Assembly (NCBI GenBank): GCA_937870635.1
Contig: CALMZP010000130.1
Location: 1 to 63,255 of the forward strand
Direction of reading: 5' to 3'
Origin: an uncultured Acidobacteriota bacterium
GTDB lineage: Bacteria; Acidobacteriota; Thermoanaerobaculia; Gp7-AA8
DNA: 63,255 bases
A program made the translations under genes and the position numbers. Below are positions 1-63,255 of this stretch, one piece after another. The first letter of the stretch is position 1. Every line of letters starts with the position of its first letter. The notes beneath the pieces were generated by a model. The model made no database searches. It worked only from the letters and a program-made list of their open reading frames with translations, and was not told the DNA's origin.

Positions 1-73
1 TTCATCCTTCATCCTTCATCCTTCATCCTTCATCCTTCATCCTTCATCCTTCATCCTTCATCCTTCATCCTTC
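1..73. repeat. Heptamer tandem repeat (TTCATCC)n
   Basis: The window opens inside about ten perfect copies of the 7-bp unit TTCATCC. The array is cut by the window edge, so its true length and any inverted partner arm are unseen. It ends against the terminator of the first lipoprotein gene. It belongs to the period-7 repeats seen in many gaps of this window. Confidence 0.95.
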
Positions 74-111
74 AAAAAAAGGGGCGCCCCGAAACCATCC
101 GGGGCGCCCTT
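74..111 (-). terminator. Intrinsic terminator of first lipoprotein gene
   Basis: A GC-rich stem (GGGGCGCCCC pairing with GGGGCGCCC across a loop of about 10 nt) is followed, on the minus strand, by a run of seven T. It lies just downstream of the stop at 130. Confidence 0.85.
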
Positions 112-129
112 GCTGCGGTTGTTGAACGT

Positions 130-402
130 TTACGGGGTGGTCGTCGTGCTGGTGGTGGTCGTCGAGGTCGTCGCTGACGTGTCGGTCATGGTCGTGCCGG
201 TCGTGTCGGTGGACATCGTGTCCGTCGACATCGTGCCGGTGGTGCCGGTCGCGCTCGTCTCGGTGTAGGCCGTTTCGGTCGACATCGTCATGCTCGTGTC
301 CGTGGCTGCCGTGTCCGTGATGTTCGTGTTCTCTTCGCTGCGGCACGCGAATCCGAAGATCGTCATTGCTGCAACCATGAGAATTGCAAAGGTCTTCTTC
401 AT
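130..402 (-). CDS. Thr/Asp-rich small lipoprotein, paralogue 1
   Basis: The predicted protein has 90 residues. A type II signal peptide begins MKKTFAILMV and ends in a lipobox FGFAC, with the acylated Cys near residue 20. The mature part starts RSEENTN and then becomes low-complexity Thr/Asp/Ser/Met repeats (TDT, TMSTDT, TTST) to the C-terminus. The start was chosen for its AGGAG ribosome site a few bases upstream and because the signal peptide begins there. It is the first of three tandem paralogues, each with its own ribosome site. The function is unknown; the composition suggests an extended, surface-exposed tether. Thr codons come from GTC/GTG-type trinucleotide runs that could vary by slippage. 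Confidence 0.75.
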   Translation of the reverse strand: MKKTFAILMVAAMTIFGFACRSEENTNITDTAATDTSMTMSTETAYTETSATGTTGTMSTDTMSTDTTGTTMTDTSATTSTTTTSTTTTP

Positions 403-498
403 TGGGTTTTCTCTCCTGTTGAATGCATGTTGAAGTGTTGTCGGTTCGCTCGTGTTCATCTTCTGAGTGCCCGGCTCACCTCCTCAGTCGTTCGAAAT

Positions 499-521
499 GG
501 CGGCGCGATTCAGGCGCCGCC
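499..521 (-). terminator. Possible hairpin after second lipoprotein gene
   Basis: An inverted repeat (GGCGGCGC ... GCGCCGCC) lies just downstream of the stop at 534. It has no clear T-run, so termination there is uncertain. Confidence 0.35.
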
Positions 522-533
522 GATAGTCGCAAT

Positions 534-821
534 CTAGTAGGTGCCCGACGTCGACGTCGTTCCGCTCGTGGTGGAAGTCGTCGAGGTGCCGGTGGTGCTC
601 GTCATCGAGGTATCGGTCGTCGATGACGTTCCGGTGGTATCGGTGGCCGTGTAACCGGTCGCCGACGTATCGGTCGTGCTCATGGTCACGGACGTGTCCG
701 TCACGATGGTGGTATCGCCGCCAGCCGTATCGGTCACGACGTTGGTGTTTTCTTCGGCAGAGCACGCCAGCCCGAACACGCTCAGCGCCATTACGATCGT
801 CAATGCAAGTACTCGCTTCAT
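534..821 (-). CDS. Thr/Asp-rich small lipoprotein, paralogue 2
   Basis: The predicted protein has 95 residues. A signal peptide beginning MKRVLALTIVMAL is followed by the lipobox FGLAC. The mature sequence starts SAEENTNVVTDTA and then becomes Thr/Ser/Asp/Gly-rich low complexity. The EENTN segment after the Cys is shared with both neighbours, which identifies a family made by tandem duplication. No enzymatic motif is visible. An outer- or inner-membrane lipoprotein with a flexible tail is the safest description. Confidence 0.75.
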   Translation of the reverse strand: MKRVLALTIVMALSVFGLACSAEENTNVVTDTAGGDTTIVTDTSVTMSTTDTSATGYTATDTTGTSSTTDTSMTSTTGTSTTSTTSGTTSTSGTY

Positions 822-925
822 GTGGTCCTACGCTCCTTAATCGCTTTTGTCCGTGGGGGATATGGCCCGGTGCCCCAGCGGGACACGACGAGCCAAGCCT
901 GTTTTAGCAACTCAGGTGCCACGCA

Positions 926-957
926 AAAAAAACGCCCCGCCGAAGCGGAGCGTTTCC
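926..957 (-). terminator. Intrinsic terminator of third lipoprotein gene
   Basis: On the minus strand AACGCTCCGC, a TTCG loop and GCGGGGCGTT are followed by eight T. This is a classic intrinsic terminator about 20 nt beyond the stop at 979. Confidence 0.85.
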
Positions 958-978
958 GGAGCGACAAAGTGCTCGCGA

Positions 979-1251
979 TTACGGGGTGGTCGTCGTGGTC
1001 GTCGTGGTCGTCGTCGTGGACGTCGTACCCGTCGTACCCGTCGTGTCGGTCATCGACGTCATGGTGGTGTCGGTGACCGTCGTGTCCGTGGTCATGGTGG
1101 TGTCGGTGGTGCTGTAGGTGGCCGACGTGTCGGTCATCATCGTGGTGTCCGTCGCGGCGGTGTCCGTGTTCACGTTCTCTTCGCGCTGGCAGCCGACCAG
1201 CATGACGACACAGAGAAGGGTGATGAGGGTGAGAACCAGAGACTTCTTCAT
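979..1251 (-). CDS. Thr/Asp-rich small lipoprotein, paralogue 3
   Basis: The predicted protein has 90 residues. The signal peptide begins MKKSLVLTLITLL and the lipobox is MLVGC. The mature part starts QREENVNTDTAATDT and ends in a nearly pure poly-Thr tail closed by Pro. An AAGGAG ribosome site sits about 10 nt before the ATG, which favours this start over an upstream in-frame one. The poly-Thr tail is encoded by GTCGTG/GTCGTC runs on the plus strand, so its length is a likely slippage site. Function unknown. Confidence 0.75.
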   Translation of the reverse strand: MKKSLVLTLITLLCVVMLVGCQREENVNTDTAATDTTMMTDTSATYSTTDTTMTTDTTVTDTTMTSMTDTTGTTGTTSTTTTTTTTTTTP

Positions 1252-1446
1252 TTGAGCAACTCTCCTTAATGTTTCGAATGCGTCTGCGTGTTGATGGAGA
1301 TCAAAGTGCGATTTCCGTCTGGGTGCCCAACTCACCTCATTTCTCTTGGTTCTTAGGAAACTACCCTCGCTCGGGCGAGGTCAGAGGAGCTTCGATGCGG
1401 GCTGCCGGGCGTCCGGCGGCCTGTACTATTAGGATCGGAACCCCCG

Positions 1447-2232
1447 ATGTCAAGCATTCCAGCCACCCAGTCCTTCGCCGAGCCTCGGGCCATCTCCGGA
1501 ACTGTCGTTTCCTTCGACGGAACGAGGATCCACTACGACATCTACGACCGCCCCTCGCGCGGCGCCGTCGTGGTGATTCCCGGATTCTGGAGGGACCGTC
1601 GCCACCCTGCGATGAAACGCCTCGCGGGGCTGCTTCATGCAAATGGCCATCGCGTGGCGATCGTCGATGTCCGCGGGCACGGCGACAGCGAGGGGACCTA
1701 CGGCTTCAACCTGCACGAGCACTACGATGTCGCGGCTGTCGTTCGCCAGCTCTTCGCCACCTCCGCCATCGAGTCCGTCACCCTTCTGGGGCTGTCCTAC
1801 GGCGGAGCGATTGCCATCTCCGCCGCCGCGCGGCACGGCCTCCCGATCTCGTCGCTGCTCCTCATCTCACCGGTCGCCGATTTCGCGCTGATCGCGCCGC
1901 GCCTGAACCTCTTCACGCTCCACCGTCACATCGCCCTGGGGCAGGCGCTCAAGAAGCCTCGGTTCGACTGGCGCGCGAAACGAACCGCCAAGTTGCGCGC
2001 GATCGATGACGTTCACGATGTGCACGTCCCCATTTCTCTCATTCACGTCAAGGACGACTGGCTGATCGGCCACGGCCATTCCGAGGCGATCTTCGAGCAC
2101 GCCAACGAACCGAAAGAGATGCACATCCTCGACGTCAGCGGGAACTATCACGCCGACCGGATCTTCTCCGTTGCGCAGAGCGTGGTCGAGCCGCTGGTGT
2201 TGGATTTTCTGGCGCGGCATACCTTGCGGTGA
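1447..2232 (+). CDS. Alpha/beta hydrolase
   Basis: The protein has 261 residues and the alpha/beta-hydrolase fold pattern. The nucleophile elbow is GLSYGG with Ser117, preceded by VVVIPGFW (oxyanion region) and the GHGDSEG strand. A late Asp in VKDDWLIGHG and a His in NYHADR complete a plausible catalytic triad. No signal peptide is seen, so it is probably a cytoplasmic serine esterase or acylhydrolase of unknown substrate. It stands alone on the plus strand and starts with AGGA about 10 nt upstream of the ATG. Confidence 0.8.
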   Translation: MSSIPATQSFAEPRAISGTVVSFDGTRIHYDIYDRPSRGAVVVIPGFWRDRRHPAMKRLAGLLHANGHRVAIVDVRGHGDSEGTYGFNLHEHYDVAAVVRQLFATSAIESVTLLGLSYGGAIAISAAARHGLPISSLLLISPVADFALIAPRLNLFTLHRHIALGQALKKPRFDWRAKRTAKLRAIDDVHDVHVPISLIHVKDDWLIGHGHSEAIFEHANEPKEMHILDVSGNYHADRIFSVAQSVVEPLVLDFLARHTLR

Positions 2233-2399
2233 CCTTGGACCCTGGACCTTGGACCCTGGACTTTGTCTGTTTCCCGGCGCGATCCATCCGCAGGCAGAGT
2301 GGAGCGCGGGCGACCTCGCCCGCGAAATCCAGAAGACGCGGGGGGGTCGCCCGCGCTCCACTGACCTCCCAAGGTCCAGCGTCCAGGGTCCAAGGTCCT
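2230..2399. repeat. Composite repeat: GGACCTT heptamer arms around paired REP palindromes
   Basis: Period-7 copies of GGACCTT/GGACCCT (2230-2261) face inverted copies (about 2371-2399). Between them lie two REP-like palindromes in opposite orientation (2299-2324 and 2345-2362). No gene is seen in this gap. Confidence 0.85.
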
Positions 2400-2445
2400 G
2401 ACACGGCATCATCGGAACACGTGAAGGAAGGACGATCGCGGCAGA

Positions 2446-2476
2446 AACAAAAAGCCGCGCTACGCGCGCGGCTCGA
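2446..2476 (-). terminator. Intrinsic terminator after the 54-residue gene
   Basis: On the minus strand the stem AGCCGCGCGC/GCGCGGCT is followed by TTTTTG. It lies about 20 nt beyond the stop at 2497. Confidence 0.75.
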
Positions 2477-2496
2477 AAAGGAGATATCGAAAAACT

Positions 2497-2661
2497 TTAC
2501 GGCAAGGGGAACGGCACGACCGGCTCCGGCTGAACACGTGGAATCTCGATCACCTGGAGCTCGGGGAGAAACATGTCGTACTGAATCGCAGCCGTTTCGG
2601 GCGTACGCTTCTCGTCACTTCCACCCTCCTCGAACCACTCTTCTCCGTCGTATGTCCACAT
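2497..2661 (-). CDS. Small hypothetical protein (54 aa)
   Basis: This short acidic protein starts MWTYDGEEWFEEG and ends in a Pro/Val-rich tail (VQPEPVVPFPLP). An AAAGGA ribosome site about 7 nt before this ATG and an intrinsic terminator after the stop support a real independent gene. A longer in-frame start at 2748 is possible but has no better ribosome site. No domain is recognised and the function is unknown. Confidence 0.55.
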   Translation of the reverse strand: MWTYDGEEWFEEGGSDEKRTPETAAIQYDMFLPELQVIEIPRVQPEPVVPFPLP

Positions 2662-2835
2662 AGGGATCCTTTCCACTGCCCGCCGGCTCGCCAGCGTACT
2701 CTCAGCAATTTCAAGCGGCCTGCCATGAGGGCCACCGCTGAGCTTCACCGCTCAACCACTCCATACGCATCACTTAGACGGTTTGTAGCGGGACGGCTAC
2801 GGAAGAGCTCGGAAATGGAATGTCCGGTTTCCCGG

Positions 2836-3426
2836 TCACCGCTGTCCGGCCGTTGGGGCGGCCTTCGTCTGCTTCAGGTGCGCGGCCAGGAGCCGATAAG
2901 CCTTGCCGCGATGCGACACCTTGTCCTTCTCCTCCGCGGTCATCTCCGCGAAGGTCTTCGCGGAGCCCTGCGGCTGAAACCAAGCATCCCAGCCGAAGAC
3001 TGCTGCGCCCCGCGGCTGCACGAGGATCTCGCCGCGAGTCTCTCCGCAGAACAGATGCGCTTCCGATCCATCCCAGTAGCCGATGCAGCACTGCGCCTTC
3101 GCCGCGCGGTTGTTGAGCGCGTACGCGATCGCGGCGAGCCCTTTGCCGCCCGCGGCCTCAAGCAGCCAGCGCACGTACGGACCGGGAAAGTTGCCCAGCT
3201 CGTCGAATCCAAGGGAAACGTCTTCGACGACGAGACGCCCGTAGGCCTTGGTCTTGGCGACGTCGAGTTTGTAGCGGGTGATGTCTTCGACGGTCTGCGC
3301 CTGAATTTCGGGGAGGGAGAGCGCGACGCGCAGGAGGGGAACGCCGAGGATGCGCTCGGCTTCGATCCCTTTGTTGGGATTCGAGGAGACGAGTATCAGC
3401 TTTTCTTCTTGACCCTGGCTTGCCAA
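2836..3426 (-). CDS. rdgB: Non-canonical purine NTP pyrophosphatase (ITPase/RdgB/HAM1 family)
   Basis: The protein has 196 residues. Its family hydrolyses dITP, ITP and XTP to monophosphates and so keeps deaminated purines out of DNA and RNA. The N-terminal substrate loop is SSNPNKGIEAERILG. The central motif VEDVSLGFDELGNFPGPYVR and the late FGWDAWF/MTAEEKDKVSHRGKA block match the family. The central motif resembles the archaeal and eukaryotic ITPA type more than E. coli RdgB. It lies 20 nt after the anti-sigma factor on the same strand and may be cotranscribed with it. Confidence 0.85.
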   Translation of the reverse strand: MASQGQEEKLILVSSNPNKGIEAERILGVPLLRVALSLPEIQAQTVEDITRYKLDVAKTKAYGRLVVEDVSLGFDELGNFPGPYVRWLLEAAGGKGLAAIAYALNNRAAKAQCCIGYWDGSEAHLFCGETRGEILVQPRGAAVFGWDAWFQPQGSAKTFAEMTAEEKDKVSHRGKAYRLLAAHLKQTKAAPTAGQR

Positions 3427-3446
3427 AGCGCGCTGATTCTATGCGA

Positions 3447-3695
3447 TCAGCGCGACCACTCCGTGCGGAATGCGCGGATAGACCGGGTCAGGCGCATCTT
3501 GAGACGGTCGGGAGCGGTGACGTTGATGCGTTCGACGCGTCTGCGCAGAAACTCGCGGAGCTTGCGGGCGAGCTTGGTCCGCGACTCACAGTCGGGACAG
3601 AGGCGAAGGTGGCTGTCGAAATCCTGCTTCTTTCGATCGCCGAGCGATCCGTCGAGGAAGAAATAAACAACGCGCTTCACGTCGCGACACAGCAT
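3447..3695 (-). CDS. Zinc-binding anti-sigma factor
   Basis: The protein has 82 residues. It begins MLCRDVKRVVYFFLDG and contains HLRLCPDC, the H-x3-C-x2-C motif of ZAS-domain anti-sigma factors. There is no membrane segment, as in the cytoplasmic RsrA type. It directly follows the ECF sigma gene, its likely partner. Start: the ATG at 3695 has AGGACG about 10 nt upstream; a GTG at 3728 would add 11 residues. Redox control through the Cys/His zinc site is inferred from the family, not shown. Confidence 0.75.
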   Translation of the reverse strand: MLCRDVKRVVYFFLDGSLGDRKKQDFDSHLRLCPDCESRTKLARKLREFLRRRVERINVTAPDRLKMRLTRSIRAFRTEWSR

Positions 3696-3778
3696 GGATG
3701 TCCGTCCTGCTTCGTGAATTGAAGTCACTCGGCGCGTTCCAACTGCGAACCCTGAGCCAAGATTCCACGCGAAACGGA

Positions 3779-3820
3779 AAGCGCCGGATGCCGAGCCCTT
3801 CCGCTCGACGTCCGGCGCTG
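3779..3820 (-). terminator. Hairpin between sigma and anti-sigma genes
   Basis: AGCGCCGGA and TCCGGCGCT pair across about 22 nt, followed on the minus strand by TTTCCGTTT. It could be a partial terminator or attenuator that lowers anti-sigma output relative to sigma. Confidence 0.5.
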
Positions 3821-3839
3821 ATTGAGAGCTGATGCGGAA

Positions 3840-4616
3840 TTATTCGATCTCGAACTTCTCTTCTTCTTCCTCTTCGACTTCGAACTCTTCGAAGTCTTCG
3901 TCCTCGGCGCCGGCAAAGAGAATCTCCTCTTCGTTCTCCTCCGGCTCCGCGACTTCGGCCTCTTCTTCCGCGCCTTCCTTCTTCTTGCGCGGTTTCGCCT
4001 CGTCCTTGCGCGAACGCATCTTCGCCGGCTCAGCGCCGCCGCGGATGTATCCGTATTTGCGCGCGTACTCGAGCAGCGTGCGCTCGAGCATCTTGCGGCC
4101 GCGATAGAGACGCGACATCACGGTGCCGACCGGGCAGTCGAGAATCTCGGCGATTTCCTTGTACGAGAATCCTTCGATGTCCGCGAGAAGGACGACCATC
4201 TTGTAGTCGTGCGGAAGCGAGTCGAGGGCGCGCTTGACGTCCTCGTCCATCATGTCCTGGAAGATGTCGGTCTCCGGATCCTTGATCAGATCAGGAGCGT
4301 TCTTCTGGATGACGCGCTCGTACGACTCTTCAATCTCGGAGAAGTCGATCTTGTGAGGCGTGAGCTTCTTCTTCCGGTAATTGTTGATGAACGTGTTCTT
4401 CATGATCTTGAAGAGCCACGCCTTGAAGTTCGTACCTTCTTCGAACTTGTCGTAGTACTTGTACGCTTTGAGATAGGTTTCCTGAACGAGATCCTCGGCG
4501 TCTTCCGAGTTTCGCGTCATGCGGTAGGCGGTGTTGTAGAGGGAGTCGACGTAAGGCATCGCTGCCTTCTCGAAGTCCCACCCCATTTCGTGCTCGTTGG
4601 CGACCGCGGTCTTCAT
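3840..4616 (-). CDS. ECF sigma factor with acidic C-terminal tail
   Basis: The protein has 258 residues. Region 2 spans roughly residues 20-90 ([20 protein letters not shown], then [19 protein letters not shown]). Region 4 is near 140-195, with the helix-turn-helix [20 protein letters not shown]. This arrangement and the adjacent ZAS protein resemble the SigR/RpoE-like stress sigma factors. The last 60 or so residues are a Lys/Arg stretch followed by a strongly acidic Glu/Asp run, which is unusual in this family. The start at MKTAVANEH follows a GGGAGA ribosome site. Product: alternative sigma factor, probably for an envelope or thiol stress regulon (inference). Confidence 0.85.
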
Positions 4617-4949
4617 GGTTTCTCCCGTGCCCAGGGCACTACGTGAAAACTTCACACTCCGTGCCGCATGCACCATTAGATGCAGCAGCAAATAAAATAG
4701 TTACTACCGGCGGCCGAACTTTTTTGAAGTACCTCTAAATCCTGAACTTACGGGCCACCGCGCAAACGATTCGCCAGAGACGCCTTCACATCGTCCGCGT
4801 CACCAGCAACGGACACGGGCGTCCACGGGAACTCGTCTGGGTCAATGAAATCTACGGTTTTCGGGAGGGAACTGCTGGAACCGGCTGTTAACAAACAGTG
4901 AACGGCCGGATATTCCCAAGGCGAGATTATACACACCCCGCCGCGAAGA
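4617..4949. other. Intergenic region upstream of sigma factor gene
   Basis: No supported gene. A 62-codon minus-strand reading frame (4748-4936) lacks a ribosome site and domain evidence. The AT-rich stretch near 4676-4740 is a reasonable place for the sigma operon promoter, but no clear -35/-10 pair was assigned. Confidence 0.4.
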
Positions 4950-5684
4950 TCAATCCCGATACATCGTCAAAAGGCGCTCGTAGGCTCTGGTGATCTCCAT
5001 GAAACGGGCCGCTGCCCTGTCCTGCTCCGCCTCCGGCCGGCCGAAAACCTTGTCCGGATGATGCTGCGCCACCAGCCTGCGATACGCCGCGATGATCACC
5101 TGTCGTGTCGGGGTACCTTCGATCTCTAAAACACGCAGCAATTCCCGCGGATCAGCCTGCTCGCGCACAAAGAGCGGCGTCGCGCCCCCCGCCCGATCGG
5201 CCTCGCGCGGCCGGCCTTCCTTCGCATGATCGATGTAGTCGAATCCATACCGCTCGCGAAGGCGCGCGAGCGCATCGGTCCGAAAGCCCAGACCGAAGCT
5301 CAGGTCGAGAAGGGCCGAATACTGCCTGACCGAAACCGGCTCGCCGCGCGTCGCCACCATGCGCACGGCGGTCTCGAGAAGGTCGTTGCGCTGGCTGTCT
5401 GACGCGCTCCTGGCGAATGCTTCCGCCCAGCTGGTCACATCCACGCCGCGCGTCACGGCCGCGGCGATCCCTGCTTCGCGACGCAGACGCCGGATGGCCT
5501 CATCGGGCCCGTCGCTGCCGGTGACGAGAACCTGATAAAGCAGCGACGCCGCGATCTGGTCGCGTCCTCCGGCAGTCCGTGCCGCCTCTTTCTTCTCATC
5601 GCGCGACAGCGCGAATGCGACCAGCGCGAAGACGGCTGTCGCGCCGCCAGCCGCGATCATGATCAGAACGGCGAGGATCTCCAC
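4950..5684 (-). CDS. Membrane-anchored J-domain protein (DjlA-like)
   Basis: The protein has 244 residues from a GTG start. One N-terminal membrane helix (VEILAVLIMIAAGGATAVFA) is followed by an alpha-helical middle region and a C-terminal J domain (about 175-244) with the signature HPD in AQHHPDKVFG. J domains stimulate the ATPase of DnaK, so this is probably a co-chaperone at the membrane. The GTG lies 5 nt after the stop of the upstream DUF1802 gene, which suggests translational coupling. The reading frame runs further upstream but only as a shadow of that gene. Confidence 0.75.
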   Translation of the reverse strand: MEILAVLIMIAAGGATAVFALVAFALSRDEKKEAARTAGGRDQIAASLLYQVLVTGSDGPDEAIRRLRREAGIAAAVTRGVDVTSWAEAFARSASDSQRNDLLETAVRMVATRGEPVSVRQYSALLDLSFGLGFRTDALARLRERYGFDYIDHAKEGRPREADRAGGATPLFVREQADPRELLRVLEIEGTPTRQVIIAAYRRLVAQHHPDKVFGRPEAEQDRAAARFMEITRAYERLLTMYRD

Positions 5685-5689
5685 GGGGC

Positions 5690-6214
5690 TCAGACCGGGA
5701 TTGCCAGAACAGCATCCACTGCATCGAGGCGCTGCCGGAGCGCTTCGTCGGAGAGAACCGGCGTCGATCCCGCCGTGTCGATCTCTTCTTCGACGCTCAG
5801 CCAGCTGCGGCAGCCCGCGTACTCCTCGAGGAACCTCACCTCGACCGGGGCGGCCAGCCTCCAGACGCGTACGCCGATGACGTGAAGGGTCTGGTCCGCG
5901 CGGAACCGGTAACGCGCATCGAGAGTCTCGCGCGGGATCGCGACGAGTGGCTCGAGCTTCGCGAGCTGCTCGAGATCCGTCACACGCCACGTTCGCACGA
6001 CTTCAGCCCAGTGGGTGATCGTCACCGAGGGGCGCGGCTCGGACTCGCCCTGATGAAAGAAGGTCGGATAAAGATAGAACGCCTGCGCCTCGACCCCGAA
6101 CGTCGGATCGGCGATCCCACCTTTACGAATCAGCACCACCTGCTCTCCGCGGCCGAGCGAGTCGATGACGTTCGCCCACTCTTTCAGGGCGGTGTGATTG
6201 GCGAGTTTGCGCAT
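5690..6214 (-). CDS. DUF1802 family protein
   Basis: The protein has 174 residues. It starts MRKLANHTALKEWANVIDSL and contains the DUF1802 pattern LKEWA, then VVLIRKGGI, then FYLYPTFFHQ. The biochemical function of this family is not known. The start at 6214 excludes an upstream extension built of the GAGTGAC repeat. It precedes and is coupled to the J-domain gene. Confidence 0.75.
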   Translation of the reverse strand: MRKLANHTALKEWANVIDSLGRGEQVVLIRKGGIADPTFGVEAQAFYLYPTFFHQGESEPRPSVTITHWAEVVRTWRVTDLEQLAKLEPLVAIPRETLDARYRFRADQTLHVIGVRVWRLAAPVEVRFLEEYAGCRSWLSVEEEIDTAGSTPVLSDEALRQRLDAVDAVLAIPV

Positions 6215-6229
6215 GTCCGGGAGCAGTGT

Positions 6230-6372
6230 AAACCGTGAGTGACGAGTGACGAGTGACGGGTTCATCAACTGTCATCCCGAGCGTAGCGAGGGACCTGGGT
6301 GTGAAGGGCGGCTCGAAGATCGGACTGCGCGCCACCCGAGTCCCCAGGTCCCTCGCTCACGCTCGGGATGAC
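6230..6372. repeat. GAGTGAC heptamers plus long inverted repeat
   Basis: Period-7 GAGTGAC copies (6235-6260) are followed by a long inverted repeat (6271-6372). Its ends read GTCATCCCGAGCGTAGCGAG and the complement. The same inverted repeat recurs near 51622-51719 and as a half copy near 56757. Confidence 0.85.
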
Positions 6373-6397
6373 AGGCTGTTCGTGCACTCGTCACTTT

Positions 6398-7000
6398 TTA
6401 CCCCGCCTGGAACCGCACCGAGTTCACCGGCCCCTCCCAGATCGTCACCGCGGTAACCAATGCATTTTCGCCGGCGACCGCGGCGGAGAGCTCGCGATGG
6501 AACCACGCGGCGATGTTCTCCGCCGTGGGATTGATCTTGTCGAACGGCGGCACATCGTTGATGCAGGTGTAGTCGAGCTTCTTCGCGAGCGCTTCGAGCT
6601 TCTTCTTCGCGCTGACGAAGTCGACGGCGATCGCATCGGCGTCCACACCGCCGCCCTTCCCGGCCAGCTCGGCCTCTACCTTGTACGAATGGCCATGGAG
6701 CGGCTCGGAGATTCCGCGGTACTCCCTGAGAAAATGCGCGGACTCGAATCGCGCTTCGACGCGCACGCTGAAGCTTCCATGGGCGAAAGTGTTCTCGCGG
6801 GCGAGGTCGCCCGCGCTCCACACATGGCTGATCGTCGACTCGCTGGCGCCGAGCGATCGGAGCTCATCGGGATTGGACTGGGAGCGCAGAAGATCCGCCG
6901 CACGCTGGTCGTCCCAGCAGTCGCCCGGATTCGACCCCTCGGCCAGCTCGATGAGGGTCTGCAGGGTCTTGCGGCGATCGTCTTCGCGCGGTCCGCTCAC
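6398..7000 (-). CDS. 6-pyruvoyl-tetrahydropterin synthase family protein, PTPS-III-like
   Basis: The protein has 200 residues from the GTG at 7000. The C-terminal two thirds is a PTPS/QueD-type T-fold enzyme: zinc ligands are His89 (in ESAHFL) and the two His of LHGHSY (about 102 and 104). The Cys that precedes HGH in PTPS and QueD is absent; Glu99 stands in an E-P-L-HGH arrangement, as in PTPS-III, which makes 6-hydroxymethyl-dihydropterin for folate. Residues 1-60 are an extra helical segment (LGASESTISHV). A REP palindrome is translated in frame at about residues 60-68. The start is uncertain because no clear ribosome site precedes it. Confidence 0.65.
   Translation of the reverse strand: MSGPREDDRRKTLQTLIELAEGSNPGDCWDDQRAADLLRSQSNPDELRSLGASESTISHVWSAGDLARENTFAHGSFSVRVEARFESAHFLREYRGISEPLHGHSYKVEAELAGKGGGVDADAIAVDFVSAKKKLEALAKKLDYTCINDVPPFDKINPTAENIAAWFHRELSAAVAGENALVTAVTIWEGPVNSVRFQAG
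6796..6821. repeat. REP-like palindrome inside the PTPS-like gene
   Basis: CGCGGGCGAGGTCGCCCGCG followed by CTCCAC. It lies in frame in the coding sequence between the N-terminal segment and the catalytic domain. Confidence 0.85.
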
Positions 7001-7034
7001 AGAGGTCGAAGTGTACAATGCGCGCCGATTCGCG

Positions 7035-7643
7035 ATGCCTCTCCCGAAAAGCGTTCTCTGCACCGCCTGCCGCAAGACATACCCCGAGGGGTGGAAGCGG
7101 TGTCCGTACTGCGGTTTCGATGAAACCCAGGCCCGGCGTGACTCGCAGAGCCGGCGGTTCATGGAGAAGAAGATCGCCGAATTCGAGCAGCGCACCGGTA
7201 GACGGAAGAAAGACGAGCACCGCCCGGGCCCGACACAACGGCCGCCTCGCGAGCGCGGCCGCGGGTCGCAACCGCGCGGCCAGAAACCGGAACGGCCGCA
7301 GCAGCGCCGCGACGGTGCCCCTCCGCAGCAACAACAACAGCAGCCGGTCGCGGAAGGGCAGCAACGATCACGCAGGCGCAGGCGCCGCGGTCGTGGCGGC
7401 GCGGGACAGGCAGCCGGGGGACCGCAAGGCGCGGGCGAGGTCGCCCGCGCTCCACAGAATCAGAATCTGCCTCGCCCGCCGAGACCGCCTCAGCAGCCAA
7501 AACCCGACGGTCAGCGGGCGGGATCGCCAACGGCTCCATCCGCTGAAGGTGGCGAGGGTGGGCGCAACCGCAAGCGCCGCTTCCGCCGCCGGCGCCGTGG
7601 TGGCGGGGGCGGGGACACTCCGCCGAAACCTCCGACTCCGTGA
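7035..7643 (+). CDS. Zinc-ribbon protein with Arg/Pro/Gln-rich basic tail
   Basis: The protein has 202 residues. A four-Cys zinc ribbon at the N-terminus (C9-x2-C12 and C23-x2-C26, in CTACRKTYP and RCPYCGF) is followed by a short helix. The rest is a long disordered tail rich in Arg, Pro, Gln and Gly with RRRRRRGRGG clusters. The composition suggests RNA or ribosome binding, but no known family is assigned. A REP palindrome is translated in frame at about residues 132-140 (GEVARAP). The gene diverges from the PTPS-like gene with only 34 nt between them. Confidence 0.65.
   Translation: MPLPKSVLCTACRKTYPEGWKRCPYCGFDETQARRDSQSRRFMEKKIAEFEQRTGRRKKDEHRPGPTQRPPRERGRGSQPRGQKPERPQQRRDGAPPQQQQQQPVAEGQQRSRRRRRRGRGGAGQAAGGPQGAGEVARAPQNQNLPRPPRPPQQPKPDGQRAGSPTAPSAEGGEGGRNRKRRFRRRRRGGGGGDTPPKPPTP
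7430..7454. repeat. REP-like palindrome inside the zinc-ribbon gene
   Basis: GCGGGCGAGGTCGCCCGCGC then TCCAC. Same element and orientation as at 6796-6821, read here on the plus strand as part of the basic tail. Confidence 0.85.
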
Positions 7644-7647
7644 CTCC

Positions 7648-7712
7648 ATTTTGGATTTTGGATTTTGGAATTGAATGCCAATCCAAAATCTAAAAATCCA
7701 AAATCTAAAATC
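7648..7712. repeat. TTTTGGA heptamer inverted repeat
   Basis: Period-7 TTTTGGA copies face inverted AAAATCC/AAAATCT copies, forming an AT-rich hairpin between two convergent genes. It may serve as a bidirectional terminator. Related elements lie near 28322 and 48556. Confidence 0.85.
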
Positions 7713-8613
7713 ACGAAGTGAGTTCGCTGGCAGCTTTCGCGGGCGGTTCAGCCGCTGGACGGTTCACCAGCAGATACCGCACGGCGCATTCCGAGAAGCC
7801 CTCGCAGCGGATGCAGTAGCCATCCTGAGCGTCCGGTTTGTAATCGGCCGGCCCGCAGATGTTGACGCCGCGGATGATGTCTCGCTCGAACTGCGTGCTC
7901 AGGCGGTCGATCTCCGTCGCCGACCTTGCCGCGAGTGCCTTCTTCACCGCGACGAAGCGCGCCGCGTTGCGGATTGCATTCGAGTCGACTGAATCCTCTT
8001 CCTCCACCGGCACGGGCTTCACTGGCGGCACGACCGGGATGCGCGTCGCGACGAAGTAGATGTACGCCGCGACTGCACCGGCGAGCGCCGCCGTGTTCGC
8101 CGTGCCGCCGGCGAAGACGCCGGCCACCAGCACGACCGCGGCGACCCACGCGATCCACCGGATGCGGACCGGCAGGGCGCCGAAGAGATAGAACGTCTGG
8201 AACGGAAACATCGCCGCGTAGATGAAGAGCAGCGTGAAGTTGACGAAGTACGAACCGAGAAGCGGGATCCCCAGGAACGCTGCCGCGGCGGCGGAAGCAA
8301 GTGTGGAGACGGCGAAGAGCATCAGGAAGCGGAGCGTTCCCCACGCTTCTTCGATGGCCGAGCCCATGATGTAAAGGAGGAGCAGCGTGAAGAAGAGGAC
8401 GATCGGCTTCGGAAACGCGAACCAGCCCTGCCCGCCCTGTGTGAACTGCCACGTGAAGATGCGCCAGACGTCACCGCCGAGGATGGCCTTCCAGTCGAAC
8501 GAGAAGAGAGCTTCGTAGCGTCGCGCGTCCTGATGTTCCAGCAGATAGAACGCGACGTTCAGGAACAGCAGGACGTAGATCGACCGAAGATTCTCTCCCC
8601 TGGTCCGTGGCAT
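7711..8613 (-). CDS. Rhomboid-like multi-pass membrane protein, probably inactive
   Basis: The protein has 300 residues. It starts MPRTRGENLRSIYVLLFLNV and has about six membrane helices in a rhomboid-like order: a first helix, a WRIFTWQF loop, then a core ending AALAGAVAAYIYF. The GxSG nucleophile motif expected in helix 4 is missing (LLGSYFVNFTLLF), and the final helix lacks the catalytic His. A C-terminal soluble part has four Cys (VNICGPA, GYCIRCEGFSECA) that could bind metal. It may bind membrane clients without cleaving them (inference). Confidence 0.6.
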   Translation of the reverse strand: MPRTRGENLRSIYVLLFLNVAFYLLEHQDARRYEALFSFDWKAILGGDVWRIFTWQFTQGGQGWFAFPKPIVLFFTLLLLYIMGSAIEEAWGTLRFLMLFAVSTLASAAAAAFLGIPLLGSYFVNFTLLFIYAAMFPFQTFYLFGALPVRIRWIAWVAAVVLVAGVFAGGTANTAALAGAVAAYIYFVATRIPVVPPVKPVPVEEEDSVDSNAIRNAARFVAVKKALAARSATEIDRLSTQFERDIIRGVNICGPADYKPDAQDGYCIRCEGFSECAVRYLLVNRPAAEPPAKAASELTS

Positions 8614-8645
8614 GCCGGTCACAACCCTCTCGACAGGAGGATATT

Positions 8646-9134
8646 TCAGTTGACGGTCACGTTGTCCAGACCTTCGAACCGAAGCTGCGCGCCCTGCGTG
8701 ACGCCATGCTGGCGAGCCACCCCGCCCGCCACCTCGAGCACGTACTTCGCGGGGACACCCGGATCGTAAGTGGGACAGGGGTCGGCCTGACACGGCGGCA
8801 CGTCGTATTTGACATGAACCACCCGTCGCTGGTCGTCGATCCAGATCATGTCGAGCGGGATGAGCGTGTTCTTCATCCAGAACCCGTGCACCGACATCTC
8901 CCGGAAAAAGAAGAGCATCCCTGTTTGATCGCGGAGGCGATCGCGATACATCAGGCCCTGCGCGCGCGTGGCTTCGTCGGTGGCCAGCTCGACGTGCACC
9001 GCGTATCCGTCGGGAAAGGTCACTCGCGGGAGTGCCACGTCAGCCGCCGCGCCCGTTCCGGTCACACTGGCCGGAGGCGCCGAGGGCTGCGAGCACGCGG
9101 CAAATACCAGCAGCAGGACAAACGCGGCCTTCAC
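8646..9134 (-). CDS. DUF192 family lipoprotein
   Basis: The protein has 162 residues from a GTG start. A lipoprotein signal ([13 protein letters not shown]) precedes a DUF192 domain with typical blocks RAQGLMYRDRL, GMLFFF, FWMKNTLIPLDMIWID and a late EVAGG. The function of DUF192 is not established. The GTG overlaps the stop of the upstream sigma-54 activator (GTGA), so the two are translationally coupled. Confidence 0.8.
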   Translation of the reverse strand: MKAAFVLLLVFAACSQPSAPPASVTGTGAAADVALPRVTFPDGYAVHVELATDEATRAQGLMYRDRLRDQTGMLFFFREMSVHGFWMKNTLIPLDMIWIDDQRRVVHVKYDVPPCQADPCPTYDPGVPAKYVLEVAGGVARQHGVTQGAQLRFEGLDNVTVN

Positions 9135-10531
9135 TCTTCCACCTCGACGACCTCTTCCTGCTTCGCATCTTTCGAGATCAGCTCGTACTTCTTCGCGTAG
9201 TAACGGAACGACCGGAAGGACATGCGCAGAAGCTCCGCGGCCTGCGTCTGCACACCTCCGCTGCGCTCCAGCGCTTTCAGCATGAAGATCTTCCCGATCG
9301 CCTCCAGATGATCCTGCAGCGAGATCCCCTCCGGCGGCAACTCGAACGTGGTGTCCGGAATCCTGCCGCCCAGCAGCACATGCTCCGGCAGCGACTTCGT
9401 CGTCAGCACTTCGGACTCTTCGAGGGCGATCATCCGCTCGACCACGTTCTCGAGCTCGCGCACGTTCCCGGGCCACGAGTACTTCTCGATCGCGCGCACG
9501 GCGTCCGTCGAGATCCGCTTCTGTGGAACGCCGAGGTTCGTGCAGAATTTGGAGATGAAGTGTTCGACGAGGAGGGGGATGTCTTCCTTGCGATGGCGCA
9601 GCGGCGGAAGCTCGATGGGAATGACGTTGATGCGATAGAAGAGGTCTTCGCGGAACGTTCCCTTCTGGATCGATTCGTTTAGGTCGCGGTTCGTGGCCGC
9701 GATGACCCGCACGTCGACCTGCGTCTCGACGTTCGAACCGACACGCCGCACGACGCGGTCCTGCAGGACGCGCAGCAGCTTGATCTGCATGGCCGTCGAG
9801 GTCTCGCCGATCTCGTCGAGGAAGATCGTGCCGCGGTCGGCTTCATGGAAGAGGCCGCGCTTCTCGCGGATGGCGCCCGTGAACGCTCCGCGCTCGTGTC
9901 CGAAGAGCTCCGACTCCAGAAGCGTTTCGGGAAGTGCGCCGCAGTTGATCGAGACGAACTTGCCGCGCCGGCCGGAGTTGTAGTGGATGGCGCGGGCAAT
10001 GAGCTCTTTACCGGTGCCCGACTCGCCCGAGATCAGAACGGTCGATGTGGTCCTGGCGATCCGCTGGACGATCGAGAAGATCTCCTGCATCTTCGCGCTC
10101 TTGCCGATGATGTTCGCGAAGGTGAACCGCTCTTCGAGCGCGCTGCGGAGGTGAAGGTTCTCGTCCTCGAGCTCTTTCCGCTCGACCGCCTTGCGGACGA
10201 TGATCTTCAGCTCCTCGATGTCGAACGGCTTGGCGATGTAATCGAACGCGCCCGCTTTCAGCGCATCGACCGCCGACTTCGTGGAGGTGTGGGCCGTGAT
10301 CATGATGAAGGCGATCGACGGGTTCTGGGCCTTCACCTCGCGGATCAGGTCGATGCCCGATCCGTCCGGCAGCATGAGATCGCAGAGCACGAGATCCGGC
10401 TCGTTCTTCTGGATCGCCGCGCGTGCCTCCCCGAGTGACGGAGCGACTTCGACCATCCACCCCTCGCCTTCGAAGACGATGGAGAGGAAGTCCCGCAGCG
10501 ACGATTCGTCGTCGACGATCAGCAGGTCCAC
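9131..10531 (-). CDS. Sigma-54-dependent response regulator (NtrC/PilR family)
   Basis: The protein has 466 residues. The receiver domain (1-115) carries the phospho-acceptor Asp in [13 protein letters not shown]. The AAA+ domain (about 140-370) has Walker A GESGTGKE, the sigma-54 contact loop GAFTGA, Walker [10 protein letters not shown] and a sensor R-finger region. The C-terminal Fis-type HTH reads [19 protein letters not shown], a form typical of PilR-like regulators of type IV pili. No partner histidine kinase is in the window. The protein ends in an acidic VVEVEE tail. Confidence 0.9.
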
Positions 10532-10539
10532 GGACCCGA

Positions 10540-12222
10540 TTATAGGGGTCCGAATCGTACCGGGCCGGGGAGCGACGGCTCCTCCGAGAGAGCTTCTTCG
10601 AGGGTTCGGAGCGAATGCCCGCCGGCCGGCTCGCGGGCCGCTGCGGCGATGAGCGCTTCGACGCCGGCACGGTGCCGCCGATAAAGGGCTTCGGGCAGGG
10701 GCCTCGATACGACACGCGCAAAGGAGAGCACTGCAGCTGTTGCGGCGATCCGCGGCCGCAGGCTGAGGCAGGGCCGGAACGGGCGGGCGATCGCCGGCCG
10801 AAGGATTCTCCGGCTCGCCCGGTTTTTCCGGGCGACGGTCTGCAGGACGCGGGCTCGGTGGCGTTCAGGCAGGAAGAAGACGGCGCGGACGACGGCGCGG
10901 CGCTGCCCGATGCGGTGCGCGCGCCCGTTCCGCTGTTCGATCCGGGCGGGATTCCACGGGAGGTCGTAATGAACGACGATTCCGGCTCTCTGAAGATTCA
11001 ATCCCTCCGCACCCACGTCGGTGGACACGAGGATATCGGCGGCGCCGCGCCGGAAGAGGTCGATCGAGGCAGTGTTCGTATTCTCCCGCCCGGTAACGAG
11101 CACGGTCCGCCGCACCTTTCGCAGCGCCTCGACGATCGAGCGCGCAGTCGCCGCCCATCCTGTGAAGATGAGCATGGGTTCTGTCGTCGCACGACACAAC
11201 TCCAGAAGCAGCTGTTCCTTCTTCCTCGGCAGAGCGGCAACGGCCGCCCGCAGTTCGGTGATGCGCGCGACCGCCCGGTGAATCACGAGGGGATCGATGC
11301 TGTCGTTGTCGCCGACGAAGAGCTCCCAGAAGAGAACGGTCTGGACGGCGGCGACGTCCTCCTCGTGCGCGAACGCGCGCCGATACTCACGCTTGGGAAG
11401 CGCGCGGCCGGAGGCGAGGCATTCCAGCGACCGTTCATAGAAGCGGAGCTGACGGCGCAGGGAGTCGAGAAGCGCCGCTTCACTCGATTCCAGGCGGCGG
11501 AGGAGGAAGTCGCGGACGAGCGGCGCGCCGGCCACAAGCGGAAAATCGAGCGTGGCGATCCTCTCTTCGATTCCCTCGGCCGCGCGATCGGTCCAGACGA
11601 TGCGCCGGTCGATGTCGCCGAACGCGAGCGCTTCAGGGACGACTCTGCGATCGCGGCGCACGACGAGCGCCGATACGATCCGGTCGAGAGCATCGCGGTC
11701 GCGCCGCTCGAACGCCACGTCGATCGACGGAACGCCGTGCATGGCCAGCGCGTCATCGCGGACGACGAGCCGCAGAAGCGATTCGAGATCGCCCGGGCCG
11801 TTGCAGATTGGAGTCGCCGTCACCAGGAGCAGCTTCGCTCCGACCGACCATCGTGCCAGCGCCGTGAAGCGCTGCGTACCGCGGTTCCGGAACACGTGCG
11901 CTTCATCGACGATGATCAGACGCCTGCCCTTCGGCACCTCGTCACCGCGCAGCAGCTCCGTGTGCGTGACGACGGTCGCGTTCACGGCGAATCGGCGGAA
12001 CGTATCGCGCCACTGATCGACGAGGCTCGCCGGGACGATCGCTTCGATCCGTTCATCGCGGATCCAGGCTCGCCGAGCCACTTCCGCAGCCACGTACGAT
12101 TTGCCCAGCCCCGGCTCGTCCGCGAGAATCGCCCCGCCGTGCCGGGCGAGGAGCGGGAGCAGCCTCTCCACAGCATCGAGCTGGTGTTCAGCAAGCAGCG
12201 AGACGTCGCGCAGCGAACGCAC
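10540..12222 (-). CDS. SNF2/SF2-type DNA helicase paired with a methyltransferase
   Basis: The protein has 560 residues. Motif I is ILADEPGLGKSY near residue 38, motif II is VDEAH near 107, motif III is LLVTATP, and the C-terminal motif VI is RNGRAHRIGQRR, all of the SNF2/RapA group. No nuclease domain is visible, and the C-terminal 100 residues are Arg-rich with no known domain. The start overlaps the 3' end of the methyltransferase gene by 35 nt, so the two are made together. Such pairs occur in phage-defence loci (DISARM class 1 combines a SNF2 protein with a methylase), but the other DISARM genes are absent. Role in restriction or defence is an inference. Confidence 0.75.
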   Translation of the reverse strand: MRSLRDVSLLAEHQLDAVERLLPLLARHGGAILADEPGLGKSYVAAEVARRAWIRDERIEAIVPASLVDQWRDTFRRFAVNATVVTHTELLRGDEVPKGRRLIIVDEAHVFRNRGTQRFTALARWSVGAKLLLVTATPICNGPGDLESLLRLVVRDDALAMHGVPSIDVAFERRDRDALDRIVSALVVRRDRRVVPEALAFGDIDRRIVWTDRAAEGIEERIATLDFPLVAGAPLVRDFLLRRLESSEAALLDSLRRQLRFYERSLECLASGRALPKREYRRAFAHEEDVAAVQTVLFWELFVGDNDSIDPLVIHRAVARITELRAAVAALPRKKEQLLLELCRATTEPMLIFTGWAATARSIVEALRKVRRTVLVTGRENTNTASIDLFRRGAADILVSTDVGAEGLNLQRAGIVVHYDLPWNPARIEQRNGRAHRIGQRRAVVRAVFFLPERHRARVLQTVARKNRASRRILRPAIARPFRPCLSLRPRIAATAAVLSFARVVSRPLPEALYRRHRAGVEALIAAAAREPAGGHSLRTLEEALSEEPSLPGPVRFGPL

Positions 12223-15200
12223 GGAGCACCTCGAGCTCGCCGGAACTCAGTTCGAAGAGATCGGCCACCACGGCCTCATGGCCGGCCGGTGCCTCTTTCT
12301 CGCGGTGCGCAATCCGTGACGACCTCACCAGGCGCTGCCACCGCTCCGACCCCGCGGTTGGAAGCGGAAACGGAATCGCCGACACCGTCCGACCGAAGTA
12401 GCGATAGTGATCGTCCTTCGCGCGCTCGGCCACGGCGAGCAGGAGCGCGTCCACCACGACGCTGTTGAGCAGGCCCGCGATGGCATACGCCTCGTCCATC
12501 GTTACAGCGTCAATCGAATACAGCGTCTGGTTGGGCACCAGAGGAAAGCTGTGTCCCGCCACCTCGACGGTCTCGGGGAGGACGGCAGCAGCCATCCCGC
12601 GCGCGACGTCCTTCCAGGCCACCTTGATGCCGACATGCTCTGCGCGAACGTACGACAGCCGCAACACCTCCGGCTCCACGCCGCGCCTGCCGGCCAGCTC
12701 GACGAGCCACGCCGGAAACTGGCTCCATCCCGCCGCGGGCGGCCACAACATCCAGTGGGACTCGCGCGTGGACCAGCGGCGCACGTCGCGCCCTCGCACC
12801 GCGCGGCAGACGAACTCCGTCGGAATCGCCACGCCGTCTGCAGTGGTCAGCCATCCGCAGTCGACCTCGCCAGCCTCGAGAAAGAAGCTCTGGTTGTCGC
12901 CGGTCTTCACGCCCATCACGGGACCGCGTCCGATCGCTTCGTCGAACGGCGGGAAGCGATCGCGCAGCCGCGAGAGGATGTGCGCGACGTCCGGCGGTGC
13001 GAGACTCCATTCCGAGCGGCGTCCGTCGACGGACAGATCGCACGCGGCAATGGCGAACGACTCGCCCGCCGTCCTCACGTCGATCGTGCCGCCATGATCG
13101 CGCTCGCGCTTCGCCACGAGGCCGAGAGGGAATGTGTCCGCGCGGAAGTAGCGCCGCCGCTCAGCGCTCCAGTCGATCAGCGCAGCGACCGTGAGACCGT
13201 CGAAGAGAAACTCGCGCAACGGCGCGGCATACGCGGCGTTGACGATCTTCGCCGGCAGCAGCATGGCGATGACTCCGCCGGGGGTGGTGAGATTCACGGA
13301 GCGTTCTACGAACGCCACGCTCAGGTCGGGCTGGTGTGGGACTCCGGCTCTGATTCGACCTTCGACCTTCGACCTTCGACCTTCGGGATTCCGTGCGCGC
13401 TCGAATCGATTACCGGTTCCGAATGTCGAGCCGTGGCCCTGCCCCTCGGCCTCCGATTCAATCGCAGTTCCGAAGGTCGAAGGTCGAAGGTCGAAGGTCG
13501 AATCACGGTCGAAGGTCGATTCACGACCCCCGAACAACCGGTACCGTTCGCCATACATGCGCCTGGCCACGGGTGGGATACGCGAATGCCGAACCCATGG
13601 CGGGTTCCCGACGACGACATCGAATCCGCCTCCGGCCATGACATGCGCGAAATGCACATCGAACGAAAAGAAATCGACCTCGGCATTTTCCACCCGGTCG
13701 AGGGCCTGACGCGAGAGGGCCAGCCGGTCCTGCAGGGAGCGCGCGTAATCGAGATCGTCCCGGACCGGGTTGCCGAAGAGATCGCGGCGCGGAGCCGTGG
13801 CCAGCTGCAGCTCGCGCTCGTCGGCGTCGATCGATCGCTGCAGAAGGTCGGCGGCGAGGCGGCGATCGTTTGCGCGCACGAGGCGGTAAAGCGCGGGCCG
13901 TTCGTCACGCGGCGCGGAGCGGTATCGCTCGATGAGGTCCTTCTGCGCGCGGATTCCCCACGCCCACTCGCGATAGATGTCGGCGCGGGCGCCGCCCAGA
14001 AAATCGAGAGGGCCGAGCAGCGAGTTTCCCTGCAGGATGTTGCGATCGAGGTTTGGCAGCGGCCGCACATCATCGAGCGAAACGTCACTGCCGGCGACGA
14101 TGGCGAGCCAGAGTCGCAGCTCGCACAACCGCACCGCCTCTGGCTTCAGATCCACGCCGTAAAGTGACCGCTCGATGATGCGGTGGCGGAGGTCGGACGG
14201 CCGGGCCTCACCGAGCGCGAGGACCAAGCGCTCGATGGCATGCATCGCCGAGAGGAGAAACGCTCCCGATCCGCATGCCGGGTCGAGGATCGTCACGTTC
14301 TCGAGGCGGCGAAGGATGTCGGGAGCCTTCTCTGTCACGGGTGCCGCCACTTCTCCGCCGTCGAGGACCGCGAGGAGATCATCGCGGAGCGCGGCATCGC
14401 CGCCACTCGCCCATTCGGCCAGAGCGCGCCTCGTCAGAGTGTCGACAATTTCCCGCGGCGTGTAGAAGCTGCCGCTGACGGCGCGTTCGTCTTCGGCCAT
14501 CAGGCACTCGAAGACCTTGCCCAGCATCTCCGGGTCGACCTGCGTGCCGGCGCCGCCGGTCTCGTCGATCGTGAAGTCGAACTTCTCGAAGACATCCTCG
14601 AGGATCCGGCGCATCAGATCATTGGGAGCGCGCATCGCAGCGTTGCGCCGCTCGAACGGACACGGCTCGAAGAGACCGCCGTTGAGATAGGGGATGCGGC
14701 CGAGGGCGCGGGCAATGTCGTCGCGTTGAGGGGCGGGGGTGTTGAGGCATCCGAAGAAGAGCGGAACCAGCACGGCTCCGAAGAAGTCGATGTCCTGGCT
14801 GCAGCATTGCTCGGCGCGATCGATCAGGAACCGCCGCTCCCCGTTGAGCCATCCCTTTTCCTGGACGAAGCAGAGAAAGAGAAGCCGCGACATGATCAGC
14901 AGCGCTTCATCGGCGACGGCCTCCTCCCGTTCGCCCGGACACGTCGCCACGATCGCAGCCGAGAGCTCGCGGACGGCGGCGCGGAATCTGCCGAAGAACT
15001 GCCGGATGACGAGCTCACGGTCCAGGGCCCGCGCGAAGAGCCGCGCCGGGTCGTCACCGTTGTTCAGGCCGACGAGATTCAGACGATCGACGGCGTGCGG
15101 CGTGGGATTCGTTGTCGAGATGGACGCCCGCCCGGGGAAACGTCCATTCATAGCATGTATCTGGATCGTTTGCAGTTCTCGTTGATATTTAATGACTACT

Positions 15201-15460
15201 GATTCAGTGCACTGATTATAGGCGGCGTAATCAGCGAGAAACTTCGCCGCCGCCGCATCATCGAACTCATCATCGGTGAAGAAGAGATCGAAACGCTCCA
15301 GCCGGGCCAGCAGGGACATGCGTCCCGGCAGCTCGATGCCGCCGCGCTTCCACTCCTCGCGGTCGATCTCGATCGGCTGCACGGGATACCCCAGCGTCCG
15401 GAAAAGCGCGATGACTCCGGCGGAATCGCGGCAGCCTCGGAGGTCGTCCGCGGTGATCAC
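12188..15460 (-). CDS. Eco57I-type adenine-N6 DNA methyltransferase, repeat-invaded
   Basis: The protein has 1090 residues. SAM motif I is ILDPACGSGAFLLSA near residue 395 and catalytic motif IV is VVVGNPPWV near 618, the N-P-P-W form of N6-adenine methyltransferases. FYTPREIVDTLTRRAL precedes motif I as in type I/IIG enzymes. The C-terminal part (from about 850) looks like a target-recognition domain of Eco57I/PglX-like enzymes. No PD-(D/E)xK nuclease was recognised. Residues about 645-702 are encoded by a CGACCTT heptamer element inserted in frame after motif IV. It is followed directly by an overlapping helicase gene. Confidence 0.85.
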   Translation of the reverse strand: MITADDLRGCRDSAGVIALFRTLGYPVQPIEIDREEWKRGGIELPGRMSLLARLERFDLFFTDDEFDDAAAAKFLADYAAYNQCTESVVIKYQRELQTIQIHAMNGRFPGRASISTTNPTPHAVDRLNLVGLNNGDDPARLFARALDRELVIRQFFGRFRAAVRELSAAIVATCPGEREEAVADEALLIMSRLLFLCFVQEKGWLNGERRFLIDRAEQCCSQDIDFFGAVLVPLFFGCLNTPAPQRDDIARALGRIPYLNGGLFEPCPFERRNAAMRAPNDLMRRILEDVFEKFDFTIDETGGAGTQVDPEMLGKVFECLMAEDERAVSGSFYTPREIVDTLTRRALAEWASGGDAALRDDLLAVLDGGEVAAPVTEKAPDILRRLENVTILDPACGSGAFLLSAMHAIERLVLALGEARPSDLRHRIIERSLYGVDLKPEAVRLCELRLWLAIVAGSDVSLDDVRPLPNLDRNILQGNSLLGPLDFLGGARADIYREWAWGIRAQKDLIERYRSAPRDERPALYRLVRANDRRLAADLLQRSIDADERELQLATAPRRDLFGNPVRDDLDYARSLQDRLALSRQALDRVENAEVDFFSFDVHFAHVMAGGGFDVVVGNPPWVRHSRIPPVARRMYGERYRLFGGRESTFDRDSTFDLRPSTFGTAIESEAEGQGHGSTFGTGNRFERARNPEGRRSKVEGRIRAGVPHQPDLSVAFVERSVNLTTPGGVIAMLLPAKIVNAAYAAPLREFLFDGLTVAALIDWSAERRRYFRADTFPLGLVAKRERDHGGTIDVRTAGESFAIAACDLSVDGRRSEWSLAPPDVAHILSRLRDRFPPFDEAIGRGPVMGVKTGDNQSFFLEAGEVDCGWLTTADGVAIPTEFVCRAVRGRDVRRWSTRESHWMLWPPAAGWSQFPAWLVELAGRRGVEPEVLRLSYVRAEHVGIKVAWKDVARGMAAAVLPETVEVAGHSFPLVPNQTLYSIDAVTMDEAYAIAGLLNSVVVDALLLAVAERAKDDHYRYFGRTVSAIPFPLPTAGSERWQRLVRSSRIAHREKEAPAGHEAVVADLFELSSGELEVLRAFAARRLAAC
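13354..13528. repeat. CGACCTT heptamer inverted repeat inside the methyltransferase gene
   Basis: Left arm 13354-13387 holds about four period-7 copies. Right arm 13470-13528 holds inverted copies GGTCGAA, the last partly displaced. The frame stays open across the whole element. The same heptamer occurs in the gap at 59639-59770. Confidence 0.9.
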
Positions 15461-15486
15461 GCGCTCTCCTGTCCTACACTGACGCC

Positions 15487-17145
15487 GTGTCGATCGTCTG
15501 GGACTACCTGAAGAGATTCTTTGCCGGAGCCATATTCGGCGGCTACATGGCGCACCTGCTCTACTTCCTCAATCCGCAGGTCGACATCTCGCCGGGCCGC
15601 CTGGTGCTCGTCACGCTCGTCTACAGCGTGATCTGCGGCCTGCTCTTCGGGACGGCGCTGTGGATCCTTCGTCTTCTCCGGCTGCGCGTCGTGGGGCAGC
15701 CCGACGCCGAGCGCACGCATGGCTTCGGCTTCGTCGTCCTGGCCGTTTTCGTCTCCGCGACCATCTACTGGACCCACTGGGACTCGATGCGGATCTACCT
15801 TCCCATTGCCGCGTTCCGAGTGCTCTCGAAGGCGACGAACCTCATCACCATCACCGCGTTCGCGCTGCTGATCCTCTGGATCATCGAGCGCAACGCCGGA
15901 CGCCACGCGTCGCGGTTCATCTTTCTCGCGGCGGCGATCATCATCGGGGTCTCCTCGTTCACGCTCTATCAGCGCCGCGAGAGCTACCGCGTCGAGCGCC
16001 GCGAAGTGGTCGTGGCGAACATCGGCACCGTCGCCGAGAAACGTCCGGCCATCGTCGTCGCCATCCGCAATCTCCCCTACGACTGGATCATCACCATGCG
16101 CGGCGAAGGAATCCTTCCCTTCTTCGAAGAGGCCTCGCGCTCGTCGTATCTCACCCGGCTCGAGCCGTTCCCCACTTCGCACTGGCAGGCGCTGTGGGCG
16201 TCGCTGGCAACGGGAAAGCTGCCGAACCGTCACGGAGTCACGGGACGCTTCTCGTATCGCACCGCCCTCAACCGGGAAGCGGCCGACGAGCAGTTCTTTC
16301 TCATCCCGCGAGGCGTCGGATTCCGGATGTGGGGACTGATCCCGCCGGTCGAGCAGATCTCCGCGCAGCTCCCTTCCGGCGACGCCCTCCCCCTCTGGAC
16401 CCTCTACGAACGCCTCGGCCTTCGCGCCGCGGTCGTCAACTGGCCCTCGTCCGGCACAACCGGCGCGAGCCGCGTGATCACCGATGACGCGCTGCGCTCC
16501 GCGGTTCGTCCCAGGCCCACGGTCCAGGCGCTCGAAGCACGCTTCGATGACACGGGCGCCGCGGCGCCGGTCATCCTGAAAGCTCTGGCTACGGACAAGG
16601 CCGCACTCGACGCGGTCGTCGACGACAGGCGATTCGACCTCCGCGTCGTTGCGCTCGAAGGATTCTCCGAGGCTCAGCGCGCCCTTCACATTTATCTCAA
16701 TGAGGTGCCGGCGCGCGCCTCGACCAAAGGCGAAGCGTTGCGCGCCTACCTCCAACAGATCGATCGTGAGCTGGCGCAGCTGGTCCGCGGCAACCCCGAT
16801 CACCTGATCATCATCTGCTCGCCCTCGGCGATCGTTCCGCCGGAGCTCGCCGCCAGCGCGTATGCCATCGCCGCGCGCGAGCTGCGCTCTCCCGACCCCG
16901 GCGCAGACGACGGTTTCCTGCTCTTCGTCGGTCCCGGCACCGTCCAGCGCCCGAACCCGGAGACCGCGTACGTCGCGGACGTCGTCCCGACCGTCCTCTT
17001 CGCGGGCGGGCTTCCCGTCGGCCGCGACATGGACGGGCGCATCCTCACCGAGGCGTTCGGAGATGACTTCCTTCGCAGAACCACTCTCTCGGCGATCCAG
17101 ACGTACGAGGCCGAACAGGTCGTCGTCAAACGCCGCGGTGCGTAG
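15487..17145 (+). CDS. Membrane-anchored alkaline-phosphatase-fold hydrolase
   Basis: The protein has 552 residues from a GTG start. About five N-terminal membrane helices (residues 10-165) precede a periplasmic type I phosphodiesterase/nucleotide-pyrophosphatase domain. Supporting blocks are LEPFPTSHWQALWASLATGK near the nucleophile, PLWTLYERLGLRAAVVNWP, and a C-terminal VADVVPTVLFAGGLPVGRDM close to metal-binding regions of the family. Several canonical metal ligands cannot be placed, so catalytic competence is uncertain. It diverges from the methyltransferase gene with 26 nt between starts. Substrate unknown. Confidence 0.7.
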   Translation: MSIVWDYLKRFFAGAIFGGYMAHLLYFLNPQVDISPGRLVLVTLVYSVICGLLFGTALWILRLLRLRVVGQPDAERTHGFGFVVLAVFVSATIYWTHWDSMRIYLPIAAFRVLSKATNLITITAFALLILWIIERNAGRHASRFIFLAAAIIIGVSSFTLYQRRESYRVERREVVVANIGTVAEKRPAIVVAIRNLPYDWIITMRGEGILPFFEEASRSSYLTRLEPFPTSHWQALWASLATGKLPNRHGVTGRFSYRTALNREAADEQFFLIPRGVGFRMWGLIPPVEQISAQLPSGDALPLWTLYERLGLRAAVVNWPSSGTTGASRVITDDALRSAVRPRPTVQALEARFDDTGAAAPVILKALATDKAALDAVVDDRRFDLRVVALEGFSEAQRALHIYLNEVPARASTKGEALRAYLQQIDRELAQLVRGNPDHLIIICSPSAIVPPELAASAYAIAARELRSPDPGADDGFLLFVGPGTVQRPNPETAYVADVVPTVLFAGGLPVGRDMDGRILTEAFGDDFLRRTTLSAIQTYEAEQVVVKRRGA

Positions 17146-17159
17146 CGGGCGCGCGCGCT

Positions 17160-17750
17160 TCATCGCGACTCCCATCGACGGCGAGCCGCGTCGTAACGAA
17201 GGAGCCTGATCTTCGCGGTCGCGCCGTAGACGCGCACCGCGTAGAGCGATCCTCCGTCATCGGTGAGGTAGATCGTGCCCGAAGTCGAGCTGCCCATCGG
17301 GGAGAAGGAGCAGATGGCGCCGCGGCCAAATTGAACCGGGGTGTCGGTGGGTCGCAGCCGGTCGCCATCCGGATCGCGAATCTCCCGCGGCAGCAGACCG
17401 ATCGACACGAGCTGCGGCTGCTGGAACAGATGCCGCGGCGGCGTCACGCAGCGGTCGACACGAGAGGCGATGTCGTCGTTGCGGACGCCGTCCGCGTCGC
17501 CGTCGTCATAGACGGCGAACTGCCAGTGAGATCCGCTGCGCGTGAAACGAAGACCCGAATTGTCCGCGCGAGCGATGGCGCGCGCTCGGGTCTCGTGAAA
17601 GATCATGCGGATTTCCGCCGCCGCGGAGCGAACCGCGGCGCGGCGGCGCAGCGTCATCCACGACGGAACCGCCGTCGCCGCGATCATTCCGACGATCGCG
17701 ATCACCGTGAGGAGTTCGAGGAGAGTGAAACCATGCTCTTTGTCGCGCAC
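17160..17750 (-). CDS. GspH/FimT-like type IV pseudopilin
   Basis: The protein has 196 residues. A class III prepilin leader MRDKEHG is followed by FTLLELLTVIAIVGMIAATA, with cleavage expected between Gly and Phe and Glu5 present. The body matches GspH/FimT (RSAAAEIRMIFHETRARAIA). It would be processed by a prepilin peptidase and built into a type II secretion or type IV pilus system. The GTG start has a perfect AGGAGG 5 nt upstream, which decides it over an upstream ATG. No other pilus gene is adjacent. Confidence 0.85.
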   Translation of the reverse strand: MRDKEHGFTLLELLTVIAIVGMIAATAVPSWMTLRRRAAVRSAAAEIRMIFHETRARAIARADNSGLRFTRSGSHWQFAVYDDGDADGVRNDDIASRVDRCVTPPRHLFQQPQLVSIGLLPREIRDPDGDRLRPTDTPVQFGRGAICSFSPMGSSTSGTIYLTDDGGSLYAVRVYGATAKIRLLRYDAARRRWESR

Positions 17751-17773
17751 TTGTCCTCCTTCTGAAGATCCGA

Positions 17774-17868
17774 AAAGCAACCGCAGAGGCGCAGAGAACG
17801 CTGAGGGACGCGGAGGAGACTGACGGCTCTGCGTCCCTCTGCGTTCCCTGGGCCTCTGCGGTGAACGT
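17774..17868. repeat. Imperfect inverted repeat (CGCAGAGG family)
   Basis: AACCGCAGAGGCGCAGAG and a later GGCCTCTGCGGTGAAC form a long imperfect hairpin between the pseudopilin start and the ComEA stop. It differs in sequence from the heptamer elements. Confidence 0.7.
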
Positions 17869-17895
17869 CGTCTCGTCTTTCCGTTCCACCCGGAA

Positions 17896-17926
17896 GGGGG
17901 ACCGCCGGCAGTTGCACCGGCGGTCC
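17896..17926. terminator. GC-rich hairpin after comEA-like gene
   Basis: GGGACCGCCGG pairs with CCGGCGGTCCC across an 8-nt loop, just beyond the stop at 17943. There is no T-run. Confidence 0.5.
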
Positions 17927-17942
17927 CGTGGGGCGGGCGGCG

Positions 17943-18308
17943 TTATTCAGACGCCGTGTTGGAGGGCTTTGGGGCGGCCGGCTTCCCTTTCGGCTTGCGC
18001 GGGCTCTTCACCTTCGACGTCAGCGTCGTTTTGCCGCTGACGGCGACGTAGGCGCTGATCCGCTCGAAGCGCTTGTCACCGAATCCTTTGACCTGCATCA
18101 GGTCCGTCGGCTTCTGAAAGTCGCCGTGCTGGGTCCGGTAGTCGACGATCTGCTGCGCCGCCTTCGCACCAACGCCGGGCAGCAGCGCGAGCTGCGCCGC
18201 ATCGGCTGTGTTGATGTTGACGACGCCGGCAGAGTTGTCCGCGGCAAATGCGGCCGCGGAGAGGGAGAGGAGCGCCAGGGTAACGATGAGGATGTGGGAC
18301 TTCCGCAT
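17943..18308 (-). CDS. comEA: ComEA-like helix-hairpin-helix DNA-binding protein
   Basis: The protein has 121 residues. A signal peptide (HILIVTLALLSLSAAAFA) precedes one ComEA domain: VNINTADAAQLALLPGVGAK, then IVDYRTQHGDF and LMQVKGFGDKRFERI, two HhH motifs that bind double-stranded DNA. A basic Lys/Pro tail follows. ComEA proteins pull transforming DNA into the periplasm, which fits the pseudopilin next door. AAGGAG lies about 11 nt before the ATG. Confidence 0.85.
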   Translation of the reverse strand: MRKSHILIVTLALLSLSAAAFAADNSAGVVNINTADAAQLALLPGVGAKAAQQIVDYRTQHGDFQKPTDLMQVKGFGDKRFERISAYVAVSGKTTLTSKVKSPRKPKGKPAAPKPSNTASE

Positions 18309-18615
18309 AGGGTCTTGTTCTCCTTTCGTTGATCGGTTTGCTTGTTGTTGACGACTGACTGCTTTGGCTGATTCACCACACTGACTTGCCGGTGTTGTTT
18401 GACGTCTTCCTTGACGTCGAATCGCTGTTACTCCGTCATTCCCACCTCCTTTCGGAAGTGCGATGAGTTCAAGCGCACGACCATCGCGTGCGCGACGACA
18501 AGTCGTTGGGACAACGCGAGTTAGAAATTCAGGCGGGATTCGCGCGCGTCAAAAAGATTTGCGCGGCGGCGAGGAGAGAGGAGAATTTTGCTCTATACTC
18601 GAATGCAGGCGCCTC
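18309..18615. other. Divergent intergenic region with unused strong ribosome site
   Basis: On the minus strand AAAGGAGGT (18444-18452) sits 4 nt before an ATG (18439) that opens only a three-codon frame (Met-Thr-Glu-stop), upstream of comEA. On the plus strand TATACT (about 18594-18599) could be a -10 element for the ClpX-like gene. No other gene is seen. Confidence 0.4.
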
Positions 18616-19653
<1,038 letters not shown>

Positions 19654-19662
19654 ACTTCGCGG

Positions 19663-20526
19663 ATGCGGAACATCGGCATCGCCGCCAAAACCTCTTCTCC
19701 CGCGGCGCTCGAGTATGCCGCGGGCGTTGCGCGCGACCTTCGCAAACGTGGATTCGACGTCTGCTTCGATGACGTCACCGCCGCCGCCATGGGCAAAGAC
19801 GCCGGACATTGCGTCTCGCGCGCGGCTCTCGGATCCGAATCAGAGCTGCTCATCACGTTCGGCGGAGACGGCACGCTCCTCTCCGTCGCCAGGCACGCCC
19901 CCCAGAACGTCCCCATCCTCGGCGTCAACATGGGCACGCTCGGCTTTCTCACGGAGATCCGCCTCGAGGAGTTCCCGGGACTCCTCGATCACGTACTGGA
20001 CGGACACTTCACCGTCGAGCCCCGCGTGACTTTCGTCGCGTCGGTCACCGGACCCGAACGCGACGATCAGCAGTATCGCGTCCTCAACGACGTGGCCATC
20101 AACAAGAGCGCGCTGGCGCGTATCATCGAGATGAAGGTCAGCGTCGCCGGACTGTTCGTATCCAACTTCCGCGGCGACGGACTGATCGTCTGCACGCCGA
20201 CGGGATCAACGGCCTACAACCTGTCCGCCGGCGGCCCGATCGTCTATCCGACGATGAACGCGATGGTGCTGACGCCGATCTGCCCGCACATGATCTCGAA
20301 TCGCCCGCTCGTCCTCCCCGACGAGCTGGACATCGCCATCAGCATCATCACCCCGGCCGAGGAGCAGGAGATCTACGTGACTCTCGACGGCCAGGAAGGC
20401 ATGCCGATCAGCGAGAACGACCAGGTCTGCATCCGCAAGTCCAACGAGAGCATCCTGCTCATCCAGTCACCCGACAAGAATTACTTCGACGTGCTGCGCA
20501 CGAAGTTGAAGTGGGGAGAAGGGTAG
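19663..20526 (+). CDS. nadK: NAD kinase
   Basis: The protein has 287 residues. It phosphorylates NAD to NADP with ATP or polyphosphate in the cytoplasm. The GGDGT motif is in TFGGDGTLLSVAR, followed by NDVAINKS and CTPTGSTAYNLSAGGPIV, all diagnostic for PpnK/NadK. Length is normal. It is probably cotranscribed with the ClpX-like gene. Confidence 0.93.
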   Translation: MRNIGIAAKTSSPAALEYAAGVARDLRKRGFDVCFDDVTAAAMGKDAGHCVSRAALGSESELLITFGGDGTLLSVARHAPQNVPILGVNMGTLGFLTEIRLEEFPGLLDHVLDGHFTVEPRVTFVASVTGPERDDQQYRVLNDVAINKSALARIIEMKVSVAGLFVSNFRGDGLIVCTPTGSTAYNLSAGGPIVYPTMNAMVLTPICPHMISNRPLVLPDELDIAISIITPAEEQEIYVTLDGQEGMPISENDQVCIRKSNESILLIQSPDKNYFDVLRTKLKWGEG

Positions 20527-20587
20527 ACCGGAGCACTTCGACTTTGATCGCGGCGCGTTCGCGCATCTTTCTGCTTCGTCGCGATTC

Positions 20588-20746
20588 GACCTTGGACCTT
20601 GGACCTTGGACGTGCAAGCCACGTCATCCTGAGCCGCGAAGACGGCGAAGGACCTCAAGATACGAAGATCGCGTCGATTGAGACCCTTCGCAGTCTTCGC
20701 TGCTCAGGGTGACGTGAAGGTCCAAGGTCCAAGGTCCAAGGTCCAA
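20588..20746. repeat. Nested repeat: GGACCTT heptamer arms around GTCATCCTGAG inverted repeat
   Basis: Heptamer copies at 20588-20611 and inverted copies at 20717-20746 flank an inverted repeat at 20623-20713 (GTCATCCTGAGC ... CTCAGGGTGAC). This shows two repeat classes nested symmetrically. No gene is present. Confidence 0.9.
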
Positions 20747-20774
20747 AAGGACCCGAAGCCGCGAACTACCCGAC

Positions 20775-21449
20775 TCAGAACGAGCGAGCCGAAGCGACCG
20801 AGGCCTCATACGTCGCCCGAACGGCCTTCACATACGCGCGCGTCTCACGATACGGCGGGATGCCTTTGTACCTCTGCACCGCGCCGGGACCGGCGTTGTA
20901 TGCGGCCAGCGTCAGATCGAGATCGCCGTTGAAGGTGTCAAGCAGCGTGCGCAGGTAGCGCGTGCCGCCGAAGATGTTCTGCCTCGCGTCGAACACGTCG
21001 GTGACGCCGAGGTATTCGGCGGTGGCGGGCATGAGCTGCATGAGACCGCCCGCTCCCACATGGGAGACCGCCCTCGGATTCCAGGCAGACTCGCGGCGAA
21101 CGACCGCGGCTACGAGGCGCGGGTCGACACCGTGCGTACGCGCCGCATCCGCGATCATCGGAGAGAAGTGCGCGGGGACGGCCGTGAGCGATGCATTGGA
21201 GTCGTACCGCATTCCGCCGAAACTGCTGATGGCGGCGCGGCGGAGAGAGCGCAGGGAGACGAGAGCCTCGCGGATGTTGCCGGCGAAGCGCCACGCGGTG
21301 ATCTTCGTCGCGTCGTTGCTGATGACGACGCGGCCCGGCTTGCGGAGCTTCGCGGCCGGGACGTCCGCCGCTGAGAACTTGCGGGTGTCCGCGCTGGCGA
21401 TTGTGGTCGCTGCGGCGAGCGTGACGGCGATCACTAACGCTTTTCTCAT
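20775..21449 (-). CDS. Lytic transglycosylase (SLT domain)
   Basis: The protein has 224 residues. A signal peptide starts MRKALVIAVTLAAATT. The C-terminal SLT domain (about 95-215) has the catalytic Glu in VVRRESAWNPRAVS, followed by GAGGLMQLMPATA and LTLAAYNAGPGAV. It cleaves the glycan backbone of peptidoglycan with formation of 1,6-anhydro-muramic ends. The upstream in-frame extension was rejected because the signal peptide begins at 21449. Confidence 0.88.
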   Translation of the reverse strand: MRKALVIAVTLAAATTIASADTRKFSAADVPAAKLRKPGRVVISNDATKITAWRFAGNIREALVSLRSLRRAAISSFGGMRYDSNASLTAVPAHFSPMIADAARTHGVDPRLVAAVVRRESAWNPRAVSHVGAGGLMQLMPATAEYLGVTDVFDARQNIFGGTRYLRTLLDTFNGDLDLTLAAYNAGPGAVQRYKGIPPYRETRAYVKAVRATYEASVASARSF

Positions 21450-21507
21450 GGTGGGTGCACGCGGAACGATGCCCTCGGTACCCCTATTCCGGTACGATCG
21501 CCTTCCC

Positions 21508-23157
21508 ATGAGCTTTCGCACACTCGCCGCTGCTGTATCCTTCGTCGCTCTCGTGAGTTGCACGTCCGCGCCCATGACCAGAGAAATAGTTTTCACCGGA
21601 ACGGTCGCGCTCGGCGGAAACCCCACGCCTCAGCCCGGTTACGCCGTGGTCGTACGGGACGGAGTGATTCAGGAAGTCGGGCCGGCGGCCACGATCAAAG
21701 CGTCGCACGCCGGGGCGCGCGTAATCGAAACAGGCGGAACGATCCTCCCCGGCCTCACCGATGCGCACGCGCACCTCTACGGCCTCGGCCTTTCGCTCGA
21801 TACCGTGAATTTGTCGGGCACGACGTCGCTCGACGACGTGATTGCACGCGTCCGCACGCGCGCCGCCTCGACGCCCGCGAATGAATGGATCCTCGGCCGC
21901 GGGTGGGATCAGAACGACTGGCCGGTAAAAGAGTTTCCAACCGCGGCTGCGCTTGACGCCGTCATATCGGATCGTCCCGTTCTCCTCGATCGCGTCGACG
22001 GCCACGCCGTTCTCGCGAACAGCGCCGCGATGCGCGCCGCAGGAATCACCGCAGCGACGCCTGATCCAGCCGGCGGAAAAATCATTCGCGACGCTTCAGG
22101 ACAGCCGACCGGCGTCTTCGTCGACGCCGCTACGAACCTCGTCGAGCGTGTCGTTCCGCCGGCGACGTTCGAGCAGCGCAAGCGGCGCGTGCTCGCCAGC
22201 GCGCAACGCATCGCCGAGACCGGGCTCACGGAAATTCACGATGCCGGGACCGATGCCGAGACGCTTCATGCTGTCATCGAACTGGTTGACGAAAAGAAGT
22301 TCCCGATCCGTCTCTACTCGATGCTCTCCGACAACGATGCGCTTCTCCGGGAGTGGTTCGCGCGGGGACCGATGATCGATCACGGCGGCCGGCTCACCGT
22401 CCGCTCCGTGAAGCTGTACGCCGACGGCGCCCTCGGCAGCCGCGGCGCGGCGCTCCTCGAGCCGTACGCCGATGATCCTCACAACCGCGGCCTCATGATC
22501 GCCACTCCCGCGCATCTCGAAGATGTGGCGCGCCGCGCGCGCGCCGCAGGATTCCAGACCAACGCGCACGCGATCGGTGACGCCGGTGTCCGCAACGTAA
22601 TCAACGCCTACGAAGCTGCAGGGGTGACGCCAGCCGATCGATTCCGCGTCGAACATCTGCAGCTGGTCGCGCCGCCCGACTTCGCGCGCCTGGTCCGATC
22701 CGGCATCATCGCATCCATGCAGCCTACCCACGCCACGTCGGACATGTACTGGGCGGAAGCGCGTGTTGGTCCCGAGCGCATTCGCGGAGCGTACGCCTGG
22801 CGCACGGTCCTGGAGACGGGCGGCCGCCTCGCTCTCGGCTCCGACTTCCCCGTGGAAGAAGTGAATCCGTGGCTCGGCATCTACGCCGCGGTGACGCGCC
22901 AGGATCAGAAAGGCTGGCCCAGCGGCGGCTGGTACCCTGAGCAGCGCCTGACGCTCGCCGAGGCGATCCGCGGCTTCACCAGCGACGCGGCGTACGCGGC
23001 ATTCGAAGAGAAATCGAGAGGCACGATCGAACGCGGAAAACTCGCCGACCTGACGATCGTCGAGGGCGACGTGTTCACGATGGACCCCTCGGCGCTCGGC
23101 GACGTCAAGGTGAAGTACACAGTCGTCGGCGGCGAAATCGTCTTCGAGGCAAAATGA
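21508..23157 (+). CDS. Amidohydrolase family lipoprotein (YtcJ-like)
   Basis: The protein has 549 residues. A lipoprotein signal (AAAVSFVALVSC) precedes a metal-dependent amidohydrolase. The first metal motif HAH is in LTDAHAHLYGLG. Later ligand regions are NAHAIGDAGVRN, RVEHLQLV and LGSDFPVEEVNPW. This YtcJ-like group hydrolyses amide or imide bonds of unknown natural substrates. The lipobox places it in the envelope. It diverges from the transglycosylase gene. Confidence 0.82.
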   Translation: MSFRTLAAAVSFVALVSCTSAPMTREIVFTGTVALGGNPTPQPGYAVVVRDGVIQEVGPAATIKASHAGARVIETGGTILPGLTDAHAHLYGLGLSLDTVNLSGTTSLDDVIARVRTRAASTPANEWILGRGWDQNDWPVKEFPTAAALDAVISDRPVLLDRVDGHAVLANSAAMRAAGITAATPDPAGGKIIRDASGQPTGVFVDAATNLVERVVPPATFEQRKRRVLASAQRIAETGLTEIHDAGTDAETLHAVIELVDEKKFPIRLYSMLSDNDALLREWFARGPMIDHGGRLTVRSVKLYADGALGSRGAALLEPYADDPHNRGLMIATPAHLEDVARRARAAGFQTNAHAIGDAGVRNVINAYEAAGVTPADRFRVEHLQLVAPPDFARLVRSGIIASMQPTHATSDMYWAEARVGPERIRGAYAWRTVLETGGRLALGSDFPVEEVNPWLGIYAAVTRQDQKGWPSGGWYPEQRLTLAEAIRGFTSDAAYAAFEEKSRGTIERGKLADLTIVEGDVFTMDPSALGDVKVKYTVVGGEIVFEAK

Positions 23158-23183
23158 GTGGAGCGCGGGCGACCTCGCCCGCG
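23158..23183. repeat. REP-like palindrome
   Basis: GTGGAGCGCGGGCGACCTCG then CCCGCG. It directly follows the amidohydrolase stop, between convergent genes. Confidence 0.85.
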
Positions 23184-23198
23184 CCCTTTCCGCGCACG

Positions 23199-24116
23199 CT
23201 AAATCTCGAAATCCTCAAAGTGTGTGAGTGTCCTGAACGCCTGGTAACGCTCCTGGATATCGGAAATCGAGATCTCACGCAGCCGGTCGAGCGAGAACTT
23301 CTCGACGGTGAACGATGCCAGCACGCTGCCGAAGATGATCGCGCGGCGGAACTCCTTGTCGGTCACTTCGCGACGCGACGCGAGGAAGCCGAGGAAGCCG
23401 CCGGCGAACGTGTCGCCGGCGCCGGTCGGGTCGAAGACATTCTCCAGCGGATACGCGGGGACGGCGAACGCGGAGTCGCCCGTGATCATGAGGACGCCGT
23501 ACTCGCCGCGCTTGATCACGAGCGTCTTCGGTCCCAGGGCGAGGATGGCGCGGGCGGCCTTGACGAGGTTCGACTCGTTCATGAACTGCCGCACTTCGGC
23601 TTCGTTGATCACGATCAGATCGACTTCGCGGAAGATCCTCTCCAGCGCGTCCCGCTTCGAGGTGATCCAGTAATTCATCGTGTCGAGCGCGACGATGCGC
23701 GGGCGCTTCGTCTGCTTCAGCACTTCCATCTGCAGCTCGGGGTCGATGTTCGCGAGGAAGAGCACGTCCGCCTGCTGCTGCTTGGGAGTCAGCCGCGGCT
23801 TGAACTCGGCGAACACGTTGAGCTGCGTGTCGCGCGTCTTCGCTACGTTGAGGTCATATCCGTACTCGCCGCTCCAGAAGAAGGTCTTCGCCCCGCTGAC
23901 CCTCTGCAGGCCGTCGGTGTTGATCGGACGTCCTTCAAAGACAGCGGCGTCCTTCGCGGTGAAATCGTCCCCGACGACCGCCACCAGCTCGACGGGCGTG
24001 AAGAACGAAGCTGCAACTGAAAAATAGGTCGCCGATCCGCCGATGGCGCGATCGACCTGTCCGAAGGGTGTCTTGAGCGCGTCGAACGCGACGCTGCCCA
24101 CTACTAGGATGCTCAT
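23199..24116 (-). CDS. PfkB family carbohydrate kinase
   Basis: The protein has 305 residues. It shows the ribokinase fold with the N-terminal GGSATYFSVAASF substrate region. The C-terminal signature is DPTGAGDTFAGGFLGFLAS, with the catalytic Asp in GAGD. It transfers phosphate from ATP to a sugar or nucleoside hydroxyl; the substrate cannot be told from sequence. It lies next to mtnP but is separated from it by a repeat element. Confidence 0.85.
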   Translation of the reverse strand: MSILVVGSVAFDALKTPFGQVDRAIGGSATYFSVAASFFTPVELVAVVGDDFTAKDAAVFEGRPINTDGLQRVSGAKTFFWSGEYGYDLNVAKTRDTQLNVFAEFKPRLTPKQQQADVLFLANIDPELQMEVLKQTKRPRIVALDTMNYWITSKRDALERIFREVDLIVINEAEVRQFMNESNLVKAARAILALGPKTLVIKRGEYGVLMITGDSAFAVPAYPLENVFDPTGAGDTFAGGFLGFLASRREVTDKEFRRAIIFGSVLASFTVEKFSLDRLREISISDIQERYQAFRTLTHFEDFEI

Positions 24117-24131
24117 GTTTGGTTGGCTCCT

Positions 24132-24283
24132 GCGTGCTTGGTGCTTGGTGCTTGGCCGAAGTCTATCCTGAGCGAAGCGAAGGATCTCCGGTGCACGGAC
24201 CGTACTCGAGCCACGGGTTTGCGTCAGTGCACCCGAGATCCTTCGCTTCGCTCAGGATAGACTTCGAGGCAAGCACCAAGCAC
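24132..24283. repeat. Nested repeat: TGCTTGG heptamer arms around TATCCTGAGCGAAGCG inverted repeat
   Basis: Heptamers at 24132-24155 and inverted AAGCACC copies at 24271-24283 flank a near-perfect 24-bp inverted repeat (24163-24186 and 24236-24259) starting TATCCTGAGCGAAGCGAAGG. Confidence 0.9.
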
Positions 24284-25149
24284 TATTTGATGTATTTCCC
24301 AATCAGCGGTGCCAGATCTTCCTTCACTCTGGGCGGCACGACCCGCGGATCGGTGATGATTGCGTACTGAAGCGCGTTGGCGCACGCGCACTCGCGGCGG
24401 CGATTCGCCGTCTTCGTGATGCTGCCGCGAAGGATCTTCTGCGCAGTCGTGGCGTTGGTGCGGAGATGGTCGAGAATCTGGTCGACGCTCACCGCTTCGT
24501 GCGACTCGTGCCAGCAGTCGTAATCCGTGACCAGCGCCATCGTGGCGTAACAGATCTCCGCCTCCCGGGCCAGCTTCGCTTCCTGGAGATTGGTCATGCC
24601 GATCACGTCGACCCCCCACGCGCGGTACAGGTTCGATTCGGCGCGCGTGGAGAACTGCGGCCCTTCCATGTTCAGGTACACCCCGCCCACGTGAACATTC
24701 GCCCCCGCTTCACGCCCCGCCTCGGCCATGAGGAACGAGACACCGGCGCAGATCGGGTCGGCGAACGCGACGTGCGCGACCAGACCGTTGCCGAAGAACG
24801 TATCCGGCCGATGGCGCGTGCGGTCGATGAACTGGTGCGGAAAGACGATGTCGGTCGGGTGGTACTGCTCCTTCATCGACCCGACCGCGCTCGCCGACAG
24901 AATCGAGTGAACGCCGAGGAGTTTGAAGCCGAAGATGTTCGCCCGGTAATTGAGCTCGCTCGGCATCAGGCGATGACCGCGGCCGTGCCGCGAAAGGAAG
25001 GCGACGTTGACGCCGTCAATTTCTCCGATGACGTATGCATCGGAAGGATCGCCGAACGGCGTCTCGACGTTGCGCTCGAAGAGGACCTTCAGCCCCTCCA
25101 TCTCATAAAGGCCGGAGCCGCCGATGATGCCGATCTGCGCATCCGACAT
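24283..25149 (-). CDS. mtnP: S-methyl-5'-thioadenosine phosphorylase
   Basis: The protein has 288 residues. It splits methylthioadenosine with phosphate in methionine salvage and polyamine by-product recycling. It starts MSDAQIGIIGGSGLYEMEGL (phosphate loop GGSG), then FLSRHGRGHRLMPSELNYRA, then NMEGPQFSTRAES and IGMTNLQEAKLAREAEICY, all characteristic of MTAP. The ATG overlaps the stop of the upstream oxidoreductase by one base (TGATG). A long in-frame upstream extension is only a shadow of that gene. Confidence 0.93.
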   Translation of the reverse strand: MSDAQIGIIGGSGLYEMEGLKVLFERNVETPFGDPSDAYVIGEIDGVNVAFLSRHGRGHRLMPSELNYRANIFGFKLLGVHSILSASAVGSMKEQYHPTDIVFPHQFIDRTRHRPDTFFGNGLVAHVAFADPICAGVSFLMAEAGREAGANVHVGGVYLNMEGPQFSTRAESNLYRAWGVDVIGMTNLQEAKLAREAEICYATMALVTDYDCWHESHEAVSVDQILDHLRTNATTAQKILRGSITKTANRRRECACANALQYAIITDPRVVPPRVKEDLAPLIGKYIK

Positions 25150-26078
25150 CAGTGCGCTCCCCGGCGGACAGAATCGTCGATGGCGTCGGCTACGCGGTGC
25201 GCGAGCAGGACCGCCGCCAGGCCGTCTTCCGCGGTGACGAGCGGAGCGCGGCGGTCGCGGACGCAAGCGAGAAATGCCTCGAGCTCGGCGCGGAGCGGCT
25301 CTTTCTTCTCGACCTTGACGTCGAGCGGCTGCAGCTGTTTTCCGGCGAGCAGGCGATAGCCCTTCGCTTCCTGATCCTTCGTGTCGACGGACATGTAGAA
25401 GTCGCTGCCGAAGAATCGCTGCTTCCGCACGCGCTCCTGGGAGACGCGGCTGGCGGTGAGATTCGCGACCGCGCCATTCGCCATCTCCAGCCGTACGTTC
25501 GTGATGTCGACGTTCTCGGTCAGCACCGGAACCCCGACCGCGCGAATCTCCACCACTTCCTGCTTCAGCAGCGAGAGCACGAGATTGAGGTCGTGGATCA
25601 TGAGATCGAGCAGCACGTCGATGTCGAGCGAGCGTCCCGTGAATACACCGATGCGATCTGCCTCGACGTAGCGCGAGCTCGCGACGAGGTCCGCCACGGC
25701 CACGATGGCCGGGTTGTATCGTTCGACGTGACCGACCTGCACGATGCGATTCTTCGCCGCCGCGAGGTCGATCAGCTTCTTCGCCTCGTCTGCGGTAGCG
25801 GTGATCGGCTTCTCGATCATCACGTCGCATCCGGCGGAGAGAAGCTCCCGCGCCACTTCGAAATGCGAGACGGTCGGTGTGGACACCACCGCGCAATCGA
25901 CGTCCTTCGCGAGCGCCGCCACCGAGCCGATCCGCTTGAGTCCGAGGTTTTTCTCGATCTCTGCGGCGGCCTCGTCGTTGCGCTCGACGAATCCGACGAC
26001 CTTCGCCTCAGGCATCTCCGTGAGAACGCGCGCGTGCAGGCGGCCGAGATATCCGGTACCGACGACTCCGACGCGCAC
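25149..26078 (-). CDS. Gfo/Idh/MocA family oxidoreductase beside lpxA
   Basis: The protein has 309 residues. The N-terminal Rossmann fold is GVVGTGYLGRLHAR and the conserved EKPIT motif supplies the catalytic Lys near residue 93. The C-terminal alpha/beta domain begins after VGHVERYNPA. The family uses NAD(P) to oxidise or reduce sugars. The gene sits directly after lpxA, as does gnnA, which makes the 3-keto precursor of UDP-GlcNAc3N. No gnnB-like aminotransferase is adjacent, so a role in lipid A sugar modification is only a suggestion. Confidence 0.82.
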   Translation of the reverse strand: MRVGVVGTGYLGRLHARVLTEMPEAKVVGFVERNDEAAAEIEKNLGLKRIGSVAALAKDVDCAVVSTPTVSHFEVARELLSAGCDVMIEKPITATADEAKKLIDLAAAKNRIVQVGHVERYNPAIVAVADLVASSRYVEADRIGVFTGRSLDIDVLLDLMIHDLNLVLSLLKQEVVEIRAVGVPVLTENVDITNVRLEMANGAVANLTASRVSQERVRKQRFFGSDFYMSVDTKDQEAKGYRLLAGKQLQPLDVKVEKKEPLRAELEAFLACVRDRRAPLVTAEDGLAAVLLAHRVADAIDDSVRRGAH

Positions 26079-26866
26079 TAGCGGACGATCCCCCGCTTCG
26101 AACCTCTCACGAACTCCGCGAAATACCTCACCTCGGCATAAAATCCGAGCTCGGTCTCGATGCGCGTCAGCGCTTCCTCGAGCTTGAGCTTCGAACGGAT
26201 CAGAATGCGGTAGGCGCGCTGCAGCGCCTCGATCGTGTCGCGCGAGAATCCCTTTCGCTCCAGTCCGATGGTGTTGATGCCGTAGGTCTTGGCCGGCCGG
26301 CTTCCGACCGTCTTCACGAACGGGAGGACATCTTGTGTGGCGATCGTCCCTCCTCCGATGAACGCGTGGTCGCCGACGCGGCAGAACTGGTGCACCGCCG
26401 AGAACGCGCCGACGGTCGAAAAGTCGCCGACGTCGACGTGACCCGCAAGCGTGGCATTGTTTGCAAAGATCGTATTCGAGCCGACGTGGCAGTCGTGCGC
26501 CACGTGCGCGTATGCCATGAAGAAATTGTGCGATCCGATCGTCGTGATCGCGCCGCCGCCGAGAGTCCCGCGGTTGACGGTGATGAATTCGCGGAAGACG
26601 TTGTCGTTGCCGATCACGAGCTCGGTGCGCTCGCCCTTGAACTTGATGTCCTGAGGAGGGGTGCCGAACGACGACTGCCCGACGAGCTGATTGCGCTCGC
26701 CGATCGTCGTGGGACCTTCGATGCGCACGTGCGGACCGACCGTCGTGCCGGATCCGATGGTCACTCCCGGCCCTATGATCGAATACGCCCCGATGCTGAC
26801 GTCGCGTGCGATGGAAGCTTCACTGCTGAGAACGGCTGTTGGATGGATCGACCCGTTCATCATCAC
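26078..26866 (-). CDS. lpxA: UDP-N-acetylglucosamine O-acyltransferase
   Basis: The protein has 262 residues. It catalyses the first step of lipid A synthesis, transferring a 3-hydroxyacyl chain from ACP to UDP-GlcNAc. Hexapeptide repeats fill the N-terminal two thirds, with the catalytic His in [12 protein letters not shown]. The C-terminal helical part starts near [10 protein letters not shown]. The start is a GTG-ATG-ATG run; any of the three is possible. It overlaps fabZ upstream and the oxidoreductase downstream. Confidence 0.94.
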
Positions 26867-27300
26867 TCCGGCCGATCCACCATCACCGAGAACATCTCAC
26901 ACTCGGTTGCCAGCTGGTCGCCTACTTTCGCGACACCGCGAAGCTTCACGGTCGACGCACGTTTCTGCAGCACTTCACATTCGAGTATCAACTGATCTCC
27001 CGGTACGACCGGCTTTCTGAACCGCGCCTTGTCCACTCCGCCGAAGAGGAACAGCTTCTTCTCACGGTCGGGAAGGTCGCGAAGGAACAGCACCGCGCCG
27101 CACTGCGCCAGCGCCTCGATGATCAGCACGCCCGGCATCACCGGCGCGCCCGGAAAGTGTCCCTGGAAAAACTGCTCGTTCGCGGTCACGTTCTTCAGCC
27201 CGACGATCCGCTTTCCATCCTCGATCTCGAGGATGCGGTCGACGAGCAGCATCGGATACCGATGCGGCAGCAGCTTCATGATCTCGGTGATCGTCATCAT
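26863..27300 (-). CDS. fabZ: 3-hydroxyacyl-ACP dehydratase
   Basis: The protein has 145 residues, normal for FabZ. The hot-dog fold carries the catalytic His in [12 protein letters not shown] and Glu in [20 protein letters not shown]. It dehydrates 3-hydroxyacyl-ACP in fatty acid elongation and competes with LpxA/LpxD for that substrate, which explains its place between them. The first ATG overlaps the lpxD stop (TGATG). A longer in-frame extension upstream lies inside lpxD. Confidence 0.94.
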
Positions 27301-28310
27301 CACTTCGGTACCTTCTTCTCCAGTTCTTCGATGCGCCGGATGAGATCCGGAAGACGCCGCAGGTGGACTTCCCGCCGCGCGAATTCGCGAAACGGAATCG
27401 CCGGCGCGCCCATCACCTTCCCGCTCTCGACGTCCTCGAGAACGGCCGATTTCGCCGCCACCTGCACTCCGTTTCCGATCTTCAGGTGACCGCCGAATCC
27501 CGACTGCCCCGCCACGACTACGTAATCGCCCAGATCGGTCGAGCCTGCAATCCCCACCTGTGAAACGAGCAGGCAATGCCGTCCGACGCGCACGTTATGC
27601 CCGATCTGGACGAGGTTGTCGATCTTTGTCCCTTCGCCGATGACGGTCTCGCCGAGCGCCGCGCGGTCGATGCAGGTTCCCGCGCCCACTTCGACGTCGT
27701 CCTCGATCCTCACGATCCCGATCTGCGGGATCTTGTGATGCTTCCCACCCTCGGTCGCAAACCCGTAGCCGTCGGCTCCGATGACCGCACCGCTGTGGAT
27801 GATGCAGCGACGGCCGATCCTGGTCCGCTCGTAGATCGAGACCAGCGGATAAACGATCGTATTCTCCCCGATGGAGGAGCCGGATTCGATCGACACGTTC
27901 TGATAGATGATCGCGTCATCGCCGATGACGACCCCGTCACCGATCGTGGTGAACGGACCGATGGCCACGTTGCGGCCGAGCTTCGCCGTGGGGGCGACGG
28001 ATGCCTGCAGAGAAATCCCCACCGGCGCGGGACGAGCCGCAAAGTAGCGGGTAACGACGGTGGCCATGGCAAAGTACGGATTCTTCACGCGGATGAAGCG
28101 CGCCGACTTGCCGGGGTGATCGGCCGGAACGAGCACGGCTCCCGCACGAGACGTCTCCAGCTGCGCCGCGTACTTCGGATTCGAGAGAAAGCTCAGGTGG
28201 GTTTCCCCTGCTTCTGCGAGCGGGCCGATGCCTGTCACGCGCAGATCGCGCGAACCTTCGTACTGCCCCCCCACGAGGTCGACGATCTCGCCGACAGTCA
28301 CTTCAGGCAT
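27300..28310 (-). CDS. lpxD: UDP-3-O-acylglucosamine N-acyltransferase
   Basis: The protein has 336 residues. It adds the second 3-hydroxyacyl chain in lipid A synthesis. The N-terminal uridine-binding domain (1-100) ends with [14 protein letters not shown]. Hexapeptide repeats follow, with the catalytic-site region [19 protein letters not shown]. The C-terminal helix ([14 protein letters not shown]) is typical. The start [15 protein letters not shown] excludes a repeat-derived upstream extension. Confidence 0.94.
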
Positions 28311-28321
28311 GGCGGCGGATT

Positions 28322-28401
28322 GTATTAGGGATTTTGGATTTTGGATTTTGGATTTTGGTCGGGTGGTGGCAATCCAAAATCCAAAATCAAAAATCCAAAA
28401 T
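28322..28401. repeat. TTTTGGA heptamer inverted repeat
   Basis: About four copies of TTTTGGA face inverted AAAATCC copies between lpxD and the skp terminator. Same element class as 7648-7712 and 48556-48604. Confidence 0.88.
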
Positions 28402-28428
28402 GAAAAGCCGCCCTCTCGGGCGGCTTTC
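28402..28428 (-). terminator. Intrinsic terminator after skp
   Basis: On the minus strand AAAGCCGCCC, a GAGA-type loop and GGGCGGCTTTT. It would separate the bamA-skp message from lpxD, which then needs its own promoter, or allow partial read-through. Confidence 0.75.
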
Positions 28429-28430
28429 AC

Positions 28431-28456
28431 CGCGGGCGAGGTCGCCCGCGCTCCAC
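28431..28456. repeat. REP-like palindrome
   Basis: CGCGGGCGAGGTCGCCCGCG followed by CTCCAC, between the skp stop and its terminator. Confidence 0.85.
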
Positions 28457-28466
28457 GGATCGTCGC

Positions 28467-29006
28467 TTACTGCTTGGACGCGGCCGGGGTCGGGGCGGCG
28501 GCGGCGTTGAACTTCGTGATGACCGTGTCGGTCAGGTCGATCGCGTCGGACGCGTAGACCAGGCCAGACTCGAACTTGTTGAAGATCGCGGCCAGACCCA
28601 TCTCCTTGCCGAGGGCGTCGATGACGGGCTTGATGCGGTTCTCGAGCTCGAGGAGCGCGCGGTCGCGTGCTTCCGCAACTTCGCGATCGGCATCCTGCGC
28701 GTAGCGCTGCATGGCGATCTTGCGGTCGTTAATCGAGCGGGTCAGCTCGGCAACCTTGTCTTCGCTCAGCGACAGGCGCTTGGTGGTGAGCTCAGTCTCG
28801 AGCTTCCGAAGCTCGTCTTCCATGCCCTTCGCCTTGGTGATGCGCTCTTCCTGCATCTTCTTCAGGCGCTCATAAGCGGCCTTGCCGGCCGTGGACGTGG
28901 CGAGGACTTTCTGCACATCGATGACAGCCACCTTGGCGGGCGCGTTCTGCGCCATCGCCGGCAGCGCCAGTGCTGCTACGACAACCGAAACCAGAAACTT
29001 CTTCAT
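28467..29006 (-). CDS. skp: OmpH/Skp family periplasmic chaperone
   Basis: The protein has 179 residues. A signal peptide (MKKFLVSVVVAALALPAMA) precedes VAVIDVQKVLATSTAGKAAY, the typical OmpH start, and a long coiled-coil region rich in Lys/Glu (about 45-130). Skp holds unfolded outer-membrane proteins in the periplasm for delivery to BamA, whose gene lies immediately upstream. AAGGAG lies about 6 nt before the ATG at 29006. Confidence 0.9.
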   Translation of the reverse strand: MKKFLVSVVVAALALPAMAQNAPAKVAVIDVQKVLATSTAGKAAYERLKKMQEERITKAKGMEDELRKLETELTTKRLSLSEDKVAELTRSINDRKIAMQRYAQDADREVAEARDRALLELENRIKPVIDALGKEMGLAAIFNKFESGLVYASDAIDLTDTVITKFNAAAAPTPAASKQ

Positions 29007-29066
29007 GGGGATCTCCTTGTTTGCGTGGTGCTGCCGGCCTGGACAACTCAATTAAGCCAGCGGTCT

Positions 29067-31544
29067 CTAGAACGTATTCCCGATCGTAAATTGGAAGCCC
29101 TGGAAGAAATCGCCTTCCTTCTTGTCCGGATTGAAGGCGTAGATGAAACGTAACGGGAACTGGAACACCGGGAGGAAGATCCGGAGCTCGGCACCGACCG
29201 CGTAGCGAAGGCTGCCGAAGTCGATGTTTTCCTTGTACCCGTAGGCTTTCCCGGCATCCGCGAAGAGCACGAGGCGCAGCGGATCGTTGAGCCGGTAGAT
29301 GTACTCGAGGTTGTAAGTGTGATGCTTGTAGCCGCCGACCGGGTACGTCCGCCCGGCGTAGCTTTCGAAAGGTCCGAGCGTGCCGGTCTCGAAGCCGCGG
29401 ACCGAGTACTCGCCGCCGACCGTGAAGCGCTCGACTTCAGGAACGCACAGCGTGCGGCCGCTCTCTTCCCGCTCCGCATAGGTGTGCGAGCAGTCGGTTG
29501 CCAGCGGGTGGATGTACCCCGCCTCGACGTTCACGCTGAACGCGCTCCGGCGTGACAGACGGAAGAACCGTGTCAGCGTGATCGACGGCTTGAGAAGTTC
29601 GATCGATCCGCCGAGCGGACCGCCGGAGTACGCCGTGGACACGAACAGGCGCGAGCCGCGCATCGTGTCGTACGGGTTGTCGCGCGAATCGTAGCGATAC
29701 GTCGGCACGATCGACGACATCGTGAACGTGTAGTCGGCGATGGTGGAAATGGGAACGTTGCCCTGGTCGTCGGGCGCAACGGTGAACTCGTACCGCGTCT
29801 GGTTGCGCTCGAGACCGTAGAGGAACGACACACTGTCGAAGCGTCCGATGCGGTATCCGTACGCGAGCGTCGCGCCGCGGCCGGTCGAATCGAATCCGTA
29901 CCGCTCCGGATACTGGCTGTCCCGGTTGTACATCGAGATGCCGAGGCTGTTCGGCGTGTCGAGGAACCAGGGATCGGCGTAAGAAAGGCTGAAGTAGTTG
30001 ATGCGATTGCCGCGCTGGTATCCCAGCGAGAAGTTCTCGCCTTCGCCCAGGAAGTTGCGCGTGGCGAACATCGCCTGGACGAATGCGCCGCCGCCCTCCG
30101 AATAGCCGCCGCCGAACTGAATGTCGTTCTTGCCTTCCTCGGTCCCCTTCACGGTGATGTCGACGGTCTTCGACTCCTGGTTCACCTTGAAGTCGGGGTT
30201 CTCGGTCACCTTGAAGTATCCGAGCTGGCCGAGCTTGTAGAGGCTCTGTTTGAAGGTCTCCATGTCCATGATCTGACCTTCCTCGAGGAAGATCTCACGG
30301 CGGAGGACCTTGTCCTTGGTCGTGGTGTTGCCCTGGAACTCGAGGCGTCCGAGCCGGAACTGGTCGCCTTCGAACACTTCGATGTGAACGTCGACCACGT
30401 CGTCCGATCCCGCGCGCGGCGTGTAGACCGGATTGACGTAGGCGTAGATGTAGCCGCGCATCCGGTAGGCCTCGCCGAAGGCGTCGGCGCGCGTCTGGAT
30501 CGGCTGCCGGCGGATGGTCTCGCCTTCCTTCAGCGGCCAGTCGCCGATGATCTGATCGGCGGTGAACACGGTGTTGCCGGCGACAGTCACCTTGCCGAAC
30601 TTGTGGATCTCACCTTCCTTGATCGGAACGGTCACGCGGACCTTGTTTCGTCCGATCGTCTCGAGCGCCGGCTCGCCGAACGTGACGTCCATGTAGCCGT
30701 AGTCCTGATAGTGGTTCTTGAGACGCTCGAGGTCTTCATCCATCTTCGACGGGATGAAGAGGTTCTTCTTACGCACCCAGCTGACCAGCGCGTGCTCTTT
30801 CACTTCCTTCATTTTCGCGCGGAGCTCGCGATCACTGAACACGGTGTTCCCCGTGAAATCGATCTCCGCCACGCGCGCCTTGATGCCCTCGGAAATGTGG
30901 AACACGATACGGCGGTCAGCCGGATCGGTCATGTTCTCGATGGATGTGCTGACGGTGACGCCTTCGAATCCACCTTCGCTGTAGGCGCGGCGGATCGCCT
31001 CCGCTGCGCGGCGGACCAGCGTCTGCTCGATGGTGTTGCCGACGTGCAGGTCGATGCGCTCGCGCTCGAGCGCCTCGTTGATCTTCGCTGAGGCGAGCTC
31101 CTTGTTTCCGCGAAACTCGACCGAACCGATGCGGGGACGCTCTTTGACGTGGACGCGGACGATCACTCCGGCCTCACCCTTCTCCGACTCGATGCGGATG
31201 TCGTCGAAGAGACCGGTCTGCCAGAGATTCAGGAAGTTCCGCTGGAGCGCGGCGGGATCATAGGCCTCGCCGGGGACGACGCCGAGGTAGACGCGGATCG
31301 TGTCGCTGGCGACGGAGATGTTGCCCACCACCTCGAACCGCTCGACCTGCGTGCCGCTCACCGCCTCCGCCGGAGTCGGAGCGGCGGGAGCATCGGTGAT
31401 CCTGCCGGTCGACGGCCGGTCGATGATCGTTCCGGCGCGCGGCTTCTGCGGCTGCGGTGGCGGCGTCTGCTGCTGTTCGCTCTGAGCGAGAGCTGCGGTC
31501 GCTGACAGGAAGACTGCCAACGTGAGGGATAGTCGTCTTGTCAT
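29067..31544 (-). CDS. bamA: Outer-membrane protein assembly factor BamA
   Basis: The protein has 825 residues. A signal peptide (LSLTLAVFLSATAALA) and a Pro/Gln-rich linker are followed by five POTRA-type repeats (about 75-420) and a C-terminal 16-strand barrel. The lid-lock motif VRGF is in GGEYSVRGFETG near residue 715. The chain ends in Phe (GNTF), the usual outer-membrane C-terminal signal. BamA inserts beta-barrel proteins into the outer membrane. The next genes downstream are skp, lpxD, fabZ and lpxA, the common order for this cluster. Confidence 0.95.
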   Translation of the reverse strand: MTRRLSLTLAVFLSATAALAQSEQQQTPPPQPQKPRAGTIIDRPSTGRITDAPAAPTPAEAVSGTQVERFEVVGNISVASDTIRVYLGVVPGEAYDPAALQRNFLNLWQTGLFDDIRIESEKGEAGVIVRVHVKERPRIGSVEFRGNKELASAKINEALERERIDLHVGNTIEQTLVRRAAEAIRRAYSEGGFEGVTVSTSIENMTDPADRRIVFHISEGIKARVAEIDFTGNTVFSDRELRAKMKEVKEHALVSWVRKKNLFIPSKMDEDLERLKNHYQDYGYMDVTFGEPALETIGRNKVRVTVPIKEGEIHKFGKVTVAGNTVFTADQIIGDWPLKEGETIRRQPIQTRADAFGEAYRMRGYIYAYVNPVYTPRAGSDDVVDVHIEVFEGDQFRLGRLEFQGNTTTKDKVLRREIFLEEGQIMDMETFKQSLYKLGQLGYFKVTENPDFKVNQESKTVDITVKGTEEGKNDIQFGGGYSEGGGAFVQAMFATRNFLGEGENFSLGYQRGNRINYFSLSYADPWFLDTPNSLGISMYNRDSQYPERYGFDSTGRGATLAYGYRIGRFDSVSFLYGLERNQTRYEFTVAPDDQGNVPISTIADYTFTMSSIVPTYRYDSRDNPYDTMRGSRLFVSTAYSGGPLGGSIELLKPSITLTRFFRLSRRSAFSVNVEAGYIHPLATDCSHTYAEREESGRTLCVPEVERFTVGGEYSVRGFETGTLGPFESYAGRTYPVGGYKHHTYNLEYIYRLNDPLRLVLFADAGKAYGYKENIDFGSLRYAVGAELRIFLPVFQFPLRFIYAFNPDKKEGDFFQGFQFTIGNTF

Positions 31545-31726
31545 AAAGTGGCAGGCCTGAGGCCGTGAGGCCCTGGCCCCTGGCGGCTTGACCAAAACTC
31601 CTGCTGGATCTCCTGGGGCCGATGGCCTGGCGGCTTAGGCCTTGATTTGTGTGACGCGCGACACGACCTGCAGGTCACGCGCGGGGTTAACACTGGGAAA
31701 ACGCCGGGCATTCTACACGGTCGGCC
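31545..31726. other. Intergenic region with GGCC-rich short repeats
   Basis: It contains overlapping short repeats (TGAGGCC, and TGGCGGCTT twice) but no gene. It is the expected place for the bamA promoter; no convincing promoter was assigned. Confidence 0.4.
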
Positions 31727-32107
31727 TCAGGCGTACGTCATCCTCCCCCCGCCGAAGGACCAGTCCTCTTTGGAGACCTCCACGAGGGAGATCAGGACGT
31801 CATCCGGCCGGACATCCGCGGCCCGGCCGAGGCGCCGGGCGATCTCGGCGTAGAGCTTCTGCTTGATTTCGAGCGTACGGCCGCGGTTCAGAGTGATCCG
31901 GATGACCACCAGGTCGTCCGTCCGGTTGACTCCCCCGTACGCGGGGTGGGCGATCAGGGCAGCGTGCTCGACCTGGTGAACGATCTGAAAACGATCGTCG
32001 GGCGGCACATTGGCCTCGGCGACGAGGGCCTCGTGAACGGCGTCGGCGACACTGCGGACGTATTCGGGCGTGTGCCCTTTGCGGAGCGTGATCTCGACCA
32101 GCGGCAT
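31727..32107 (-). CDS. Tautomerase superfamily protein
   Basis: The protein has 126 residues. It begins MPLVEITLRKG, so Pro1 would be exposed after Met removal and act as the catalytic base as in 4-oxalocrotonate tautomerase and MSAD. The length matches the two-domain MSAD/cis-CaaD-like group rather than the 62-residue 4-OT. Substrate unknown. It is separated from the next gene by 12 nt and probably cotranscribed. Confidence 0.8.
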   Translation of the reverse strand: MPLVEITLRKGHTPEYVRSVADAVHEALVAEANVPPDDRFQIVHQVEHAALIAHPAYGGVNRTDDLVVIRITLNRGRTLEIKQKLYAEIARRLGRAADVRPDDVLISLVEVSKEDWSFGGGRMTYA

Positions 32108-32119
32108 AGGCCGCCGATT

Positions 32120-32506
32120 CTACGACGCGAGTGCGCCGAGGGCGATCATGTCGCGGAGGTTGCGCTCGATGCGGTGGCGCTCCTCTTCGCTCCTGACCAG
32201 TTGCGACGCCCTGGCGTAGCAGTCGGCCGCGTGGCGGATGTCACCCTGCTGCGCATAAGCGTCTCCGAGAGAATCCCACGCGTTCCACGACTCGGGGTTC
32301 CGCGCCGCATTGCGCTCGAGCAGGTCGATGGCATCGGCGGCGCGATTCCTCCAGAGAAGCTGGTAGCCGTAGCAGACCAGGTCGACTTCGCGCGCGACAT
32401 CCATTGACCGTTCGCGGAGCCTGGTCGCGCCGTCCGGATCGTCGCAGAGCTCGAGAAGTTCGGCCCGCGTACGCAGATCGAGAAAATCATGATTGATCGG
32501 AACCAT
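32120..32506 (-). CDS. TPR repeat protein
   Basis: The protein has 128 residues. Residues about 55-105 carry tetratricopeptide-like helices (ESWNAWDSLGDAYAQQGDIR, then HAADCYARASQLV). It has no signal peptide and no enzymatic motif. It is presumably a small protein-interaction module; partner unknown. Confidence 0.65.
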   Translation of the reverse strand: MVPINHDFLDLRTRAELLELCDDPDGATRLRERSMDVAREVDLVCYGYQLLWRNRAADAIDLLERNAARNPESWNAWDSLGDAYAQQGDIRHAADCYARASQLVRSEEERHRIERNLRDMIALGALAS

Positions 32507-32567
32507 TGCAGGATGAATGATTCCGCTTCCCTCGGCAAACAGACGTCAACTACACGTTCTTTTCACG

Positions 32568-32987
32568 TCAAATCCGGCGCCGTGGCGTCATCAGAAGATA
32601 GAGGAGAGCGGTTCCGGCTCCCCAGGCGCCATTTACGATCGCTCCTGTCAGAAAAAACTTTGGAAGGTCAGCGGGCACACCCGCGCCCTTGAGCGGCGGC
32701 ACGACGAAGGCTGCGACGAGTGTCGGAAGGACGGCTCCGAAGATCAGCGCAATCAACCAGTAATGGACACGCGGAACGCGCTCGGAAATGAAGATGCCGA
32801 GGATGATTCCCCAGACCCCGCCCCAGAACGAAAGCGAGATGACCTGCGGCACGCCGAACGGTTGCGTCGCGGCCATCGAGAAAGGCGCGCGATCGACGTA
32901 ACCCGAAATGTTCACCGCATACAACGCAGCCTGATGAAACAGCGGCACCGCAACCGCGCCGGCGAAAAACCATCGGACCCATCTCAT
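32568..32987 (-). CDS. Small integral membrane protein
   Basis: The protein has 139 residues and four predicted membrane helices. It starts MRWVRWFFAGAVAVPLFHQA, then ISLSFWGGVWGIILGIFI, then WLIALIFGAVLPTLVAAFV and a final segment near AWGAGTALLYLLM. No family was recognised; proteins of this size and topology are common hypotheticals. The start was chosen where the first membrane helix begins; an upstream extension is built from repeats. Confidence 0.65.
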   Translation of the reverse strand: MRWVRWFFAGAVAVPLFHQAALYAVNISGYVDRAPFSMAATQPFGVPQVISLSFWGGVWGIILGIFISERVPRVHYWLIALIFGAVLPTLVAAFVVPPLKGAGVPADLPKFFLTGAIVNGAWGAGTALLYLLMTPRRRI

Positions 32988-33020
32988 GGGCAGATTGTAC
33001 GTTCCGGACCCCGGACACTG

Positions 33021-33246
33021 GGTGGCGAGTCCCGGGTCACGGGTCACGGGTGACGGGCGACGGGTCACGGGTGACGAGTGACGGGTGACGGGTGACGGGT
33101 GACGAGTGACGAGTCGCGAGGAACCGATGCCCACGTCACCCTGAGGCGCGGAGACGCCGAAGGACCTCAAGTTGCGTAACCTGAGGTCCAACGCCCGCGC
33201 TTCGCCGCTCAGGATGACGTTACCCGTCCCCCGGTACCCGTCACTC
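33021..33246. repeat. GGTCACG/GGTGACG heptamers with GTCACCCTGAGG inverted repeat
   Basis: About twelve slightly diverged period-7 units (33021-33118) precede an inverted repeat (33135-33218) and a shorter inverted heptamer arm (to about 33246). The units mix GGGTCAC, GGGTGAC and GAGTGAC, so this array has drifted. No gene is present. Confidence 0.85.
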
Positions 33247-33277
33247 AAGGTCCAGCCAACTCCTCGGTTCGCACACA

Positions 33278-33838
33278 TCAACCCTGACTGAGCTTCGCGC
33301 GCGTGCGCTCGAATGCGTCGCACTTGCCCTCGGCGATCGCGTCCGCGATCCGCAGGGCGCCGTCGTGCGGCGACACGACCGAGGTATCGATGGTGAGGTC
33401 GTAAACGAGCCACGCGTGGATTCTAGGCAGCTGGGCTGAAGCCATCCCCACACGCCGGTCGCCGCGCGCCCGCTCGCGCTCGACGAGCACCTCCGTCGGC
33501 GACTCGAGACCGACCATGATCACTCGATGCGATTCGACCGAAGCCAGGAGATGCTCCGCGTGATACCGCGCCGTGATCGCGTGATCGATCACGAGGTCAT
33601 GACCGAGCTCGAGCAGCTGCCGCACGCAGGCGTAGTAGGCCCGCACGAGCTCCGGAATGCCGATGTTTGAAATGTCCGCCCCGCTGGTAATGCTGTGGAT
33701 CGCCGTGACCGGAAGCGCGGAGAGGATGTTGTCGATCGAGAAGTTGAGGAAGACGGTCGGCGCGAGGCTCTGAAAGGCGCGCGCCAGCGTGGTTTTTCCC
33801 GAGCTCGACGTCCCGTTGAGGACTACGACCGTGGCCAC
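33278..33838 (-). CDS. Chloramphenicol phosphotransferase-like P-loop kinase
   Basis: The protein has 186 residues. Walker A is LNGTSSSGKTTLAR at the N-terminus, followed by FLNFSIDNI and a conserved VIDHAI region, as in the CPT family that phosphorylates chloramphenicol in its producer. In other bacteria such proteins are usually uncharacterised small-molecule kinases, so resistance should not be assumed. Confidence 0.72.
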   Translation of the reverse strand: MATVVVLNGTSSSGKTTLARAFQSLAPTVFLNFSIDNILSALPVTAIHSITSGADISNIGIPELVRAYYACVRQLLELGHDLVIDHAITARYHAEHLLASVESHRVIMVGLESPTEVLVERERARGDRRVGMASAQLPRIHAWLVYDLTIDTSVVSPHDGALRIADAIAEGKCDAFERTRAKLSQG

Positions 33839-33862
33839 GTCACCAGCATACGCCCGCCGTTT

Positions 33863-34402
33863 TCAGGAGCTGTGACCTTCGCACTGCATGACTCCCAGGT
33901 ACTGGCCCCAGGGTCCGACTGCTTCCCGATATTGATGGGCCATGATTCTGGAGATCTGGTGAAGGTGGCTCATGTCGTGAGCCGGCCAGGTCGCAAGCAG
34001 CTGCGACATCGTGACGACGCCGAGTGCCTGATGGCGTCCGCGTCGCCCGAGGTCCCCCGGGGTCAGATTCAGAGCGCGCAGCGCATCGAGGCTTTCCGCG
34101 CGCGCGCGTGCGAACTCGTCGAGAAGGTTCTCGAGCGACTTCCCCTGACTGTCCCGCTGCTGGGCAAGCCTGTCGAACGGATCGAAGGCCTTGCTCTCAC
34201 CGTGCTCGAGGATCCGACGCGCCCGAGGAATCCAGTCGGCGCGCTCGCCATGGATGAGATGTCCCACGACGTCGAAGGCGCTCCATGTGTCGCCGCCCTC
34301 GTTGTGATGGGTCCACGCCTCCGGCAGGCCTCGCAGCAGGGCGTCGAGCATGGCCGGCGTCCGCGCGAGAAGCGCCATCGTGTCATCGAGGTTGAATTCC
34401 AC
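33863..34402 (-). CDS. DinB family protein
   Basis: The protein has 179 residues in a four-helix DinB fold. Likely metal ligands are His in VVGHLIHGE and His in WPAHDMSHLHQI. The superfamily includes thiol-dependent metalloenzymes (for example bacillithiol transferases) and many proteins of unknown role. It ends close to the CPT-like gene on the same strand. Confidence 0.75.
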   Translation of the reverse strand: MEFNLDDTMALLARTPAMLDALLRGLPEAWTHHNEGGDTWSAFDVVGHLIHGERADWIPRARRILEHGESKAFDPFDRLAQQRDSQGKSLENLLDEFARARAESLDALRALNLTPGDLGRRGRHQALGVVTMSQLLATWPAHDMSHLHQISRIMAHQYREAVGPWGQYLGVMQCEGHSS

Positions 34403-34422
34403 TGGGTGTTCTCCTCGGGATG

Positions 34423-34466
34423 AGAGTAACGAGTGACGAGTAACGAGTAACGAGTGACGAGTGCCG
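34423..34466. repeat. GAGTGAC/GAGTAAC heptamer array
   Basis: About six period-7 units, alternating GAGTAAC and GAGTGAC, between the DinB gene and the creatininase pseudogene. No inverted arm was found. Confidence 0.85.
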
Positions 34467-34536
34467 TCTCAGGCCACCATATCAGTGGCGCGCCCGCATA
34501 CGGATGCTTTTGCGGAGCCGGGGCCAGTCTCGGGAA

Positions 34537-35230
34537 CTAGTCGATCCCTTTGCTCTTGAGCCACTTCTCCTGCTTCCTGCGCACGTGCTCGTCGTTCGCG
34601 AGCGAGTCGTCCATGATCGCCTTCTCCTGCTTCATGGCCCCGGTCGAGTACCGTGGAATGGAACGCGGATCCTTGCCGGCGAGGATCTCGAGGGCGAGCG
34701 CAGTGTATCGGCTCAGCCGGTGTTGCATGACTTGCGCTCCCCAGGCCGCGTTTGCCAGGTGCGGCGCACCGAAATAGCCGGGCCAGCCATCCTTTCGGGC
34801 GATCTCCACGAGCTCCTCCGACGTATGTGCTGTGAAGGGAGCCGCCCGTGCGATGGCCGGATTCACGAGCTGCGGCTTGATGAAGAGGATCCGGCTCGAC
34901 TCCGAGAGGCCGGCATGCACGTCGATTCCGTTCGCCTTTCTTGTTTCCTCGCTCAGCGGTGGAAGAGGGCGTTCGTTCGCGGGCTCGAGGCCCGTCAGAT
35001 TCACCATCTGGCCTCCGTACGAATCGCGGAAATAGTCGCCTGCCTGATCGATGGTCAGGTTGTGGACGGGCGATCCGTGGTTCTGCAGGACGAAGATCCA
35101 CCGGAATCACGGTTTTCGAGCGATCAAGTGTTTCGATCTGCGTTGTGTTGAGGTCGGAGAGGCGGTAAATCTGCGCCGGGAGCGATGCCGCAACGAACAG
35201 CGCCAGGGCACCGAGAAACTGAGTTCTCAT
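34537..35230 (-). pseudogene. Creatininase family pseudogene (internal deletion and frameshift)
   Basis: The 5' part has a signal peptide and YRLSDLNTTQIETLDRSKTV, the usual start of secreted creatininase-like amidohydrolases. The 3' part in another frame reads WIFVLQNHGSPVHN, then IDQAGDYFRDSYGG, then MVNLTGLEPAN to the stop at 34537. The segment expected between them, with the EEHG metal-binding block and about 80 further residues, is missing. The join also shifts the frame. The metal site is therefore lost and no functional enzyme can be made. Confidence 0.75.
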
Positions 35231-35274
35231 TCGGCAATTCTAGCCACCCGAAGGCTGCGGCTGAGGAACGCCAG

Positions 35275-35796
35275 CTAATCCCGACGGAAGAGACACAATT
35301 CCCTGGCGGGCTCGCTCACCCCTGTGACGTATTCGGCCACCGAGCGAAGACCGTCCTTCAACCCCCGGTAGTGAACCCGCTTCAGGCATTCTTCGAGAGG
35401 CAGCCACGCGAACTCCGAATGTTCGGAAGGTTCGAGTTGCACCGGCGACTCGGCTGCCTGTGCAGCAAAGACAGCGATCATCTGCATTTCGTCGAACCGC
35501 CTGTTGTAGATGGCGTAGCTGTGTTCGCCGGCCCAGATGGCACTGGTCAGCAGTCCGTATCGCGCAAGCTCACGAAGGATGGCCTGCGTGATCGTCTCGC
35601 CCTCCATCACCACGCCGCTCGGGACCTGCCAGAATCTTCCTCCGTTGAAATGGCGTTCGGCCTTTTCGACTGACGTGTAGAGCAGAAGATACTGCGTGCC
35701 GGCAGCAGTCCTCGTGAACACCCATACGTCGAAGAATCGCAGGCGCTTCCTCTTTGGCGGTTGCGATGAGTGCTGGCAGCGCAAGAGAAACGACAA
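35275..35796 (-). CDS. Nudix-fold protein with degenerate Nudix box
   Basis: The protein has 173 residues. The Nudix region is near residues 55-80: VVMEGETITQAILRELARYG. The consensus G-x5-E-x7-R-E-U-x-E-E-x-G is kept up to R-E, but the two metal-binding Glu after it are replaced (A-R-Y). The protein may not hydrolyse nucleoside diphosphates. An alternative frame at the 5' end (from 35827) encodes a signal-peptide-like start (MSRISIISAVFVVSLALPAL), so an N-terminal frameshift is possible. Confidence 0.55.
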   Translation of the reverse strand: MSFLLRCQHSSQPPKRKRLRFFDVWVFTRTAAGTQYLLLYTSVEKAERHFNGGRFWQVPSGVVMEGETITQAILRELARYGLLTSAIWAGEHSYAIYNRRFDEMQMIAVFAAQAAESPVQLEPSEHSEFAWLPLEECLKRVHYRGLKDGLRSVAEYVTGVSEPARELCLFRRD

Positions 35797-35843
35797 AGAC
35801 CGCAGAAATGATCGAAATCCTGCTCATACGGTTCTCCTCCCCC

Positions 35844-35985
35844 GTCCAACATGGGTCGCGCTGAGCCGCGCGGCCAGTTCCGCGACAGGTACAGCCGGTG
35901 TGAGGCCGTGGTTCTACGACGAAAGAGGCGAGAGAGTGCCGAGCGAGTCCCCGTCGAATGCTGCTGGGGTCACGGGGCCAAGCGT
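35844..35985 (-). other. Degenerate attC half site at the distal end
   Basis: GTCCAAC followed by ATGGGTCGCGCTGAGCCGCG matches the distal half of the intact attC sites. No matching GTTRRRY box was found next to the DUF6429 gene. This looks like a decayed last attC. Confidence 0.5.
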
Positions 35986-35989
35986 CCGC

Positions 35990-36238
35990 TTACCGACTCT
36001 CTGCGCCGAACAGCTCGATGAGCAGACGTTCGGATTCCTTGAGCCCATTTTCAGTAAAGGCTACGGACTTGGCTTTGCCAACCGGATCGGAAATGTATCC
36101 GCGCTCGTGCAGCCGATTCATCGAGTCCCAATCGAATCCTTTCCATGCTCGATTGTCGTCGTGGAGGCCGAGGTAGAGCAGCGCGAGGATCGCGCGGTCG
36201 ATCTTTTGACGGCCACCGCGACATTTGCGCCATTCCAA
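35990..36238 (-). CDS. DUF6429 family protein (distal cassette)
   Basis: The protein has 82 residues. The core IDRAILALLYLGLHDDNRAW, then KGFDWDSMNRLHERGYISDP and GKAKSVAFTENG matches DUF6429, a family of unknown function. It sits at the distal end of the cassette array. An overlapping frame further 5' (to 36351) reads as a lipoprotein-like start (FSFLLLIVTLIGLSKC), so the original product may have been longer and frameshifted. Confidence 0.6.
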   Translation of the reverse strand: MEWRKCRGGRQKIDRAILALLYLGLHDDNRAWKGFDWDSMNRLHERGYISDPVGKAKSVAFTENGLKESERLLIELFGAESR

Positions 36239-36361
36239 GAACCTTCACGGAGCATTTCAAATCTCGGTTCAGACGGGCTGCCGCATTTCGATAGGCCGAT
36301 CAGGGTGACGATTAACAGCAAGAAGGAAAACCGAGAGGTTCCGAGCGCCATGGTTTGGTCT

Positions 36362-36459
36362 GTCCAACGTTCCCAGCTCAGCGGCTTCGGCCCGCCGCCG
36401 AACGCGCAACCAAGAATACCAGCGAGCGGGTCGAAGTCCGCTGCAGCTGAAAGTTGGGC
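36362..36459 (-). other. attC site 9
   Basis: 98 bp from GTCCAAC to GTTGGGC. Arms AGCTCAGCGGCTTCGGCCC and GGGTCGAAGTCCGCTGCAGC pair with two unpaired bases on the gene-proximal arm, the attC signature. It follows the toxin gene ending at 36465. Confidence 0.9.
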
Positions 36460-36464
36460 GACGG

Positions 36465-36767
36465 TTACCTCGTGCGCCAGTAGCCCGGCCGTCGACTGTG
36501 ATGCGCGACCGGGATGATCTCGACGTCTTGGCTGACGATCCGGTAGATCAGGTCGAATGGGAACTTCAACAAGACGAACCGCCGACGACGATGCCGAGTT
36601 TCTGGATATCGCTCCGGCGCTTCCTGGATGCGTTCCAACGCGTGATCGATCTCAGCGCTGAACTCAGCGGCGGCCGTGTGACTTCGCTCGAGATACCAGT
36701 CTGTAGCCGAGAGAAGTTCGGCTCTCGCCTCCGGATGGAAGCTAACGCTTCTCGCCGAGGCGGGCAT
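36465..36767 (-). CDS. RelE/ParE-type toxin (cassette 9)
   Basis: The protein has 100 residues. SVSFHPEARAELLSATDWY is the usual start of ParE/RelE toxins, and FPFDLIYRIVSQDVEIIPVA is the conserved C-terminal strand pair. Such proteins cleave mRNA on the ribosome or inhibit gyrase; which applies here is not clear. The gene overlaps the antitoxin gene by 26 nt and its stop is 5 nt from attC. Confidence 0.82.
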   Translation of the reverse strand: MPASARSVSFHPEARAELLSATDWYLERSHTAAAEFSAEIDHALERIQEAPERYPETRHRRRRFVLLKFPFDLIYRIVSQDVEIIPVAHHSRRPGYWRTR

Positions 36768-36981
36768 GCATCTGCGCTCTCACTTGCTCCCAAGGAATGG
36801 TTTTGACCTTACCGGAGTCGATCTCGCGGACGCGCCGTTCGATCTCTTCAGCCCACGCTGCCTCAACGTCGGCTTCCGGTTCGGACTCGAGGCTCTCAAG
36901 CAGAAGGCCGGCGAGTTCTGCCCGTTCGCTCTCGGAGAGTTTCGAGGCTTCGCGATACAGATCCTGGAGCGTTCGGCTCAT
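36742..36981 (-). CDS. Addiction-module antitoxin component (cassette 9)
   Basis: The protein has 79 residues. LSESERAELAGLLLESLE and WAEEIERRVREIDSGKVKTI match the short helical addiction-module family found with RelE/ParE toxins. It is the first gene of the cassette and would neutralise the overlapping toxin. Confidence 0.82.
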   Translation of the reverse strand: MSRTLQDLYREASKLSESERAELAGLLLESLESEPEADVEAAWAEEIERRVREIDSGKVKTIPWEQVRAQMHARLGEKR

Positions 36982-37021
36982 GACCGGAAATTGTACCTCG
37001 GCCGGGATGGGCAGCGTCGTC

Positions 37022-37156
37022 GCCCAACGTATCTCACGCTCAGCTGCGCGGCCGGTCCCGCGTGCCGAAGCCGTTGCATATTTTAGTTGCGCAGCGCGAG
37101 GCGCGGAAGCGCCGAGCCGAAGGCGGGCTGCGACAGCTGCGACCGTGGAGTTAGAC
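37022..37156 (-). other. attC site 8 (long form)
   Basis: 135 bp from GCCCAAC to GTTAGAC. Arms around CGCTCAGCTGCGCGGCC pair with the region before GTTAGAC. Longer central part than most sites here. Confidence 0.85.
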
Positions 37157-37160
37157 AGCG

Positions 37161-37376
37161 CTACGCGAAAACAAGCCTTCGACCTTTCGGCTGCGGAATG
37201 GCTCGTCCAAGTTCGCGTGCAGTCTCAAGCCACAGCGCGACAGCTTCTTCAGCGTTGGCGAGAGCTTCCGCACGCGATACGCCGTGCGCCATGCACCCCG
37301 GAAGTTCCGGGACATCAGCGACAAACGCCTCATCTTCGTCACTCCAGAAAATGATGATTTCGTATTTGTTCTGCAC
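37161..37376 (-). CDS. hicB: HicB-like antitoxin (cassette 8)
   Basis: The protein has 71 residues. The partial RNase-H-like fold of HicB is visible: YEIIIFWSDEDEAFVADVPE, then LPGCMAHGVSRAEALANAEE. It lacks a C-terminal DNA-binding domain, so it is the short form. It follows hicA by 3 nt and its stop is 5 nt from attC. Confidence 0.85.
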   Translation of the reverse strand: MQNKYEIIIFWSDEDEAFVADVPELPGCMAHGVSRAEALANAEEAVALWLETARELGRAIPQPKGRRLVFA

Positions 37377-37379
37377 GTG

Positions 37380-37649
37380 TTAACTCTCTGCTAGATGGTA
37401 CTTCAAGATCACTGCCCGGACCTGCTTCACTTGGTACGCTTTGGCTTTGGAACCGTCTCGTTGCAGGTTGATCTGCTCTTCGACGCCAGTGCGAGTGAAA
37501 ACGTGGTGGCTACCCCGAGTTCTTTCAGCGAAGCCAAGCCCTAGCAAGACGCTGCGAAGATCGTCGAACCTGATGTTGCTGTCCGACGTGCCGCGGAGAA
37601 TCTGTTCGAGTGCTTTGTCGCTTCGCGCCACGGAGCGAGAGACTAGCAC
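37380..37649 (-). CDS. hicA: HicA-like mRNA interferase toxin (cassette 8)
   Basis: The protein has 89 residues. The double-stranded-RNA-binding-like fold carries the catalytic His in RTRGSHHVFTRTG, followed by INLQRDGSKAKAYQVKQVRA, typical of HicA. About 25 extra N-terminal residues precede FDDLRSVLLGLGF; the start could be internal. HicA degrades mRNA when HicB is lost. Confidence 0.83.
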   Translation of the reverse strand: MLVSRSVARSDKALEQILRGTSDSNIRFDDLRSVLLGLGFAERTRGSHHVFTRTGVEEQINLQRDGSKAKAYQVKQVRAVILKYHLAES

Positions 37650-37669
37650 GCACCGATCTCCCCGCGTCT

Positions 37670-37771
37670 GTCTAACGTTTTGCCGCTCAGCCGCGGAACC
37701 GCGCGCGAAAGTCTATCGCGCTTGGAGCACCCACGGCGCGGTTGCCGTCGGCTGCAGCGGCCGAGTTGGAC
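37670..37771 (-). other. attC site 7
   Basis: 102 bp from GTCTAAC to GTTGGAC, with arms near CCGCTCAGCCGCGG and CGGCTGCAGCGGCCG. Confidence 0.88.
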
Positions 37772-37781
37772 GGCGGTTCAC

Positions 37782-38033
37782 TCAGATCAATCGGTCGTAT
37801 TCATCGTGCGGACCAATCCACGCCCAGAGGATGCCATCTTTTACGTCTGTACCGAGCGCGCGGTAGTGGAGACCGACTCGGACCGACCAGTAGCCGCCGA
37901 CTCTCTTGAAGCGCAGGGACGGGTGACGTGGATTCTCACGCAGAAGGTCGAAATTGGTCCGCGCGAGTTTCTGAACTTCGACAGGAAGTTCCGCGAAAGC
38001 TTCCCAGAAGGATGGCGCGGTATGGTGGTTCAC
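37782..38033 (-). CDS. RelE/ParE-like toxin (cassette 7)
   Basis: The protein has 83 residues. LPVEVQKLARTNFDLLRENP, then LRFKRVGGYWSVRVGLHYRA and WIGPHDEYDRLI match RelE-like toxins of the cytotoxic-translational-repressor type. It overlaps the preceding antitoxin gene by 4 nt. Confidence 0.8.
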   Translation of the reverse strand: MNHHTAPSFWEAFAELPVEVQKLARTNFDLLRENPRHPSLRFKRVGGYWSVRVGLHYRALGTDVKDGILWAWIGPHDEYDRLI

Positions 38034-38230
38034 AACGGACGCGTCTTGCCCGCGGCATGGTCAGCCAGTGCTTGCTTCATCAAGCGATCCAGCTTTCCTG
38101 CTTTCGCGTCGCGCTCGATCTGACGATCCCACTCGTCCCAGTCCTGCTCAAGGAGCCAGTTCCGCAGTTCCACGAACTCATCCGCGCTGAGTTTCGCAAT
38201 TTCCTGCTCAAGCTGTTCGACTTTGGTCAT
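38030..38230 (-). CDS. Putative antitoxin (cassette 7)
   Basis: The protein has 66 residues from the ATG at 38230. It is helical: MTKVEQLEQEIAKLSADEFV, then ELRNWLLEQDWDEWDRQIER. This matches short antitoxins found before RelE-like toxins. A longer upstream start would read into attC 6 and was rejected. Confidence 0.75.
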   Translation of the reverse strand: MTKVEQLEQEIAKLSADEFVELRNWLLEQDWDEWDRQIERDAKAGKLDRLMKQALADHAAGKTRPL

Positions 38231-38271
38231 GCCTCGCTCCGAAACAACCTTGCCGCGATCTTCCTTCCGCC

Positions 38272-38375
38272 GTCCAACGGATTTGCCGCTCAGCCGCGGC
38301 AACCGCGCTGGAAAGAGTAACGCACTGGGGACTCACGTGGCAGCGGTTGACGTCGGCTGCAGCGGAGAGTTAGCC
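38272..38375 (-). other. attC site 6
   Basis: 104 bp from GTCCAAC to GTTAGCC. The stop codon of the BrnA-like gene (38370) lies within the GTTAGCC box. Confidence 0.9.
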
Positions 38376-38606
38376 GCCACGCTTCTTCGACGAGCCCTTC
38401 GCCCGAATTGTCTTGCTCGACATGCGAACCAACGTTCGAAGTGCTTCGTTCACCGCAATCGAATCCGGAAACATCTCAGCGACGTCAGGAGCAAGCACGA
38501 CGACGTTCGCGCCCTCCGCGTAGCGCGCCGCGTACTTCCCGCGCACTCCGCCAGAGAAATCGTAGTGATCGCGCATCCCCTCTGCTGTCTTAGCTTTGCT
38601 TGCCAT
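38370..38606 (-). CDS. brnA: BrnA-like antitoxin (cassette 6)
   Basis: The protein has 78 residues. HYDFSGGVRGKYAARYAEGA, then NVVVLAPDVAEMFPDSIAVN and EALRTLVRM match the antitoxins paired with BrnT, with a ribbon-helix-helix-like C-terminal part. It overlaps brnT by 17 nt and ends in the attC box. Confidence 0.82.
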   Translation of the reverse strand: MASKAKTAEGMRDHYDFSGGVRGKYAARYAEGANVVVLAPDVAEMFPDSIAVNEALRTLVRMSSKTIRAKGSSKKRGG

Positions 38607-38865
38607 ATTCACGTCGCTCTCGCGTGTGCGCTCGCCGGGCGCTGATGATGCGGACATTCTCACCGCGTTCGGTGTGTGACACAACCAATATCCGGTCGCG
38701 CGAGGAACGGCCGATGATCACGTACCGCTCCTCCCGTTCGGAATGATCGGGATCGGGCATCGTGATCGACTCCCAATCGCCGAACACCGTCATCGCCTCA
38801 TCGAAGGTAACGTCGTGCTTCCGGGCATTCAACGACGCCTTCCGCGGATCCCACTCGAACTTCAC
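38590..38865 (-). CDS. brnT: BrnT-like ribonuclease toxin (cassette 6)
   Basis: The protein has 91 residues. MKFEWDPRKASLNARKHDVT, then FDEAMTVFGDWESI, and the C-terminal RIISARRAHTRERREYG are diagnostic of BrnT, a RelE-fold ribonuclease. Here the toxin gene comes first and the antitoxin second, the usual brnTA order. Confidence 0.9.
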   Translation of the reverse strand: MKFEWDPRKASLNARKHDVTFDEAMTVFGDWESITMPDPDHSEREERYVIIGRSSRDRILVVSHTERGENVRIISARRAHTRERREYGKQS

Positions 38866-38896
38866 CTGCGGAGTCTACCCGGCTCGTGCCCGTGGC

Positions 38897-38995
38897 GGCT
38901 AACGGACCCGCGCTTCAGCGGCGCGGCCCACGCGATATGTTAACGCGCTCGCGGAGACTGCGTCGGGCCGTGTCCGCTGCTAGCGCGAGTTAGCC
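38897..38995 (-). other. attC site 5
   Basis: 99 bp from GGCTAAC to GTTAGCC. Arms GCGCTTCAGCGGCGCGGCCC and GGGCCGTGTCCGCTGCTAGC pair with two unpaired bases. The toxin stop (38990) lies in the box. Confidence 0.92.
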
Positions 38996-39301
38996 GCCCG
39001 GCCGACGCGCGCGCACGATTCGAAGCCACTCGTGCCGATCTTGGCGCTGGTGAGCGACTGCCAAGATCACGAGCTCCTGCGCGTGGACCACGTACAAAAG
39101 CGTATGGGGAAAACGCGTGAGGGTCTTCCCGCGGACATCGCCCGAGATCTCCGGCGCCGCCTGCGGAAACTGCTCGAGGAATTTGACTGCAGCTCGCGTG
39201 TCGGCCACGAATTGGTCTCCAAGTCCTGGAGACGCTTCGTCGTAATACTGATAGTTGTCAGCGAGGTCGACTGCTGCCGCTTCGTGGAATCGAGACTTCA
39301 C
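38990..39301 (-). CDS. RelE/ParE-type toxin (cassette 5)
   Basis: The protein has 103 residues. SRFHEAAAVDLADNYQYYDE, then LGDQFVADTRAAVKFLEQFP and FPHTLLYVVHAQELVILAVA match ParE/RelE toxins. It overlaps the antitoxin stop by 4 nt. Confidence 0.85.
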   Translation of the reverse strand: MKSRFHEAAAVDLADNYQYYDEASPGLGDQFVADTRAAVKFLEQFPQAAPEISGDVRGKTLTRFPHTLLYVVHAQELVILAVAHQRQDRHEWLRIVRARRPGG

Positions 39302-39519
39302 CTGCGAAACTTTGCGAATACTTCGTTCGACGGTATCGTCCGAGCGGTGCCAGCCCTCAACTCTTCATAGCGTCGTTGGGCTTCTTTGATCCACGACTCT
39401 CCAACTTCGTCAGCCGAGGGTTGATCCAAGCTGTCGAGGAGGCGTTTGGCGAGCGCTGCTCGGGACTCTCTTTCAAGTTCGAGAGCCTGTGTTGCGAGAT
39501 CCTCTAGCGTCTTGCCCAT
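39298..39519 (-). CDS. Addiction-module antitoxin (cassette 5)
   Basis: The protein has 73 residues. LATQALELERESRAALAKRL, then LDSLDQPSADEVGESWIKEA and a late FAKFRR match the addiction-module component family found with RelE/ParE toxins. Related to, but clearly diverged from, the cassette 9 antitoxin. Confidence 0.85.
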   Translation of the reverse strand: MGKTLEDLATQALELERESRAALAKRLLDSLDQPSADEVGESWIKEAQRRYEELRAGTARTIPSNEVFAKFRR

Positions 39520-39558
39520 GCCAGTATCTTACGCTGTCCGCACACTCTCCCACGGTGC

Positions 39559-39660
39559 GGCTAACGGCTCAGCGCTCACCGGCGCCAACCGCACGCATTG
39601 AAGTATAGCTCTCGGGAAAATGACGCGGCGGTTGGCGTCCGGTGCAGCGCAGAGTTAGCC
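39559..39660 (-). other. attC site 4
   Basis: 102 bp from GGCTAAC to GTTAGCC. GCGCTCACCGGCGCCAACC pairs with GGTTGGCGTCCGGTGCAGCG, leaving two extra bases on the second arm. Confidence 0.92.
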
Positions 39661-39906
39661 GTCTTTCTTGCCACGTGACCACCCCTCCGGCGCGAGTTCG
39701 GGATGCTCAGCAATGATGGGGATGAGGATTCGGAAATTGAGCTCGGCAAGCACGTTGCCTACGGCACGCTTGTAAATCGTTATCTCTTCCGAGGTTCCGT
39801 TGGCGATCACGGGATGAATGGACTGGTCTAGGATTCCGGACGCTTCAAATGCGGCCGCGAGCGCCTTAGCTGCAGCATCTCGATCTTTGATCATGATTCT
39901 CGCCAA
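39655..39906 (-). CDS. Unknown cassette protein (cassette 4, 83 aa)
   Basis: The protein has 83 residues. It starts MARIMIKDRDAAAKALAAAF and contains VIANGTSEEITIYKRAVGNV then LAELNFRILIPIIAEHPELA. No family was recognised. The stop lies inside the attC box and there is no second gene, so this is a one-gene cassette. Soluble, mixed helix/strand composition. Confidence 0.7.
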   Translation of the reverse strand: MARIMIKDRDAAAKALAAAFEASGILDQSIHPVIANGTSEEITIYKRAVGNVLAELNFRILIPIIAEHPELAPEGWSRGKKDG

Positions 39907-39909
39907 GAC

Positions 39910-40044
39910 GGCTAACGTATCGCACGCTCAGCTGCGCGGCCGGTTCCGCGCGCCGAAGCCGTGACGCTTCAAGTCTACGCTGTTCAAGGCAGCTCGGCTG
40001 CCGGGCCAGCACCGGGCCGGGTCAGCTGCTGCGTGGAGTTGGGC
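39910..40044 (-). other. attC site 3 (long form)
   Basis: 135 bp from GGCTAAC to GTTGGGC. Same length as attC 8 and similar left arm (CGCTCAGCTGCGCGGCCGG). Confidence 0.88.
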
Positions 40045-40055
40045 TGCGCCGCTTG

Positions 40056-40574
40056 TCACGTGCTCCATCGAGCGTTGTGTGGAGGCTCCGACTCCACCGG
40101 AATTCTGTCTCTGCTTCGCAACGTATGCGCCATGTACAGATATGCCGCGGCGAGCCAAGCGGACAAACCCGCGAAGAGACGCATCCACGGTGTTTCGGTG
40201 AACGATGCTATGAACAGCATCAGCGTGACGACGACATAACCAATGCCTCGGACAGTATGGCTCGTAGCGGTTCGTGGTCGGCCCTTCCCACGCTGCGGAA
40301 TGAAAATGACAGCCGTCGCCAACCCCTGGCTCAGTAGAAACACTGATATGGCCATCGCAGACCAACGCACCGGGGAGGGTCCAAATGTTCGTGGAACCTG
40401 AATCGCGTAGACGATTAGGGTGACGCCGAGCGACACGCCAATCACGGATCCGATCGCCTTCACGACCCGCCATCCGCCTCCAACGGTTTCGCGGCTTTTC
40501 TCGCCCGCCAGCATGGGGAACAGCACCACGACCGGAATTGCTATCGCTGCGACGAGAAGGAGGAGCGTAGTCAT
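40056..40574 (-). CDS. Unknown multi-pass membrane protein (cassette 3)
   Basis: The protein has 172 residues with about five membrane helices: LLLLVAAIAIPVVVLFPMLA, then VIGVSLGVTLIVYAI, then MAISVFLLSQGLATAVIFI, then GYVVVTLMLFIASF and LFAGLSAWLAAAYLYMAHTL. No family recognised. It is a single-gene cassette with its stop 11 nt from attC. Confidence 0.72.
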   Translation of the reverse strand: MTTLLLLVAAIAIPVVVLFPMLAGEKSRETVGGGWRVVKAIGSVIGVSLGVTLIVYAIQVPRTFGPSPVRWSAMAISVFLLSQGLATAVIFIPQRGKGRPRTATSHTVRGIGYVVVTLMLFIASFTETPWMRLFAGLSAWLAAAYLYMAHTLRSRDRIPVESEPPHNARWST

Positions 40575-40597
40575 TCAAGCGCCTTCGGTTTGCGTCA

Positions 40598-40696
40598 GCC
40601 CAACGGACCTGCGCTTCAGCGGCGCGGCCCGCGCGGAATCCTAACGCACTCGCGAGGAATGTGCCGGGCCGCGTCCGCTGCAAGCGCTAGTTAGAC
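40598..40696 (-). other. attC site 2
   Basis: 99 bp from GCCCAAC to GTTAGAC. GCGCTTCAGCGGCGCGGCCC pairs with GGGCCGCGTCCGCTGCAAGC except for two unpaired bases. The clearest attC fold in the array. Confidence 0.93.
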
Positions 40697-41062
40697 GGCG
40701 GCCCATAGCTCAACATCTTCTACAGCGGGCAGGTTGAAGTTCTCTGACCCGTCCGACGCGTAGATTTCGAGTTCTGCTACTTCACCCTCCCGGACGTGTG
40801 CCGACAGATCCAAGGGCACGCCATCGGGCGAGGTGGCTGCCGCCGACGCCACAACTTTGCTCGGTCCGGTCAACGGCTCCGACCCTGGCGGCTGCCGGAG
40901 ATCAACAGTTCGGCATCCGCAGCCACAGCGACTAACGACGACCACATTTGCAACTTGGGACAGAAAGACCCGACCGGCTTCGGTTGCACCGAGCAAAGCA
41001 GCCAGCAATCTCCGCTCCTGTTCCGTCAGTTCGCGGTGGTCGGGGAGGAATTGTCCACTCAT
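40691..41062 (-). CDS. Unknown cassette protein (cassette 2, 123 aa)
   Basis: The protein has 123 residues. It starts MSGQFLPDHRELTEQERRLL, has a central VVVSRCGCGCRTVDLRQPPG with three closely spaced Cys (C-G-C-G-C), and a C-terminal VAELEIYASDGSENFNLPAV. The Cys cluster could bind a metal. No family assigned with confidence. The stop lies in the attC box. Confidence 0.7.
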   Translation of the reverse strand: MSGQFLPDHRELTEQERRLLAALLGATEAGRVFLSQVANVVVVSRCGCGCRTVDLRQPPGSEPLTGPSKVVASAAATSPDGVPLDLSAHVREGEVAELEIYASDGSENFNLPAVEDVELWAAV

Positions 41063-41070
41063 GTTCCGCC

Positions 41071-41168
41071 GTCTAACGTCCCCAGCTCAGCCGCTTCGGC
41101 CCACGCGAGGAACGTGAAGTAATAGTAATCGGTGACGGGCCGAAGTCGGCTGCAGCGCAGAGTTAGAC
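41071..41168 (-). other. attC site 1
   Basis: 98 bp from GTCTAAC to GTTAGAC. AGCTCAGCCGCTTCGGCCC pairs with GGGCCGAAGTCGGCTGCAGC. Confidence 0.92.
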
Positions 41169-41199
41169 GCCGGTCCGCTAACATGCCTGATCGTTTGCA

Positions 41200-41655
41200 T
41201 CATGAGTTGGTGACCGGCGGTGACTCAACGGCACGAAGTTGCTCAGCGCCAGCCTCTCTTGAGTACGTGAGACCGTTTTTCCGAGCGATCGACAGAAGAA
41301 AGAGCAAGATGTCGTGCTCCTTTTTCTTGGGGAAGTTGCATGGACCCCCACAAGACCAGGTCACGTCGACGCGAGAATGATCACCGTACTGGTCAACGAT
41401 ATGAATTGTGATCGTATCGTCTTTGGTACCAAGCACACCGCGTGTGGAGGCGACGATCAAGGCGGACGACCGGTCTGTGTGCTGAATCTCCCAGCCGGAT
41501 GAAATCGCCTCCTCGAGGCATTGGTCGAACACAACCTCAGGCGCCTGTTTCACACGTAGTGGCGTGCCATTCCATGACATGGTCGACACGAAGGATTCCC
41601 GACACGCGGCCAGCAGAATTAACACGATGGGAAGGAGCCTTCTCGTAATCGACAT
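41200..41655 (-). CDS. Unknown lipoprotein (cassette 1)
   Basis: The protein has 151 residues. A lipoprotein signal (RRLLPIVLILLAAC) precedes a soluble domain with PEVVFDQCLEEAISSGWEIQ, then STRGVLGTKDDTITIHIVDQ and VDVTWSCGGPCNFPKKKEHD. Three Cys are in the mature part. No family recognised. This is the cassette nearest the integrase, so it would be the most recent arrival if insertion is at attI. Confidence 0.72.
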   Translation of the reverse strand: MSITRRLLPIVLILLAACRESFVSTMSWNGTPLRVKQAPEVVFDQCLEEAISSGWEIQHTDRSSALIVASTRGVLGTKDDTITIHIVDQYGDHSRVDVTWSCGGPCNFPKKKEHDILLFLLSIARKNGLTYSREAGAEQLRAVESPPVTNS

Positions 41656-41671
41656 CGCCCATCCTTCTGGC

Positions 41672-41778
41672 GTCTAACTAGTATTCGACAGCAGGATACC
41701 TCAGCCGGAATCCCGGAACTACGGCTCTGTCTCGGGTCCGATGGTCCGGCCTCCGGGTCGCATAACACGGCGGGGGTC
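41672..41778 (-). other. Presumed attI region
   Basis: GTCTAAC (41672-41678) marks the recombination box where cassette 1 joins non-cassette DNA. The remaining hundred bases up to the integrase stop contain short inverted segments (GGTCCGATGGTCCGG) but no gene. By position this should be attI, next to the 3' end of the integrase. Confidence 0.65.
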
Positions 41779-42639
41779 TCATACCGGGTCCAGCGGGCTT
41801 CGCACTGCTCCCGGGCCCAGGTTCAGGACGTGTGTGTAGATCATCGTCGTCGACACATCGCGGTGGCCCAGAAGCTCCTGCACCGTCCGGATGTCCTGGC
41901 CCCTCTCCAGAAGGTGCGTCGCGAATGAATGCCGGAACGTGTGACACGTCACCCGCTTCCCTACTCCCGACTCCGCCGCCGCCTCCTTCACCGCGCGCTG
42001 CACCGCCGTTTCGTGCAGGTGATGCCGGCGCTGCTCGCCCGTCGCCTCTTCGCGCCAGCGCATCGTCGCCGGAAATACCCACTGCCACGCCCACTCCCTC
42101 GGCGCCGATGGCAACTTTCTCTCCAGCGCCCCCGGCAACGCCACCGCGCCGAAACCCTCCGCCAGATCCTTCTCGTGCATCGCCCGCACGCCACGCAAAT
42201 GCTCGCGAAGCGGCTCCTTCAACGACACCGGGAGCATCGTCGCCCGGTCACGACGCCCTTTCGGATCCCGCACCAGAATCTGCGACCGTCCGAAATCCAC
42301 ATCTTTCACTCGAAGCCGCAGCGCCTCGAGCAGCCGGAGCCCCGAACCGTAGAGCAGTCGAGCGACGAGACCGGTCGTCCCATCCATCCTCTGGAGCACG
42401 GACGTGACCTCGTCCCTCGTCAGGACCACAGGCAGCCGCACCGGACGCTGTGCGCGCACCAGATCATCGAGCCACGGCAACGGATTTCCCAGCACGACAC
42501 GGTAGAGGAACAGGATCGCGCACAGCGCCTGGTTCTGCGTCGCTGCCGCCACCCTCGCATCGATGGCAAGACTCGTGAGAAAGGCGTTCACCTCGTCAGC
42601 CCCCATCACCAGGGGATGCCGCTTGCCATGAAATCGGAG
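41779..42639 (-). pseudogene. intI: Integron integrase IntI, N-terminally truncated
   Basis: The IntI-like frame gives 286 residues from 42639, or 276 from the first possible start, a GTG at 42609; IntI proteins have about 320-340. The catalytic set of tyrosine recombinases is complete: Arg in [35 protein letters not shown] and the Tyr in TTMIYTHVL. The IntI-specific insert is present ([20 protein letters not shown] then VFPA). Recognisable IntI sequence starts at RFHGKRHP immediately after the stop codon of the upstream lipoprotein gene. About 45 N-terminal residues of the core-binding domain are missing. Activity is doubtful. Confidence 0.85.
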
Positions 42640-43134
42640 TCACATTGGCGACGGCATCAGGTTCGCCGAGCTGGCCAGCAGCACCCACTTTCCACCGCGG
42701 CGAATCCACGCATCCGTGATGTAGCCCTCGTACTGGAACGCCACGCCGTTCCACGCACCCTGCCACTTGTAGTGCGTGATGGTGATGCCCGTCTCGCCGT
42801 GCACCCGCGCGTCGACGATCGAGGACTGCAGCGGGCCGTTCGTCAGCTGGTCGAACGCCTTCTCGATCCAGCGGCCGCGCGGCGCATTCGGCGTGGCCTG
42901 CAGCGCGCCCCGCCACGCGTGATCGGTGTAATGAAAGGTGTACTCCGGGGCGAGGATCTTCTCGATCGCCCGCGCATCACGCACCGCGAACGCCTGGTTG
43001 AGCTGGCGCGTACGCTCGACCAGGGCCTCGGTTCCCGCGCCGAAGGACGTGACGAGTGGCGCCGGCTTGCCCGCGCACGCGGCACAAAAAAGAACCGCCG
43101 CGATCAGCGCGGCGGTCAGAGAGTTGCGATGCAT
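42640..43134 (-). CDS. DUF4440/SnoaL-like lipoprotein
   Basis: The protein has 164 residues. A lipoprotein signal (SLTAALIAAVLFCAAC) precedes an NTF2-like fold: LNQAFAVRDARAIEKILAPE, then YTFHYTDHAW and a late GKWVLLASSANLMPS. NTF2-like DUF4440 proteins are small-ligand binding or isomerase-like; function here unknown. The stop codon is directly joined, in frame, to the integrase remnant. Confidence 0.8.
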   Translation of the reverse strand: MHRNSLTAALIAAVLFCAACAGKPAPLVTSFGAGTEALVERTRQLNQAFAVRDARAIEKILAPEYTFHYTDHAWRGALQATPNAPRGRWIEKAFDQLTNGPLQSSIVDARVHGETGITITHYKWQGAWNGVAFQYEGYITDAWIRRGGKWVLLASSANLMPSPM

Positions 43135-43142
43135 AACGAAGT

Positions 43143-43170
43143 CCGCGGGCGTGATCGCCCGCGGCTCCAC
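43143..43170. repeat. REP-like palindrome, variant
   Basis: CCGCGGGCGTGATCGCCCGCGG followed by a CTCCAC end; same core as the other REP palindromes but with CGGC replacing CGCG beside the conserved end. It lies between clpC and the DUF4440 gene. Confidence 0.75.
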
Positions 43171-45606
<2,436 letters not shown>

Positions 45607-45623
45607 GGCCGTTGGCGCCCATT

Positions 45624-46283
45624 TTAGCGCCGCTTCATCTCAAACACTCGGTCGCACCGCGCAGCCAGCTCCGGGTTGTGCGTCACGATCACCGATGTCA
45701 ATCCTCTCTTGACATGGCAGTCCCGCATCAGATCGAAAACTCTCTCGCTGGTCTCGAGGTCGAGGTTCCCGGTGGGCTCGTCGGCAAGAAACAGGAGCGG
45801 GTCCGTCGCCAGGGCACGCGCGATCGCCACTCTCTGCTGTTCCCCACCCGAGAGCTGATTGGGAAAGTGACGACCTCTCGCTTCCAGCCCCAGTTCCGCA
45901 AGCAGCGCAGCCGCCCTGTCCAACGCCTCGCCTCTGGGTATTCTTCCGATCCAGCCGGGCATGGCCACGTTCTCCACCGCCGTGAACTCGGGGAGCAGGT
46001 GGTGAAACTGAAACACAAATCCGACGCTTCGGTTCCGGAACCTCGCCATCTCGTCGTTGGACATGGCCGTCAGCTCCCGCCCGTCGACGTGAATCGCCCC
46101 CGTATCCGGCCGGTCCAGGCCGCCCAGAAGGTGAAGAAGGGTCGATTTGCCGATGCCCGAAGGCCCGACGATCGCCAGCATCTCTCCCTTCTCAACGGCG
46201 AGGTCGAGGCTTTCCAGCACGCGCACCGGTACCTCGGCATTTCGATAGGTTTTCGAGAGGCTTCGCGCCTCGAGGAAAGGCAT
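45624..46283 (-). CDS. lolD: LolD-like ABC transporter ATPase
   Basis: The protein has 219 residues. Walker A is GPSGIGKST, the Q-loop is FVFQFHHLLPEFT, the signature LSGGEQQRVAIARAL, and Walker B LLFLADEPTG. It resembles LolD/MacB ATPases that drive lipoprotein release from the inner membrane. No LolC/E permease gene is adjacent, so the partner is encoded elsewhere and LolD is the best but not certain name. It lies just upstream of clpC. Confidence 0.82.
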   Translation of the reverse strand: MPFLEARSLSKTYRNAEVPVRVLESLDLAVEKGEMLAIVGPSGIGKSTLLHLLGGLDRPDTGAIHVDGRELTAMSNDEMARFRNRSVGFVFQFHHLLPEFTAVENVAMPGWIGRIPRGEALDRAAALLAELGLEARGRHFPNQLSGGEQQRVAIARALATDPLLFLADEPTGNLDLETSERVFDLMRDCHVKRGLTSVIVTHNPELAARCDRVFEMKRR

Positions 46284-46293
46284 GCGCGGCGGA

Positions 46294-46815
46294 TTATGCC
46301 AGCTGATTCATCCGGGCCCGGAGCGCCGCGACCGATCGATCGTCGAGCGCGACGTGATACGACCGCCAGCCGCCGCGCCGCTTTTCGAGCATCCCCACCG
46401 CCACCGGCAGATCGAACCGCCTCGGACCGGCGCTCGCCGGGTTGAAGTACCACACGCCGCCGCGCCGCTCGTCGTGGGGCAGATGGCTGTGGCCGAACAC
46501 CACGATGTCCGCCGGTTTGCGACGCAACGATTCACGGACGGGCCGGCCGGGGCTGCCCGGCCTCGGAAGGATGTGAGTCAGGAGGACGCGCAGACCTCCG
46601 ACCTCGGCGCGGACGACTTCCTCCCCGGTCGCATCATCATTGTTGCCGCGTACGAAGAGGACCGGCGCGATCTCCTCGAGCGCGGTGATGATTCCGTCAC
46701 CGCCGATATCCCCGGCGTGCAGGATGTGGTCGACGCCGGCAAAGACTTCGGCGACGCGATCGTGCAGGCGGCCATGGGTGTCCGCGATCACACCGATTTT
46801 CATGACGCGGATCAT
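46294..46815 (-). CDS. YfcE/MJ0936 family phosphodiesterase
   Basis: The protein has 173 residues. Calcineurin-type metal ligands are visible: GVIADTHGRL (D-x-H), HAGDIGGDG (GD), VRGNNDD (GNxD), LLTHILPRPG (near H) and VFGHSHLPHDE (GHSH). The family hydrolyses phosphodiesters in vitro; the natural substrate is unknown. Two ATGs 12 nt apart are possible starts. Confidence 0.85.
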   Translation of the reverse strand: MIRVMKIGVIADTHGRLHDRVAEVFAGVDHILHAGDIGGDGIITALEEIAPVLFVRGNNDDATGEEVVRAEVGGLRVLLTHILPRPGSPGRPVRESLRRKPADIVVFGHSHLPHDERRGGVWYFNPASAGPRRFDLPVAVGMLEKRRGGWRSYHVALDDRSVAALRARMNQLA

Positions 46816-46830
46816 GCCAGGTCCGGCCTG

Positions 46831-46900
46831 GTGGAGCCGCGGGCGATCCCGCCCGCGGGTCTTTCCTCGTCCGTTGGCGGGCGAGATCGCCCGCGGCTCC
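46831..46900. repeat. Pair of REP-like palindromes, variant
   Basis: Two inverted copies (46831-46858 and 46876-46900) with the GGCTCC-type ends, separated by 17 nt, between divergent genes. Confidence 0.8.
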
Positions 46901-46957
46901 AGTTGGAGAGCATAAGATGGCCTCTGGCGTGAAAACCGCACGCCAGAGTTCGACAGG

Positions 46958-47239
46958 ATGGCTGAAAACCAGGACGACTCTCGCGCCAATTTCGCGTACT
47001 TCAGCACCGAGTACGCCCAGGCGCTGCAGGCCTTTGCGACGATCGAGAAGCAGGCCGCGACGATCGTCGCGTTCGGCGCGCCCGAGGAGCTGAGGACGTT
47101 CATCGACCAGTTCGTGGAGATGTCCGAGCGGGCCCGGAAGCTCGCCATCGAGCGGAACGAGCCGAATTTCGCGGAGTGGTTCGGCGAGCTGATCGAAAAA
47201 GCCGAGGCGATCCGCAGCGCGGTGGTCAAAGCCGACTGA
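46958..47239 (+). CDS. Small helical hypothetical protein (93 aa)
   Basis: The protein has 93 residues: MAENQDDSRANFAYFSTEYA, then QALQAFATIEKQAATIVAFG, and a helical C-terminal half (FVEMSERARKLAIERNEPNF). No signal, no membrane segment, no family recognised. It is followed 24 nt later by an M20 peptidase on the same strand. Confidence 0.62.
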   Translation: MAENQDDSRANFAYFSTEYAQALQAFATIEKQAATIVAFGAPEELRTFIDQFVEMSERARKLAIERNEPNFAEWFGELIEKAEAIRSAVVKAD

Positions 47240-47262
47240 GGTTTGGCTTTACCATTCGCTCC

Positions 47263-48552
47263 ATGCTCCGTCCCCTCCTCGCCCTCTTGCTCACAGGAGT
47301 CCTCATGACGACCGCTGAAGCCGCGACCTCGCTCGACCGGCGCATCCAGGAAGCCGCGCTGAAGGTCGAACAGAAAGTCATCGCCTGCCGGCGAGACATC
47401 CATCAGAACCCCGAGCTCGGCAACCGCGAGTTCCGCACCGCGAAGCTCATCGCCGAAAAACTGAAAGAGCTCGGCATCGAGACGAAGACCGGCGTCGCGC
47501 ACACCGGTGTCGTCGGCATTCTTCGCGGCGGAAAACCCGGACGCGTCGTTGCGCTTCGCGCCGACATGGACGCGCTGCCGGTGACCGAAGAGGTCAAGGT
47601 TCCGTTCGCATCGAAAGCGCGGACGACCTACAACGATCAGGAAGTCGGCGTCATGCACGCCTGCGGACACGACGCCCACGTCGCCATCCTCCTCGGCGCT
47701 GCCGAGGTGCTCGCCGGGATGCGCGCCGACCTGCCGGGAACGGTGAAGTTCCTCTTCCAGCCGGCCGAAGAAGGTGCGCCGAAGGGAGAGGAAGGTGGCG
47801 CGGAACTGATGGTCAAGGAAGGCGCGCTCGACAATCCGAAGCCGGACGCGGTGTTCGGGCTTCACGTCACGTCGCGTTTTCCGGTCGGCACGATCGCGTA
47901 CAAACCGGGATCGATGATGGCGGCCGTCGACACGCTCACCATCCAGGTTCGCGGCAAGCAGACGCACGGCGCCTATCCGTGGCTCGGCGTCGATCCGATC
48001 GTCGTTTCCTCGCAGATCATCCTCGGACTTCAAACGATTCCGAGCAGGCAGGTCGATTCGAGCGTCGCTCCTTCGATCGTGACCATCGGAATGATCCGCG
48101 GCGGCGTCCGCAACAACATCATCCCCGACTCGGTCGACATGATCGGGACGATCCGGTCGCTCGACAAGAACATGCGCGATGAGATCCACACGCGCATCCG
48201 AAGAACGGCGGAGCAGATCGCCGCGAGCGCCGGAGCTACGGCCGCGGTGACCATCGAGACCGGTTATCCGATCGTCTACAACGATCCGGCCATGACGGAG
48301 CGCGCGGCGCCGATCTTCAAGCGCCTCGCCGAAGCGACGGTCCTCGCGAACGCGGTGCTCGGCGCCGAAGATTTTTCGTTCTTCCAGGAGAAAGTGCCCG
48401 GAGTCTTCTACTGGCTCGGAACGCGCCCGAAGAACGAGACGCCGGAGCAGGCGGCCTCGAACCACTCACCACTCTTCTATGTCGATGAGAGCGGGCTGCG
48501 GCTGGGAGTCACCTCGCTGGCCAGCGTCGCAGTCGAGTTTCTGTCGAAGTGA
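47263..48552 (+). CDS. Secreted M20D amidohydrolase
   Basis: The protein has 429 residues with a signal peptide (LRPLLALLLTGVLMTTAEA). The zinc sites are visible: GVMHACGHDAHVAILL, FLFQPAEEG, and a late LGAEDFSFFQEKVPGVFYWL, as in IAA-amino-acid hydrolase and hippurate hydrolase types. It hydrolyses an N-acyl amino acid in the periplasm. It is not the DapE of the lysine cluster because it is secreted and M20D-like. Confidence 0.87.
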   Translation: MLRPLLALLLTGVLMTTAEAATSLDRRIQEAALKVEQKVIACRRDIHQNPELGNREFRTAKLIAEKLKELGIETKTGVAHTGVVGILRGGKPGRVVALRADMDALPVTEEVKVPFASKARTTYNDQEVGVMHACGHDAHVAILLGAAEVLAGMRADLPGTVKFLFQPAEEGAPKGEEGGAELMVKEGALDNPKPDAVFGLHVTSRFPVGTIAYKPGSMMAAVDTLTIQVRGKQTHGAYPWLGVDPIVVSSQIILGLQTIPSRQVDSSVAPSIVTIGMIRGGVRNNIIPDSVDMIGTIRSLDKNMRDEIHTRIRRTAEQIAASAGATAAVTIETGYPIVYNDPAMTERAAPIFKRLAEATVLANAVLGAEDFSFFQEKVPGVFYWLGTRPKNETPEQAASNHSPLFYVDESGLRLGVTSLASVAVEFLSK

Positions 48553-48555
48553 TTC

Positions 48556-48604
48556 GATTTTGGATTTTGGATTTTGATCAAATCCAAAATCCAAAATCCA
48601 AAAT
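48556..48604. repeat. TTTTGGA heptamer inverted repeat
   Basis: Two to three TTTTGGA copies face inverted AAAATCC copies between convergent genes. A likely bidirectional hairpin terminator. Confidence 0.88.
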
Positions 48605-48610
48605 TCTCCC

Positions 48611-49420
48611 TCACCCCTTCATCATCTGCCTGATCCGTCCCCAGTAATCGGCGCCGCCGAGCCACTGGCCGCCGTCGATGACGAACGACTCGCCCGTCAC
48701 GAACGACGCGTAGTCGGACAGCAGATATGACGCGGCGTGGGCGATCTCCTCGAGGTTTGCGAAACGGCGGAGCGGGACGGTCTTGCGGATGCCTTCAATG
48801 ATCGCCGGGTCGGGGAAAAGGCGGGCCGACGCGCCGGGCGTGTCGACGGGTCCTGGCGCGATCGCGTTCACTCGAATCTTGTGGCGTGCCCACTCCACGG
48901 CGAGCGTGCGGGTCATCGTCAGCACGCCCGCTTTCGCGCTCGCTGAGTGCACGACGCCGGGCGATCCGGTCCACGCATAGTTGGCGATCACGTTGAGGAT
49001 CGAGCCGCCGTTCTTCTTCTCGATCATCCGCTTGCCGACCGCGCTCGTGCAGTAGAAGGTGCCGTTCAGCACGATCCCGATCACCGAGTTCCAGCCGTTC
49101 GTCGACAGCTGATCGGCGGGCGCGATGAAATTGCCCGCGGCGTTGTTGACCAGAAAGTCGATGCGCTTGTGGTCCGACTCCACTTTCGCGGCCATCGCTT
49201 CGACGGCTTCGGCATCGCGCACGTCGAGCACGTGATACGAGGCGTTGCCGCCCGCCGCGCGAAGCTGTTCCACCGCGGTGCGGAGATTTTCTTCCTTCCG
49301 GCTGGCGAGAATGACCGTTGCGCCGAGACGCGCGAGCTCAGTAGCCATGCCGAAGCCGATGCCCGTCGCGCCGCCGGTGATGATCCCGACGCGCCCCTCG
49401 AACGTTTTCTCTGGAAGCAT
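48611..49420 (-). CDS. Short-chain dehydrogenase, dienoyl-CoA reductase-like
   Basis: The protein has 269 residues. The cofactor motif is TGGATGIGFGMA and the NAG motif is NNAAGNFIAPADQLS. The catalytic Tyr of YxxxK is absent (VHSASAKAGV), as in peroxisomal 2,4-dienoyl-CoA reductase, whose overall pattern it follows. It probably reduces an unsaturated acyl-CoA with NADPH during breakdown of unsaturated fatty acids. Confidence 0.78.
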   Translation of the reverse strand: MLPEKTFEGRVGIITGGATGIGFGMATELARLGATVILASRKEENLRTAVEQLRAAGGNASYHVLDVRDAEAVEAMAAKVESDHKRIDFLVNNAAGNFIAPADQLSTNGWNSVIGIVLNGTFYCTSAVGKRMIEKKNGGSILNVIANYAWTGSPGVVHSASAKAGVLTMTRTLAVEWARHKIRVNAIAPGPVDTPGASARLFPDPAIIEGIRKTVPLRRFANLEEIAHAASYLLSDYASFVTGESFVIDGGQWLGGADYWGRIRQMMKG

Positions 49421-49455
49421 GGGGCGGAGATTATCACCGCCTCTATAATCGCGGC

Positions 49456-49773
49456 GTGAGACGAGTGGCGTTCGCGGTCGGATTGTCGATGCTCCTCGCG
49501 CTCGGGTGTGGTGACTCCCCGCGCGCGAAACCGCTCAGCGAGCCGGGCGAGCGCCTGTTCGACGTTCGCGGGCGCATCGAGGGCCGCGATGCGAGCGACA
49601 ATATCGTCCGGCTGAAACACGAGCGGATTCCCGGTTTCATGGAAGCGATGACGATGGAGTTCACGGTGCGCGGCGCGGACGTCACGTCGCTTCCTCGCGA
49701 CGGCGCTGATGTGGATGCCAGGCTCCACGTGACGGATCGCGCGTACTGGCTGACCGACGTGAGAAGTCGATAG
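49456..49773 (+). CDS. Copper-binding-like lipoprotein (CusF-fold)
   Basis: The protein has 105 residues from a GTG start. The lipobox is LALGC. The mature domain reads FDVRGRIEGRDASDNIVRLK, then HERIPGFMEAMTMEFTV, typical of small copper-binding proteins found near SCO and Cu-efflux genes. Met/His residues in IPGFMEAMTM would hold the metal. It overlaps the next gene by one base. Confidence 0.75.
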   Translation: MRRVAFAVGLSMLLALGCGDSPRAKPLSEPGERLFDVRGRIEGRDASDNIVRLKHERIPGFMEAMTMEFTVRGADVTSLPRDGADVDARLHVTDRAYWLTDVRSR

Positions 49774-50372
49774 TGCAGGAAGATCGCCGCTTGTATCAGA
49801 GACTCCACCTCACCGAGGCGCTTCCGGCGCGCTTCGGCCGGACGAAGATCCGCCTGCTCGACGTCAGCGCGACCGGCGCGCTCGCCGAAAGCAAAAAGCC
49901 GCTCGCCATCGATTCGAAGGCTATGCTGCACTTCACATGGCGCGGACGTGACGTCGCGATCCAGGCCGAAGTGGTCCGTACCGCCGATCACGAGTCGGGA
50001 CTGCATTTCGTCGAGGAGTGCGCCGTGCTCTGGGAACTGATCTCGGAGTCGGCCGAAGAGCTGCTGCGCGCGCAACGCGCCAACATGGAGGGTAATCGCG
50101 AGTCGAACGTCGTGGGTGAACAGACGCTCACGTCGGCGTCCGCGGGACTCGGCGCGAGCGGCTACGTGGTCTGGACGCTCACTGGCGACGGATGGAAGAA
50201 GCGCCGCGCGCTCCTCGGCGATCAACCCGATGACGGCTTCTGCGTCTCCGCCGCGGAGCCGGCGGACCAGGTCGAGCTCCTTCGCCAGACGTGGGAGACC
50301 GGAGACGAAGAGACGCGGCGCATGACGCGGCTCCTCGCCGAGTTGAGCGCCGCCAGCGTCAGGATCCGCTGA
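49773..50372 (+). CDS. PilZ domain protein
   Basis: The protein has 199 residues from a GTG start. RRLYQRLHL supplies the RxxxR motif and LLDVSATGALAES the D/NxSxxG motif of PilZ, so c-di-GMP binding is likely. A C-terminal region of about 80 residues has no recognised domain. It may link second-messenger level to pilus or envelope behaviour. Its end overlaps convergent moeA by 14 nt. Confidence 0.78.
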   Translation: MQEDRRLYQRLHLTEALPARFGRTKIRLLDVSATGALAESKKPLAIDSKAMLHFTWRGRDVAIQAEVVRTADHESGLHFVEECAVLWELISESAEELLRAQRANMEGNRESNVVGEQTLTSASAGLGASGYVVWTLTGDGWKKRRALLGDQPDDGFCVSAAEPADQVELLRQTWETGDEETRRMTRLLAELSAASVRIR

Positions 50373-51582
50373 CCGCGCCGATGAGCATGACCGGGACGAC
50401 GCCGCCCGCTTCCACCGCGTCGCCGTCGATCATCGCCAGACCATTCGCTTTCACCATCGATGTCGAGACGTGCGATCCCTGCGACCGCATCGGCTCGGCA
50501 ACGAGAACTCCGTCACGCGATACGACGTGAACACGCAGATACGCGCGGCGGCCATCCGCGCCTTTCAATCGCGCGGTCGTTTTCATCCACACGGTGGGCG
50601 CGGTGACCGCCGTCGACTGTCCGAGCGCCTTTCGAATCGCAGGGGCAACGAAGAGCGTGAACGAAACCAGCGCCGACACCGGGTTCCCGGGAAGACCGAA
50701 GAACGTTCGGCCGCGAACAGTGGCGAAAAGAACCGGCTTTCCCGGCTTCATCGCAACGCGCCAGAAATGCATCTGGGCCCCGAGACGCTCGAGGGCGTCT
50801 TTCACGAAGTCGTAGGCTCCGACGGAGACGCCTCCGGTCGTGATGACGAAATCGGCATCGAGCGCATGCTCGATGGCCGCGGTCGTCGCATCGAGGTCGT
50901 CGCGTACCAGCGGCGATCGCCGCGCGATTCCGCCGGCCTCCTCAACGAGAGCGGCCAGCGCGTACGAGTTCGAATCGACGATGCTCATGCCGTCCGCTTC
51001 ATTCACAGGAGCGAGCTCATCGCCCGTCGCGACGATCGCCACGACCGGACGCCGCGTCACCTTCAATGTCGCGCGCCGCGCCGATGCCGCGACGCCGACC
51101 TCTCCCGCGCCCAGGGGTGTTCCCGACGGCAGAACGACGCTTCCCTTTCTCATGTCTTCACCGCGGCGGCGGAGGTGCGCCCCCGGCTTCACCGCCTCGC
51201 GAACGTGGACCGACTGCGCCCCGCCATCGGTGATCTCCACCGGCGCGACCGCATCTGCGCCGGCAGGAATCACTGCGCCGGTCATGATGCGGACCGCAGT
51301 TCCTGGAGTCAGCGTGTGCAGCGATTTCCGTCCGGCGGGCAGATCGCCCATCACTCGAAGGGTGCCGGGGGTGTCGGCGGCCCTGACCGCGTAACCATCC
51401 ATCCCGCTGTTGTCCGCCGGCGGGACGTCCGCCACGGCCACGACATCCTCGGCCAGAACGCGGCGGTGGACCTCGCCGAGGGGGATGGTTTCGGCCTCGA
51501 GCGCCTTGATCTGATCGAGGACGATGGCCACCGCATCGTCGACGGCCAGGAGCGTTTCGGAGGGGGTGCCGAAGCCGCGCAT
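50359..51582 (-). CDS. moeA: Molybdopterin molybdenumtransferase MoeA
   Basis: The protein has 407 residues. It inserts molybdate into adenylated molybdopterin. Typical blocks: VPPADNSGMDGYAVRAAD, then IMTGAVIPAGADAV, then VITTGGVSVGAYDFVKDAL and FFGLPGNPVSALVSFTLFVA. Length normal. Start at 51582; the in-frame extension further upstream is repeat-derived. No other molybdenum genes are in the window. Confidence 0.93.
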   Translation of the reverse strand: MRGFGTPSETLLAVDDAVAIVLDQIKALEAETIPLGEVHRRVLAEDVVAVADVPPADNSGMDGYAVRAADTPGTLRVMGDLPAGRKSLHTLTPGTAVRIMTGAVIPAGADAVAPVEITDGGAQSVHVREAVKPGAHLRRRGEDMRKGSVVLPSGTPLGAGEVGVAASARRATLKVTRRPVVAIVATGDELAPVNEADGMSIVDSNSYALAALVEEAGGIARRSPLVRDDLDATTAAIEHALDADFVITTGGVSVGAYDFVKDALERLGAQMHFWRVAMKPGKPVLFATVRGRTFFGLPGNPVSALVSFTLFVAPAIRKALGQSTAVTAPTVWMKTTARLKGADGRRAYLRVHVVSRDGVLVAEPMRSQGSHVSTSMVKANGLAMIDGDAVEAGGVVPVMLIGAVSGS

Positions 51583-51621
51583 GGTGGGATGATAACCATC
51601 GAGCAGGCGGACTGGTCTTCT

Positions 51622-51719
51622 GTCATCCCGAGCGTGAGCGAGGGACCTGGGTGTGAGGGCGGCGCAGGTATCATCTTCGCGCCCCCGCCCCCCAGGTCCC
51701 TCGCTACGCTCGGGATGAC
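51622..51719. repeat. Long inverted repeat, GTCATCCCGAGC family
   Basis: GTCATCCCGAGCGTGAGCGA ... and its complement, enclosing CCTGGGTGTGAGGGCGG. Same family as 6271-6372. It separates moeA from asd. Confidence 0.88.
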
Positions 51720-51770
51720 ACGCTTTTTGACGCACACTCTTTGACACGGCGCTTGCAAGGGAGCTCAGCC

Positions 51771-52874
51771 ATGGTTCAGATCACGACGGCCCTCAACGAA
51801 CGGCCGGCACACGCGCCCCGCGGCCAGCGGATCCCCGTCGCCGTTCTCGGCGCTACCGGATCGGTCGGACAACGCTTCGTGCAGCTCCTCGAGCACCACC
51901 CCTGGTTCCGCCTCCACGAGGCCGTGGCCTCGGAGCGCAGCGCGGGGAAGAGCTACCGCGAGGCAGCCGGGTGGAAGCTCGACACGATCCTGCCCGACGA
52001 AGCGGGAAACCTGCGCGTCAAGGAGCTCGGGGCCGATCTCGAGTCGCGCCTGGTCTTCTCCGGCCTCGACTCGTCGGTGGCCGGTGAAGCGGAAGAACTC
52101 TACGCGGGCCGCGGATGCGTCGTCGTATCCAATTCGAAGAATCATCGGATGGGCGACGACGTACCGTTGCTCATCCCCGAGCTCAACGCCGATCACGTCG
52201 CCGCCATCGACCAGCAGCGCAGGCGCCGCGGCGGCCGCGGATACATCGTCACGAATCCGAACTGTTCGACGATCGGCCTGGCGATGGCCATCGCGCCGAT
52301 CGAGCGGCTCTACGGTATCGACCAGCTGCACGTATCGACCATGCAGGCGATCTCCGGCGCCGGATACGCCGGCGTGTCGTCGTTCGCAATCCTCGACAAC
52401 GTGATCCCGTACATCTCGGGCGAAGAAGACAAGGTCGAGACGGAGCCGCGCAAGATCCTCGGTCACTGGGACGGGAGCCGCTTCGTGCCGGCCGAGATGC
52501 GGATCTCCGCGCAGACGAATCGCGTCCCGACGATCGACGGTCATCTCATGACGATCTCGCTGTCGCTTCGCAAACATGACGCGAACTTCCTGGAGCGGAT
52601 TCGAGAAGCGATCGAGACCTTCATCGGCGAGCCGCAGAAGATAGGATTGCCGAGCGCCCCGCGCCGGCCGCTCCATTACATCGACGAGCCCGATCGTCCG
52701 CAGACGCGCCTCGATCGCGACCGCGAGCACGGCATGGCGGTGTCCGTGGGGCGGCTGCGCCCCTGCCCGCTGCTGGACCTGCGCATGGTGGCGCTGGTTC
52801 ACAACACGATCCGCGGCGCCGCGGGTGCGGCCATCCTCAACGCGGAGCTGCTCGAGGCGAAGGGACTCCTTTGA
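51771..52874 (+). CDS. asd: Aspartate-semialdehyde dehydrogenase
   Basis: The protein has 367 residues. It reduces aspartyl phosphate to aspartate semialdehyde. [20 protein letters not shown] is the NADP fold; the active-site Cys is in [35 protein letters not shown] is the late catalytic region. It is the archaeal/fungal type. GGGAG lies about 8 nt before the ATG. First gene of the lysine run; lysC starts inside its stop codon region. Confidence 0.94.
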
Positions 52875-54247
52875 TCGTCATCAAATTCGGCGGGACTTCC
52901 GTCGGCAACGCGGATCGCGTGGCGAACGCGATCGACATCGTCGCGGCGCGGCGCGAGCAGAAGCCGATCGTCGTCGTGTCCGCCCTGGCCGGAGTCACGA
53001 ACGAGCTCGTCGCCGCGCTCGAGGCCGCGCGCGCCGGCGACGGCGAGCGCGTAGACAAGATCATCGCCGACGTCCGTCAGCGCCACGAAGACGTGGCCGT
53101 GCGGCTCGTGCAGCAGAAAATCGACTTCTTCGAATCGTTCACGCGGCAGCTCGACAAACAGATCGAACAGATTCACACGATCCTCCGCGGCATCACCCTC
53201 CTCGGCGAGATCACGGCGCGCGCGAAGGACAAGGTCGTATCGATCGGCGAGAAGCTTTCGTCCGTCCTCTTCGCCTACTCGATGATGATGCGCGCCGTCC
53301 CCGGCGAGCACGTTCACTCGGAAGAGGTGGTGATCACGGACGAGCGCTTCGGCGAAGCGCGTCCCCTCATGGGCGAGACGCGCGCGGCAGCGCGGCGCGT
53401 TCTCCTTCCGCTCGTCGAACGGAATCTCGTACCCGTCCTGGGTGGCTTCATCGGAAGCACGCGCGACGGCGCGACGACCACTCTCGGCCGCGGCGGATCG
53501 GACTACAGCGCGGCGATCATCGGTGCGGCCGTCGGCGCGGACGAGATCCAGATCTGGACCGACGTCGACGGCATGATGACCTGCGACCCGCGCCTCATCC
53601 CCAACGCCCGAGTCATCGACACGATCTCGTACGTCGAAGCCGCCGAGCTGGCGTGGTTCGGCGCAAAGGTCCTGCATCCAAAGACCATCGCGCCCGCCGT
53701 CGAGCAGAACATCCCCGTCCGCGTGCTCAACACGCACAACGTGTCGAGTCCCGGCACGCTCGTGACGCGGGCCGGCGATACGCGTGACCACGGCGCCCGC
53801 GCGGTTGCGGTCAAACGCGGCGTCACGGTCGTCAACATGACATCGAGCCAGATGCTCGGCGCTCACGGGTTCCTGGCGAAGCTCTTCGCGATCTTCGAGC
53901 AGCTGCAGGTCTCGGTCGACCTGATCACGACGTCGGAAGTTTCCGTCTCGGTCACGATCGACGACAAGCACAACCTCAAGCAGCTCGTGGAACGGCTCGC
54001 ACCGGTCGCATCGGTCGAAGTGATGGAGAACCAGAGCATCGTCGCCGTCGTCGGCCGGAACCTCATGCGTGATTCAGAGGTGGGGGCGAAGATCTTCACG
54101 GCGTTGCGGGGAGTGCCGATGTCCATGTTCGCGCTCGGCACCTCGGGACTCAACCTTTCGATCGTCGTCGACGAGAAGGATGCCGACCGCGCCGTGAAGT
54201 CGATTCACGAAGCGCTGTTCGAGACACCTTTGAGGGCCGCCGTTTGA
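52871..54247 (+). CDS. lysC: Aspartate kinase
   Basis: The protein has 458 residues from a TTG start that overlaps the asd stop (TTGA). KFGGTSVGNADR is the amino-kinase signature. Two ACT domains (from about 320) suggest feedback control by amino acids, probably lysine or threonine. The length matches the monofunctional E. coli LysC type. Phosphorylates aspartate, the first step of the pathway. Confidence 0.94.
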   Translation: MIVIKFGGTSVGNADRVANAIDIVAARREQKPIVVVSALAGVTNELVAALEAARAGDGERVDKIIADVRQRHEDVAVRLVQQKIDFFESFTRQLDKQIEQIHTILRGITLLGEITARAKDKVVSIGEKLSSVLFAYSMMMRAVPGEHVHSEEVVITDERFGEARPLMGETRAAARRVLLPLVERNLVPVLGGFIGSTRDGATTTLGRGGSDYSAAIIGAAVGADEIQIWTDVDGMMTCDPRLIPNARVIDTISYVEAAELAWFGAKVLHPKTIAPAVEQNIPVRVLNTHNVSSPGTLVTRAGDTRDHGARAVAVKRGVTVVNMTSSQMLGAHGFLAKLFAIFEQLQVSVDLITTSEVSVSVTIDDKHNLKQLVERLAPVASVEVMENQSIVAVVGRNLMRDSEVGAKIFTALRGVPMSMFALGTSGLNLSIVVDEKDADRAVKSIHEALFETPLRAAV

Positions 54248-54912
54248 GAATCGCCCTGCACGGCTACGGAAAGATGGGTCACGCGATCGAGAAGGTCGCG
54301 CGCGAGGGAGGACACGAGATCGTCGCCGTCTTCGATTCGAAGCACGAGCCCGATCCTGCGTGCGCCGAGGTGATGATCGACTTCTCCCGGCCCGGCGCGC
54401 TGGATCACGCCGTCGATCTCTGCTGCAGGGCGCGCATCCCGCTCGTCATCGGCACCACCGGATGGAACGACCGCGTCGGTGACGTGAAGAAGAAGGTCGA
54501 CGCGGCAGGCATCGGCGCCGTCTACGCCGCGAACTTCTCTCCCGGCGCGAACGTCATGTTCGCTCTCGCCCGGCGCGCCGGTGAGCTCTTCGCACGCTTC
54601 CCGCAGTACGCCGCGGGCATGGAGGAACGGCACCACTCGCAGAAGAAGGATTCACCGAGCGGCACGGCACTTCGAATCGCCGCCGAAGTGAAAGACGGAA
54701 GCGGTTCGAAGCTCGAGCCGCCGATCGCCGCGTCGCGCGTTGGCAGCGAATTCGGCCTCCACACGCTCTTTTTCGATTCACCCGATGATCTCGTCGAGGT
54801 CTCGCATCGCGCCCGCGGGCGTGAAGGCTTCGCGCGCGGCGCCGTCCTGGCCGCGGAGATGATCCGCGGCCGCAAAGGCCTCCTTCGCTTCGAGGAACTG
54901 GTGATGTCATGA
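54244..54912 (+). CDS. dapB: 4-hydroxy-tetrahydrodipicolinate reductase
   Basis: The protein has 222 residues from a TTG start overlapping the lysC stop. LHGYGKMGHAIEKVAREGG is the dinucleotide site, IGTTGW follows, and ERHHSQKKDSPSGTALRIA carries the substrate-binding catalytic block. It is somewhat shorter than E. coli DapB (273), mainly in the N-terminal domain. Confidence 0.92.
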   Translation: MRIALHGYGKMGHAIEKVAREGGHEIVAVFDSKHEPDPACAEVMIDFSRPGALDHAVDLCCRARIPLVIGTTGWNDRVGDVKKKVDAAGIGAVYAANFSPGANVMFALARRAGELFARFPQYAAGMEERHHSQKKDSPSGTALRIAAEVKDGSGSKLEPPIAASRVGSEFGLHTLFFDSPDDLVEVSHRARGREGFARGAVLAAEMIRGRKGLLRFEELVMS

Positions 54913-55796
54913 AGTTTCTAGGAGTCGGCACCGCAACGATCACACCTTTCCGCCGCGACGGATCGCTCGATGAAGATGCGCTGAAGCGCTTCGTCGACTG
55001 GCAGATCACCGAAGGGGTGAACTTTCTCGTCCCCTGCGGAACGACGGGAGAGAATCCGACTCTCACCGGCGACGAGCATCGCCGCGTCGTCGAGCTCACG
55101 GTGAAGACGGCCAACGGGCGCGTCCCGATCCTGGCCGGCGCAGGAAGCAATTCCACCCCACGCGCGGTCGAGCTCGCGTTGCAGGCCGTCGACCTCGGCG
55201 CCGACGGCATCCTGACCATCACTCCGTACTACAACAAGCCGACGCCCGACGGCCTCCGCCGCCATTTCGGCGCGCAGGCCGAAGCGCTGGACAAGATGAA
55301 GAGCGGCTTCCCGATGATCATGTACAACGTCCCCGGCCGCACGGGTCTGAACATGACCGCGGAGACCACGCTGCGCATGGCGCGCGAGATCCCGAACATC
55401 ATCGGCGTCAAGGAAGCCTCCGGAAACATGGAGCAGATCCTGACGATCCTTCGCGACCGGCCGAAGGGATTCCTCGTGCTCAGCGGCGACGACGCATGGA
55501 CGCTCCCGCTCCTCGGCGCGGGCGCCGACGGCGTCGTGTCGGTAGCGAGCAACGAGGTTCCGCGTCTGATGCGCGAGATGGTCGATCGCCGCGACGTCGC
55601 CGTTCAGAACCGCCTCCTCCCGCTCCTCCTCGGCAATTTCATGGAGTCGAACCCAGGGCCGGTCAAAGCGGCCATGGTCATGATGGGAATCCTCGAAAGT
55701 GATACGGTTCGATCGCCGCTCGCACCGATGACCGAGGCGAATCGGAAGAAGCTCGAAACGATTTTGAAAGAGTGCAAGCTGGTGAATCCCTCATGA
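54909..55796 (+). CDS. dapA: 4-hydroxy-tetrahydrodipicolinate synthase
   Basis: The protein has 295 residues. It condenses pyruvate with aspartate semialdehyde through a Schiff-base Lys in NIIGVKEASGN, with Tyr in MIMYNVPGRTG and the GTTGE loop in VPCGTTGENPTL. Its ATG overlaps the dapB stop (ATGA). Confidence 0.94.
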   Translation: MKFLGVGTATITPFRRDGSLDEDALKRFVDWQITEGVNFLVPCGTTGENPTLTGDEHRRVVELTVKTANGRVPILAGAGSNSTPRAVELALQAVDLGADGILTITPYYNKPTPDGLRRHFGAQAEALDKMKSGFPMIMYNVPGRTGLNMTAETTLRMAREIPNIIGVKEASGNMEQILTILRDRPKGFLVLSGDDAWTLPLLGAGADGVVSVASNEVPRLMREMVDRRDVAVQNRLLPLLLGNFMESNPGPVKAAMVMMGILESDTVRSPLAPMTEANRKKLETILKECKLVNPS

Positions 55797-55799
55797 GTT

Positions 55800-55914
55800 C
55801 ATCCCGAGCGCAGCGAGGGATCTCCGGTACCACCGGCAGGATTGAAGTGATGAATTGCAGCCTGAGGAACGATCCCCGCGGTGGTACCGGAGATCCCTCG
55901 CTTCGCTCGGGATA
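55800..55914. repeat. Long inverted repeat between dapA and dapD
   Basis: ATCCCGAGCGCAGCGAGGGA then TCTCCGGTACCACC, with complementary right arm GGTGGTACCGGAGATCCCTC. It could form a strong hairpin and lower dapD expression relative to the upstream genes. Confidence 0.88.
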
Positions 55915-55922
55915 AAGGCTTT

Positions 55923-56744
55923 ATGACCATCGAAGAACGCGTCGCACATCTCAAGACCACGACCGACAGGATGGAGGCCGTGAAGACGATCGGGCTCTTC
56001 CTGGCCGAACTGGAAAAGGGCACCGTGCGCGCGGCCATTCGCGACGACATCGGCGTCTGGCAGGCGCAGCCCTGGGTCAAGGAAGGGATTCTCGCGGCGT
56101 TTCGATTCGGCGTTCTGGCCGAGTTCGCGTCAGGGTCGCTTTCTTTCATCGATAAGGACACGATTCCGGCGCGGCGGTTCAAAGTGCAGGATGGCATCCG
56201 CATCGTTCCGGGCGGCTCCTCGATCCGCCGCGGTGCGTACGTCGGCAAGGGTGTCGTGATGATGCCGCCGGCGTTCATCAACGTCGGTGCGCACGTCGAC
56301 GAAGAGACGATGATCGACTCGCATGCCCTCGTCGGCTCCTGCGCACAGATCGGAAAACGGGTGCATCTCTCCGCTGCCGCGCAGATCGGCGGCGTGCTAG
56401 AACCGGTCGGCAACCTGCCGGTCATCATCGAGGATGACGTCATCGTCGGCGGCAACTGCGGCATTTACGAAGGAACGATCGTCCGTCCACGCGCGGTGAT
56501 CGGCGCGGGCGTGGTCATCACGGGATCGACGCCCGTCTACGATCTCGTGCGCGGCCAGATCTATCGCCGCACGGCCGACCGCCCGCTCGAGATTCCGTAC
56601 GGCGCGGTGGTCATCCCCGGCTCGCGCAAGATGAAAGGCGCGTTCGCCGAAGAGCACGACCTCCATGTCGCCACACCGATGATCGTGAAGTACCGCGACG
56701 ACAAGACGGACAGCTCGACGGCGCTCGAAGAGGCGCTTCGCTGA
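55923..56744 (+). CDS. dapD: Tetrahydrodipicolinate N-succinyltransferase
   Basis: The protein has 273 residues. It succinylates tetrahydrodipicolinate in the succinylase branch of lysine and diaminopimelate synthesis. Hexapeptide repeats are in [20 protein letters not shown] and [20 protein letters not shown], characteristic of DapD. Start [13 protein letters not shown] was chosen because the longer frame begins in the inverted repeat. Confidence 0.94.
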
Positions 56745-56986
56745 CTAAGATCATGTCATCCCCAGCGTGAGCGAGGGAGCTGGGGGAGGGGCGGCCCGAG
56801 GGGCGATCTTCGCGCGAATCCGGAGGAGCGCAAGAAGATGATCGAGCGCCGCAAGGAAGCGATCGAGCGCCGCAAGGAGATGGAGCTGCGGCACCGTGCG
56901 AGCTCCCGCTGGATCTCGGCCAGCTCTTCCTCGACCGCCTTCAGCTTGTCCCGCTCCGCGCGGACGCAACGCGATAAACTCCCCCG
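56745..56986. other. Gap with half inverted repeat and Arg/Glu-coding fragment
   Basis: The left end holds a half copy (56755-56790) of the GTCATCC inverted-repeat family. From 56838 a plus-strand frame reads MIERRKEAIERRKEMELRHR but soon loses coding character. No gene is assigned. Confidence 0.4.
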
Positions 56987-58111
56987 GTGCGGTCTGCTTC
57001 GCGTCTCGACGGCATCGGGCTTTCGCTCATCCGCCAGATCAACGCCCTCGCCACCCCGCTGTCGGTCAACCTCGGCATCGGGGAACCGAACCTCCGTCCC
57101 GACGAGACGTTCCGCGCCATGGCGCGCCGTGCAGCCGAGGCGCCGTGGCAGTACTCGGCCAATGCCGGGTTCCTGTCGCTGAGGAAGAAGCTCGCCGAGA
57201 AGACGCCGTTCGACCCGGCGGCTGAGGTTTGCGTCACTGCCGGAGTGCAGGAGGCGCTGTTCGCGATCTTCCAGGCCTGGGTCGATCCAGGCGACGAAGT
57301 GCTCATCCCCGACCCCGGATTTCTCTCCTACGCGACGATGGCGAAAATCGTCGGCGCGAAAACCATTCCGTACGACCTCGAGCCGCCATCGTGGACGATC
57401 GACGTCGCGGCGCTCGAGAAAAAGATCACGAAGAAGACGAAGGTGATCATCGTCAATTCCCCATCGAACCCGCTCGGCGCGGTGATCGACGAGCCGGCGC
57501 TCCGCGCGATCGCGGCGATGGCCGATGCGCATGAGTGCCTGGTCGTGTTCGACGAGATCTACCGCGAGATCTGGTACGACGCGCCGCCGCCTTCGATGAT
57601 GGGCATGAGCCCGAACGTGATCGTCGCCAACGGCATGTCCAAGAGCCACGGCATGACCGGCCTCCGTCTGGGATGGCTCATGGCGCGCGCCGATCTCATG
57701 AAGCCGATCATCTCCGCCCATCAATATCTGGCGACATGCGCGTCCGTTTTCTCGCAGACACTGACGGAGCTGATCTTCACGGCGGAGGACTGGAACGCAT
57801 CGTGGCTGATGCGCGTGCGCGAACAGTTCACGCGCCAGCGCGAAGCCGCGCTCGCGGCGATCGAGAGAGACCTCGGCGCGAGGATCGAGCCGCCTGCCGG
57901 CGCGTTCTACGCATTCGCGCCCGTTCCCTCCTGCGACACCGTCACCTTCACGAAGACTCTCGCCACCGACGCCGCGGTGCTCATCATCCCCGGCGTCGCA
58001 TTCGGAAAAAACGGCGAAGGATTCGTGCGCATCTCATTCGCCGCAAACCTCGACCAGATCGGTACGGGGATCGAGCGCGTGGGACGGTGGCTGGCGGGTG
58101 CGGGACGGTGA
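56987..58111 (+). CDS. Class I/II aminotransferase
   Basis: The protein has 374 residues from a GTG start. The PLP Lys is in ANGMSKSHGMTGLRLGW, with VIIVNSPSNPLGAVID and VVFDEIYREIWYD typical of aspartate-aminotransferase-like enzymes. The position after dapD suggests succinyl-diaminopimelate aminotransferase (DapC), but other specificities are equally possible from sequence. Confidence 0.82.
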   Translation: MRSASRLDGIGLSLIRQINALATPLSVNLGIGEPNLRPDETFRAMARRAAEAPWQYSANAGFLSLRKKLAEKTPFDPAAEVCVTAGVQEALFAIFQAWVDPGDEVLIPDPGFLSYATMAKIVGAKTIPYDLEPPSWTIDVAALEKKITKKTKVIIVNSPSNPLGAVIDEPALRAIAAMADAHECLVVFDEIYREIWYDAPPPSMMGMSPNVIVANGMSKSHGMTGLRLGWLMARADLMKPIISAHQYLATCASVFSQTLTELIFTAEDWNASWLMRVREQFTRQREAALAAIERDLGARIEPPAGAFYAFAPVPSCDTVTFTKTLATDAAVLIIPGVAFGKNGEGFVRISFAANLDQIGTGIERVGRWLAGAGR

Positions 58112-58117
58112 TTCGGA

Positions 58118-58285
58118 CCCTGGACCTTGGACCCTGGACCTTGGACCTTGGAATCTTGTTGCACTTTTGACCTTGGACTCTGAGTGACGAGTGACGAGTG
58201 ACGTGACAGATCCTCGCCGGTCTCCGCGGCTCCGCGAGACCGTCACCCCGCACTCCCAAGGTCCAGGGTCCAGGGTCCAGGGTCA
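58118..58285. repeat. Composite repeat: GGACCTT arms with GAGTGAC heptamers inside
   Basis: GGACCCT/GGACCTT copies (58125-58154) and inverted copies (58251-58284) flank a GAGTGAC array (58181-58203) and a short inverted repeat. Two heptamer types in one element. Confidence 0.88.
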
Positions 58286-59563
58286 CGACAGCCATTTCCG
58301 CAGCTTCCCGCGCAAGCCGGAAGACTGCCGCGATGCAGCATCAGCCTCGTAGTCGATGACCTTTCTGAAAATTTGACCGGGTGGCCAATGTGTGAAGCAG
58401 TAGGTCCAATGCGCGCCGCCGGCTGTCGAATAGCGGATGTCGTCGAGCCGGTAGTAACGCTCCTCGAAATGGAGAGCCATGTCGCGCGACCAGGTTTTCC
58501 TCTCAACGTTCGAACGGATGGTCAGCGCCCACGGCTCCGACTCGGAACCGTCCTCGATCACCTGGTCACCGCTGGCGAGCGTCCGCACGTTCTTCGTTCC
58601 CGTGCGCGGGCGGAGCAGCTCGGCTGCGAGGTCCGCGGCCGTCAGGAACCTATTGGCCGGATCTTTCTCGAGGCACTTCAGGATGATCCGCTCCAGCCAC
58701 GCCGGAACGTTGGGGCGCAGTGCGCGGATGGGTGGCGGTTGCACGTTGTGATGCTTCATGCCGAGGGCGATCGGTGTGTCGCCGCCGAAGGGAACCTCGC
58801 CGGACGTGAGCTCGTAGAGAAGGATTCCCAGCGAATAGATGTCGCTGCGCGCGTCGACGCGCCCTCCGCCGAACTGCTCGGGCGACATGTACTCGGGCGT
58901 CCCGACCATGACGCCGCTCGTCGTCACCGTGTTCAGGTCGATGCCTGCGCCGCGCGCGATCCCGAAGTCGAGGAGCTTCAGCGTTCCGTCGCTGCACACC
59001 ATGACGTTGTGCGGTTTGATGTCGCGATGAACGACGCCGTGACCATGGGCGACGGCGAGCGCCGCGGCGAGGCGCGCACCGACCTGTGCCACTTCGGCGG
59101 GTGGAAGGATGATCCTCCGACGCAGGTGCTGGCGGAGGTCTTCGCCGTGAAGGAGCTCGGATGCGAAGTACATCCGGTCGCCGGCCACACCCCAGTCGGA
59201 GATACGGACGACGGCGGGATGGTCGATGCGCGACAAGATCTCGATCTCGCGCTTGAATCGCACGGCAGCGCTCGGGTCATCGACGGTCGCATGCAGAACC
59301 TTGAGCGCGCGCTCGATGTCGCCCTGAGAATCGTGCGCTCGATAGACGGAACCCATGCCTCCGCGGCCGAGGGTTGCCAGAATCCTGTAGCGGCCAGCGA
59401 ACGTGTCGCCGGCGCGCAGCCGCGGATCATGCCGGCTTTCGTGCGTGCGCTGGACAGTCGCATCGCTGTCGCGCCGCACCGTGCCGGTGAGCGTCGCCGC
59501 GCCGCACACCGGGCAGCTCTTACCTTCTTCGATGCGCTCGAAGCCGCAGGACGTGCAGGCCAT
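58283..59563 (-). CDS. Zinc-ribbon Ser/Thr protein kinase (PknB-like)
   Basis: The protein has 426 residues. A four-Cys ribbon (CTSCGF and CPVCGA) precedes a kinase domain: ATLGRGGMGSVYRAHD, the ATP Lys in ALKVLHA, catalytic loop VVHRDIKPHNVMV, DFGIARGAG and GTPEYMSPEQFG. The C-terminal 100 residues have no known domain, no membrane helix. Probably a soluble regulatory kinase; the zinc ribbon could sense or bind a partner. Confidence 0.9.
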   Translation of the reverse strand: MACTSCGFERIEEGKSCPVCGAATLTGTVRRDSDATVQRTHESRHDPRLRAGDTFAGRYRILATLGRGGMGSVYRAHDSQGDIERALKVLHATVDDPSAAVRFKREIEILSRIDHPAVVRISDWGVAGDRMYFASELLHGEDLRQHLRRRIILPPAEVAQVGARLAAALAVAHGHGVVHRDIKPHNVMVCSDGTLKLLDFGIARGAGIDLNTVTTSGVMVGTPEYMSPEQFGGGRVDARSDIYSLGILLYELTSGEVPFGGDTPIALGMKHHNVQPPPIRALRPNVPAWLERIILKCLEKDPANRFLTAADLAAELLRPRTGTKNVRTLASGDQVIEDGSESEPWALTIRSNVERKTWSRDMALHFEERYYRLDDIRYSTAGGAHWTYCFTHWPPGQIFRKVIDYEADAASRQSSGLRGKLRKWLS

Positions 59564-59884
59564 GGGGGATGGCGGGATTGTAGCGGGCTTCGGGGTCGTG
59601 TTGCGTTGCGCGGTGCGGTCGCGGTTTCGGCGTCACCCGACCTTCGACCTTCGACCCTCGACCTTGAGGGTCATGACCGCCGCGGCCTCCGCGTCTCCGC
59701 GTGACCCTGCGACCCGTTCACCCGGAACTGGTTACTCGACACTGCCAAGGTCGAAGGTCGAAGGTCGAAACGCTCCGGAGCCACCACCCGCCGAGGCACC
59801 CGAAACACGCCGAAGCGCCCCCGTCCACCCTGACCCGAAACTTGCAGCACACCCGGAGCGCGTCCTTTAACATGCGCTGCAGAG
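59564..59884. repeat. Intergenic region with CGACCTT heptamer inverted repeat
   Basis: CGACCTT copies (59639-59664) and inverted GGTCGAA copies (59747-59770) flank a spacer, the same heptamer as in the methyltransferase gene. The rest of the gap, up to the start at 59885, shows no gene. Confidence 0.85.
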
Positions 59885-60781
59885 ATGGTCGCTAAAGCCA
59901 ACGTTGCAAAGCTTCCTGTCCCGCCGCCACGAGATTCCGTGGCCTCGGCGGAGGTATCGCTCTACCGGAACGTCCTCAAAATCCGGGAGGACCACTCCCT
60001 CGAGAACCTCGGCATCTCCTTCTACGACGCCGAATCGACGATCCAGTGGTCCTACAACGCCGATTTCTACTTCCACGCCGCTTCCACGATGAAGCTCGCC
60101 GTTCTTCTCGGCGTGTTCCGACAGGTCGATCGCGGCGAGATCTCGCTCGAGGCTCCGGTCCACGTCAGGAACCGGTTCACCAGCATCGTGAACCAGGAGC
60201 CGTTCATGCTCGACCTCGGCCGTGACGCCGATCCAGACGTCTACGGCCATCTCGGCAAAACCCTCACCGTTCGCGAGCTCGCCTACTGGATGATCACCAA
60301 GTCCAGCAATCTCGCCACGAACCTGCTCGTCGATGTGATCGGTATCTCCACGATCCAGCAGGCCCTCGATGAGCTCGAGATCGACGGCATCAAGGTCCTC
60401 CGTGGCGTTGAAGATCAGGCTGCGTTCAATGCCGGCCTGAACAACGAGGTGACCGCCAACGGCCTCCTCAAGCTGCTCCGCCTCATTGCAGACGGCAAGG
60501 CCTATTCGCAAAGCGCCTGCGATGAGATGCTCAAAATCATGCTCGATCAGCAGTACCGCGGCGGCATCCCGGCGGGGTTGCCAAAAGCGGCGCGTGTCGC
60601 TCACAAGACCGGAAACATCTCGACCGTTCACCATGATGCCGGTATCGTTTATCTCGATGGCAGGAAACCGTACGTGCTTGTGATTCTCACGCAGTTCACT
60701 CCCGAACAGGGGCGCGGCACCGCGGTCGCGGACGTGTCGCGCGACATCTTCAATACCCTGGCGGGAATCACGTATGAGTGA
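59885..60781 (+). CDS. Class A beta-lactamase-fold serine hydrolase
   Basis: The protein has 298 residues. The SxxK motif is S67-T-M-K70, KSSNLA (residues 139-144) stands in the SDN position, and HKTGNIS supplies KTG near 241. No signal peptide is obvious. The fold covers class A beta-lactamases and related DD-peptidases or esterases. It overlaps the next gene by 8 nt, and the pair is more suggestive of peptidoglycan-peptide processing than of antibiotic resistance. Confidence 0.82.
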   Translation: MVAKANVAKLPVPPPRDSVASAEVSLYRNVLKIREDHSLENLGISFYDAESTIQWSYNADFYFHAASTMKLAVLLGVFRQVDRGEISLEAPVHVRNRFTSIVNQEPFMLDLGRDADPDVYGHLGKTLTVRELAYWMITKSSNLATNLLVDVIGISTIQQALDELEIDGIKVLRGVEDQAAFNAGLNNEVTANGLLKLLRLIADGKAYSQSACDEMLKIMLDQQYRGGIPAGLPKAARVAHKTGNISTVHHDAGIVYLDGRKPYVLVILTQFTPEQGRGTAVADVSRDIFNTLAGITYE

Positions 60782-61478
60782 CCTTTCCGCGCCCCAGGTC
60801 CTGAAAGTCGTTGACGCGTTCGATCTCGATGACGAGCTGCGGTCGATCCTGCGGCCCGGCGAGATGGTTCGCGACGATCAGGGACGCCGCCACCGTCTGC
60901 CGCGGTACTTTTACGAGATCGCGTCGCACGAGGTCGCGATGCAGACGCGGCTCAGCCAGAATTTTTCTCTGAATGAATTCATCCTCGTCGACCTCAAGGA
61001 GGCGCCGCGGCTGCAGCAGTACCCGCGATACGTCCCCTGCGCGGTCCGCACGCTCGCTTTTTATCTGCAGCAATTCCGGGCGATGATCGGCCTCTCGGTC
61101 CACATCGCCGTCAACGGCGCATACCGGTCACCGGCGCACAAGCTCTCTCAGCATGCGACGCCGCACATGTGGGGAACAGCAGCAGATTTTTACCGGGTAG
61201 GGAACAACATCCTCAAGACGAAGGAATTGATCGAAAAGTACAACGACGCGGCCGAGGATCTCAGCGCCGACGTGACGGTCCTGCCCTACGGCCCGGTGCC
61301 CGGCAAGAACGCTGACGATCACGTGCACTTCGACCTTGGCTACATCACCGTCGTCCCTCGTGAGATCAGCGAGGACCGGATGGAACAGCCTCAGGAGAGC
61401 CGTCCGCGGTTCGCCTTCGAGGAGCGGCGCCGGAAGGATCGGCGGTCGCCCGAGTCCGAAGAAGTGCCCACCAAGTAG
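60774..61478 (+). CDS. M15/VanY-like zinc peptidase
   Basis: The protein has 234 residues. The M15_3-type motif is NGAYRSPAHKLSQHATPHMW with GTAADFY, and the late DDHVHFDLGY supplies further ligands. Such enzymes cleave D-Ala or endopeptide bonds in peptidoglycan. A C-terminal extension of about 40 residues is Arg/Glu-rich. Coupled to the serine hydrolase by overlap. Confidence 0.78.
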   Translation: MSDLSAPQVLKVVDAFDLDDELRSILRPGEMVRDDQGRRHRLPRYFYEIASHEVAMQTRLSQNFSLNEFILVDLKEAPRLQQYPRYVPCAVRTLAFYLQQFRAMIGLSVHIAVNGAYRSPAHKLSQHATPHMWGTAADFYRVGNNILKTKELIEKYNDAAEDLSADVTVLPYGPVPGKNADDHVHFDLGYITVVPREISEDRMEQPQESRPRFAFEERRRKDRRSPESEEVPTK

Positions 61479-61507
61479 GCAAAACCCCGGCAGGCCGTTT
61501 GCTTAGA

Positions 61508-61529
61508 GACCTCTTCAGTAGAGGTTTCC
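61508..61529 (+). terminator. Short hairpin before the amidoligase-like gene
   Basis: ACCTCT and AGAGGT pair across TCAGT in the 73-nt gap. There is no T-run, so it may be an attenuator or mRNA processing structure. Confidence 0.3.
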
Positions 61530-61551
61530 GAAGTCCCCTCCCGGAACAAAC

Positions 61552-63189
61552 ATGCCACGCGATTGGAAAGACGAGCTCGGTAGCCCGCAAGTTCCGGCAC
61601 GGACCCGGTTACGCATGCCCGCGATCGGCATGGAGTCGGAGTTCAACGTCTGGATCGACGAGGTGGAGATCGATCCGAAACCCTACTTCAAGCACCCCAG
61701 CGCCTTCATCGACCGCCCTCTGCTGCCGAGGGAAAAATCTTCCCTGCAACTGCCTACGGGGGGCGCGGTGTACTTCGACCGGGGGGTCATCGAGGTGGTC
61801 ACCCCCGTGATCGAGCTGGCGCCACACAGCACGGCCCGCATGGTCCGGAATCTGTGGGAGCAGATCGGCTTCGTCCGCGAGCAGCTTTCCATCTGGGAGA
61901 AAAAGAGCGGGCACACTGTCCGGCTCAAGGCCTACAGCAGCCACTACAACATCTCGTACGAGATCCCGAAGCGTCAGCAGACGAAGGACCGGAACGAGAA
62001 GAAACTCGCGCTGCTCCTGGCGTACATCCTTCCCGTGCCGGTCATGCTCGTGGCGTCGAACCGGCGCTCGACCGGCGTCGGCGTGCGGCCGCGCGGCGGG
62101 CGCATGGAGATCACCGTCGACTTCACTCCCGATCCGGGACTGATGGTGGCGGCGGCGACGCTCATCGTCGGCATCGTCCGCGAAGTGATGAGCTGGCCGT
62201 CCTACGACCTGTCGATGCTCAAGAAGCTGCCGATTCCGGTGATCGCAGGAGTGGTTCCCGGCAAGCACACGACTCGTAAGGGATGGCTGACGAAGGACTT
62301 TCATTATCCGCAGAGCCCATATACGTCGGACGTGAACGCGCCGTTGTGGACGACGCAGTTCGGGGAAAAGAAATCGCTCCGCGAGATCGCGGCCGAGACC
62401 GCGTGGTTCTTCCGGAAGTCGATCCGCCGTTACTCCGACCCGTTCAGCTTCCGGCTCCTCTTCGCGATCCTTTCCGGCCGCGCGGCATCACTGCTCGAGC
62501 TCATCGACCGTCCGACCGCTTACGAAGATGTCGGTCACCTCTGCAAGTGGGGCATGGTCATTCACGAACTGAAGAACTACGACTCGGAGATGAACCTGTT
62601 GCGCGACGCGCAATGGAGCTCGCAATCGATCGATCAGTACGTGGCGGCGAGGCTGCGCGCCCGCGAGCAACATCTCAGCGAGATGGCCGGCGTGCGCGCC
62701 TTCGAGCCGCGCGAGCGGACCATGCGCGCGAAGATGACGGAGATCGCGAAGACCACATCTCTTCTCGACGATGACATCCAGCCGCAGATGCTCACGCCGA
62801 CGGCGGCAAAGCGGAAGCCGAAATCGGCTCTGTCGCGCCGCAAGAGCGACACGCCAGGAAAGCTCGTCCCCGCGCGGGGCAGCCAGTACGTCGAGCGCCG
62901 CGGCCTCGGTCTCGGGAACGGCAAGCCCTCGAAAGAACGGCGGAAGCGTGCCGACCGCCGCAAGAAAAGCTACGCGACCCCGTTCCCCGACCGCCGTCTC
63001 ACCCGCTCGGCCTACGAGCAGGTTTTCCTCAAACTCGTCTCGGGCGGCCGCCTCAAGGTGGGCCGCGACCTCTACACGCCGGTCGGGATGAAGGGCTGGT
63101 ACCACGCCGTCTTCCGCCGCGAGTCAGACGGCGCCGAGCGCCTGCTGACGATCGACCAGCTGCTCAAACGCCTCGGAGACTGGCAGTAG
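61552..63189 (+). CDS. Amidoligase-like protein (glutamine-synthetase-fold)
   Basis: The protein has 545 residues. The N-terminal PAIGMESEFNVW (Glu28 and Glu30), GAVYFDRGVIEVVTPVIEL and KAYSSHYNIS resemble the metal- and substrate-binding strands of the glutamine-synthetase/GCS2-like amidoligase group. Residues about 430-490 are a basic disordered linker (KERRKRADRRKKSY), followed by a C-terminal domain near 495-545. It follows the two peptidase-like genes on the same strand. Function not assigned: a peptide or amino-acid ligase is the best guess. Confidence 0.6.
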   Translation: MPRDWKDELGSPQVPARTRLRMPAIGMESEFNVWIDEVEIDPKPYFKHPSAFIDRPLLPREKSSLQLPTGGAVYFDRGVIEVVTPVIELAPHSTARMVRNLWEQIGFVREQLSIWEKKSGHTVRLKAYSSHYNISYEIPKRQQTKDRNEKKLALLLAYILPVPVMLVASNRRSTGVGVRPRGGRMEITVDFTPDPGLMVAAATLIVGIVREVMSWPSYDLSMLKKLPIPVIAGVVPGKHTTRKGWLTKDFHYPQSPYTSDVNAPLWTTQFGEKKSLREIAAETAWFFRKSIRRYSDPFSFRLLFAILSGRAASLLELIDRPTAYEDVGHLCKWGMVIHELKNYDSEMNLLRDAQWSSQSIDQYVAARLRAREQHLSEMAGVRAFEPRERTMRAKMTEIAKTTSLLDDDIQPQMLTPTAAKRKPKSALSRRKSDTPGKLVPARGSQYVERRGLGLGNGKPSKERRKRADRRKKSYATPFPDRRLTRSAYEQVFLKLVSGGRLKVGRDLYTPVGMKGWYHAVFRRESDGAERLLTIDQLLKRLGDWQ

Positions 63190-63255
63190 GGTTTCCGGAG
63201 AGCTTCGACGGTCTGTGCTCGTTCGGGCTTCTCCCGGCTTCCCGTTCATTCGACC

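Follow-up and report, generated by a model that had tools for sequence, protein, structure and literature searches.

A heptamer-armed palindrome in frame in an adenine methyltransferase gene of an uncultured acidobacterium, probably one copy of a dispersed lineage-specific family

We analysed a stretch of 63,255 nucleotides (the window), which is contig C130 of a 4.52-Mb genome that is 98.7% complete. The G+C content of the window is 63%, and the closest protein matches come from metagenome-assembled Thermoanaerobaculia and other Acidobacteriota. Two overlapping genes on the minus strand and an insert within one of them are the subject of this analysis (positions are those of the window):

10540–12222, minus strand: gene for a SNF2-type helicase, which overlaps the methyltransferase gene at the latter's end; relatives show the same pair in synteny
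12188–15460, minus strand: gene for an Eco57I / type IIG-like N6-adenine DNA methyltransferase of 1,090 amino acids, open across the insert
13354–13528, minus strand: whole insert, at protein level codons about 645–702, a net gain of 56 amino acids over the closest homologue
13354–13385, minus strand: gene-3' heptamer arm, whose gene strand is (CGAAGGT)4.6 and encodes EGRRSKVEGR
13386–13470, minus strand: 85-bp core separating the arms, present once in the genome
13471–13502, minus strand: gene-5' heptamer arm, whose gene strand is (TTCGACC)4.6 and encodes STFDLRPSTFG; it is 100% complementary to the arm at 13354–13385
13503–13528, minus strand: partial second copy of the heptamer block on its outer side, with an 18-nt imperfect direct repeat (13489–13506 / 13507–13524)

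The methyltransferase open reading frame runs for 1,090 codons with zero internal stops. Its product carries the motifs DPACGSGAF and NPPW (the latter at residues 619–622), matches the Pfam Eco57I profile and the type IIG models of PADLOC, and finds CamA, MmeI and BsaXI among solved structures. As to type IIG membership, the N6-adenine methyltransferase motifs are present and the best PADLOC type IIG model aligns from residue 146 on, with no nuclease domain identified. The enzyme is encoded by 19 of 19 genomes of the order (18 besides the source genome). In related contigs, the methyltransferase-helicase pair sits in the same neighbourhood, adjoined by a phosphodiesterase-like gene; several of these contigs also have a gene for a sigma-54 regulator. 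The two genes therefore form a core pair rather than a roaming island. The methyltransferase gene is a vertically inherited, syntenic core gene, and its enzyme is predicted to be still active. The pair (10540–15460) also gives DISARM/type IIG-like profile matches, outside any island context.

The initial annotation described about 175 bp of CGACCTT arms inserted in frame after the NPPW motif of an adenine methyltransferase gene. The element is where it was placed: the heptamer arrays occupy 13354–13385 and 13471–13502, and the insert starts 22 residues past NPPW. Its composition has to be amended, however, as the arms amount to two 32-nt CGACCTT / AAGGTCG arrays of 4.6 units each, 100% complementary, around an 85-bp non-repetitive core. 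A partial copy at 13507–13524, 94% identical to 13489–13506, brings the gene-5' end of the element to about 13528. As DNA, the hairpin greatly exceeds shuffled sequences in stability (z −9.1); as RNA of the gene strand it scores z −8.4. Codons about 645–702 encode the peptide GRESTFDRDSTFDLRPSTFG...NPEGRRSKVEGR, which is probably unstructured. The AlphaFold model of the methyltransferase is poor (pTM 0.34), so that the pLDDT of 22–28 over the insert is weak evidence of disorder.

Uninterrupted homologues, to which the initial annotation had proposed to compare the gene, do exist: the insert is absent from 18 of the 18 other genomes of the order, all of which carry the methyltransferase gene. 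Homologue alignments break off at residue ~646 and pick up again at ~706, for a net gain of 56 residues over the closest homologue (63–64% identity; 64% after the insert). The loop at this site differs in length between homologues, and in the CamA structure (7lni) it is 7 residues shorter than the profile. A variable-length loop combined with absence from homologues points to a lineage-specific insertion; nor does the segment recur as an ordinary domain of distant homologues, the outcome that the initial annotation had named as contrary to its idea, so that the element is an insertion rather than a domain. At the DNA level the homologues are too diverged to define an empty site or a target-site duplication.

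The open frame over about 58 residues, with its S-T-F-D and V-E-G-R type repeats, was correctly observed but weighs little, as five of the six frames through the 175-bp insert are stop-free. CGACCTT has zero stops in any frame. As 7 and 3 are coprime, a heptamer array yields one and the same seven-residue cycle whatever the frame, here RPSTFDL on one strand and KVEGRRS on the other, neither containing a stop. The open frame is therefore not evidence of selection. Codon statistics of the insert (−0.06, versus 0.25 for the remaining gene) resemble those of non-coding DNA, as expected for inserted DNA. Overall, arrays strongly avoid genes and are mostly intergenic: by our home-made gene calls, 60 of 233 array midpoints (26%) fall within coding sequences, compared with 87% coding. 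By the same calls, arrays well inside coding sequences are made of units stop-free on both strands in 19 of 21 cases (Fisher p 0.026).

Hundreds of heptamer-built hairpins are scattered through this acidobacterial genome. Exact arrays were counted in 717 kb, composed of stretches mostly picked for carrying CGACCTT arrays, so that this selection leaves only the counts of the remaining units unaffected. We found 209 arrays of period 7, whereas no other period between 4 and 13 gave more than 8; a further 61 arrays of period 14 in the same 717 kb derive from heptamers. Unit groups are few, the leading ones being AAAATCC, AAGGTCG and AACCGTT. Polarity is fixed in the SGAYYYT...ARRRTCS pairs, with the pyrimidine-rich arm first in 54 of 54; for AACCGTT pairs both arm orders occur. 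The end phases of the arms are largely fixed. The pattern (SGAYYYT)3 has 628 matches in this genome versus 4 for the reversed control, and among 147 other genomes of the class most have none and one has 114. Arm length ranges from about 2 to 11 units across copies. Lengths within pairs correlate weakly (Spearman 0.11, p 0.36), on which ground co-copying of the arms, as judged from equal lengths, was dropped. Arrays of 8 to 19 units were also seen at the start or end of contigs or stretches (window 1–74; L060 15942–15997; L200, of relative G018, 18291–18417; L202 1–134). Those of the window, L060 and L200 are contig ends; assemblies break in long arrays, so the longest ones are under-counted.

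The 85-bp core of the methyltransferase copy has no second occurrence in the genome. This fits poorly with simple copying of a fixed element, and led us to reject a fixed mobile element whose core is conserved. Nor do the copies share the fixed internal sequence of a MITE: different cores are enclosed by the same arms, and a single core is found with five arm units. The latter, a ~90-nt palindromic core (CACGTCATCCTGAGCCGCGAAG...), was found inside arms of five different heptamer units, indicating that arms and cores are modular. Its copies lie at:

Window 20588–20746: ~90-nt palindromic core
Stretch L063, 15657: ~90-nt palindromic core
Stretch L067, 6328: ~90-nt palindromic core
Stretch L064, 13088: ~90-nt palindromic core
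Stretch L069, 10108: ~90-nt palindromic core
Stretch L077, 16158: ~90-nt palindromic core

Several copies show two-level nesting, with GGACCYT units outside and CGACCTT units inside. Separately, the AAAATCC hairpins have loops down to 1–12 nt, form near-perfect palindromes and lean to gene ends. Short-loop examples are:

Window 28329–28388: AAAATCC short-loop hairpin
Window 48556–48604: AAAATCC short-loop hairpin
Stretch L065, 7059: AAAATCC short-loop hairpin
Stretch L069, 4378: AAAATCC short-loop hairpin
Stretch L077, 1684: AAAATCC short-loop hairpin

Transcription termination was set aside as a general role, as AAAATCC leans to gene ends (4 convergent, 1 divergent) and the other families do not clearly do so. 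Several other candidates were likewise discarded. A known RNA family was dropped after the window gave no Rfam match, and a reverse-transcriptase-templated origin was ruled out in this genome, where no match to RVT_1 was found. A REP-type Y1 transposase was rejected as the driver: this genome has 3 copies, many relatives nearly devoid of SGAYYYT arms have more, and transposase numbers do not track arm load across genomes.

Further copies of the element occur in other proteins. In a malate synthase gene (L065 9866–9961, on contig C109 of this genome) a copy lies in frame, adds 21 amino acids and reads with the same arms (STFDLRPSTFG...EGRRSKVEGR). It occupies the linker between the TIM barrel and the C-terminal domain and is absent from 14 of 14 aligned homologues. 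Other in-frame copies were found in a hydrophobic membrane-protein-like open reading frame, in a GWxTD-domain protein and at the N-terminus of a glycogen-branching enzyme-like protein. The insert peptides recur in unrelated proteins.

We consider it likely that the methyltransferase insert is one copy of a dispersed, lineage-specific family of heptamer-armed palindromes, tolerated in frame in a loop of the enzyme. A palindrome with tandem-heptamer arms (CGACCTT / AAGGTCG) and a variable core would have entered the loop just past motif IV (NPPW), and a stop-free core together with a net length divisible by three would let the copy persist in the gene as an added, probably unstructured, peptide. 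Since arrays of this heptamer read as stop-free seven-residue cycles in any frame, suitable copies can persist within genes. The element itself may be neutral or selfish. A broader reading, which we put forward as speculative and rather unlikely, is that such hairpins form a so far unrecognised modular class, with lineage-specific 7-nt arms, fixed polarity, largely fixed end phase and exchangeable cores, which would arise by a process working in a 7-nt register, be active across several phyla and, on landing in genes, add peptides to conserved proteins.

The initial annotation had suggested that gain or loss of units could switch the gene on and off. Slippage in the arms would then add or drop heptamers, shift the frame and switch methylation, with any coupled restriction, as at a contingency locus. 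The underlying arithmetic is sound: changes of 21 bp in either direction keep full length and changes of 7 or 14 bp truncate the product at 662–768 amino acids. One unit gained or lost in either arm ends the protein at 669–768 amino acids and three units leave it at full length, so a switch is physically possible; arm lengths, moreover, vary among the copies in this genome. Phase variation is known for type IIG enzymes with repeat tracts, as in Campylobacter cj0031c, where a homopolymer (polyG) tract has observed ON/OFF variants (PMC4889913), and Haemophilus alters HMW1A expression through heptamer arrays (PMC8262952). The gene studied here resembles cj0031c in being type IIG-like and in carrying a repeat tract where a shift would truncate the product; it differs in that the tract consists of heptamer arms and not of a homopolymer with observed ON/OFF variants. 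We nevertheless judge switching of this methyltransferase to be improbable. Its arms have 4.6 units each, compared with 13–24 in the HMW1A constructs (PMC8262952), and it is a syntenic core gene. The family is genome-wide, mostly intergenic and inserted in frame in metabolic housekeeping genes as well, such as malate synthase, so that the location in a methyltransferase needs no special role. As many heptamers are stop-free in any frame, an in-frame heptamer tract is not automatically a phase-variation switch.

We give an equally small chance to a degrading insertion, by which the element would have abolished methyltransferase function and left the frame open by chance. Most insert frames would be open regardless, the hairpin within the methyltransferase mRNA is strong (z −8.4), and the insert comes after the catalytic motif. 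The gene, however, retains 1,090 codons free of stops and frameshifts, both the DPACGSGAF and NPPW motifs, and 64% identity to the closest homologue past the insert. The gene could be decaying, the comparison being limited to homologues that include no close relative. It is very improbable that the 56 residues gained a role, for example by changing how the enzyme contacts DNA or selects its target close to the catalytic site: the insert does follow shortly on motif IV, which holds the flipped adenine in CamA (PMC8187626), but all homologues lack the segment, its codon statistics are those of non-coding DNA, and unrelated proteins contain the same peptides. We also see hardly any likelihood of an assembly artefact in this metagenome-assembled genome, for although long heptamer arrays break assemblies at contig ends (window 1–74; L060; L200; L202), the 32-nt methyltransferase arms are below usual read length and the insert is interior to a 63-kb contig, within an intact syntenic open reading frame.

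The preferred reading, a tolerated copy of a dispersed palindrome family, can be set beside several known systems. Rickettsia palindromic elements (RPEs) are ~150-bp palindromes that interrupt unrelated genes in frame and are retained as extra peptide (Ogata 2000, 2002, reviewed in PMC10969869); RPE families have a conserved peptide, and nearly half are located in genes (PMC10969869). The heptamer palindromes likewise occupy unrelated genes in frame and persist there as added peptide, but their arms are tandem heptamers and most copies are intergenic. In place of the internal sequence or peptide common to RPE copies we find shared arms around a unique 85-bp core. The P6b stem of the Nostoc trnL intron has heptamers on both sides, variable unit number and seemingly interchangeable units, TDNGATT in class I and NNTGAGT in class II (PMC4476775), and by analogy is the closest structural precedent. 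Both systems have heptamer-built stems; TTGGATT, the commonest unit here, fits class I, and GCTGAGT/CCTGAGT units of relatives fit class II, both matches having been noticed post hoc. P6b is a single intron stem, whereas this acidobacterial genome has hundreds of dispersed hairpins, some of which lie within proteins.

Tandem 7-nt units at many, mostly intergenic loci are also what characterizes STRR-like repeats of cyanobacteria. Heptamer direct repeats occur genome-wide as GGGAATC in Xanthomonas and GGGGAYT in Nostoc (PMC4692102), and TAACTGA arrays in Beggiatoaceae, Cyanobacteria and Bacteroidetes, with one inverted case reported (PMC4679880). The family described here shares with them dispersed, mostly intergenic arrays of few units but differs in that its arms are paired, with fixed polarity for the main unit groups. 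Heptamers are over-represented among bacterial simple repeats, on which there was no detailed literature at that time (PMC4692102); according to a proposal related in PMC4679880, 7 nt reflects polymerase contact length. This over-representation has been noted without an accepted reason, and the combination of paired, polar, modular arms, clean in-frame copies in conserved genes and many uninterrupted homologues offers a place to test both the spread of heptamers and the origin of new protein segments.

Relatives have heptamer hairpins of their own units, again mainly of period 7, as seen in stretches selected for carrying such arrays (L190–L196 of genome G009, L183–L189 of G111, L197–L198 of G143 and L200–L201 of G018). 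The units are ACCCTCG, AAAATGC and ACTCAGC in G009, ACTCTCG in G111 and AAAATCG/AAAATCC in G143. Several CGACYCT-type arms in G009 and G111 have the opposite polarity.
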